Of a stretch of 34,967 nt of DNA, positions 1 through 34,967 are shown piece by piece. Below the pieces are notes generated by a model. It searched no databases, was not told the origin of the DNA, and saw only the letters and a list, made by a program, of their open reading frames with translations. Position numbers and translations under genes: made by a program. This stretch comes from a virus: the IMG/VR virus record IMGVR_UViG_3300025770_000055, positions 1-34,967 of that record; one strand, written 5' to 3'. Position 1 is the first letter of the stretch; every line of letters begins with the position of its first letter.

Positions 1-155
1 TGAAATCCAAGACAAACACCTACACTGGCCGTAAGCCAGTACATAAAGGCAAATAGACCAACTGCTGACCAGCAAAATGTGGAAGGAATAAAGGCTAGTA
101 GTGCACCTAAATGAAGGAATATAAAGAAGGCGATGGTTGGTTTATTCAATTTCAT
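1..155 (-). CDS. Fatty acid desaturase, N-terminal part (runs off left edge)
   Basis: Reading the minus strand leftwards from an ATG at 155 gives 51 uninterrupted codons, then a final CA that would begin a His codon. The product starts MKLNKPTIAFFIFLHLGALL, has two hydrophobic stretches, and ends TASVGVCLGF(H). That ending matches the approach to the first histidine box (GxxLGxHRxxxHR) of membrane acyl-lipid/acyl-CoA desaturases, non-haem di-iron enzymes that put double bonds into fatty acids. An AAGGA ribosome-binding site lies at 162-166 on the minus strand. It is the only minus-strand gene seen and is transcribed away from the tail gene. Lipid desaturases are known accessory genes of cyanophages. 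The catalytic His boxes themselves lie outside the window, so activity cannot be judged. Confidence 0.72.
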   Translation of the reverse strand, partial: MKLNKPTIAFFIFLHLGALLAFIPSTFCWSAVGLFAFMYWLTASVGVCLGF

Positions 156-175
156 AGTTTGTCCTTGCAAAGTAT

Positions 176-183
176 TATAAATA
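176..183 (+). promoter_or_regulatory. T4-type late promoter element TATAAATA
   Basis: An exact TATAAATA, the -10 element recognised by the T4 gp55 late sigma factor, lies 45 nt before the ATG at 229. This leaves a leader of about 40 nt containing AAAGGA at 215-220. It fits a structural (late) gene downstream, and the window encodes a gp55 homologue. A weaker sigma70-like pair (TTGCAA 165-170, 17 bp, TATTAT 188-193) overlaps it. Confidence 0.7.
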
Positions 184-228
184 ATAATATTATATAGTAT
201 ATATAAGATCAATAAAAGGAACAATTAA

Positions 229-735
229 ATGGCTTACGCAAATCAACCGACTAACCTTAATTATTTAAACGTAATAAGTTTCCAGACGAACTTTCTACGC
301 ATGCCAACTGTGGACTATTTTTGTCAGCGTGTAGGTATACCCGGAATTTCATTAACCAGTCTTATGCAATCAACGCCATTTGCAGGTATCCCGATGGAAG
401 GTGATAACTTAGTTTTCGAAGATTTGAGTATTGAATTTGTCATAGATGAAGACCTGAAGAATTATATGGAGATATATAATTGGATGCAAGCAATAGGGTT
501 TCCAGATAATTTCGATCAATATGATTCTGAAAAAGATAAAGACCTGAAATCTGATGGTAATATAATTATACATACTAATAAGTCTAATCCTAATTATAAT
601 GTAACCTTTAAAGACATATTTCCAGTAGCTTTGGGTGGTATTAATTTTGATACTAATGCCACTTCCCTCGAACCTATTGTGGTTAATGCTGTATTTCGAT
701 ATACAGGTGCATTTTCCGTTAAAAAGATAGGATAA
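229..735 (+). CDS. Tail tube-like (gp19-family-like) virion protein
   Basis: This 168-aa protein has the layout of small phage tube/baseplate-junction proteins: an N-terminal FQTNFLRMPTVDYFCQRVGIPG block, a central DLSIEFVIDEDLKNYMEIY block, and a C-terminal beta-rich segment ending FRYTGAFSVKKIG. T4 gp19 (163 aa) has similar length and plan (short LPG-type motif, then a block around 'V.DE...', then a final beta strand), and marine T4-like phages carry such proteins annotated as tail tube. It would be a structural subunit of the contractile tail. A late promoter and AAAGGA precede it. It could instead be a baseplate-tube junction protein; the exact T4 counterpart is uncertain. Confidence 0.5.
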   Translation: MAYANQPTNLNYLNVISFQTNFLRMPTVDYFCQRVGIPGISLTSLMQSTPFAGIPMEGDNLVFEDLSIEFVIDEDLKNYMEIYNWMQAIGFPDNFDQYDSEKDKDLKSDGNIIIHTNKSNPNYNVTFKDIFPVALGGINFDTNATSLEPIVVNAVFRYTGAFSVKKIG

Positions 736-744
736 TATTCTTCC

Positions 745-773
745 TTGTATTAATCCCATAAATTTATTATAAT
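745..773 (+). promoter_or_regulatory. Early/middle promoter of uvsY (leaderless type)
   Basis: TTGTAT (745-750), a 17-bp spacer and TATAAT (768-773). The 13-mer TCTTCCTTGTATT covering the -35 region is identical upstream of queE and the polymerase gene. Exactly 6 nt (774-779) separate the -10 hexamer from the uvsY ATG, so the predicted transcription start coincides with the start codon. Confidence 0.75.
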
Positions 774-779
774 AGTAGT

Positions 780-1211
780 ATGAATATGAAAGATTTGAAA
801 GAAATGTGTCAAATAGACACTAAGATAGATACAACTGATCTTGATGGATATTCCATCTCAATTCCAGATTTAGCTAATAAATATCATCAGTTACGCCACG
901 ATGAAAAAAATGTGTTGCGGTTTATCCAAAGTCAATATAAAATATTAAAACTTCAGAAGTGGAAATACTATTCTGGAAAGGCTGATCCTTCCGAATATGA
1001 AGAAAAGCCATTTGATTTAAAAGTATTAAAAAATGATATGGATTTATTTTTAGATGGTGATGAGGAACTTTTATTAGCTAAAAATAAAATAGAAGAACAA
1101 GAAGATAAGGTTAAATTGATAGAGGAGACCGCTAGATTGATTCAGAATGCTTCTTTTAATATTAGTAATGCTATTAAATGGAAAAAATTTCTAGCAGGGG
1201 ATTTGACATGA
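780..1211 (+). CDS. uvsY: UvsY recombination mediator
   Basis: UvsY helps the UvsX recombinase displace gp32 and load on single-stranded DNA. The 143-aa product (T4 UvsY is 137 aa) shows the family core: a Lys-rich helix, then WKYYSGKADPSEYEEKPFDL (near residues 61-80), and a C-terminal helix ending SNAIKWKKFLAGDLT. It is the first gene of a run with overlapping starts and stops; its stop overlaps the uvsW start as ATGA (1208-1211). The ATG at 780 lies where transcription should start, and a second in-frame ATG at 786 leaves at most a 6-nt leader. There is therefore no room for a Shine-Dalgarno site with either start. Confidence 0.93.
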   Translation: MNMKDLKEMCQIDTKIDTTDLDGYSISIPDLANKYHQLRHDEKNVLRFIQSQYKILKLQKWKYYSGKADPSEYEEKPFDLKVLKNDMDLFLDGDEELLLAKNKIEEQEDKVKLIEETARLIQNASFNISNAIKWKKFLAGDLT

Positions 1212-2692
1212 TTGTTGCGGGTAAATTAAATGAAACGTTTCTACAACTATCATGTGATAAACATATAGCATATGAGTTGAATGAATATTTTTCCTTTTTA
1301 GTTCCTAATCATCAATTCCATCCTAAAGTTCGTGCAAAAATGTGGGATGGTAAGATACGTTTATTTAATATGCAGACAGGGCAATTATATTTAGGACTAT
1401 TGCCGTATCTTAAAGAATGGTCAGAAAAGCATTCATATCAATTAAAGACTGATATTGTAGACGCAAAACATTTGAAGGAAGGTGATATAGATAAGATTAA
1501 AGAATTTTTTGATTCTTTGAATCTTCATTGTAAAGGGAAACAGATTACTCCGAGAGATTATCAGATAGCATCATTTTTACATTGTATTAAATCTGATCGT
1601 TCATTATTGTTATCCCCTACATCCTCTGGTAAAAGTTTAGTTATATATGCATTGTTGAGATGGTATCAGAGGTTTTTGGATGAGGATAAGATGTTAGTGA
1701 TAGTTCCTACTACCAATCTTGTTACACAAATGTATGGTGATTTTGATGATTATTCATCACAAGATGAATGGAATGTGGAGGAACAATGTCATAAAATATA
1801 TTCGGGGAAGGAAAAGAACGAAAAACAACCAATATATATAAGTACATGGCAAAGCTTATATAAACAACCTAAAGAATATTTTGAACAGTTTTCTTTAATA
1901 GTAGGTGATGAAGCTCACCTAGCAACAGCACAGTCATTAAAAAGTATATTAGAAAAATCGACTTCTTGCAGATATAGATTTGGTACAACTGGAACATTAA
2001 CTGATTGTAAAACACATAAACTAGTCCTTGAAGGATTGTTTGGAAAAACATATAAAGCGATCACATCGAAGGAATTGATGGATAATAAACATATTTCCAA
2101 ACTAAATATACAATGTTTACAATTAGAATATCCAGAGGAGGAACGTAAAGCGTTAACCAAAGCAACATATCAAGAGGAGATAGATTTTATAGTTTCACAT
2201 AGGAAGCGTAATAATTTTATTTGTAATTTAGCATTGGATCAGAAAGGTAATACTCTTATATTATTTAATTATATTGAAAAGCATGGGAAAGTATTATTAA
2301 AGCTGTTACTTGAAAAAGTAAAGGATAGACAAATCTTTTTTATAGCTGGTGAAACTGATGTTGAACAAAGAGAGGAGATCAGAAAAGCAACAGAAGAAGA
2401 AAAGAATGCTGTTATTGTTGCGAGTTCGGGTGTTTTATCTACAGGTGTTAATATTAAGAATTTGCAATATTTAATTTTTGCTCATCCATATAAAGCTAAA
2501 ATTCGAAATCTACAATCTATTGGTCGAGTGTTGAGATTGGATGATAAAGAAAATAAAGCAGTGCTATATGATATCATTGATGATTTACATTGGAAAAAAC
2601 ATGATAATTATGGACTGAAACATTGGAAGGAGAGGTTGAATATATATTTAAAAGAAAAATTTGATTATGATTATAACTTAATACCATTATAA
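1208..2692 (+). CDS. uvsW: UvsW RNA-DNA/DNA helicase
   Basis: UvsW is a superfamily 2 helicase that unwinds R-loops and branched DNA and helps shift T4 from origin- to recombination-dependent replication. From ATG 1208 the protein is 494 aa (T4 about 500). It has the N-terminal domain with MWDGKIRLF (45-53), Walker A SPTSSGKS (136-143), VPTTNLVTQMY, the DEAH box GDEAHLAT (233-240), FGTTGTL (motif III), and a C-terminal RecA lobe with SIGRVLR (motif VI). An earlier in-frame ATG at 1178 exists. I chose 1208 because GGGG precedes it by about 7 nt, it overlaps the uvsY stop as ATGA, and the T4-like N-terminus begins there. Confidence 0.95.
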   Translation: MIVAGKLNETFLQLSCDKHIAYELNEYFSFLVPNHQFHPKVRAKMWDGKIRLFNMQTGQLYLGLLPYLKEWSEKHSYQLKTDIVDAKHLKEGDIDKIKEFFDSLNLHCKGKQITPRDYQIASFLHCIKSDRSLLLSPTSSGKSLVIYALLRWYQRFLDEDKMLVIVPTTNLVTQMYGDFDDYSSQDEWNVEEQCHKIYSGKEKNEKQPIYISTWQSLYKQPKEYFEQFSLIVGDEAHLATAQSLKSILEKSTSCRYRFGTTGTLTDCKTHKLVLEGLFGKTYKAITSKELMDNKHISKLNIQCLQLEYPEEERKALTKATYQEEIDFIVSHRKRNNFICNLALDQKGNTLILFNYIEKHGKVLLKLLLEKVKDRQIFFIAGETDVEQREEIRKATEEEKNAVIVASSGVLSTGVNIKNLQYLIFAHPYKAKIRNLQSIGRVLRLDDKENKAVLYDIIDDLHWKKHDNYGLKHWKERLNIYLKEKFDYDYNLIPL

Positions 2693-2702
2693 GGATGCTA
2701 CA

Positions 2703-2870
2703 ATGGGAAAAACATATCGAAAGGTTAAATCACAAGACCGACAGAAAGAACGCAATCATAAATTTAAAGAATTTAGATTAAAGCGTAAAATTATTAAGGA
2801 GATGGAGAATTATGAGCAAACCGAAGAAATGTCCGAAATGCAATACAAAGTCTCTCATGGGAGTAGATGA
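2703..2870 (+). CDS. Small highly basic protein, unknown function
   Basis: A 55-codon ORF begins 10 nt after uvsW with AAGGA just upstream. The product starts MGKTYRKVKSQDRQKERNHK and is very rich in Lys and Arg for its first 34 residues, as expected of a nucleic-acid-binding peptide. Its last 59 nt overlap the next gene in another frame. Only the basic N-terminal half looks conserved in character; the C-terminal part may merely be what the overlap allows. I do not recognise a family. Confidence 0.6.
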   Translation: MGKTYRKVKSQDRQKERNHKFKEFRLKRKIIKEMENYEQTEEMSEMQYKVSHGSR

Positions 2871-3030
2871 GGGATTTGGTGGAACGACTTGGTATGTTGG
2901 ATATAAATGCAGCGAATGCGACCACTATGTTCTTGAAGAATGTTCAACATGCAAACCTGATCCATTATGGAAAACTGAATATTCTGTTATGAGCACACCT
3001 TCAACACCTATTGGGATTAGATGGCCATGA
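2812..3030 (+). CDS. Small zinc-ribbon-like protein
   Basis: This 72-aa protein has six cysteines as three CxxC pairs (C7/C10, C33/C36, C44/C47) around a short beta-rich middle, so it probably binds zinc. AAGGAG (2796-2801) precedes its ATG by 10 nt. The start of the gene overlaps the end of the basic-protein ORF, and its stop overlaps the dut start. No enzymatic motif is visible. It may be a protein- or nucleic-acid-binding accessory factor of the recombination block. Confidence 0.72.
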   Translation: MSKPKKCPKCNTKSLMGVDEGFGGTTWYVGYKCSECDHYVLEECSTCKPDPLWKTEYSVMSTPSTPIGIRWP

Positions 3031-3518
3031 TATCATATAGCACTGCTTTGAAATGTAAATGTAAAACGAAACAATTAGAAGTGAAGGTATATAATAAGTC
3101 AGATAATCCATTACCGGAAAGAAAAAATTCTGGTGATGCTGGGATGGATATTCGTTCTAATGAGGATAAAAATATCCGCGCCTTTAGTACCGCAGTAATT
3201 GATACGGGTCTTTATGCTATTATACCTTATGGTTATGAGGGACAAGTACGTTCACGTTCTGGATTAGCTGCAAAACATGGATTACAAGTTTTAAATTCAC
3301 CGGGCACCATTGATTCTGGTTATAGAGGTGAAATTAAAGTAATAATGATTAATCACAATCATTTTCCATATGAAGTTAAAAAAGGTGATAGAATAGCGCA
3401 GCTGGTTATTAAACCAGTTATTGAAGCACAATTAATTAGTATTGATGAAGCCGAACATGCTATTGAATCTGATACAGAAGATAGGGGAGGTGGACTTGGT
3501 TCAACCGGAGTTAAATAA
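3021..3518 (+). CDS. dut: dUTP pyrophosphatase (trimeric dUTPase)
   Basis: dUTPase hydrolyses dUTP to dUMP, keeping uracil out of DNA and feeding dTMP synthesis. All five motifs of the trimeric family are present: DAGMDIRS (1), RSRSGLA (2), GTIDSGYRGEIKV (3, with the catalytic Asp), GDRIAQLVI (4) and the Gly-rich RGGGLGSTG (5) at the C-terminus. Length is 165 aa. The first ~18 residues (MAMISYSTALKCKCKTK) are extra relative to most dUTPases. The start may be ATG 3021 or ATG 3027; the latter overlaps the preceding stop as ATGA. The stop overlaps the next gene as TAATG. Confidence 0.96.
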   Translation: MAMISYSTALKCKCKTKQLEVKVYNKSDNPLPERKNSGDAGMDIRSNEDKNIRAFSTAVIDTGLYAIIPYGYEGQVRSRSGLAAKHGLQVLNSPGTIDSGYRGEIKVIMINHNHFPYEVKKGDRIAQLVIKPVIEAQLISIDEAEHAIESDTEDRGGGLGSTGVK

Positions 3519-4117
3519 TGTTTTTTATTGAAGATAATGATTTTTTAACAGATGAACATAAAGAAATAATAGAATTAACTCAGAGGTCTGAGGGTATTTC
3601 ATATTTCTATCAACGAAGCTTTGAGCCTCTGTTTTATAAAGATTTGACACATACATTATTATGTCATATATTATTTTATAGACCAGAACAAAAAGACGAG
3701 ATGGGTGTTAGAAGTTATTATAATTCTGATTATGCAAAAGTTTTTGAGGATATGTTATTTACTTTTTGTAATAGAAATCAAATAACATGTACTGAGGTTA
3801 TTAGAGGAGCAATAAATTTAACATATAATAATGGTCAGGAAAAATGTTTTCCGCATGTGGATCATCCCAAGTATCATAAGCAATTGATAATTTATTTGAA
3901 TGACCCACAAGATAAAGAAGCACATACGGTAATTATGGATAAGGATACACCACTTGGAATAAATGGAAGTGATGGTATTTTATTTCCAGCCGAGAAGCAT
4001 GAATTGAAAAGAATTGTTCCAGAAAAATACAAAGGGGTTTGTTTTGAAAACCTTCCTCATTATCAACATTATCCTAGATTCGGCGATAGAATCGTAGCGA
4101 TTTTTACTTTTAAATAA
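3518..4117 (+). CDS. 2OG-Fe(II) oxygenase-like protein
   Basis: This 199-aa protein has the HxD pair of an Fe(II)/2-oxoglutarate oxygenase at PHVDHPKYHKQLIIYLND (H113, D115), a double-stranded beta-helix-like C-terminal half, and a closing HYPRFGDRIVAIFTF. There H181 or H184 would be the distal iron ligand and R191 the 2OG ligand. Such enzymes hydroxylate proteins, nucleic acids or small molecules; the substrate here is unknown. It is translationally coupled to dut (TAATG) and lies directly before the late sigma gene. It is one of three different 2OG oxygenase-like proteins in the window. The distal His assignment is uncertain. Confidence 0.7.
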   Translation: MFFIEDNDFLTDEHKEIIELTQRSEGISYFYQRSFEPLFYKDLTHTLLCHILFYRPEQKDEMGVRSYYNSDYAKVFEDMLFTFCNRNQITCTEVIRGAINLTYNNGQEKCFPHVDHPKYHKQLIIYLNDPQDKEAHTVIMDKDTPLGINGSDGILFPAEKHELKRIVPEKYKGVCFENLPHYQHYPRFGDRIVAIFTFK

Positions 4118-4129
4118 GAAAGAAAAGTT

Positions 4130-4651
4130 ATGTCAAACCCTAAACACTACGTAGACAATGAAAAGTTTTTTGCAGAAATAAAAAAGTGGAAGCAGAGAGT
4201 TCTTGATTCTAGGGAAGTTGATGAACCAGATCCACCTAGTACCGAATATATGGGTGAATGTTTTTTGAAAATATCTGAAAATTTAGCTTGGAGACCTAAT
4301 TTTATTAATTATACATTTCGTGATGATTTAGTAAGTGATGGAATAGAAAATTGTTTATTGTATGCACATAACTTTAATCCAGAAAAATCTAAGAATCCTT
4401 TTTCTTATTTTACACAAATTATTCATCATGCCTATGTTAGGCGTATTACTAAAGAAAAGAAACAAATGCATTTAAAATACCTTCATGTGGAACGATCTGG
4501 TATATTAGAACAAATTAACGTTAATGTAGAAGATCATAAAGCAAATACAAAACGATATGTGGAGTATTTAAGAACACATGAAAAGTATGCTGAAAATCCT
4601 CAACCTAAAAAGCCTAAGAAAAAGTCTAGATTGGAAATATTTATGAAATGA
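4130..4651 (+). CDS. 55: Late-transcription sigma factor, T4 gp55 homologue
   Basis: gp55 replaces the host sigma factor and, with the gp45 clamp, directs RNA polymerase to TATAAATA late promoters. The 173-aa product (T4 gp55 185 aa) begins with a YVDNEKFF motif and contains PSTEYMGECFLKISENLAWR, RPNFINYTFRDDLVSDGIEN and FNPEKSKNPFSYFTQIIHHA. These are the diverged sigma region-2-like segments conserved in gp55, and a Lys-rich C-terminal tail follows. The clamp it would contact is encoded at 15472, and four TATAAATA elements in the window could be its targets. A gp33-like coactivator was not found here. Confidence 0.95.
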   Translation: MSNPKHYVDNEKFFAEIKKWKQRVLDSREVDEPDPPSTEYMGECFLKISENLAWRPNFINYTFRDDLVSDGIENCLLYAHNFNPEKSKNPFSYFTQIIHHAYVRRITKEKKQMHLKYLHVERSGILEQINVNVEDHKANTKRYVEYLRTHEKYAENPQPKKPKKKSRLEIFMK

Positions 4652-4863
4652 AATATTCTGTTCTGTTCTTCGACGAGTGTGCAAGATGTAAACAGTTTGA
4701 GCCAGACCATGAACATAAAAATTGCAGTTTTGATATAGATTATAAAGACAACATAACAATACAGACATTTGAATGTACAAGATGTCATTTTATTTGGAAG
4801 AAGGAAATTGACCATGAAGATAGCATTGATAACAGATCAACACTTCGGCGGCAAGCAGGATAG
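4648..4863 (+). CDS. Small Cys-rich protein, unknown function
   Basis: This 71-aa ORF has two CxxC pairs (C11/C14 and C43/C46) and one more Cys (C26), suggesting a small zinc-binding fold. It overlaps the gp55 stop by 4 nt (ATGA) and runs 50 nt into the gp47 gene in another frame. Residues after about 55 (the overlap) are low-information. Codon use and tight coupling support a real gene, but no family is recognised. Confidence 0.6.
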   Translation: MKYSVLFFDECARCKQFEPDHEHKNCSFDIDYKDNITIQTFECTRCHFIWKKEIDHEDSIDNRSTLRRQAG

Positions 4864-5890
4864 TCAATCATTTTGTGATTATATTGAAAGATTTTATACT
4901 AATCAATTTTTTCCCTACCTAAAAGAAAATAAAATATCCACAATAATAGATTTAGGTGATACTTTTGATAGAAGGAAGTATGTCAATTTTCAGACCTTAC
5001 ATCGAGTAAAGCAATTTTATTTTGATGTTATGAGGGAGAATCATATTGAATTACATTCTATCGTAGGCAATCATTCTACCTATTTTAGAAATACAAATAA
5101 AGTTAATAGTTCTGAATTACTCTATGGACATTATGAAAATGTAATTACTTATGCGGGTCCATCCACAATAACCCTAGATGGTACAGCTATTGATATTCTT
5201 CCTTGGATTAACTCTGAGAATTATGATATAATGATGGAGTACATAAGAGATTCAAAATCACAAGTTGGTTTTGGCCATTTAGAAGTTGATGGATTTGCCA
5301 TGTATAAAGGATATGTAGCAGATTCAGGGCTTCCAAAAAGTTTATTTAATAGATATGAGGTATTATGTTCTGGACATTACCATCATAGGTCAAGTCAGGG
5401 TAATATTCATTATCTTGGAGCACCATATGAAATAACATGGAATGATTATGATGATCCTAGAGGGTTTCATATATTTGATACAAAAACTAGAGAATTAACT
5501 TTTATTCAGAATACAGAACGTTTGTTTGAAAAAATTTATTATAATGATAAGAGTACTGTTGATTGGAAAAACCAAAATACAGGATATTATAAAAATAAAG
5601 TTGTTAAATTGATTGTTGAAGAAAAGAATAATATAGCTGATTTTGAGAATTATCTTGAGCGGTTATATAAATCTGAATTAACAGATTTGACTATACTTGA
5701 GGATTTGTCTGAATATTCCGCAAGATATTCAGATGATGAAAGTGATGATGTGGAAGTGGGTAATACGTCTACTTTTCTTAATGAGTATGTAGATAGTATG
5801 CCTGATGATAACGTTAAACGCGAGGAGAGAGTTAAAGTGAAAAAATTATTGCAGCGTATTTATGATGAGGCACTGAACATTAATGACTAA
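4814..5890 (+). CDS. 47: Recombination nuclease subunit gp47 (SbcD/Mre11-like)
   Basis: gp47 forms with gp46 the phage Mre11-Rad50 complex that resects DNA ends to start recombination-dependent replication. From ATG 4814 the product is 358 aa (T4 339 aa). Metallophosphoesterase motifs are visible: DQHFGGK near the N-terminus, IDLGDTFDRRK, VGNHSTYFRNTN, WINSENYD, GFGHLEVDGF and CSGHYHHRS, giving the D-x-H, GD, GNH and GHxH metal ligands. GNHS replaces the more usual GNHD. An in-frame ATG at 4769 exists. I prefer 4814 because AAGGA lies just upstream and the T4 protein starts MKI at the same point. The stop overlaps the next gene. Confidence 0.95.
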   Translation: MKIALITDQHFGGKQDSQSFCDYIERFYTNQFFPYLKENKISTIIDLGDTFDRRKYVNFQTLHRVKQFYFDVMRENHIELHSIVGNHSTYFRNTNKVNSSELLYGHYENVITYAGPSTITLDGTAIDILPWINSENYDIMMEYIRDSKSQVGFGHLEVDGFAMYKGYVADSGLPKSLFNRYEVLCSGHYHHRSSQGNIHYLGAPYEITWNDYDDPRGFHIFDTKTRELTFIQNTERLFEKIYYNDKSTVDWKNQNTGYYKNKVVKLIVEEKNNIADFENYLERLYKSELTDLTILEDLSEYSARYSDDESDDVEVGNTSTFLNEYVDSMPDDNVKREERVKVKKLLQRIYDEALNIND

Positions 5891-6203
5891 GTATATGGTG
5901 GATATCGACGGGACAATATGTACACAAATTAGACCTAAACCAGATTATCCAAAGCATGAGCCTATTAAAGAACGAATCGAGGCGATGAATAAATTATATG
6001 ATGAAGGACATGAAATACATTATTGGACAGCTCGTGGTAGTGGGTCAGGAAAAGATTGGAGAGAGTTTACAAAAAAACAATTAGAAGGATGGGGAGTTAA
6101 AGCTACATCTATTAATTGTGGAAAACCATTGTATGATGTTTGGGTAGATGATAAAGCTTTTAATGATGAATACTTTTTTAAGAAACGACCATATAGAGTA
6201 TGA
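5883..6203 (+). CDS. HAD-like hydrolase/phosphatase
   Basis: This 106-aa protein has HAD-superfamily motifs: MVDIDGTIC (motif I, nucleophile D7 and D9), HYWTARGSGSG (motif II Thr), and KPLYDVWVDDKAFND (motif IV acidic residues, with a Lys nearby as motif III). It has no large cap domain. Small HAD proteins of this kind occur widely in phages and in sugar/LPS gene clusters; the substrate is unknown. It is wedged between gp47 and gp46 with overlaps on both sides (8 nt and ATGA), so it is made together with the resection nuclease. A role on DNA-end phosphates is possible but speculative. Confidence 0.82.
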   Translation: MTKYMVDIDGTICTQIRPKPDYPKHEPIKERIEAMNKLYDEGHEIHYWTARGSGSGKDWREFTKKQLEGWGVKATSINCGKPLYDVWVDDKAFNDEYFFKKRPYRV

Positions 6204-7900
6204 TTAAATTAAAGACTGTAAGATTTAAGAATTTCTTAGCTGCTGGTAATCGGTTTATTGAAATAAAGTTAGACCAAAAGCCAATGATGTTAATTGTCGG
6301 TAAGAATGGTGCTGGCAAGTCTACGTTGATTGATGCTATTACTTTCTCGTTATTTGGTAAGCCATTTAAGAAGATTAATAAAGGACAGTTAATGAATACT
6401 GTCAATGAGAAAGATTTAATGACTGAGATTGAATTTTCTGTTGGTAGTGTAGAATGGAAAGTTCGCAGAGGGATGAAACCTGCTATCTTTGAAATATATC
6501 AAAATGGTAAGGTTATAAATCAAGATGCTAAGGCTACTGATTATCAGAAATATTTAGAAGAGAAAATTCTTAAATTAAATTTTAAATCATTTACACAGAT
6601 AGTAGTGTTAGGGTCTGCTTCATTTGTTCCTTTTATGCAATTGTCTGCTAATGATAGGCGAATTATTATAGAAGATATATTGGACATTGGTATATTTTCT
6701 GTTATGAAGAATTTACTTAAAGATAGAATAAATTCTTTGAAAGAGGAGATTAATGAGTTAGAATATAATATTAAACTATTGCAAGAGAAGATTAGCTTAC
6801 ATGAAAAACATATAGATGAATTAAAAGCCAAATCCTCTAAGAAAATGGAAGATAATAATGATAAAATTAAATCACTTCAAAATACTATTATTGCAATAGA
6901 ATCTGAAATTGATGACCATCAGGAAAAAATATGGGTATTTAGGTCTGAGATTGAAGATCAGACGGATATTATAAAAAAGCATAAAGATTTGGATAGCTAT
7001 AAAATGCAAATTGATAAAAACTTAAAGAAGTTAAACAAAGAAAATGAGTTTTTTGAAGATAATGAGAATTGTCCTACCTGTGAACAAGATATTGATGAAA
7101 CATTTAAAAAGGATAAATTACAACAAATATCCATTAATATTAATGACATGAATGATGGTATAGATAAGTTAAATATAGAAGTAAATAAAGTAACAGATCG
7201 TTTAGGTGAAATTGCCGAATGTAATGATAAGATACAAGATGTAGAAACCCTTATTACAAGAAGACATAGTGATATAAGAACACATCAAACATTAATTAGT
7301 AGACTTCAGGAGGAAATATCTGAAGCTAATGTTCATATAGATGATGATAAAAAAAGAATAATGGAAACTGAATTAGATGAAAGTAAAAAGACTAGATTAC
7401 AATATGTAGAACAAAGGAAGTATTATGATATATTAAATACTATATTAAATGATAAGGGAATTAAAACAAGAATAATACGAAAATATCTTCCAGTTATTAA
7501 TAAGCATGTAAATAACTATCTCAAGGATATGGATTTCTTTGTAAATTTTCAATTAGACGAAAATTTCAATGAATCTATTAAAAGTAGACATAGGGATGAT
7601 TTTTCATATTATTCTTTTTCAGAAGGGGAAAAGAAACGAATTGATATATCATTGTTATTGACTTGGCGAGATATTGCCGCCATGAGGAATAGTGTTAATG
7701 TTAATCTTCTTATATTGGATGAAATATTTGATGCAAGTTTAGACCAAACTGGTATGGATGATTTGATGAAGTTATTTTATTTATTGAAAAATACTAATTT
7801 GTTTGTTATTTCACATAAACTTGATATATTAGATGATAAATTTTCTACTAAGATTACGGTAGAGAAGGTTAATAATTTTTCACAAATGGTGGTAGAATGA
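6200..7900 (+). CDS. 46: Recombination nuclease ATPase subunit gp46 (SbcC/Rad50-like)
   Basis: gp46 is the Rad50-like ATPase partner of gp47. The 566-aa protein (T4 560 aa) has Walker A GKNGAGKST (34-42), long coiled-coil arms (about 170-430) broken by the zinc-hook CPTC (291-294), the ABC signature SFSEGEKKR (S474), Walker B LLILDEIFD (D507, E508) and a C-terminal His switch ISHK. The start overlaps the HAD stop as ATGA and the stop overlaps the following membrane-protein gene as ATGA. Confidence 0.96.
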   Translation: MIKLKTVRFKNFLAAGNRFIEIKLDQKPMMLIVGKNGAGKSTLIDAITFSLFGKPFKKINKGQLMNTVNEKDLMTEIEFSVGSVEWKVRRGMKPAIFEIYQNGKVINQDAKATDYQKYLEEKILKLNFKSFTQIVVLGSASFVPFMQLSANDRRIIIEDILDIGIFSVMKNLLKDRINSLKEEINELEYNIKLLQEKISLHEKHIDELKAKSSKKMEDNNDKIKSLQNTIIAIESEIDDHQEKIWVFRSEIEDQTDIIKKHKDLDSYKMQIDKNLKKLNKENEFFEDNENCPTCEQDIDETFKKDKLQQISININDMNDGIDKLNIEVNKVTDRLGEIAECNDKIQDVETLITRRHSDIRTHQTLISRLQEEISEANVHIDDDKKRIMETELDESKKTRLQYVEQRKYYDILNTILNDKGIKTRIIRKYLPVINKHVNNYLKDMDFFVNFQLDENFNESIKSRHRDDFSYYSFSEGEKKRIDISLLLTWRDIAAMRNSVNVNLLILDEIFDASLDQTGMDDLMKLFYLLKNTNLFVISHKLDILDDKFSTKITVEKVNNFSQMVVE

Positions 7901-8106
7901 AGCAGAGTAAAAGTGGAAGTTTTTTTGAATCATGTATTACTGTTGGTAGCGGGTTTCTTATATCATTAATAGCTATGGAAATTTTATTTCCAATATATGA
8001 TATTCATACAAATATACAAACGAATATACAAATAGTTTGTATAATGACCGTTGTTTCTATTATAAGAACATATCTTGTTAGACGACTTTTTAATCGGAGT
8101 TTATAA
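7897..8106 (+). CDS. Small two-helix membrane protein (DUF7220-like)
   Basis: This 69-aa protein has two predicted transmembrane segments (about residues 14-33 and 44-60) and a basic tail RTYLVRRLFNRSL. The plan resembles small phage membrane proteins with a 'S.IE......G..I.....L.P......' first helix and an 'IR.Y..RR.FN' ending. It overlaps gp46 by 4 nt. Function is unknown; it would sit in the host inner membrane. Confidence 0.7.
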   Translation: MKQSKSGSFFESCITVGSGFLISLIAMEILFPIYDIHTNIQTNIQIVCIMTVVSIIRTYLVRRLFNRSL

Positions 8107-8322
8107 ATGCCTCTTTATAGTTATCATTGTGAACAATGTGATGAAGTTTATGAAAATATGAGAAGCATATCACAAAGAAATATTAAACTAGTATGTCCAG
8201 TATGTAGGGAATCATGTAGTCGAATACTCGATTTATCCGCATTCCAGTTAAAAGGTGGCGGTTGGTATAAGGATGGATATAGTAGTAAGACACAACCAAA
8301 GGAGAAAAAAGAGAGTGAGTGA
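8107..8322 (+). CDS. FmdB-type zinc-ribbon protein
   Basis: The 71-aa product opens MPLYSYHCEQCDEVYENMRS and has two CxxC knuckles (C8/C11, C30/C33), then FQLKGGGWYKDGYS. This is the diagnostic layout of the FmdB/Zn-ribbon family found in bacteria, whose members are small and poorly understood (first linked to formamidase gene regulation). It begins at the base after the preceding stop. In a phage it may be a host-derived regulator or adaptor; this is inference. Confidence 0.85.
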   Translation: MPLYSYHCEQCDEVYENMRSISQRNIKLVCPVCRESCSRILDLSAFQLKGGGWYKDGYSSKTQPKEKKESE

Positions 8323-8500
8323 ACCGAGAATATTTGAATGGAGTATAAGAAAGATTATGCTTATTACTTTAGCATTTAGTTGTGCTATAATGTTTATTGT
8401 TGATCCTTATGGTTGGATTCCAGAACCAGACAACTCCCCCTGTAAAAAAGAAGATACTAGACCTAGATGTACAGGAAAAATAAAGTTTTTTTGGCAATGA
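8315..8500 (+). CDS. Single-pass membrane protein, GTG start
   Basis: The likely start is GTG 8315, 11 nt after AGGAG and overlapping the FmdB stop by 8 nt. An ATG at 8255 would lie inside the FmdB gene and add 20 poorly plausible residues. The 61-aa product has a short N-terminal segment, one hydrophobic helix (IMLITLAFSCAIMFIVDPYG), then a Cys-containing tail (SPCKKEDTRPRCTGKI) that may form a disulphide outside the cytoplasm. Function is unknown. Confidence 0.6.
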   Translation: MSEPRIFEWSIRKIMLITLAFSCAIMFIVDPYGWIPEPDNSPCKKEDTRPRCTGKIKFFWQ

Positions 8501-8502
8501 CC

Positions 8503-8531
8503 TTGCCATTTGCGATTTCAAATCTTATAAT
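8503..8531 (+). promoter_or_regulatory. Sigma70-like promoter of hsp20
   Basis: TTGCCA (8503-8508), a 17-bp spacer and TATAAT (8526-8531). The predicted start near 8538 leaves a ~42-nt leader with AAGGAG before the ATG at 8581. It shares CCTTG with the other early promoters of the window. Confidence 0.7.
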
Positions 8532-8540
8532 ATATATAGA

Positions 8541-8556
8541 CGGTTAGAAATAGCCG
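8541..8556 (+). promoter_or_regulatory. GAAA-tetraloop hairpin at the 5' end of the hsp20 mRNA
   Basis: CGGTTA / TAGCCG form a 6-bp stem (one G-U) closed by a GAAA tetraloop, about 3 nt from the predicted mRNA 5' end. It does not pair with the AAGGAG site. It is more likely an RNA-stabilising cap than a thermosensor, although short hairpin leaders do control some bacterial hsp20 genes. Confidence 0.45.
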
Positions 8557-8580
8557 ATAACATTAACTAAGGAGATAGAA

Positions 8581-9009
8581 ATGGCAAATTTAACGAAACA
8601 CCACGATAATATGTTTGATAGTATTTTTCCAGCATGGTCACATTTTGACCGATTTGATAATTATCTAATGAATAATGATCCATGGACTGCTACTGTGGGA
8701 CATAGACCAAATAATAAGTATCGATGGGATGAAAACGACGATGCTTATACATTAGATATTGTTATGCCCGGTTTGACCAAGAAGGATATTGACCTTACAT
8801 TTAAAGAAGGAGTTTTGTCAATTAAATGTAAAAAAGAGGTAGATTCCAATGATACCAAATTTTATGGTGTTAAAACGGAACAATCTTTTAGTAATTTTCC
8901 ACGTGCCGTAAATGCGGAGAAAGTAACCGCTGAGATGGAAAATGGGGTTTTATCTATTAAAATGCCGAAAAGAGAGTCAGATAAGGCAAAAACTATAGAT
9001 ATTAAGTAA
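8581..9009 (+). CDS. Small heat shock protein Hsp20
   Basis: Hsp20 proteins are ATP-independent holdase chaperones. The 142-aa product has a short N-terminal region with an aromatic FPAWSHFDRFDNYL segment, an alpha-crystallin domain from about 45 (YTLDIVMPGLTKKDIDLTFK, GVLSIKCKKE) and the signature AEMENGVLSIKMPK near the C-terminus. It has its own promoter and leader and is followed by a strong hairpin, so it is a monocistronic unit. Hsp20 is a common accessory gene of T4-like cyanophages and related marine phages, perhaps aiding capsid assembly or protecting host proteins. Confidence 0.94.
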   Translation: MANLTKHHDNMFDSIFPAWSHFDRFDNYLMNNDPWTATVGHRPNNKYRWDENDDAYTLDIVMPGLTKKDIDLTFKEGVLSIKCKKEVDSNDTKFYGVKTEQSFSNFPRAVNAEKVTAEMENGVLSIKMPKRESDKAKTIDIK

Positions 9010-9023
9010 ATAAGTCCTTTAGA

Positions 9024-9061
9024 TATAAGGGGTTATATGATCTAAAATATAACCCCTTATA
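9024..9061 (+). terminator. Perfect 15-bp stem-loop after hsp20
   Basis: ATAAGGGGTTATAT (9025-9038) and its exact complement (9047-9060) enclose an 8-nt loop; T9024 and A9061 extend the stem to 15 bp. It lies 15 nt after the hsp20 stop. No T-tract follows directly, so it may be a weak terminator or an mRNA 3'-end protecting structure rather than a classical intrinsic terminator. Its 3' arm runs into the promoter repeat. Confidence 0.55.
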
Positions 9062-9164
9062 AACAAAGGCGTTACAAAGTATTTTCACTTATCCTTTGTT
9101 TTCAACGAGTTACAAAGGCGCTTTTTCCTTGACATATATATCTAATTGCTTTAAAATGGTAGTA
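9054..9164 (+). repeat. Promoter cassette repeat, copy A
   Basis: About 110 bp beginning CCCTTATAAACAAAGG and ending GGTAGTA recur at 11609-11718. A 43-bp core (9095-9137) is identical in both. It contains GTTACAAAG twice (9071-9079 and 9109-9117) and a 9-bp inverted repeat, AAACAAAGG (9061-9069) with CCTTTGTTT (9093-9101). It ends in a complete promoter. Confidence 0.9.
9129..9157 (+). promoter_or_regulatory. Sigma70-type promoter of the VWA gene
   Basis: Consensus TTGACA (9129-9134), a 17-bp spacer and TAAAAT (9152-9157). The predicted start near 9164 gives a ~32-nt leader with GAGGA before ATG 9196. It lies in repeat copy A, so it should respond like the promoter at 11683. Confidence 0.82.
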
Positions 9165-9195
9165 TATTTAATGATTAATTGATGAGGATATTGGA

Positions 9196-11514
9196 ATGGT
9201 GAAGATTGAATCAAAAGAAAAGTTAGCAAAATTGCTAGCGGTAGAAGATTTGGATGTTCAACATAGACAAGTAAAAACGGCTATGTTTGATATTCACAAT
9301 CGTTGTATTATCCTGCCTGTCTGGAAAGACATGCCAAACCATTTATATGATCTGTTGCTTGGTCACGAAGTTGGACATGCACTTTATACCCCGACCGATA
9401 TGGATCGTCTTGCCAAGATTAATAAAGAAACTTCCCACGATTGCATCAATGTAATTGAAGATGCTAGAATCGAAAAACTTATTAAAAATAAATATCCGGG
9501 TCTGAGGAGACAATTCTTCCGTGGATATGACCATTTAAATAAAGAAGATTTTTTCGATGTTAAAAATAAGATTATAAATGAACAGCCTTTTTTAGATCGA
9601 ATTAATCTTCATTTCAAACTTAACCAGCGTGTTGAGGTTTCTTTTAATAATGAAGAACAAAAATTGGTGACCGAGATATCTGAGTGTAGAACATTTGAAG
9701 ATGTTGAGAAAGTAGCAAGAAAAGTTCACAAGTATATAATGGATAATGAAATCCCTGCATCTTCCAACGAACCTACAGAACAGCCACCTACTGATTTCAA
9801 GGAAGATGAATTTGGTGAGAATTATGGCGAAACGTCAGAAATGACTGATGAGGAGGGCGATGAAGAAGAAGGTGCGGATGAGGATGGTGAAGAAGAAAAT
9901 GGTGGAGAAGATGACGATGAGGATTATGAAGAAAAACCTAAGACAGAAGAAGAAGAATTAGATGAAGCGTATTCACGTGCTTCATTTGAGGGTGGAGAAG
10001 ATTCAACCCTTCCACAACAAATGGATGAGGATGAATCTTTTGAAGACCAAAATGACAATGATCCTGTCAAGAGCAAAACACAACGTGCGTTTGATGAACG
10101 AATTTCAGATTTCGCAATTATAGATAAGAATATAAAGTATATTAGTGTACCAGATCAGATTCTTAACTTCGATCATGTGGTGGTTGATTATAAGGAAGTA
10201 CATCGAAATATAACTAGTTTCTATCATAGTATGGAGCACCCGTATTGGAAGAAACAATCATATCATAATACTGAGACCCATAAAATGATGCGTCAAAGAG
10301 TTTATGATAAAGCACATCATACTCTTAATAAGTTTAAAAAAGAGTGTGTTAAGAATGTAAATCATTTGGCAATGGATTTTGAAAGAAAGAAAGCGGCTGA
10401 TGTATATAAAAGAACATTAATTACAAAAACTGGTATTTTAGATACTAATAAGATGTTTTCAGCCGCCTATAATGATGATGTCTTTAAAAAGAATGTTCGT
10501 GTGGCTGATGGTAAGAATCATGGTTTGGTTATGTTTGTTGATTGGTCTGGTTCGATGGCGGAGAATTTATTTGGAACCATTCGACAGTTAATCGAACTAT
10601 CCATGTTTTGTAAAAAGGTAAAGATTCCTTTTGAGGTATATTCTTTTACAGAAAGAGGTGGGGATTATTATGAGGATGATGGTTCATATCGTAAAACAGA
10701 ACCAGTATTTAAATTCCGACATGGTGATTTGGTAACGGATAGACATTTAGGATTGAGAAATCTTCTTTCTGGTAGGATGTCTACTAAAGAATTTAATGAG
10801 GGGTTACTTAATCTTTGCATTTTAGCAAATCGACATAATTACGGATTTAATTGTCATTATGAGATTCCTGTTGAAGAACAATTACACGGAACACCTCTTA
10901 ATGGTTGTATTCTCTTATCAGAGTATATTATTAAAGCTTTTCAACAAAAGAACAATTTGGCAAATGTTAATGCAGTATTTTTAACAGATGGTGAGGCAAA
11001 TGGTATGGCGACTGTTTATGATGGAGGTAAAGGAGCGTCTGATTGTATCCAACGCAAATATGATGTTCTTTATTTGCAAGATAAGAAAACAAAGAAAAAT
11101 CATAAAATAGGTAGTTCTGGTGGAATGCAAGCTTTGACGCCAGCACTTTTTGATGTGGTTAAATCCAGACTTGATATTAATATTGTGGGATTTTATATTA
11201 TACCAAAATTTACGCCTAGTACTTTATGGAGATTTACACCAAAAAAGAATCCAACCTCACATAAGTCATATATGGAAGGTAAAGAACAATTCAGAAGTTG
11301 GATTACAACAGCTAAGAGAAAAGGTTATTTTATAAAAGAGGAATCTGGATATGATGAGTACTTTGTTATTCAAGGAATGCAGAAACCGGTAGTTGGGGAA
11401 ATAAATGAAAGTATGACTAAACGTAAAATGGCTTCTATATTTTCCAAGCAAAATAACCAATTTAAAAACACGAGGGTTATCCTCACGAGGTTCATTGACC
11501 TAATCACGGCGTAA
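9196..11514 (+). CDS. CobT-like VWA protein with N-terminal metallopeptidase motif
   Basis: This 772-aa protein combines three parts. Near the N-terminus, GHEVGHALY (H57, E58, H61) with a following NVIEDARIE (E88 or E93) resembles a zinc metallopeptidase HExxH...E site. A very acidic linker (about 200-300) follows. The C-terminal half is a von Willebrand factor A domain with MIDAS motif DWSGS (449-453), a later TPLNG, and LTDGEANG. This layout is that of CobT-like partners of CobS/MoxR AAA+ ATPases, and such an ATPase is the next gene. In cobaltochelatase CobS and CobT act together; in a phage without a cobalamin pathway the pair more likely remodels a protein target. The last ~45 nt lie in a large inverted repeat that also contains the stop codon. 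Confidence 0.82.
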   Translation: MVKIESKEKLAKLLAVEDLDVQHRQVKTAMFDIHNRCIILPVWKDMPNHLYDLLLGHEVGHALYTPTDMDRLAKINKETSHDCINVIEDARIEKLIKNKYPGLRRQFFRGYDHLNKEDFFDVKNKIINEQPFLDRINLHFKLNQRVEVSFNNEEQKLVTEISECRTFEDVEKVARKVHKYIMDNEIPASSNEPTEQPPTDFKEDEFGENYGETSEMTDEEGDEEEGADEDGEEENGGEDDDEDYEEKPKTEEEELDEAYSRASFEGGEDSTLPQQMDEDESFEDQNDNDPVKSKTQRAFDERISDFAIIDKNIKYISVPDQILNFDHVVVDYKEVHRNITSFYHSMEHPYWKKQSYHNTETHKMMRQRVYDKAHHTLNKFKKECVKNVNHLAMDFERKKAADVYKRTLITKTGILDTNKMFSAAYNDDVFKKNVRVADGKNHGLVMFVDWSGSMAENLFGTIRQLIELSMFCKKVKIPFEVYSFTERGGDYYEDDGSYRKTEPVFKFRHGDLVTDRHLGLRNLLSGRMSTKEFNEGLLNLCILANRHNYGFNCHYEIPVEEQLHGTPLNGCILLSEYIIKAFQQKNNLANVNAVFLTDGEANGMATVYDGGKGASDCIQRKYDVLYLQDKKTKKNHKIGSSGGMQALTPALFDVVKSRLDINIVGFYIIPKFTPSTLWRFTPKKNPTSHKSYMEGKEQFRSWITTAKRKGYFIKEESGYDEYFVIQGMQKPVVGEINESMTKRKMASIFSKQNNQFKNTRVILTRFIDLITA

Positions 11515-11610
11515 TATAAGGCGATTTAACGCACTATTCCGCTGATAAGCATAGTAGGATATAGGGTAAATAATCCCGCCTTATATCGCCGTAGAATTGG
11601 TCAGTAAACC
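11472..11610 (+). other. Long inverted repeat / candidate structured RNA spanning the stop codon
   Basis: The 5' arm 11506-11523 (ACGGCG, a TA bulge, ATATAAGGCG) pairs over 16 bp with 11577-11592. The pairing continues outward through TGACC 11496-11500 with GGTCA 11599-11603, and GGTT 11489-11492 with AACC 11607-11610. Inside are a hairpin ACTAT/ATAGT (11533-11555) capped by GCT-GATA-AGC, and a GGAT/ATCC hairpin (11557-11576), giving a three-way-junction shape. A small GAGG/CCTC hairpin (11472-11484) lies just upstream. The TAA stop (11512-11514) overlaps the bulge. Function is unknown; it could be a terminator-like structure, a processing site or a regulatory RNA. Confidence 0.6.
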
Positions 11611-11718
11611 CTTATAAACAAAGGAGTTACAATTATTTTTGCTTATTGTTTGTTTTCAACGAGTTACAAAGGCGCTTTTTCCTTGACATATGTGTGAGAT
11701 TTCTATATAATGGTAGTA
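11609..11718 (+). repeat. Promoter cassette repeat, copy B
   Basis: This is the second copy of the cassette at 9054-9164, with the identical 43-bp core at 11649-11691. The upstream GTTACAAAG has drifted to GTTACAATT and the inverted repeat is reduced to AAACAAA/TTTGTTT. The downstream GTTACAAAG, the -35 region and GGTAGTA are kept. Confidence 0.9.
11683..11711 (+). promoter_or_regulatory. Sigma70-type promoter of the MoxR/CobS-like gene
   Basis: TTGACA (11683-11688), 17 bp and TATAAT (11706-11711), a near-perfect consensus. The predicted start near 11718 leaves a ~34-nt leader with AGGAG before ATG 11752. Confidence 0.88.
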
Positions 11719-11751
11719 AGAATTGCGAATTATTGATTAGGAGAATATATT

Positions 11752-12981
11752 ATGAAAGCATTAGACATGACAACATCCGGAACGCGTATAGCTTTTAAGA
11801 AGGAGATTGATAAGCTATATGGTGACGGAACATTTACATTACAACAAGCCAAAGACGCGTTAGAATCTTGTGGCGAGGATTTAAAAAGTAAATGGCCAGC
11901 CATTTATAAGATTGTGTTAAAAAGACATTGTGAAGTTGAACCGGGTTTATTTTCATTTTCAGGAGATGCGAATGTTAGTGATCAAAAGAATAAAGTCGAA
12001 GAAAAACGCGATACTCTCAAGGCTGACTGGGATGTTTTATCTGAACCAGTTAAACCTAAAGTTGTTGCTAAAGCAGAGTCAGTTTCACTTAATCTTATTC
12101 CGAAAAAAGATCCTCAATATGTTTCTTGGGGTCACTTCAAAGATATTAAAACAGTTCTAGAAAAGAAGTTATTTTATCCCATTTTCGTTACTGGATTATC
12201 GGGGAACGGTAAGACTTCCATGATACGTGAGGTCTGTGCTAAATTGAAACGTGACTTTATTCGTATTAATATTACTGTTGAAACGGATGAGGATGATTTA
12301 CTAGGCGGGTTCCGTTTGGTAAATGGTGAAACAGTTTGGCAGGATGGACCTCTGGTTGTAGCCATGAAAACTGGTGCAGTTGCATTGATTGATGAAGTTG
12401 ATTTGGCTTCTCATAAAATTATGTGCTTACAACCAATCATGGAAGGACAACCTATTTATCTGAAAAAGATTAATGAGGTTGTTTATCCTCAGCATGGGTT
12501 TAACATTGTCGCAACCGCTAATACGAAAGGTAAAGGATCTGAAGATGGTCGTTTTATGGGGACGAACATTTTGAATGAAGCATTCTTGGATAGATTCTCT
12601 GCTACGTTTTATCAAGAGTATCCTTCAGCGGCATATGAATCAAAAATACTTAAAAAGCAATTTCAGGTTCACGATATTAAAGAGGATGATTTTGTTGATA
12701 AGTTGGTAAAATGGGCGGATGTAATACGTCAGTCTTATAAAGAAGGTGCAGTTGATGAAATCATTACGACTCGTCGTTTGATTGACATTACAAAATCATT
12801 CGCTATCTTTAATGATAAGATGAAATCTGTAATGATGTGCTTGGAACGTTTTGATACTGAAACTAAGGAGTCTTTTTCGGATTTATATACGAAAGTTGAT
12901 GCAGGAGTGTCATTGGAGGAAGTTGATGATACAGAAGATGCACAGCCGGTCGAAAATAAAGACGATCAGGTGCCGTTCTAA
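11752..12981 (+). CDS. cobS: CobS/MoxR-type AAA+ ATPase
   Basis: This 409-aa ATPase has Walker A GLSGNGKTS (148-156), then TVETDEDDLLGGFRLVNG, typical of the CobS/MoxR pore-loop region, Walker B ALIDEVDLAS (D214, E215), and VATANTKGKG (sensor 1). LNEAFLDRFSATF is the arginine-finger region, and ITTRRLIDI is sensor 2. It is close to the proteins annotated CobS in cyanophages. True CobS is a cobaltochelatase subunit; the general job of the class is ATP-driven remodelling with a VWA partner, here the gene just upstream. The N-terminal ~120 residues are family-specific and Lys-rich. It starts the operon that runs into the exported-protein genes (TAATG overlap). Confidence 0.88.
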   Translation: MKALDMTTSGTRIAFKKEIDKLYGDGTFTLQQAKDALESCGEDLKSKWPAIYKIVLKRHCEVEPGLFSFSGDANVSDQKNKVEEKRDTLKADWDVLSEPVKPKVVAKAESVSLNLIPKKDPQYVSWGHFKDIKTVLEKKLFYPIFVTGLSGNGKTSMIREVCAKLKRDFIRINITVETDEDDLLGGFRLVNGETVWQDGPLVVAMKTGAVALIDEVDLASHKIMCLQPIMEGQPIYLKKINEVVYPQHGFNIVATANTKGKGSEDGRFMGTNILNEAFLDRFSATFYQEYPSAAYESKILKKQFQVHDIKEDDFVDKLVKWADVIRQSYKEGAVDEIITTRRLIDITKSFAIFNDKMKSVMMCLERFDTETKESFSDLYTKVDAGVSLEEVDDTEDAQPVENKDDQVPF

Positions 12982-13367
12982 TGCGTCCGATATTATTACT
13001 ATTTTTATTGTTCATAACTTCATGTCCTAAAGCGGTAATTGCCGTTGAACAGCAGGATTGTGAAGTTATGGATAGGGAGGAATTTCAGGTAGCTTTGGGA
13101 TGGAAAGTTGGGGGATTTGGATGGGGTGTAGGACCCGAAGTATCATTCGGAAGTTCATCTGGAGTTCGATGGAGCGGAAGTGTTCAGTATATGGTTGCTG
13201 AATATCAAGAATTGTGTTCAAGATATAATACAGGGCGAATCTCAAAAGAGGAATACAATAAAGAGATTCAAAATATTATTCAACGTAGTAGGCGGTATGA
13301 ACGAGAACTTGCTGAGTATTTTAAACAAAAGAAGCAAGTCATTTTTAATGAAATGGAGAACCAGTAA
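12981..13367 (+). CDS. Exported protein, possible lipoprotein
   Basis: The 128-aa product has an N-terminal signal peptide (MRPILLLFLLFITSCPKAVIA). C15 in ITSC may be a lipidation site; alternatively cleavage follows AVIA. Next come a Gly-rich segment (GWKVGGFGWGVGPEVSFGSS) and a charged helical C-terminal half likely to form a coiled coil. It is coupled to the ATPase gene (TAATG) and followed 1 nt later by a second lipoprotein gene. No family was recognised. It should act in the host periplasm or envelope. Confidence 0.65.
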   Translation: MRPILLLFLLFITSCPKAVIAVEQQDCEVMDREEFQVALGWKVGGFGWGVGPEVSFGSSSGVRWSGSVQYMVAEYQELCSRYNTGRISKEEYNKEIQNIIQRSRRYERELAEYFKQKKQVIFNEMENQ

Positions 13368-13368
13368 C

Positions 13369-13983
13369 ATGAAAAATCTTATAATGATATTAATGATAAC
13401 TTTAATTGGAACTGCTTGTTCAAGTCTTCCAAAGATTCCAGATCCACCAAAAGCATTAGTGGAATATGATCCTCCGAAATGGGTTCTATTAGGCGGCGGG
13501 GCATGGTCTGATTCTAAGGGCAAAGCATTTTATGGTGTTGGGTCTGCGACTGGTATTAGAAACTATTCATTGCAAAGAACTATAGCTGATGACCGCGCAC
13601 GTGGTGATCTTGCTAAAGTATTTGAAGTATATATGATGTCTTTGACAAAAGATTATCAAGCACATACTACAATGGGTGGTTTCCAACAATCTAATGAAGA
13701 ACAAAATGCAGAGGTTGCGTTAAAGATTTCTGTAAATCAAACACTTCGTGGTGTGGTGATTGTTGATCATTTTGAGATCCCTGACCGTCAGGAGTTTCTT
13801 TCTTTAGCGCGTTTAGATTACGATGCTTTCAAACGAAATGTTGAGAACAATAAAGAGTTCCAGCAACTTCCTAGAAAAATACGTGATGATATTAAAGAAC
13901 GAGCTGATAAACTTCACGAGGAAATGGAATCAGAGGCTGAACGTATGAATGAAGGACGAGGTTTCTTTGCCGAGGATATGTAA
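13369..13983 (+). CDS. LPP20-family-like lipoprotein
   Basis: From ATG 13369, placed after the previous stop (an earlier in-frame ATG at 13180 lies wholly within the previous gene), the product is 204 aa. It has a clear lipoprotein signal, MKNLIMILMITLIGTACSS, with C17 as lipidation site. The body has WVLLGGGAWSDSKGKAFYGV, GSATG and TIADDRARGDLAKVFEVYM, which matches the LPP20/LpoB/FlgP-like fold (short '..W...G.G.......a....Ara.l...'). The C-terminus is a charged coiled-coil helix. Related host lipoproteins serve flagellar or peptidoglycan-synthase functions; the role in a phage is unknown. Confidence 0.72.
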   Translation: MKNLIMILMITLIGTACSSLPKIPDPPKALVEYDPPKWVLLGGGAWSDSKGKAFYGVGSATGIRNYSLQRTIADDRARGDLAKVFEVYMMSLTKDYQAHTTMGGFQQSNEEQNAEVALKISVNQTLRGVVIVDHFEIPDRQEFLSLARLDYDAFKRNVENNKEFQQLPRKIRDDIKERADKLHEEMESEAERMNEGRGFFAEDM

Positions 13984-13984
13984 T

Positions 13985-15142
13985 ATGAGATACTTAATTA
14001 CATTGATATTTACTATTTTAATGTGGCTTGCATTTGCTACCCTAATCAATCACGCAATTGCATTTGCAAGCACAACTCCTGACTGGGTACTTGGAAAGGG
14101 ACATACAAGTTTTCCTAATTCCAAGTACCTCAGTGGAGTTGGTCTTTCAGAAAAAAGTCCAATCATGGCGGCTGAATCTGCTCGTGCAGAATTAATTAAA
14201 ACTGTAAGAGTTCAGGTTAAGTCTGTCATGTCGGATTATAATAGTAGAGATAAATCTGTTTCTGAATCTTCTATTTTATCAGAAGCAGATTTTTTACTAG
14301 AGGGTGCACAGACTAAAGATGGATGGTATGATTCAACTAATAATTTATATTATTCATTTGTAGTTATTGAACGACAGTTAGTCCTTAGATCCTTAAAAGT
14401 AATTATCGATAATATGATTCAAAGCATTGCTTCGATGTTGCGACAGGGAGATTCATATAAGGCTGATGGTGATATTATGAATGCATTAGTACATTATTAT
14501 GATGGATATAAAGAGAGTGAAAAACTTCTTCCTTGTATTCAGACCTATAATAGTGTTATAATGGTTAATGAATATAAAATTGATCACGCAATTATATTTA
14601 AAGAAAAGATACAACAAATTGTAGGTAATATTTATCTTGAAAAGATTGACCATTCAATAACTGTATCTAATTATAATTTAAATGTTCGTGCTTTATATAA
14701 TGGAGAAGGTATTAGAAATTTTCCTATTAAATTCTCTAGTAATTATAATCGCTACAATGAAAAAATACTTTGTAATCGATCCGGTGTTTGTAGCGTTAGT
14801 CCTAAAATTACCCGCATTGTACATAAAGATGAATCTGATATTGTTGTGAAAGCACAAGTTGATTTGCCGACATTTGAAAGACATTTTAATCATCAGATAA
14901 AAAAGAGGTTTTTTGGTCGATTAGAATTACTTAATGTTTCTTTTAAAGCAAAGCGAAAGGTTGTTGCTAAACGACCAGTACAAAGAGAACATCAACAACC
15001 AGTAAAGTTTAAATCTTTTAATAATCGTTTTTATAAGAATGATATTGGTTTGGGTCCTTTACGAAGACCATTTTTTATAGATAGGTGGAAAGCAAACCGA
15101 CGAGGGTATAGTGGTAATATTAATGTTAGAATAGGATGGTAA
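13985..15142 (+). CDS. Exported protein with LPP20-like domain
   Basis: From ATG 13985 (1 nt after the preceding stop) the 385-aa product has a signal peptide ending about AFA, then PDWVLGKGHTSFPNSKYLSG, VGLSEKSPIMAAESARAELI and KTVRVQVKSVMSDY. This is an LPP20-type module like that of its neighbour. A helical middle (150-210) with a TPR-like 'ALVHYYDGYKESEKLL' follows, then a beta-rich domain and an Arg/Lys-rich end. Together with the two genes before it, it forms an exported trio. Possible roles are envelope modification, superinfection exclusion or lysis support; the sequence does not decide between them. A promoter-like motif lies inside at 14533. Confidence 0.65.
   Translation: MRYLITLIFTILMWLAFATLINHAIAFASTTPDWVLGKGHTSFPNSKYLSGVGLSEKSPIMAAESARAELIKTVRVQVKSVMSDYNSRDKSVSESSILSEADFLLEGAQTKDGWYDSTNNLYYSFVVIERQLVLRSLKVIIDNMIQSIASMLRQGDSYKADGDIMNALVHYYDGYKESEKLLPCIQTYNSVIMVNEYKIDHAIIFKEKIQQIVGNIYLEKIDHSITVSNYNLNVRALYNGEGIRNFPIKFSSNYNRYNEKILCNRSGVCSVSPKITRIVHKDESDIVVKAQVDLPTFERHFNHQIKKRFFGRLELLNVSFKAKRKVVAKRPVQREHQQPVKFKSFNNRFYKNDIGLGPLRRPFFIDRWKANRRGYSGNINVRIGW
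14533..14562 (+). promoter_or_regulatory. Possible intragenic promoter toward the clamp genes
   Basis: The exact 13-mer TCTTCCTTGTATT found at the three leaderless promoters occurs inside the exported-protein gene. It is followed by TATAAT at 14557-14562 with an 18-bp spacer. It could supply early transcripts for the downstream clamp and clamp-loader genes. The spacer differs by 1 bp, and a chance match in coding sequence is possible. Confidence 0.35.
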
Positions 15143-15143
15143 T

Positions 15144-15485
15144 ATGCCAAGAGAGATGTTGAAATTGAGAAAAGGTGATGTTGCATTAAAAATTAGAAGT
15201 GATGGGTCTATGGAATTGGCTGGTGTTAGTGATAAGCCAATGATGGATTCAGAGGGGAATATTAATCCTGCTATTTTATTTTCAGCGGCATGGGCAAAGA
15301 AAGATCCAAATTTAATGAATAATCTGATTTTAAATTTTAAGAATTGTGTCCGTGAAGGTTATTACGGTGAAGATGCTAAAAATGATTTTCTTAAAATGGA
15401 GGAAGCAGCAAAAGAACAAATGTCAAAAGATAAAGATGTAGGAACTGCAACTATTGAAGAGGAGATTGGTGATGAAACTAAGTAA
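15144..15485 (+). CDS. Clamp-adjacent protein sharing a domain with the 24721 gene
   Basis: This 113-aa protein opens with a short beta module (GDVALKIRSDGSMELAG), then a helical segment (PAILFSAAWAKKDPNLMNNL ILNF). The same order occurs in the N-terminus of the protein at 24721 (DSALIVHTDGSVEIVS ... ALAASLEDEELYNMIFDNL). The rest is a charged, Lys/Glu-rich tail. It overlaps the sliding clamp start by 14 nt and is therefore probably co-translated with it. Related small proteins sit next to replication genes in marine T4-like phages; function is unknown. Confidence 0.7.
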   Translation: MPREMLKLRKGDVALKIRSDGSMELAGVSDKPMMDSEGNINPAILFSAAWAKKDPNLMNNLILNFKNCVREGYYGEDAKNDFLKMEEAAKEQMSKDKDVGTATIEEEIGDETK

Positions 15486-16152
15486 TGAAACGATTGATGT
15501 TCTTAAGAACTTTTCAAGTATTAATCAGTCTATTGCTATTACACCGGGCACTAAACTTAAAACGGTTAATTCATTAAAGAACATTCTAGCACATGCAAAT
15601 GTTAAAGAGGATTTTCCAGATTCATTTGCTATTTATGATTTGATTAAATTTTTAGGTGTATTATCTAATATGACTGAACCAGAATTAGAGGTTGCTTCTG
15701 ATAATAAGTCTGTTACCATTTCTGATGGTGGGGATGGAAAAATTAAATATCGTTGTGCTGATTTGGATTATATTGTAAAGCCAGAAAAAGATATTGATAT
15801 GCCAGAATGTGAAATCAATTTTACTCTTAAAGAGTCTGTCTTTGATTGGATTAATCAACAGGCAACTGTACTTCAATTAAATGATTTTTACTTTAAAGGA
15901 TGTGAGAAGTCTGGTAAAGTTATTATGGGAGCAACTAATAAAAAGAATGATTCAGAACATGAACTTTCTAAAGTTGTTGGTGAAGGTGCAAAAAAGACGT
16001 TTAATATTCTTATGAGGAAAGAGAATCTTAAATTAGTTCCGGGTGATTATAATATATCTATTTCATCTAAAGGCATTTCCCATTTTAAAAATGTTAAAAC
16101 AGATTTGGAATATTGGATTGCATTGGAACCTGCTAGTGAATACGGTGAGTAA
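15472..16152 (+). CDS. 45: Sliding clamp (T4 gp45)
   Basis: gp45 is the trimeric processivity clamp of gp43 polymerase and the mobile coactivator of late transcription. From ATG 15472 the product is 226 aa (T4 228 aa), starting MKLSNETIDVLKNFSSINQS, with FAIYDLIKFLGVLS and a C-terminal KLVPGDYNISISSKG and EYWIALEP, all closely matching T4 gp45. An in-frame ATG at 15454 exists. I prefer 15472 because AGGAG lies upstream and the T4 N-terminus starts there. The stop overlaps the next gene as TAATG. Confidence 0.95.
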   Translation: MKLSNETIDVLKNFSSINQSIAITPGTKLKTVNSLKNILAHANVKEDFPDSFAIYDLIKFLGVLSNMTEPELEVASDNKSVTISDGGDGKIKYRCADLDYIVKPEKDIDMPECEINFTLKESVFDWINQQATVLQLNDFYFKGCEKSGKVIMGATNKKNDSEHELSKVVGEGAKKTFNILMRKENLKLVPGDYNISISSKGISHFKNVKTDLEYWIALEPASEYGE

Positions 16153-16751
16153 TGTTTTATATATACCCAAATAAAATTTCTTCTGAAAAATGTGATGAAC
16201 TCCTTGAGAGTTATTTGAAGAAACATACATTTGAAGACGCGACAATTCAAAAGGAGGATGGACAAGATTCTGATGATTCATACCGTCGTGGTAAGGTTGC
16301 TTTTATAGAACCAGCACGCGATTTTCTACATGAGACAATAGATGATTGTATTACAACTTCTAATGATAATTATTTTAATTATAATATCAGAACGCTTGAA
16401 CCAGTTCAGTTTGCCAGATATGAGGTAGGTGATTATTATCATTGGCATCAAGATTATCGCCATACAGATAATGGCATATCACGTAAATTATCATTTATAT
16501 TAAATTTAACAGACTATAAAGACTATGAAGGCGGCCGCGTGGAATTTTTTGAAAGTTATGGTAAGGCTTCAGGGTTTTCATCAGTATTTATTGATGGAAA
16601 AGCTTATGAGGAAGAAGAGGTTAGAGACTTAGCATGGTCAAAAGGAACTGTATTAGTATTTTGTAGTAGAGATTGGCATAGGGTAACCCCAATAACAAAA
16701 GGTATTCGTTATTCGATAGTTTCATGGATATTAGGACCACATTTGGTATGA
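16152..16751 (+). CDS. PKHD-type 2OG-Fe(II) hydroxylase
   Basis: This 199-aa protein is a clear prolyl-4-hydroxylase-like (PKHD) oxygenase. It has YEVGDYYHWHQD (iron ligands H99, D101), RKLSFILNLTDYKDYEGGRVE, and SRDWHRVTPITKGIRYSIVSW (H176 as third ligand, R186 binding 2-oxoglutarate). It should hydroxylate a protein or small-molecule substrate with O2 and 2OG. It lies between the clamp and clamp-loader genes and overlaps both neighbours (TAATG, ATGA). It is the best preserved of the three 2OG oxygenases here. The substrate is unknown; ribosomal or replication proteins are conceivable. Confidence 0.9.
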   Translation: MFYIYPNKISSEKCDELLESYLKKHTFEDATIQKEDGQDSDDSYRRGKVAFIEPARDFLHETIDDCITTSNDNYFNYNIRTLEPVQFARYEVGDYYHWHQDYRHTDNGISRKLSFILNLTDYKDYEGGRVEFFESYGKASGFSSVFIDGKAYEEEEVRDLAWSKGTVLVFCSRDWHRVTPITKGIRYSIVSWILGPHLV

Positions 16752-16834
16752 GTGATTGGGAAAAATTTAAAGGTATGATAGGAGGAATGTTGCTGATTAT
16801 TTTTTTTAATATATATCACGGGATGGCTAGCTAA
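16748..16834 (+). CDS. 28-aa membrane mini-protein
   Basis: An ORF of 28 codons starts at ATG 16748, overlapping the hydroxylase stop as ATGA, and ends 3 nt before gp44. The product MSDWEKFKGMIGGMLLIIFF NIYHGMAS has one hydrophobic helix. Its exact fit between two genes supports translation, although it is short. Function is unknown. Confidence 0.5.
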   Translation: MSDWEKFKGMIGGMLLIIFFNIYHGMAS

Positions 16835-16837
16835 AAT

Positions 16838-17776
16838 ATGAATAATACATTATGGGTAGAAAAGTATAGACCAGAAACAATTGATGATTGTGTTTTACCA
16901 GTTTTAACTAAGAACGTATTTTTAAGTATTGTTGACAATGATGAAATTCCTAACCTTCTTCTCACGGGAAGTCCGGGCTCTGGAAAGACAACTGTAGCAA
17001 AGGCATTATGCAATCAACTCGGAATTGATTGGTTGATGATTAACGGTAGTGACGAAGGTCGAATGATTGATACTCTAAGAACCACTGTTGTGAATTATGC
17101 CAGCACGGTATCTCTTTCTGGTGGGAAGAAGGTTATTATTATTGATGAGGCTGATTACATGAATAAAGATTCTGTACAGCCTGCCCTCCGCGGAGTAATT
17201 GAAGAATTTTCTAAAAACTGCCGCTTTATCTTTACATGTAATTTTAAGAATCGAATCATACCAGCATTGCATTCTAGATGTTCAGTTGTAGATTTTGCGA
17301 TTGGTAAAGATGATAAGCCAACAATTGCTATGGAGATGTTAACTAACATTAAAAAAATGTTAGACAATGAATCTGTTAAATATGAAGAAAAGGTTTTAGT
17401 AGATTTAGTATTGAAGTATTTTCCAGATTTTCGAAGAGTAATTAATGAGTTACAAAAATATTCTTTAAATGGTATTATTGATAGTGGAATTCTTCAACAA
17501 TCCTCTGATGAAAATTTTACAGAATTGTTTGTAGCTTTAAAAGGAAAAGACTTTTCGGGAATGAGGAAATGGGTAGCACAAAATATTGATAATGATCATG
17601 TGAGGTTATTTCGTCAAATTTATGATAATTTAAATGGAAAATTTCAAAAGAAAAGTATTCCACCAGCAATATTAATTATTGCAGATTATTCTTATAAGTC
17701 TGCTTTTGTTGCAGATCAGGAAGTAAATATGGTAGCATGTTTAACAGAAATAATGATGGAATGTGAATTAGTATAA
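16838..17776 (+). CDS. 44: Clamp loader ATPase subunit (T4 gp44)
   Basis: gp44 is the AAA+ subunit of the gp44/gp62 loader that opens gp45 on primed DNA. The 312-aa product (T4 319 aa) has WVEKYRPETIDDCVLP, Walker A GSPGSGKTT (44-52), Walker B IIDEADYM (D103, E104), the sensor FIFTCNFKNRI and the SRC arginine-finger motif ALHSRCSVVDF. In T4, gp62 follows directly. Here a promoter and the 7-deazaguanine operon follow, and gp62 lies 7.6 kb away at 25401. Confidence 0.95.
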   Translation: MNNTLWVEKYRPETIDDCVLPVLTKNVFLSIVDNDEIPNLLLTGSPGSGKTTVAKALCNQLGIDWLMINGSDEGRMIDTLRTTVVNYASTVSLSGGKKVIIIDEADYMNKDSVQPALRGVIEEFSKNCRFIFTCNFKNRIIPALHSRCSVVDFAIGKDDKPTIAMEMLTNIKKMLDNESVKYEEKVLVDLVLKYFPDFRRVINELQKYSLNGIIDSGILQQSSDENFTELFVALKGKDFSGMRKWVAQNIDNDHVRLFRQIYDNLNGKFQKKSIPPAILIIADYSYKSAFVADQEVNMVACLTEIMMECELV

Positions 17777-17782
17777 TCTTCC

Positions 17783-17811
17783 TTGTATTATAAATCTTTT
17801 TTTGGTATAAT
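17783..17811 (+). promoter_or_regulatory. Promoter of the 7-deazaguanine operon (leaderless type)
   Basis: TTGTAT (17783-17788), 17 bp and TATAAT (17806-17811), preceded by the shared TCTTCCTTGTATT element. The 19 nt AATCTTTTTTTGGTATAAT are identical to those before the polymerase gene. The ATG of queE begins after a 6-nt gap, at the predicted transcription start. Confidence 0.82.
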
Positions 17812-17817
17812 AATATT

Positions 17818-18747
17818 ATGAATAAATTAAGATATAGCGAGATGTTTTATTCGATTCAAGGTGAGGGTAGGTATATTGGAGTACCTTCGGTCTTTGTTAG
17901 AGCATTTGGTTGTAATTTTGAATGTACTGGTTTTGGTCAAGCTCGAAATCCGGATCTTTGGTTAGCTCCAGAACAAATGCCACACAACCAAAACCATCCG
18001 CAAGTAACATCAATTAAGGATTTACCTGTTCCTCATGTTGGCTGTGATAGTTCGTTTAGTTGGGGAAAGAAATGGGGACATCTAGCAGATTATGAGGATG
18101 CTACTACCATAGTAGATAAAGTAAATAACTTTGTGAATACGGAAGTGTATAATGATAATCCAGTTCATTTAGTTTTGACCGGCGGTGAACCACTTCTTCG
18201 CGGTTTCCAGCCAGTTATGAGTGATATTGTTCTTCATAGAAAACTCCGCATAAAAAATATAACATTTGAAACTAATGGAACACAAGCATATCCATTTAAT
18301 GATTTAATTGATACACATGACAAGTATCAATGGTATTGTGAAAGATTTGGTACATTAGAACACAATCCTTTTAAAGGCGATCCAGCTTATTGCTTGCCTA
18401 ACGGTATAACGTGGTCGGTGTCTCCAAAACTTTCTCTTTCAGGTGAGAGTTGGAATGCGGCAATTGTTCCTGATGCTTTATTGACTTATAATTCATGGCC
18501 AGATTCTTATCTATATCTTAAATTTGTAGTTAGAGATAAACATGATATGCAAGAGGTTCAAGAAGCAATTATAGCATATAGGGATGCAGGTGTTAAGATA
18601 GATTCAGTTTATTTAATGCCAGAGGGAGGTAGAGCGGAAGGCTTAAAATTGACAAGTGAAGATGTAGCAAAACTTTGTTTGCAACATGGATATAGATATA
18701 GTCCGAGACTTCATATTGATTTATTCGGTAATGCATGGGGGACTTAA
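17818..18747 (+). CDS. queE: 7-carboxy-7-deazaguanine synthase (QueE), radical SAM
   Basis: QueE rearranges 6-carboxytetrahydropterin to 7-carboxy-7-deazaguanine. The 309-aa protein has the family N-terminus YSIQGEGRYIGVPSVFVRAF, an iron-sulphur cluster region GCNFECTGFG ... VGCDSSFSW, LVLTGGEPLL (the SAM-binding GGE), FETNGT, and WSVSPKLS near the middle. The cluster cysteines would be C32, C36 and C76. That spacing, with ~39 residues inserted before the last Cys, is unusual and makes the protein longer than typical QueE (~220 aa). It is the first gene of the operon and probably translated from a leaderless mRNA. Confidence 0.93.
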   Translation: MNKLRYSEMFYSIQGEGRYIGVPSVFVRAFGCNFECTGFGQARNPDLWLAPEQMPHNQNHPQVTSIKDLPVPHVGCDSSFSWGKKWGHLADYEDATTIVDKVNNFVNTEVYNDNPVHLVLTGGEPLLRGFQPVMSDIVLHRKLRIKNITFETNGTQAYPFNDLIDTHDKYQWYCERFGTLEHNPFKGDPAYCLPNGITWSVSPKLSLSGESWNAAIVPDALLTYNSWPDSYLYLKFVVRDKHDMQEVQEAIIAYRDAGVKIDSVYLMPEGGRAEGLKLTSEDVAKLCLQHGYRYSPRLHIDLFGNAWGT

Positions 18748-19196
18748 TGGTAGATAATAAAAAAAGCAGAACCGGTAAAACCGGTATGAGGGGCATTCCT
18801 CAAACAGATAAACATTTAGATAGAACAATGTATGTGGATGATAATCCAAATAGTCGTAAGGGGATTTTTAAATGCACAGATGATTTAGTCAGTTCATTAG
18901 AAAAATGTGCAGCTGATTTAAAAATTTCAAGAAGTGAAGTAATAAGAAAAGCATTAACATCTTTTTGTAGATATCAGGAGGATGCGAAAGCATTTGGCAA
19001 GAATAGATTCTATTCAACACCAAAAACATTTGAAATGTGGGTTAGTGAACGGATGGATATTATGAACACTTTATTGGAAATTGAAAAATTGAATAAAACA
19101 ATTAATGAGAACACTAAGTCTCCGGAAGTAAAATTTTTATCACAGCAAATTAATCTCTTGGCTAAAATGATGAACCTTACACATAAATTAATATGA
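18747..19196 (+). CDS. Ribbon-helix-helix-like DNA-binding protein
   Basis: The start at ATG 18747 overlaps the queE stop as TAATG and follows GGGGG. The 149-aa product has a basic N-terminal tail (DNKKSRTGKTGMRG) and a ribbon-helix-helix-like segment at about 39-76 (KGIFKCTDDLVSSLEKCAAD, then LKISRSEVIRKAL), followed by a helical C-terminal half. RHH proteins dimerise and bind operators. As the second gene of the modification operon it could autoregulate it, or bind phage DNA for another purpose. Confidence 0.65.
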   Translation: MVDNKKSRTGKTGMRGIPQTDKHLDRTMYVDDNPNSRKGIFKCTDDLVSSLEKCAADLKISRSEVIRKALTSFCRYQEDAKAFGKNRFYSTPKTFEMWVSERMDIMNTLLEIEKLNKTINENTKSPEVKFLSQQINLLAKMMNLTHKLI

Positions 19197-19660
19197 ATAC
19201 TCCAAAATACAATTATTATTATGACGAATATTATAACGACATGGCAGCTTTATATGATAGGTATGTTAATAGAGTTAATCCTCATGTGGTTGGGGTCTAT
19301 AGGGGTTCGTTACCCATCGCGACACACCTTAGTAATGTTTTAGAATGTCCAATGAGTATTATTAAGTTTCAATCATATGATGGTAATGATAAGAAAGCAG
19401 AATGGCTTTTGAATTTAACAGAAGATAAAAGTATTCGTGATAAACCACAATTTTTTCCTTATTTGATTGTCGTGGATGATATTTATGATACTGGTACGAC
19501 TTTTAGAGCTATTAAAGAATTACCAGAATTTCATAATAATCCAGATTATTCTTTGACAGCATTATTTGGTAATGCAAACGATGATAAGGTTTATTATCAG
19601 CATGAACAATTATATAGGTGGATTGTTTTTCCTTGGGAACGTGTTAAAGGAGGTATGTGA
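19193..19660 (+). CDS. Type I phosphoribosyltransferase (purine PRTase-like)
   Basis: The 155-aa product has the PRPP-binding motif VVDDIYDTGTT (93-103), an upstream GVYRGSLPIATHLSN (34-48) like the first loop of hypoxanthine/xanthine-guanine PRTases, and a C-terminal WIVFPWE typical of the purine enzymes. It should attach ribose-5-phosphate from PRPP to a purine base. It overlaps its neighbours (ATGA, TGATG) inside the 7-deazaguanine operon. A plausible role is recycling guanine that a DNA transglycosylase releases. A role on a 7-deazapurine base cannot be excluded. Confidence 0.82.
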   Translation: MNTPKYNYYYDEYYNDMAALYDRYVNRVNPHVVGVYRGSLPIATHLSNVLECPMSIIKFQSYDGNDKKAEWLLNLTEDKSIRDKPQFFPYLIVVDDIYDTGTTFRAIKELPEFHNNPDYSLTALFGNANDDKVYYQHEQLYRWIVFPWERVKGGM

Positions 19661-20112
19661 TGAAATATCAAAGTACAAAAACGTATGGCAATGAAAGAGG
19701 GTTTAGTGCTTGTTTCAGACAATGGAGAGCAGAAACTAGTCATTGCAGATTTTTGCATGGCTATAGTTTGGGATTTCGTTTTGTATTTCAAGCAAACAAA
19801 TTGGATGAAAGAAATTGGGTTTATGATTTTGGTAATTGTGGATGGATAAAAGAATTTATTGAAAAGAATTTTGACCATAAGTTAGCGGTTGCCGCTGATG
19901 ATCCTGAATTGCTGTATCTGAAAGGTTGTGAGACTTTTGGTAGTGCGGAGGTTGTAGTAATGGAAGATGGTGTTGGTTGTGAAAGGTTTGCAGAATATGT
20001 TTATAAGTATGTACAGCCGATAGTTAAAGATCAAACAAAAGGGAGAGTTCAGTTAAAAAGTGTAGAAGTATTTGAACATGGTTCTAATAGTGCGATTTAT
20101 ATAAAGGAGTAA
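19660..20112 (+). CDS. queD: 6-carboxytetrahydropterin synthase (QueD), divergent
   Basis: QueD makes 6-carboxy-5,6,7,8-tetrahydropterin from dihydroneopterin triphosphate. The start at ATG 19660 has AGGAGG 6 nt upstream; a GTG at 19657 is less likely. The 150-aa protein has FSACFRQW (15-22), SHCRFLHGYS (27-36), WVYDFG and FDHKLA. In the usual family the zinc ligands are FxAAH and HGH; here the first His is Phe19 and the last is Tyr35, with only H28 and H33 kept beside C29. This looks like a phage-type subfamily with a changed metal site. It is flanked by the PRTase and FolE genes. Confidence 0.85.
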   Translation: MKYQSTKTYGNERGFSACFRQWRAETSHCRFLHGYSLGFRFVFQANKLDERNWVYDFGNCGWIKEFIEKNFDHKLAVAADDPELLYLKGCETFGSAEVVVMEDGVGCERFAEYVYKYVQPIVKDQTKGRVQLKSVEVFEHGSNSAIYIKE

Positions 20113-20115
20113 TAT

Positions 20116-20802
20116 ATGAGTGATGAGTTATTTAGTGATGAAGTTAGACAAAGAATGAAAACAATAAAGCACAAGCATTTTGCAAATGATACTATATATT
20201 CTTATCTCGACGAGAATGATGTTCAAAAGATTGAAGATGAAGTAGCATGTGCATTTCAGGGTGTATTAAAAGCATTAATTATTAATACTGAGGAGGATCA
20301 TAATACACAAGACACAGCACGTAGAGTTGCTAAGATGTATGTGCGTGAGATTTTTAAAGGCCGTTATAGCTCGCCGCCTGACATAACTGCATTTCCAAAT
20401 GCAAAACAATATGATCAATTATATATGACGGGTCCTATTAGTGTTGATTCGACATGTGCACATCATTTCCAGCCAATCTCTGGTAAGTGTTATATTGGAA
20501 TATTTCCAGGTAAGAAGGTAATTGGTTTATCCAAGTTTAATAGAATGGTTGATTGGGTTGTATCAAGACCGCAAATACAAGAGGAGATGACTGAACAAAT
20601 TGCAGATATGATTGAGGTTGAAACTGAAGCAAAAGGCATAGCTGTTATTGTAAAGGCAGAACATTTTTGTATGACAGCAAGAGGTGTTAAAGAACACGAG
20701 AGTGATATGATGACTTCTGTACTTCGTGGAGACTTTTTAAAGATAGATCATTTGAAATCTGAATTCTTTTCTTTATTGAGTACTATGAAAGGCATGAAAT
20801 AG
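20116..20802 (+). CDS. folE: GTP cyclohydrolase I
   Basis: FolE converts GTP to dihydroneopterin triphosphate, the first step of the 7-deazaguanine pathway. The 228-aa product has the zinc site CAHHF (C114, H117) and C185 in AEHFCMTARGV, plus KVIGLSKFNRMVDWVVSRPQ and QEEMTEQIADMI, all standard for type I enzymes. AAAGGAG precedes the ATG by 5 nt. The N-terminal ~45 residues are variable. The gene ends in TAG overlapping the GTG start of the next. Confidence 0.95.
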   Translation: MSDELFSDEVRQRMKTIKHKHFANDTIYSYLDENDVQKIEDEVACAFQGVLKALIINTEEDHNTQDTARRVAKMYVREIFKGRYSSPPDITAFPNAKQYDQLYMTGPISVDSTCAHHFQPISGKCYIGIFPGKKVIGLSKFNRMVDWVVSRPQIQEEMTEQIADMIEVETEAKGIAVIVKAEHFCMTARGVKEHESDMMTSVLRGDFLKIDHLKSEFFSLLSTMKGMK

Positions 20803-21347
20803 TGGAGATAATAGATAATTTTTTACCATTTGAGGAATTCTTGCCTATACAAAATATGATGTTAGGCAATGAATTTCCATGGTACTATAATGATTATATT
20901 GCCTATGATCCTGATGAAAAGAATATGTTTGTACCACCCGGAAAGTCTGATTGGAATGATTTTCAATTTATTCATGTTTTTTATCATTTAAATAGACAAT
21001 ATGGTTATCAAGAAATCTGTAGTGCATATATGGAACTTATGCATCCCATATTGCAGCGGTTAAAAATGTTTTGCTTATTGAGATGTAAAGCTAATTCAAC
21101 AACATGTACACCTAAGGAGAATATACCAAGTGGATTTCATTGTGACATGGAATATGATGCAACTACTGCCGTTTTTTATCTTAATAGTAATGATGGTTAT
21201 ACGGTATTTAAAGATGGAAAAAAAGTAGAAAGTGTAGCAAATAGGTTAGTAAAATTTCCAACATTAAAAGAACATTCGGGTGTAAGTTGTTCTGATAATA
21301 AGAGACGTGTTGTAATTAATTTTAATTATATAGAGAATCTACGATGA
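20802..21347 (+). CDS. 2OG-Fe(II) oxygenase-like protein, GTG start
   Basis: The start is GTG 20802, overlapping the folE stop by one base. The 181-aa product shows an HxD iron pair in SGFHCDMEYD (H113, D115), then TTAVFYLNSNDGYTVFKDG, a distal His in KEHSGVS (H158) and RRVVINFNY (R168 or R169), matching small phage 2OG oxygenases. It lies between folE and the transglycosylase gene with a 4-nt overlap on the far side. It is therefore a candidate for oxidative tailoring of the modified base, though a protein substrate is equally possible. Confidence 0.75.
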   Translation: MEIIDNFLPFEEFLPIQNMMLGNEFPWYYNDYIAYDPDEKNMFVPPGKSDWNDFQFIHVFYHLNRQYGYQEICSAYMELMHPILQRLKMFCLLRCKANSTTCTPKENIPSGFHCDMEYDATTAVFYLNSNDGYTVFKDGKKVESVANRLVKFPTLKEHSGVSCSDNKRRVVINFNYIENLR

Positions 21348-22675
21348 ATGATATGACTTATATTATGTCTGGTGCCTCGATGGCATTGAAACCGGGCATG
21401 GGAACTAAACAAGATGATGATATCTTTTCTGGTATGGTTGCTGATACTATTAAAGAATTTGATTCTGGTGTGAATTATGAAATAATGTTTAATGCATATA
21501 ATGAAGTAAATGCTATGGTAAAATATTTCGCTAAACATAATTATTTTGGAACTAAGTGGCATGCCGATTCTGGCGGACTCCAGATGATTACTTTAGGTAA
21601 AGAGATTACAGAGGAATTGAAAGATCAGGTATATAGAGTACAGGCACAATATTCATCTTACGCAATGTGTTTTGATGAATTACCTATTCATGTGCTTGAC
21701 TTAAAAGGGAAGCAATCACGAATTGATTTATCCGGTAGACGCTATATAGTAGAATGGGCAAAACAAAAAGCACTTAATACGGGTAATAATGTTAAAAGAC
21801 AGATTGAAGTATTTCGTGAAATGAAATCGGATTCAAAGGTATTTTTAATTTGTCAAGGTAATAATAGAGATGATTTTGTAGAATATTTTAAGAACGCAAT
21901 ATCTGTTATTCCTAAAGAATATTATTCATCAATAGCGGGTATTGCATTATCAGCCGCCTGTACTGGTCTTGGTAGATTGGAGTCTATACAGATGTTAGGT
22001 TCTTATCGGTTTATGGACATACCAAAAGAAATTGGTAATAAATTACATGTATTAGGATTTGGATCTAAAAAACGTTTATGGCCATTATTACTTTTAAAAG
22101 AATCTGGTTATATTGACAGGGATATTACCTTTGATTCATCTTCACATGCTATTAAACCAATATTAGGAGAGTTTCGCGATGAGGATGGAAACGATCATAA
22201 ACTTGGCACAGATCCAGATGATGAGCCTGAAACTGTATTACAGCAGGGTAATACCGTTCAACTACAGATTTTAAAAGCGAACCAGTTTTTATATAAGAAG
22301 TATGGTCATATTTTGAAACAATATTATAATATGGATTTTGAAGAATTTTATGAGATTGTAGCTAAGAAGGATGTTCATACTTCTGCACGATATAATTTAT
22401 CATGTAAAAGACAAGTTACTACTCATTTATATCATAGATGGTTACAGGCATTTGAATCATGTTTTCGTTTTGGTAAAGAATTATTAAAAGAACGACGGGA
22501 TATGAGGGAAGGAAAATTTGATTCTGGTATACCAGCAATGAATGATTTAATTAATGTTAAAACAAAAGAAGATTTCGAAAAATGGTTTAAGGGGTTTAAA
22601 AATGTTACGCCTTCAAACCCTATTATAAGATGTAACACATTGGAGGATGTAGAAACAAATAAATTACCTATATAA
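21344..22675 (+). CDS. dpdA: DpdA-type DNA guanine transglycosylase (TGT homologue)
   Basis: The 443-aa protein follows the order of TGT motifs: HADSGGLQ (D75, the proton-handling Asp of DSGGFQ), CFDELP (D111, base recognition, TGT FDECTP), LICQGNN (TGT VQGG), VLGFGSKKRLW (TGT MGVG region) and ITFDSSSHA (D264, the expected nucleophile, TGT FDCVMPTR). The zinc site of tRNA TGTs (CxCxxC...H) is absent, as expected for phage DpdA enzymes that swap guanine for a 7-deazaguanine in DNA. An acidic insert (RDEDGNDHKLGTDPDDEPE) follows the nucleophile. The setting among preQ0 synthesis genes strongly supports DNA modification. Subfamily DpdA2 seems likely but is not proven. Confidence 0.85.
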   Translation: MNDMTYIMSGASMALKPGMGTKQDDDIFSGMVADTIKEFDSGVNYEIMFNAYNEVNAMVKYFAKHNYFGTKWHADSGGLQMITLGKEITEELKDQVYRVQAQYSSYAMCFDELPIHVLDLKGKQSRIDLSGRRYIVEWAKQKALNTGNNVKRQIEVFREMKSDSKVFLICQGNNRDDFVEYFKNAISVIPKEYYSSIAGIALSAACTGLGRLESIQMLGSYRFMDIPKEIGNKLHVLGFGSKKRLWPLLLLKESGYIDRDITFDSSSHAIKPILGEFRDEDGNDHKLGTDPDDEPETVLQQGNTVQLQILKANQFLYKKYGHILKQYYNMDFEEFYEIVAKKDVHTSARYNLSCKRQVTTHLYHRWLQAFESCFRFGKELLKERRDMREGKFDSGIPAMNDLINVKTKEDFEKWFKGFKNVTPSNPIIRCNTLEDVETNKLPI

Positions 22676-22687
22676 TGGAGGAAAGTG

Positions 22688-23491
22688 ATGGTCGAATTTA
22701 CACATGATAGTATTAAATTTTTAGACGATAGAGTAATTAAATTACCAGAGGCGGATAAAGTTGTTTCGATTTTATCTGGTGGAATGGATTCTTCAATTAT
22801 GACCATTCTGTTGGTAAAATATTATGGTGCTGAAAATGTTTATCCTATATCTTTTGATTATAATCAAAAACAAGTAGTAGAAATAGATAGAGCAAAGGCA
22901 TTATGTAAAAGAATTAGAACTGCAGAACATAAAACATTTGATTTATCTGTATTAGGTGAAATAGCCAAACCAATGTGTGCTAACATTGCAGGTACAGATA
23001 TTGAAATGCCCACCATTAAAGATGTATTAGGAGATCCACAACCAGTTACATATGTTCCTTTCCGTAATATGATTTTGTTAACCTTAGCTATGTCATATGC
23101 AGAAACTATAGATTCAAATGATGTATTTACTGGTTTACAAGTACATGATGAATATGGTTATTGGGATACAACTGGTGCATTTGTTGATTCATTGAATGCT
23201 GTTGCTAAACAAAATAGAACGCATTGTGTGGATATACATGCACCATTCTTACAACTTTCAAAAATTGATGAATTAAAAATATGTGAGGGAATGGATGCTA
23301 TTTCCTTGCTTCAGCATAGCTTAACATGTTATAATCCTAAAGATGGAAAAAGTTGCGGGAAGTGTCCATCATGTTCGGAGAGGATTAACGCTTTTATGAA
23401 ATTGAATCTTGTAGATCCGATTGATTATCAGATAGAGATTCCATGGCGCCAAACGGCATTTGATTTCCAAAATAACTGGAGTAATGTATAA
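22688..23491 (+). CDS. queC: 7-cyano-7-deazaguanine synthase (QueC)
   Basis: QueC converts 7-carboxy-7-deazaguanine to preQ0 with ammonia and ATP. The start at ATG 22688 has GGAGG 5 nt before it; a GTG at 22685 is possible. The 267-aa protein has the PP-loop SGGMDSS (30-36), SFDYNQKQVVEIDRAKAL, YVPFRN (VPGRN in most QueC) and the zinc site C214/C223/C226/C229 (CYNPKDGKSCGKCPSC). It is immediately followed by a glutamine amidotransferase gene (TAATG), a gene pair that recalls the GAT-QueC fusion. Confidence 0.94.
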   Translation: MVEFTHDSIKFLDDRVIKLPEADKVVSILSGGMDSSIMTILLVKYYGAENVYPISFDYNQKQVVEIDRAKALCKRIRTAEHKTFDLSVLGEIAKPMCANIAGTDIEMPTIKDVLGDPQPVTYVPFRNMILLTLAMSYAETIDSNDVFTGLQVHDEYGYWDTTGAFVDSLNAVAKQNRTHCVDIHAPFLQLSKIDELKICEGMDAISLLQHSLTCYNPKDGKSCGKCPSCSERINAFMKLNLVDPIDYQIEIPWRQTAFDFQNNWSNV

Positions 23492-24108
23492 TGTGTTCTA
23501 TAATTGGTTCTTTTGATAAAAACAAGTTAGCAGAATTGGCTGATCTTAATAGATATCGCGGTGAACATTCACATTCATTATATGTATTTTGCCCCGAGAC
23601 TTATGGCATCAAATTTCAACATAAAGCTCTTGGTTCATTAAATTTTAATGAACATGAATTACCATCAGGATATATGGTTGCACATCAGCAAGCACCGACT
23701 ACTAAGAAATGGAATAATAATATCCATCCAGCTGAATGGAGTAATAATTTATTGTGGCATAATGGTATAATTAAGGCACCGACGGTTAAGAGATTAAAAG
23801 AATTGCATAAAACCGATGAAACATGGGATACTAAGTTAATGTTATATAGTTTAGATAAATTCCATGATTCTTTAGAATCTATAGATGGAAGTTTTTCTTG
23901 TCTATGGATGCGGGGTCCTGAATTAATGCTATTCCGGAATGAAATAAGTCCAATGTTTATTGACGATGATTTTAATATTTCTTCGACTAAATTTAAAGGT
24001 GCGAAGTCCACTGAAGCTAATACTATGTATTTTTTTGATATTAAATATAGGCAATTAGGTGAAGATAGGAAATTTTTAACTGTGAATAATCCTTATTATG
24101 GCATATAA
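23491..24108 (+). CDS. Class II glutamine amidotransferase domain protein
   Basis: The 205-aa product begins MCSIIGSF, so removal of Met exposes the catalytic N-terminal Cys of an Ntn glutaminase. LNRYRGEHSHSL, MVAHQQAPTT, LLWHNGIIK and SIDGSFSCLW match the substrate and oxyanion segments (R, HNG, D) of class II GATs. It has no synthetase domain, so its ammonia must be used by another protein. QueC lies directly upstream with a 1-nt overlap. GAT-QueC fusions make archaeosine in some archaea and occur in phage 9g. I infer that this stand-alone domain works with QueC or the transglycosylase product. Confidence 0.85.
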   Translation: MCSIIGSFDKNKLAELADLNRYRGEHSHSLYVFCPETYGIKFQHKALGSLNFNEHELPSGYMVAHQQAPTTKKWNNNIHPAEWSNNLLWHNGIIKAPTVKRLKELHKTDETWDTKLMLYSLDKFHDSLESIDGSFSCLWMRGPELMLFRNEISPMFIDDDFNISSTKFKGAKSTEANTMYFFDIKYRQLGEDRKFLTVNNPYYGI

Positions 24109-24706
24109 ATTTCCTAATTATAACTTAATGATATATAAATTATCATTAGCACATATTGTTATTATTGCATTATCAAATGCATTAATCCATATTCCAATAG
24201 ATGTGTTTGGAATAAAATTAACTTGGGCTGCATTTACTTATCCGTTTATAGTGGTTATTACTGATTTAACGGTGAGGGCATTAGGAAAGGGTATAGCAGC
24301 AAAAACAATATATAGAGCATTTCCGGTAGCGATTCTTATTTCTATTTTAGTGGTTAATTTAGAAGGTAGAGGTTTTGACTTTGCCCTTAGAATTGGGTTA
24401 GCAAGTGCATGTGCTTATGGGATAGGGACATTAATAGACGTACATATTTTTCAAAAGATAAGAGAACATTATAATGCTTGGTGGATTGCACCAATGCTTT
24501 CGACAGTAATAGCTAATGTTATAGATACATATACATTCTTTATTGTTGCTTTTAAGGGTTCAGAGGATGTTTATATGGCAACACATTGGGCAGAGCTGGC
24601 TACATCATTGGTTATTTATAAAATAGCGATAGGGATTATATTGTTTCTACCCTTATATGGTTGTGTATTGCGGCGCTTTAACCTTATAAATATTAAGTGT
24701 AAGTAA
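24098..24706 (+). CDS. yhhQ: YhhQ/VUT-family queuosine precursor transporter
   Basis: The 202-aa protein has about six hydrophobic helices and the VUT-family segment TYPFIVVITDLTVRALGKGI followed by AAKTIYRAF, typical of YhhQ, which takes up preQ0/preQ1 in E. coli. It overlaps the amidotransferase gene by 11 nt. It would sit in the host inner membrane and supply 7-deazaguanine precursor alongside de novo synthesis. It is the last gene of the cassette; a late promoter element lies in its final codons. Confidence 0.92.
   Translation: MAYKFPNYNLMIYKLSLAHIVIIALSNALIHIPIDVFGIKLTWAAFTYPFIVVITDLTVRALGKGIAAKTIYRAFPVAILISILVVNLEGRGFDFALRIGLASACAYGIGTLIDVHIFQKIREHYNAWWIAPMLSTVIANVIDTYTFFIVAFKGSEDVYMATHWAELATSLVIYKIAIGIILFLPLYGCVLRRFNLINIKCK
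24685..24692 (+). promoter_or_regulatory. Late promoter element TATAAATA
   Basis: An exact TATAAATA 28 nt before the ATG at 24721, inside the end of yhhQ. The predicted leader of ~23 nt carries AAGGAG. It would separate late expression of the gene at 24721, and perhaps gp62, from the modification cassette. Confidence 0.6.
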
Positions 24707-24720
24707 ATAAGGAGATCCAA

Positions 24721-25401
24721 ATGGCTGACGAAAAGAAGGATGAAAATCCAAATATTGATGAGGAAGGTAATCTTCATATAAAATTAGATGCTGATGATTC
24801 GGCACTAATTGTTCATACTGATGGTTCAGTTGAAATTGTTAGTAGAGAAATGGCAAACAATGAAGATGGTTATCTTGGAGATATTGAAGATTTAAATAAA
24901 ACTTTTTCTTTGGTATTAGCACTTGCGGCATCATTGGAAGACGAAGAATTATATAATATGATTTTTGACAATTTAAATCGTGTTTTGATGAAACAATGGG
25001 ATAGTTTGGATAATGATAAAAAAGATAATATTATGAAAATTAGACAAAAGAAAAGGGCAAAGCTTTCTGGTGATGAAGAAGCGATAAGAGAACAGAGGAT
25101 TAATCGGTTCCGTCAAAGTATGAGTGATCAGGAAAGACAATTTCTAGACAATGAAAGAAAAAGGTTGCTTGATGATATGAGACAAGAAGTGGAAGATTTT
25201 AAAAATAGAGATCCAATGCAGGAGTTTCCTGATCCTACAGGTTTACATCCACATCCGGATGGTTTAAGAAGAATGAAAAGAAAGAAAAGGAATCCACTTG
25301 ATAGGCTAAGTAATGCAGCATGGAATCCATATGATAAATCTTTAGTGACACATAAAGGTCAATGGAGATTAGATTATCCACCACCTGATGAGGAAGAATA
25401 A
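24721..25401 (+). CDS. Acidic/coiled-coil protein beside gp62, unknown function
   Basis: This 226-aa protein has the N-terminal module DSALIVHTDGSVEIVS followed by a helical LVLALAASLEDEELYNMIFD segment, shared in order with the protein at 15144 next to the clamp. A long charged helix follows (about 100-165, rich in Arg, Lys, Glu), then a Pro/His-rich linker and a basic patch RRMKRKKRN. It overlaps gp62 by 1 nt (TAATG). Placement suggests a link with the replisome or late transcription. It could alternatively be a virion or scaffold protein; nothing decides this. Confidence 0.65.
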   Translation: MADEKKDENPNIDEEGNLHIKLDADDSALIVHTDGSVEIVSREMANNEDGYLGDIEDLNKTFSLVLALAASLEDEELYNMIFDNLNRVLMKQWDSLDNDKKDNIMKIRQKKRAKLSGDEEAIREQRINRFRQSMSDQERQFLDNERKRLLDDMRQEVEDFKNRDPMQEFPDPTGLHPHPDGLRRMKRKKRNPLDRLSNAAWNPYDKSLVTHKGQWRLDYPPPDEEE

Positions 25402-25778
25402 TGAATCCATTTGAATATGCGAATGATTTGATGACAAAAGAAAGTTATGATTCAGAGATTAAGGATAGGAAAGATTATAAAAAATTTCTTATTAATCGTT
25501 CCCTATCTTATCAATCGGATTTAATTTATATAATTAATGAAGTAAATAGATTTCCTGATATTGCTAATAAAACACATTATGACTTTCTTTATAATATTAT
25601 ACCCAAAAAGAAAAGACCAAGAAAGTTTTGGGCAAAGGGAAAGAAACTGGAAAATTTAGCATTAGTAAAGGAATTTTTTAAATATAGTAATTCTAAGGCA
25701 AGTACTGCTTTATCGGTTCTTACTGAAGGTGATATAGAATATATCAAGAATAAGCTCAATAAGGGTGGTCTGTCCTAA
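25401..25778 (+). CDS. 62: Clamp loader small subunit (T4 gp62)
   Basis: gp62 is the non-ATPase subunit of the gp44/gp62 clamp loader. The 125-aa product has MNPFEYANDL, FLINRSLSYQSDLIYIINEV, YDFLYNIIPKKKRPRKFWAK and a C-terminal FKYSNSKASTALSVLTEGDI with IKNKLNKGGL. These features match the short gp62 of marine T4-like phages and, more weakly, T4 gp62 (187 aa). It precedes regA, as in T4, but is separated from gp44 by the modification cassette. Confidence 0.85.
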   Translation: MNPFEYANDLMTKESYDSEIKDRKDYKKFLINRSLSYQSDLIYIINEVNRFPDIANKTHYDFLYNIIPKKKRPRKFWAKGKKLENLALVKEFFKYSNSKASTALSVLTEGDIEYIKNKLNKGGLS

Positions 25779-25781
25779 TAT

Positions 25782-25789
25782 TATAAATA
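25782..25789 (+). promoter_or_regulatory. Late promoter element TATAAATA before regA
   Basis: An exact TATAAATA just after the gp62 stop, 51 nt before the regA ATG, with AAAGGA in the leader. A late promoter for RegA is unexpected, as T4 regA is made early/middle. A TATAAT at 25792-25797 could instead be a -10 element. Confidence 0.55.
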
Positions 25790-25840
25790 TATATAATGGT
25801 TTTATAAATTAAGCATTTTTGAATTGAAAGGAATAGGACG

Positions 25841-26314
25841 ATGACAGCAGACAATATAAAATGGTCTATTGAAGATATGATTGAGGTGAGGTTGAAAGAA
25901 GATGATGATTTCCTCAAAGTTAAAGAAACACTCACCCGCATTGGCATAGCATCTCGACGAGAAAAAAAGTTATATCAATCATGCCACATACTCCACAAAC
26001 AAGGTAAATATTACATAGTTCATTTTAAAGAATTATTTGCGCTTGATGGTAAGCCAACTAATCTTTCTGAGAATGATATTGAACGAAGAAATACGGTTGT
26101 GAATCTTTTGCATGAATGGGATTTAGTTGAAATTTTACATCCCGATAAAGCACAACCAACTGTTTCGATTAGACAGATGAAAATCCTGCCATTTGGGGAA
26201 AAATCTGAATGGGACTTACAGGCAAAGTATAGCATAGGTAACGTTGGTATGAAAACCACAACAGAAGGAGGAAATGCACGCTCAACCGAAATACCAAAAG
26301 ACATATTTAAATAA
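25841..26314 (+). CDS. regA: RegA translational repressor
   Basis: RegA binds ribosome-binding regions of many early phage mRNAs and represses their translation. The 157-aa product shares with T4 RegA (122 aa) the segments DDFLKVKETLTRIGIASRRE, LYQSCHILHKQGKYYIVHFK and ENDIERRNTVVNLLHEWDL. It has an extra ~35-residue C-terminal tail (from about residue 121) absent from T4. If the uvsY, queE and polymerase mRNAs are leaderless they would lack an upstream binding region for RegA, which is of interest for its targets. The gene end overlaps the next ORF by 41 nt. Confidence 0.96.
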   Translation: MTADNIKWSIEDMIEVRLKEDDDFLKVKETLTRIGIASRREKKLYQSCHILHKQGKYYIVHFKELFALDGKPTNLSENDIERRNTVVNLLHEWDLVEILHPDKAQPTVSIRQMKILPFGEKSEWDLQAKYSIGNVGMKTTTEGGNARSTEIPKDIFK

Positions 26315-26759
26315 TATAATATTTGTAATTAGTTTATTTTTTATAGCAAGTTGCACGGGCTTGGAAACCTTTGCAATAGGTGCAACCGGTAATATAGTCA
26401 GTCAGGTATCAGGAGATTATATCTTTACTGAATATGAGAAGAAGTATATTGTCACAAAAGACAAGAATGTTGAAGCAAACTTTATTAAAGGAGATGGAAC
26501 CGTGAATGTAAAAATTGTAAAATTAACAAATGGTGAAGAATTAATAGGTGAATTTGATGACAGTAAGCATATTATTAAAAACCCTGTAGTAATGATTCCA
26601 TTAGATGAGAAACGTATTGGTTTTAATCCATGGATGCCATATGCAGAAGATAAAGAGTATCAATTAAAAGAAGATAAAATTCTTGTTGTTGCAGATCCAA
26701 GTAAACATATTGCAAATGAATATAATAAGGCCTTTGGGAGCGGTATTGTAGTACCCTAA
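26274..26759 (+). CDS. Lipoprotein fused to an Sm-like phage domain
   Basis: The full ORF gives 161 aa. Residues 1-27 form a signal peptide with lipobox FIASC, and residues 28-75 are a small secreted segment with IGATGNIVSQVSGDYIF. From about 76 the sequence (VNVKIVKLTNGEELIGEFDD, PWMPYAEDKE, NKAFGSGIVVP) matches the Sm/Lsm-like small phage proteins that are normally cytoplasmic and free-standing. AGGAGG lies just 5' of the ATG. An exported fusion is odd. AAAGGAG at 26487-26493 and GTG 26502 suggest that the second half is also made alone. Confidence 0.65.
   Translation: MHAQPKYQKTYLNNIIFVISLFFIASCTGLETFAIGATGNIVSQVSGDYIFTEYEKKYIVTKDKNVEANFIKGDGTVNVKIVKLTNGEELIGEFDDSKHIIKNPVVMIPLDEKRIGFNPWMPYAEDKEYQLKEDKILVVADPSKHIANEYNKAFGSGIVVP
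26502..26759 (+). CDS. Candidate internal start: free-standing Sm-like protein
   Basis: GTG 26502 is in frame with the ORF from 26274 and has AAAGGAG 8 nt upstream. It would yield an 85-residue protein starting (M)NVKIVKLTNGEELIGEF, the usual N-terminus of Sm-like proteins in marine T4-like phages. It is a nested gene if translated. Sm-like folds often bind RNA. Confidence 0.5.
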   Translation: MNVKIVKLTNGEELIGEFDDSKHIIKNPVVMIPLDEKRIGFNPWMPYAEDKEYQLKEDKILVVADPSKHIANEYNKAFGSGIVVP

Positions 26760-26766
26760 ATCTTCC

Positions 26767-26795
26767 TTGTATTTTGAATCTTTTTTTGGTATAAT
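26767..26795 (+). promoter_or_regulatory. Promoter of the DNA polymerase gene (leaderless type)
   Basis: TTGTAT (26767-26772), 17 bp and TATAAT (26790-26795), with the shared 13-mer TCTTCCTTGTATT. As at uvsY and queE, a 6-nt gap places the ATG (26802) at the predicted transcription start. Confidence 0.82.
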
Positions 26796-26801
26796 TATAT
26801 A

Positions 26802-29297
26802 ATGAAATTTTATACATATGTGGCTAAAATAGGTAATCGTATCTATCGTCGTGAGATAGATAATAAAGGTGAAAGGTATTCTGGTTATACACATTTTAAA
26901 CCAACCTTATATCTTCCAGCTCCGGAAGATAAATCCAATTACAGAAGTTTAGATAATGAGCCTCTTGGCTCTCATACTTTTGATTCAATGAAAGACTGTA
27001 GAGAATTTCTTGAAACGTATGAGGGTACGGTTAATTATTCTATCTTTGGCAATCGCAATTATGTTTCTCAATATATAACGGAAACATATCCTGATGTTCA
27101 GTACGACTCAACGAAAATTAAAATAACTAATATTGATATTGAAACATCCATTGAAAATGGATTCCCCGATATCCGTATGGCTAATTCTGCTATAACATCC
27201 ATTACTTGTTATGATAATATTGAAGATAAGTATGTGGCTTTTGGAACAGGAAAATATACTCCTGACCAGCCAGATAAAGTTATTCATTATTTTCAAAGTG
27301 ATAATGAACAGGCAATGTTAGAGTTATTCATTGGCTGGTGGCAGGATAATATTCCAGATATTATTACAGGTTGGAATTGTAAGTTTTTTGATATTCCTTA
27401 TATAATAAATCGGTTGAATAGATATGGATTAGAAGCAAAAGCTTTATCACCAATAAAGAATATATACGAGAAGAATATAAAAATTGCTGGTAAAGAAAAC
27501 CAAACCTATTTGATTACTGGTGTTTCGGTTCTTGATTATCTTGACCTATATAAAAAATATACTTATAAAATTAGAGAATCATATAAGTTGGATTATATTG
27601 GTAAGGTTGAATTAGGATTAAGGAAAGATCAGGATGAAATACCGGGCTATGAATTATATAAAACTGATTATCAGAAGTTTATTAGTTATAATATAAGGGA
27701 TGTTGAGATTGTAAAAAAGCTTGATGATAAGATGAAATTGCTAGATTTGATAATTACGATGGCATATGATTCTGGTATTAATTTTGAAGATGTATTTTCA
27801 CCAGTAAGGACTTGGGAAGCTATTATCTATCGATTTCTTAAAGATCAAAAAATAGCTACACCAGCTAAGAAAGAACAAAGTTCAAGTAGACAAATTGAGG
27901 GAGGTTATGTTAAAGATCCACATATAGGTCTACATAAATGGGTAGTTAGTTTTGACTTGGCTAGTCTATATCCTCATTTGATACAGCAATATAATATTAG
28001 TCCAGAAACAATTATTAAAGATTATCCTAAGGTAGATGTTAATGTTGATAAGTTAGTTGGACAAGAGCTTGATACTGATTATCTTAAACAGAAAGATATG
28101 ACACTTACACCTAACGGGGAACATTTTAGAACTAATGTTCAAGGGTTTCTTCCTAAGTTAATGAGTAAGATGTATAATGATAGAGTTGTTTTTAAAAAGA
28201 AAATGTTGGAAGAACAACAAAAAAAAGAAAGTGGGAATAAATCACAAGAAGTGATTAATAATATAGCGAAGTATAATAATATTCAGATGTCAAAAAAGAT
28301 TTTATTAAATAGTGCCTATGGTGCATTGGCTAATCAATATTTTCTTTATTATTCACCAGAACAAGCGGAGGCTATTACAACATCAGGACAGTTATCTATA
28401 AGATGGATTGAGAAAAGTATAAATAAATATATAAATACGTTACTATCAACAGAGGGCGCAGACTATGTCATTGCGATCGATACGGATAGCATTTATGTCA
28501 CGTTTGATAAATTGGTTAATAGTGTGTTACCAGAGGGAAGTGATGTTACAAAAATCGTATCCTTCTTGGATACGATATGTAAAGATAAAATTGAATCATA
28601 TATTGACACGAGTTATAAGTTACTTCATACATATGTAAATGGCTATGAACAGAAAATGTTCATGGAGCGTGAGGTAATAGCAGACAAAGGTATTTGGACT
28701 GCTAAAAAAAGATATATACTTAATGTATATAATAACGAAGGTGTAGCATATAAAGAACCCAAATTAAAAATAATGGGTATTGAAAGTGTTAGAAGTTCTA
28801 CACCTGAATGGTGTCGTGAGAATCTTCATTCATTAATAGAAACTATTATTAATACGGATGAAAAAACTGTTCAAGTTGCCCTTGAGGATTATCGTAGTAA
28901 ATTTAAGAAATTAAGTTTTACTAATATAGCATTTCCAAGATCAGTCCGCGGTCTAGATAAGTATAAATCTTCAAAAGACATTTATATTAAAGCAACACCA
29001 ATTCATGTAAGAGGTGTTCTTCTCTATAATCATTTCTTAAGAGAACAAAATCTCACAAATAAATATGAATTAATTCGGGATGGGGATAAGATTAAATTTG
29101 CCTATCTGAAAGAACCTAATAAGATTGGTGAAAATGTTATTGCTATTTCATCTGTATTGCCGATCGAATTTAATTTAGAAAAATATATAGATTATGATAT
29201 GCAATTTGATAAATCGTTTCTTCAACCAGTTAAGAATATCTTGAATGCGATTGGATGGAAAAATGAGAATGTCGGTAGTTTGGAATCTTTTTTTTAG
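26802..29297 (+). CDS. 43: DNA polymerase (T4 gp43, family B)
   Basis: gp43 is the replicative polymerase with 3'-5' proofreading. The 831-aa product (T4 898 aa) has exonuclease motifs DIETS (112-116), WNCKFFDIPYIINR and YNIRDVEIV. Polymerase motifs are A DLASLYPHL (D385), B KKILLNSAYGALANQYF and C IDTDSIYV (D560, D562). The C-terminus, DYDMQFDKSFLQPVKNIL with SLESFF, matches T4 gp43 and includes the clamp-binding tail. It is preceded by the lipoprotein/Sm ORF and its own promoter, and was probably translated from a leaderless mRNA. Confidence 0.97.
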   Translation: MKFYTYVAKIGNRIYRREIDNKGERYSGYTHFKPTLYLPAPEDKSNYRSLDNEPLGSHTFDSMKDCREFLETYEGTVNYSIFGNRNYVSQYITETYPDVQYDSTKIKITNIDIETSIENGFPDIRMANSAITSITCYDNIEDKYVAFGTGKYTPDQPDKVIHYFQSDNEQAMLELFIGWWQDNIPDIITGWNCKFFDIPYIINRLNRYGLEAKALSPIKNIYEKNIKIAGKENQTYLITGVSVLDYLDLYKKYTYKIRESYKLDYIGKVELGLRKDQDEIPGYELYKTDYQKFISYNIRDVEIVKKLDDKMKLLDLIITMAYDSGINFEDVFSPVRTWEAIIYRFLKDQKIATPAKKEQSSSRQIEGGYVKDPHIGLHKWVVSFDLASLYPHLIQQYNISPETIIKDYPKVDVNVDKLVGQELDTDYLKQKDMTLTPNGEHFRTNVQGFLPKLMSKMYNDRVVFKKKMLEEQQKKESGNKSQEVINNIAKYNNIQMSKKILLNSAYGALANQYFLYYSPEQAEAITTSGQLSIRWIEKSINKYINTLLSTEGADYVIAIDTDSIYVTFDKLVNSVLPEGSDVTKIVSFLDTICKDKIESYIDTSYKLLHTYVNGYEQKMFMEREVIADKGIWTAKKRYILNVYNNEGVAYKEPKLKIMGIESVRSSTPEWCRENLHSLIETIINTDEKTVQVALEDYRSKFKKLSFTNIAFPRSVRGLDKYKSSKDIYIKATPIHVRGVLLYNHFLREQNLTNKYELIRDGDKIKFAYLKEPNKIGENVIAISSVLPIEFNLEKYIDYDMQFDKSFLQPVKNILNAIGWKNENVGSLESFF

Positions 29298-29305
29298 GAG
29301 TAGAT

Positions 29306-29425
29306 ATGTGGACATATAAATGTAAAGCAGGATTATATAAGAGTGATAATTTAGTATTTTTGTTATGTGCTATAGTATCACATCGCTTCTCACATCTATT
29401 AAAAGGCGATGGATTTTGTGATTAA
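29306..29425 (+). CDS. 39-aa protein, unknown function
   Basis: AGGAG lies 6 nt before an ATG 8 nt after the polymerase stop. The 39 codons read MWTYKCKAGLYKSDNLVFLL and continue to a C-terminal FCD. The middle is hydrophobic (LVFLLCAIVSH). It overlaps the next gene by 17 nt. The good ribosome-binding site is the main support. Confidence 0.45.
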   Translation: MWTYKCKAGLYKSDNLVFLLCAIVSHRFSHLLKGDGFCD

Positions 29426-29597
29426 TAGAAACGATCCCTTTTATCAGATAAAAGAACAAGAAAGAAGATGTACACTAGGTATACATAATTATGATAATTA
29501 TAGGAATGATGAAAAAGAAGTTATGATATGTAAGGTATGTAAACATATGCAATTACCTAGTGATATTATTATTGAAATTGTTAAGGAGATTAAATAA
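29409..29597 (+). CDS. Small zinc-finger-like protein
   Basis: This 62-aa protein has C21, H26 and a CxxC pair (C41/C44) in EVMICKVCKHM, consistent with a zinc finger similar to small phage proteins with 'C.lG.H.y.......v.C..C'. AAAAGGCG precedes its ATG closely. The stop overlaps the next gene as TAATG. Function is unknown. Confidence 0.65.
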   Translation: MDFVINRNDPFYQIKEQERRCTLGIHNYDNYRNDEKEVMICKVCKHMQLPSDIIIEIVKEIK

Positions 29598-29848
29598 TGA
29601 GCATTAATGTAGAAATTGATTTTGATGCAGCTGATAAGATTCTAGTAGAAGCATTAAAAGAACAATACAGTAATGTTAGCAAGACGTTAGAGCAACGCTG
29701 TGATGATACAAAAAATAATTATGGTATGTTCCATAACGATAAGGAAGAAGATATTGTTGCAATAAAAAAACTACTGAAATCGTTTGAGGATGTTTTAAGA
29801 TACAATATGCTGGAAGATGACTTTGTTGATTTTAAAAAGGAGGTATAG
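29597..29848 (+). CDS. Small acidic protein upstream of uvsX
   Basis: This 83-aa helical protein starts MSINVEIDFDAADKILVEAL and ends YNMLEDDFVDFKKEV. It is coupled to genes on both sides (TAATG before, 1-nt gap to uvsX). Small helical proteins at this position are common in marine T4-like phages. No functional motif is visible. Confidence 0.7.
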   Translation: MSINVEIDFDAADKILVEALKEQYSNVSKTLEQRCDDTKNNYGMFHNDKEEDIVAIKKLLKSFEDVLRYNMLEDDFVDFKKEV

Positions 29849-29849
29849 T

Positions 29850-30875
29850 ATGGCAGTAAAGGATTTTATTTCACAACTAATAAAGGAGTCTGACAATGAT
29901 ATGGCGTCGGTTGTATCCAGCGGTATTGTTGGCGATTGTTCTAGCTATTTATCTACTGGATCGTATAGCCTCAATGCTCTTTTAAGTGGGTCTATGTATG
30001 GTGGTGTTCCATCAAATAAAATATCATGTTTTGCCGGTTCAGAAGCTGTAGGTAAAACTTTTATTACTCTAAGTATTGCAAATAATTTTCTTAAAGAAGA
30101 TAAAGATAATATTGTAATTTATTTTGAGAGTGAAGGTGCTTTAACCAAAGATATGATTGAAGAACGTGGTTTAGACACAAATCGTATTGGGTTATTTCCT
30201 GTAGCTACAGTTGAGGAGTTCAGAACGCAGTGTGTTAAGATTATTGAAAATAGTAAACGCAGTAAAGGTAAATTGATGATATTTCTTGATTCACTTGGTA
30301 ACCTTTCTACAATGAAGGAAATGGGAGATGTGGCGAGTGGTTCTGATAAAAGAGATATGACACGGGCACCAATGATTAGGGGTACATTTCGTACCCTTGC
30401 TTTAATGTTAGCTAAACATAATATTCCATTGATTCTCACCAATCATACATATGATGCGATTGGTAGTATGTTTCCGAAAAAAGAAATCTCTGGTGGAGGA
30501 GGAATTAAGTATGCAGCATCTACTATTGTTACTTTAGGAAAACGAAAACATAAAGATGGAACAGATGTTATTGGTAATATTATTAAAGCAAAATTAGTTA
30601 AAGGTAGAATGACTAAAGAGGAATCTGTTATTGAAATGATGTTAGATTATGACAAGGGACTAGATAAGTATTATGGTTTAGTACCGATAGCAGAGAAGTA
30701 TGGTATTTTTAAGAAGGTGTCAACAAGATATGAAACACCTGTAGGGAAGGCATTTGAGAAAACTATAGTGAATGATCCAGAAAAGTATTTTACAGAAGAT
30801 GTTATGAAACAACTTGAGAAAGCTGTATTTAAGGAGTTTAATTATGGTAGTAAAGAGCAACCAAAGGACGTTTAA
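29850..30875 (+). CDS. uvsX: UvsX recombinase (RecA-like)
   Basis: UvsX forms filaments on ssDNA and drives strand exchange and recombination-dependent replication. From ATG 29850 (AGGAGG upstream; an in-frame ATG at 29817 lies inside the previous gene) the product is 341 aa. It has Walker A GSEAVGKT (63-70), IVIYFESEGALTKDMIEERG, Walker B LMIFLDSLGNL, the mobile loops, and ISGGGGIKYAASTIVTL. Its partner UvsY is at 780. The stop overlaps gp59 by 32 nt. Confidence 0.96.
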   Translation: MAVKDFISQLIKESDNDMASVVSSGIVGDCSSYLSTGSYSLNALLSGSMYGGVPSNKISCFAGSEAVGKTFITLSIANNFLKEDKDNIVIYFESEGALTKDMIEERGLDTNRIGLFPVATVEEFRTQCVKIIENSKRSKGKLMIFLDSLGNLSTMKEMGDVASGSDKRDMTRAPMIRGTFRTLALMLAKHNIPLILTNHTYDAIGSMFPKKEISGGGGIKYAASTIVTLGKRKHKDGTDVIGNIIKAKLVKGRMTKEESVIEMMLDYDKGLDKYYGLVPIAEKYGIFKKVSTRYETPVGKAFEKTIVNDPEKYFTEDVMKQLEKAVFKEFNYGSKEQPKDV

Positions 30876-31485
30876 TGCTTGGATAACATATCAAGCAATA
30901 CATGCACATTTTACTAGAGAGTATGATTACTTTAAGTATAATGGTAAATTGAATATGAATGAATATTCAATGGAAAAACAATTTATGAAGTATGAGGGTG
31001 GAGGATCACATTCCGCCCAAAGAACAATTTTTTCTAATCTCGGAAAGGCTTTCGAAAGCAAAGAAGATTTAATATTCTTTTATTTGTCACAGGTTACTAA
31101 TAACGTACCATATCCATCTATGTTTGATAGTGATTTGTATGAGGAATATAAAGAGAGAATGAATAATTTCCATTTTCATTTAAAACGTGATACTGAGGAA
31201 ATTTATACGCACATGGGGGAGTGGGATAAAACCTTCGATGAAATGTTTGTTGCAAAGGGGATTAATCATCCGTCAATATTAAAAATGGCATTAATACAGA
31301 CTATATCATTAGAAACCTTTGCTGTGTTGGATATTGTATTAAATTTTATCCCTAATATGGAAAAACAATTAATCGATCCAGCTTCAAAGGATTATTTGAA
31401 ATTAGTAAAAAATTATAAACCATTTTTATCCATTGGTGTTGATAAGGAAAAGAAAATAATAATGGATGTTTTAAATAAAGGGTAA
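30844..31485 (+). CDS. 59: Helicase loader (T4 gp59)
   Basis: gp59 loads the gp41 helicase on forked, gp32-covered DNA. From ATG 30844 (AAGGAG 6-7 nt upstream) the product is 213 aa (T4 217 aa). It has FNAWITYQAIHAHFTREYDY, FKYNGKL, the YEEYKERMNNFHFHLKRDTE helix, and ISLETFAVLDIVLNFIPN, matching T4's ISFETFILLDSFLNII. The gp41 gene follows after 1 nt, as expected for a loader-helicase pair. Confidence 0.9.
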   Translation: MVVKSNQRTFNAWITYQAIHAHFTREYDYFKYNGKLNMNEYSMEKQFMKYEGGGSHSAQRTIFSNLGKAFESKEDLIFFYLSQVTNNVPYPSMFDSDLYEEYKERMNNFHFHLKRDTEEIYTHMGEWDKTFDEMFVAKGINHPSILKMALIQTISLETFAVLDIVLNFIPNMEKQLIDPASKDYLKLVKNYKPFLSIGVDKEKKIIMDVLNKG

Positions 31486-31486
31486 T

Positions 31487-32893
31487 ATGCGAACGGAAAC
31501 TTTGATATTAGAGAATTTAATTCATAATGATACCTATGCGAGCATTATTGGTATTTTTCTTAAAGAAGAATATTTTAAGGATGCCGCTGAAAAAATTATA
31601 TTTAAAGAAATACAAGAACATCTTACTGAATATCATAAACCACCAACAGTGGAATCACTATCTGTAAAACTTACAAATAGGGATGATTTAAATGAAACAA
31701 CATATAAGAATTGTTTGGATATTTTAAAAGCGTATAATAAGAAAACAGATGATGAAGAATGGTTAGTACATGAAACTGAAAAATGGGCAAAGGATCAAGC
31801 TGTATATAATGGTATTGTAGATTCTATTGCAATTTTAGAAGGTAAAGATCAAAAGACTTCTAAAGATGCAATACCAGAAATTCTTACAGAAGCGTTAGCT
31901 ATTTCTTTAGACCAAAGTGTTGGTCATGGTTATATGGAGAATGGCGACGATCGTTGGGAATTTTATCATAAGAAAGAATCAAAAATTCCATTTGATATGG
32001 TAATGATGGATAAGATTACTAATGGAGGAATTTCTCCAAAAACCCTTACGGTATTGCTTGGGGGAACTGGTGTTGGTAAAACATTAGTTAAAACACATTT
32101 GGCTTGTCAGTATATGAAACAGGGATATGATGTTTTATATATTACTATGGAAATGGCGGAAGAAAGAATAGCAGAAAGAATAGATGCAAATTTAATGGAC
32201 ATTGATATTGACCAATTACATGTAATTCCAAAAGATAGTTTTCAGAAGAAATTAGAGAAATTAAAAATTGGTAGATTGATTGTTAAAGAATATCCAACAG
32301 CTGGTGCTCATGTTGGAAACTTCCGGGCTTTAATAAGAGAATTAAAAATTAAGAAAGATTTTACTCCAAAAGTCATTATATTAGACTACCTAAATATTTG
32401 TGCATCCAGTAGAGTTAAATGGGCGGCAAATATGAATACTTACATTTATATTAAGTCTATTGCTGAAGAGATTAGAGGTTTAGCGGTTGAATGTAATGTT
32501 CCTATTATTACAAGTTCTCAATTGAATAGAGAGGGGTTTGGTAGTAGTGACCCTGATTTAACTAATACATCAGAAAGTTTTGGATTGCCAGCTACTGCTG
32601 ATTTAATGATGGCGATTATTGCTAAAGATGGAGATCCGGGTAGTAAGAATCAAATCCTATTTAAACAATTGAAAAATCGTTATAGTGATTTATCTATGAA
32701 TAGTAAATTCTTGGTTAATGTTGTTAAAAAGAGGATGAAATTGGAGGATATTGAGGAGGATGCACAACCGGTTTTGGCGGGTGATAATAGCGGTAAATAT
32801 TATCAAAAGAAGGCAGAAGCCAATACTGAGGCTAATCCATTCACATTTAAGATTACCCCTAAGCTCAGAAAAGTAGACGATTGGAATATATAG
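31487..32893 (+). CDS. 41: Replicative helicase (T4 gp41, DnaB-like)
   Basis: gp41 is the hexameric 5'-3' helicase of the phage replisome. The 468-aa product (T4 475 aa) has an N-terminal helical domain, Walker A GGTGVGKT (192-199), DVLYITMEMAEERIAERIDA, Walker B VIILDYLNIC, ITSSQLNREG and the C-terminal LMMAII, KNRYSD and FLVNVVKKRM segments, closely like T4. The stop is followed by a late promoter element, marking the end of the replication block. Confidence 0.96.
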   Translation: MRTETLILENLIHNDTYASIIGIFLKEEYFKDAAEKIIFKEIQEHLTEYHKPPTVESLSVKLTNRDDLNETTYKNCLDILKAYNKKTDDEEWLVHETEKWAKDQAVYNGIVDSIAILEGKDQKTSKDAIPEILTEALAISLDQSVGHGYMENGDDRWEFYHKKESKIPFDMVMMDKITNGGISPKTLTVLLGGTGVGKTLVKTHLACQYMKQGYDVLYITMEMAEERIAERIDANLMDIDIDQLHVIPKDSFQKKLEKLKIGRLIVKEYPTAGAHVGNFRALIRELKIKKDFTPKVIILDYLNICASSRVKWAANMNTYIYIKSIAEEIRGLAVECNVPIITSSQLNREGFGSSDPDLTNTSESFGLPATADLMMAIIAKDGDPGSKNQILFKQLKNRYSDLSMNSKFLVNVVKKRMKLEDIEEDAQPVLAGDNSGKYYQKKAEANTEANPFTFKITPKLRKVDDWNI

Positions 32894-32906
32894 TGTGTTT
32901 AAATAT

Positions 32907-32914
32907 TATAAATA
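32907..32914 (+). promoter_or_regulatory. Late promoter element TATAAATA
   Basis: An exact TATAAATA 9 nt before the ATG at 32924. The predicted start near 32920 leaves almost no leader for that ORF, so the promoter either makes a near-leaderless mRNA or serves mainly the gene at 33123. Confidence 0.65.
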
Positions 32915-32923
32915 TATAAGAAT

Positions 32924-33115
32924 ATGACTGATAAAATTAAGAAATTATTTATTGATGCGAAGGCAAAAGCTGAGAAAAAGCGAGAAAAACCTGCTGAAGG
33001 TTCTCTACTTAATATCAAATTAACTAACGCAACAGATCACTACACAATATGTCCGTTTAGGTCAATTGATGCTAATGATTGTCCATTATGTGTATTAGAA
33101 AATCTAGATCTCTAG
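32924..33115 (+). CDS. 63-aa Lys-rich protein with Cys pair
   Basis: The N-terminal half is a basic helix (DKIKKLFIDAKAKAEKKREK). The C-terminal half has YTICPFRSIDANDCPLCVLE, with a Cys and a CxxC that could bind metal. No ribosome-binding site of note precedes the ATG. It ends 7 nt before the next gene, which has AGGAG. No family is recognised. Confidence 0.55.
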   Translation: MTDKIKKLFIDAKAKAEKKREKPAEGSLLNIKLTNATDHYTICPFRSIDANDCPLCVLENLDL

Positions 33116-33122
33116 GAGAAGT

Positions 33123-34832
33123 ATGAAACCGTTTAAGAAATTTATTGAAGATAAAGAATTAATTGAAAAAATTAATCCTGATACTAAATTTAGTGGTAAT
33201 ACTATAGCTAAAATCTATGAAGGTTGTGTTTATATAGTAGCAAGACTTAGCGGTTCTAATATAAAACCAAAAGTTGAAGATGTTAAAAAAATAATTAAAG
33301 AAGATGAATTTGATAAGTCAGATGATAAAGCATATTCTTTTTTTACAGAAACTTTAAATGGTAAATCTCAAGAAGCTAAAAATGAATTATTAGATTTTAT
33401 TTCAAGTATTGGTGGTCCAGTTAAACAAATAAAAGGTGGTGGTGGTTGGGGTTCTAGTGTTAGTATAATATGGGATAGTATAAATGATTTTTATTACAAA
33501 GTAATGCCAGATGAATATGCTGGTCTTAAAACGAAGGATAACACAGCAGATATTGTTTTTATATGGGGAACTACCGAACAAGATTTTGCTGATAGTTTAT
33601 TATCTATAAAAGAAGAACCACTTCTTGGCTCTATTAGCTTTGATAAAAATGGACTTTGTGAACTTGAGTTTGATGGAAAAAAGATATGTAACTTTGTTCA
33701 AGTTTCTTTAAAAAAGGGGGAAGGTGATGCGAGGATTGGTAGAGTAACTACTTTATTGAGAACTCGAGGAGAACTTGGTCAACCTACTAAGTCAGAAAGT
33801 TATGATTTACATAATTTTGATTTTGGTGATAATATTGAACTGAGTGAAGGTCTTTTAAGTTTTATAAAAGATAAGATAGGTGATATATCTGATTATGTTA
33901 AAATGGGTGTTTCTAAAATAAAAGGATTTTTATTTAAGAAATTTAAAAAATGGTCTGATTTTCTATCTAAAAGTTTAAAGTCATTTCTTAAAAGTGATAA
34001 GTTAGTTAAGAGTATGAAAAGTTTAAATCAGTTAGCTGATAATATAGATTTAAATGAGGCAAAAGAAAAAGGAACAAAAATAACACCAGCGTTTAGAGAA
34101 GAAATGGGAAAATTTTCTTCTCTTTTAACAAAGACGGGTATTCAATCAGAATTAAATAATATTACTTCAAATGTTTCATCAATAAATAGTAGATTTGATA
34201 AAGAATTTATTAGTGTTAAAGGTGATGGTATAAATTTAAAAATTCCAATTGTTGCATTGAATAAAAAAGTTAAAAAATGGCTTAAAGATTATAAAGCTGG
34301 AACTTTATTAAAAAAACCATCACCTGCTAGAAAAGCATATAAAGAATTTAGTTCTCCTTTATTCTTAACTATTGGTAACTACTCTGCTTATGCTACAATT
34401 AATATTATGTTAAATAATATTTTAAAAGATTCTAAAGATATAAAATCTTTAACTAAAGCATTGGTTACACAAAATGCCTTGTTAGATGCAGAAGCAAAAT
34501 TTGGAACTACTAATTTACCATTGTGGATTGTTTATGGTGGTGAAAAGGGTACAGTAAAATTATTAGGCACGAAGGGTGATTATAGAAAAAAAAGGGAAGA
34601 CGCATTAGCTAAAGCAGCAGAGAAAAGTGAATTTCCTTTTATTGTGATAGAGATAAATGTGTCACGATCTTCAACCAAAGGATTTGAATATACTGCTGTG
34701 TATGTATATTTTCTATTTGAAATTGATGGAAAATCACAACCTAAGTATATTAGAACTGAATATAGACCAGATCAGGCGGATGTTATTTCGTTTAAAGTTG
34801 AAGCAAACAGTGTTCAAGTAGGAGTTCCTTAA
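33123..34832 (+). CDS. Large late protein, unknown function
   Basis: This 569-aa protein begins MKPFKKFIEDKELIEK, an opening common in late proteins of T4-like marine phages. A GGGGWGSSVSIIWDSIND segment follows near residue 100, then a Lys-rich helical region with repeated Phe/Lys (KIKGFLFKKFKKWSDFLSKS) and a C-terminal beta-rich domain. AGGAG lies upstream. Base use is more AT-rich and Lys-rich than in the replication genes. Position after a late promoter suggests a virion or assembly protein; this is inference. Confidence 0.6.
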   Translation: MKPFKKFIEDKELIEKINPDTKFSGNTIAKIYEGCVYIVARLSGSNIKPKVEDVKKIIKEDEFDKSDDKAYSFFTETLNGKSQEAKNELLDFISSIGGPVKQIKGGGGWGSSVSIIWDSINDFYYKVMPDEYAGLKTKDNTADIVFIWGTTEQDFADSLLSIKEEPLLGSISFDKNGLCELEFDGKKICNFVQVSLKKGEGDARIGRVTTLLRTRGELGQPTKSESYDLHNFDFGDNIELSEGLLSFIKDKIGDISDYVKMGVSKIKGFLFKKFKKWSDFLSKSLKSFLKSDKLVKSMKSLNQLADNIDLNEAKEKGTKITPAFREEMGKFSSLLTKTGIQSELNNITSNVSSINSRFDKEFISVKGDGINLKIPIVALNKKVKKWLKDYKAGTLLKKPSPARKAYKEFSSPLFLTIGNYSAYATINIMLNNILKDSKDIKSLTKALVTQNALLDAEAKFGTTNLPLWIVYGGEKGTVKLLGTKGDYRKKREDALAKAAEKSEFPFIVIEINVSRSSTKGFEYTAVYVYFLFEIDGKSQPKYIRTEYRPDQADVISFKVEANSVQVGVP

Positions 34833-34967
34833 ATGCTATCATTTAAACAAACATTACAAGAAGATACTAATACTCATTTAGAACATCTGGAAGACGAAAT
34901 AATTAATGGTGGTATGGCAGGTGCCAAGACCGCTATCTTATTTTTAAATTCACTCACAGATATGTTG
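34833..34967 (+). CDS. Late protein N-terminus (DUF6267-like), cut by right edge
   Basis: ATG 34833 follows the previous stop directly, and 45 codons are open to the edge. The product starts MLSFKQTLQEDTNTHLEHLE and continues with DEIINGGMAGAKTAILFLNS LTDML. It resembles large uncharacterised late proteins of marine T4-like phages that share 'THLEHLED...NGG..G' near their start (I recall these as DUF6267, from memory). AGGAG lies about 10 nt upstream. Confidence 0.6.
   Translation, partial: MLSFKQTLQEDTNTHLEHLEDEIINGGMAGAKTAILFLNSLTDML

Follow-up and report, generated by a model that had tools for sequence, protein, structure and literature searches.

QueC, the 7-cyano-7-deazaguanine synthase, has been described as ammonia-dependent, and the motifs YxQxHxxE and YPDC belong to its substrate pocket, with the tyrosine residues being essential (PMC13329287). 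In phage 9g, a glutamine amidotransferase (GAT) and QueC form a Gat-QueC fusion protein. This protein together with DpdA yields archaeosine (dG+) in E. coli, and the host QueC is not needed (PMC6884629). The DNA of two Vibrio phages with separate QueC and GAT genes has also been analyzed. In 6E35.1a, which encodes DpdA2, QueF, QueC, and GAT, 15% of dG was modified, and the mass of the modified base fitted dPreQ1 (PMC12028318). In nt-1, which encodes DpdA2, ArcS, QueC, and GAT, 232 dPreQ0, 72 dADG, and 44 dG+ were found per 10^6 nt (PMC6884629). The passages of the two reports considered here do not name the GAT gene. Neither 6E35.1a nor nt-1 is a dG+ phage. Our literature search, which had partial coverage such that a mention elsewhere is possible, retrieved no earlier account of a stand-alone GAT beside a phage queC.

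A queC gene and a stand-alone GAT gene in a deazaguanine operon

The window analyzed here is the 34,967-base IMG/VR virus record IMGVR_UViG_3300025770_000055, which is a fragment. The QueC-GAT pair is located on the plus strand within a FolE/QueD/QueE/DpdA2 operon. The gene order on this strand starts with a QueE-like radical SAM 7-carboxy-7-deazaguanine synthase (17818..18747; 27% identity to QueE of Pseudomonas phage pf16 over 328 aa, E 3e-25) and a ribbon-helix-helix gene, followed by a phosphoribosyltransferase-like gene (19193-19660), a QueD-like 6-carboxytetrahydropterin synthase (19657..20112), the GTP cyclohydrolase I FolE (20116..20802), and a 2OG-Fe(II) oxygenase-like ORF (20802..21347; phrog_274). 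Then follow a DpdA2-type DNA guanine transglycosylase (21344..22675; phrog_10773), QueC (22685..23491), the GAT (23491..24108; phrog_12378), and a Vut_1/YhhQ-type queuosine-precursor (preQ0/preQ1) transporter (24098..24706; TIGR00697, 111.7 bits versus a cut-off of 50.95). Genes for QueF, DUF5591, or a formyltransferase were not found in this fragmentary record.

The assignment of DpdA2 is based on its homology to the nt-1 DpdA2 (29% identity over 419 aa, E 2e-45) and on a TGT/DpdA fold. The best fold matches of its structural model (pLDDT 75.6, moderate) were the DNA preQ0 insertase DpdA (7ui4), which was the first Foldseek hit, and the archaeosine TGT 1j2b. The transporter gene suggests that a host or environmental precursor is salvaged; a transporter of this type is also found beside QueC-GAT in four other loci (L003, L034, L038, L041). 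The phosphoribosyltransferase-like gene has weak counterparts in six loci (L018, L028, L045, L046, L056, L090). The 2OG-Fe(II) oxygenase-like gene between FolE and DpdA2 is kept in the clade of the window (L009, L013, L088), and its PHROG label, "DNA endonuclease V", seems doubtful given its HxD...H...R motif. Further genes of this kind are present at 16152-16751 of the window and, between QueC and GAT, at 3703-4386 of L013. Extra tailoring of the base by these oxygenase-like proteins is possible.

The QueC ORF starts with a GTG at 22685, such that the ATG at 22688, from which the original prediction had counted, is the second codon. The protein scored 152.5 bits with NCBIfam TIGR00364 (cut-off 150.3) and matched Pfam QueC (PF06508) with an E-value of 9e-50. 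It carries SGGMDS, VPFRN, and C-x8-CGKCPSC, in agreement with the QueC signatures SGGxDS, VPxRN, and C-x8-CxxCxxC. The canonical motifs YxQxHxxE and YPDC are absent and are replaced by YNQKQVVE and YWDT. Throughout the family of paired QueCs, YxQxQxxE and Y[WH]D[T/C] stand in place of the E. coli-type motifs, and, judged by these sequences, the paired QueC is a variant QueC subfamily.

The GAT consists of 205 amino acids, begins with MCSIIGSF, and its start codon overlaps the stop codon of QueC by a single base (TAATG). The arrangement of QueC first and a separate GAT gene next, with a one nucleotide overlap, was confirmed. The dN/dS values of the window GAT versus its relatives were about 0.23-0.34, and it is therefore a real gene; a chance ORF was ruled out by these values and by the conservation. 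As a single sequence, the window GAT had no convincing Pfam match, and a PDB search yielded only chance kinase matches. Among 52 family members, 22 matched GATase_7 and 19 matched GATase_6 (best 5e-10), and the family profile matched GlmS structures in the PDB with an E-value of 4e-6. The AlphaFold2 model (pLDDT 93) was similar to PurF (Z 19.9), GlmS (Z 18.4), AsnB (Z 16.6), and EgtC (Z 16). According to this model, 23491-24108 encodes a class II GAT fold (Ntn hydrolase).

The active site was conserved only in part. Cys2, Arg23-Gly24, His65, Asn91-Gly92, and Asp113 were invariant in all 88 family sequences. Asn91, Gly92, and Asp113 align with their counterparts in GlmS, PurF, and AsnB, i.e., the Asn-Gly oxyanion hole and the Asp for the amino group; in GlmS, the equivalent of Asp113 binds the alpha-amino group. 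The arginine of the H-x-R motif, in contrast, is Gln67 in 88 of 88 members, whereas all 39 other class II GATs in the alignment have Arg, Gat-QueC fusions included. Hence, the claim of a complete N-terminal-Cys GAT domain held for Cys2, Asn91-Gly92, and Asp113, and failed for this arginine. Gln67 occupies the position of Arg73 of GlmS, which binds the glutamine carboxylate. Because Gln67 replaces a carboxylate-binding arginine, the donor may be something other than glutamine, or glutamine may be bound differently. Lys95, Trp112, and a C-terminal F-x-T-x-x-N-P-Y motif are family-specific invariants, and it is a guess that Lys95 stands in for the missing Arg. The protein thus appears to be a variant of the class II GAT fold family and a putative glutaminase.

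Distribution of the pair and variation of the downstream enzymes

The arrangement is not peculiar to this stretch and turned out to be widespread: 300 IMG/VR contigs encode a GAT relative, of which 80 were retrieved, and the phage collection contained 51 records with a near-full-length GAT match. The pair is present in KVP40, nt-1, 6E35.1a, and many other Vibrio phages, in Vibrio phage 2.275.O, and in Pseudomonas phage pf16. Among prokaryotic genomes, with one genome per species, only four contigs contained a GAT relative, and all four carried the phage-type gene set. A match in phage T5S1 (25%) was rejected as a member of the phrog_12378 family, as this GAT is of another kind, carries the motif HNRYAT, and is encoded among amidoligase genes. 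This T5S1 protein (L005, 6001-7278) is a class II GAT with an N-terminal Cys and the usual Arg, and its cluster contains amidoligases, an ATP-grasp protein, and a class I-like GAT.

The order QueC then GAT on the same strand was found in 84 of the 85 loci having both genes, with a gap of at most 65 nt in 68 of the 84, although the loci are related and locus counts are therefore not independent. In the exception (L089), the GAT is located elsewhere in the cluster, and no fused QueC-GAT ORF was seen in the loci retrieved. When loci were picked by QueC alone, the GAT was present in 76 of 78; in the two remaining contigs, the sequence stops 1 and 1026 bases past QueC. The distance matrices of QueC and GAT were correlated (r 0.62), with a maximum of 0.14 in 1000 permutations. 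Identity to the window QueC was 48-54% in the sampled carriers and below 32% in the other sampled entries of the phage collection. QueC followed by GAT is found widely, in many aquatic phages with modified guanines in their DNA, and the two form a nearly obligate pair.

The enzymes that would act downstream of QueC were not uniform. Fifty-two loci were intact, i.e., they contained FolE upstream of QueC and GAT. The nitrile reductase QueF was present in 40 of them and absent from 12. The combinations were QueF with DpdA2 (18 loci), QueF with phrog_19058 and a formyltransferase (21), QueF with phrog_19058 (1), phrog_19058 only (7), and DpdA2 only (5), the last class including the window. The short protein phrog_19058, which is weakly linked to the queuine transglycosylase family, was found in place of DpdA2 in 29 of the 52 loci (L022, with genes at 6782-7573 and 7561-8094, is one of these loci). 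The formyltransferase (PF00551) accompanied phrog_19058 in 21 of 22 loci with QueF and in none of the 7 without QueF, which suggests formyl-preQ1 DNA. The QueF proteins of the three phages checked contained both a QueF_N and a QueF domain, like the bimodular nitrile reductases. In nt-1, a DUF5591 gene (ArcS core) and no QueF was found, whereas 2.275.O, pf16, and 6E35.1a encode QueF and no DUF5591; the nt-1 ArcS homologue (L002, 5318-5998) is short and has DUF5591 as its only domain. QueC-GAT is thus constant among differing transglycosylases and tailoring enzymes. Therefore, the GAT most likely acts with QueC at the step common to all of them, from 7-carboxy-7-deazaguanine (CDG) to preQ0. QueF requires free preQ0. 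The published DNA of 6E35.1a (dPreQ1; PMC12028318) and of nt-1 (mainly dPreQ0; PMC6884629) is in line with this step.

Function and origin of the pair

We consider it likely, on balance, that QueC, together with the GAT encoded downstream of it, is a glutamine-dependent preQ0 synthase of two subunits. Gene order, fold, conservation, the near-obligate linkage, and the variation of the downstream enzymes are results of the computation; the complex, the glutaminase activity, and the product are inferred. The GAT would hydrolyze the glutamine amide via its N-terminal Cys and hand the ammonia to QueC, which, with ATP, would convert CDG via the amide to preQ0. DpdA2 would then swap preQ0 into DNA, directly in the window phage or after tailoring by QueF or another enzyme in its relatives. 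For the window phage, the predicted product is dPreQ0, with preQ0 salvage through the transporter. Asparagine synthetase has the same division of labour, and its synthase domain and QueC are both members of the ATP-pyrophosphatase superfamily. Counting against such a glutamine-dependent preQ0 synthase are Gln67, the ability of QueC to use free ammonia, the trace of dG+ in nt-1, and the YWDC motif in the measured carriers nt-1 and 6E35.1a (the window has YWDT). Of the original prediction, the two-gene unit of QueC and a class II GAT, expected to depend on glutamine, is supported.

Its proposed product, dG+, did not fare as well. It is unlikely that the two genes encode an archaeosine synthase of two subunits that, like Gat-QueC of 9g, converts preQ0, free or in DNA, to G+. 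The dG+ made by the 9g protein with DpdA in E. coli and the trace of dG+ in the carrier nt-1 (both PMC6884629) would fit such an activity, as would the finding that the Cys of YPDC is changed in both GAT-linked types of QueC. In addition, the window's own clade is without QueF and ArcS in the available sequence, which leaves room for dG+ there. However, QueF, present in 40 of 52 intact loci, would compete for preQ0, and the measured carriers had dPreQ1 (6E35.1a; PMC12028318) or mostly dPreQ0 (nt-1; PMC6884629). The trace of dG+ could be accounted for by nt-1's own ArcS homologue, and in sequence the pair is not particularly close to Gat-QueC. Nor can dG+ be read from YWDT, because pf16 and many metagenomic loci combine YWDT with QueF. 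In a further reading, quite improbable in our view, the GAT would be an N-terminal-Cys amidohydrolase whose substrate is not free glutamine but a different amide donor, a deazaguanine amide, or a protein, or it would assist QueC structurally or as a regulator. Gln67 in 88 of 88 sequences, together with Lys95, Trp112, and F-x-T-x-x-N-P-Y, would be in line with this, as would the altered substrate motifs of the partner QueC. In contrast, Cys2, the Asn-Gly pair, and Asp113 are all invariant, as they would be in a working amidotransferase, and next to a ligase that uses ammonia is where a glutaminase would typically be expected. There is some chance, although a low one, that the pair is a widespread two-subunit nitrile (preQ0) synthase of phages in which an atypical class II GAT, without the carboxylate-binding Arg, supplies a remodelled QueC with nitrogen from an unusual donor or binds glutamine in a new way, with the motifs of GAT and QueC having changed together and being locked as a pair.

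The origin of the pair is a separate matter. The original prediction had regarded it as a split and reversed Gat-QueC, and as an evolutionary intermediate or an alternative arrangement of the fusion. Descent from the fusion, with the GAT released and moved downstream, would be compatible with a preQ0 synthase, and we regard it as very unlikely. AU tests did not reject one clade of paired and fused QueCs (p 0.39 and 0.45), and PHROG 1550 unites the window QueC with a longer QueC. In the free QueC tree, however, the clades are set apart, with support of 100/100 for the paired QueCs and 100/100 for the fusions. The original prediction had also proposed a tree of the GAT domain with fusions and other class II GATs; its base was poorly supported, and common origin with the fusions, which were those of the phage type, was neither shown nor rejected. 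A reduced GAT tree united the pair and the fusion (SH-aLRT 89, with a long-branch warning). The GAT profile scored GlmS with 29 bits, PurF with 18, and Gat-QueC fusions with at most 10, the active-site motifs differ in both subunits (for QueC, YPDN in the fusions versus Y[WH]DT), and fused QueC-GAT ORFs were absent from the loci analyzed. With the unsettled base of the GAT trees, the AU results, and the profile scores, a split from the fusion is unproven.

Comparison with known systems

As a nearly obligate partner of QueC in hundreds of phage contigs, the GAT would be an overlooked core gene of DNA guanine modification in phages, and it would tie this modification to the glutamine of the host. 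For KVP40-type phages, a function is thereby proposed for a conserved "hypothetical" gene. A GAT next to QueC should not be read as dG+, and the change from Arg to Gln raises the question of donor binding in a class II amidotransferase.

The closest relatives are in the Vibrio phages KVP40, nt-1, and 6E35.1a, which have the same two genes in the same order in a DpdA2 and FolE/QueD context, with a one nucleotide overlap in nt-1 and 6E35.1a. Their pairs are annotated as exsB/queC plus a hypothetical protein or "nucleophile aminohydrolase" (phrog_12378), and their GATs are 29-33% identical to the window GAT. They differ in that nt-1 has ArcS, 6E35.1a has QueF, and the QueC motif is YWDC, whereas neither enzyme is present in the window record and the motif is YWDT. 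The Gat-QueC fusions of phage 9g and archaea also combine a class II GAT and QueC in a DNA deazaguanine pathway. However, they are one polypeptide with the GAT first, have kept the Arg, and make dG+, whereas the window has separate ORFs with QueC first; the fused QueC has YG[SC]R and YPDN motifs and is 25-28% identical to the window QueC. Asparagine synthetase B, GlmS, and PurF share the N-terminal Cys, the Asn-Gly oxyanion hole, the Asp, and the fold (Z 17-20) with the GAT, but their carboxylate site holds Arg, and their GAT and synthase are in a single chain. In the two-subunit archaeal GMP synthetase, ligase and GAT are likewise neighbouring separate genes, but the GAT is of class I (PF00117) and the substrate is different (PMC13329287). 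Compared with these systems, the pair is a new, widespread QueC variant and probably a glutamine-dependent preQ0 synthase.
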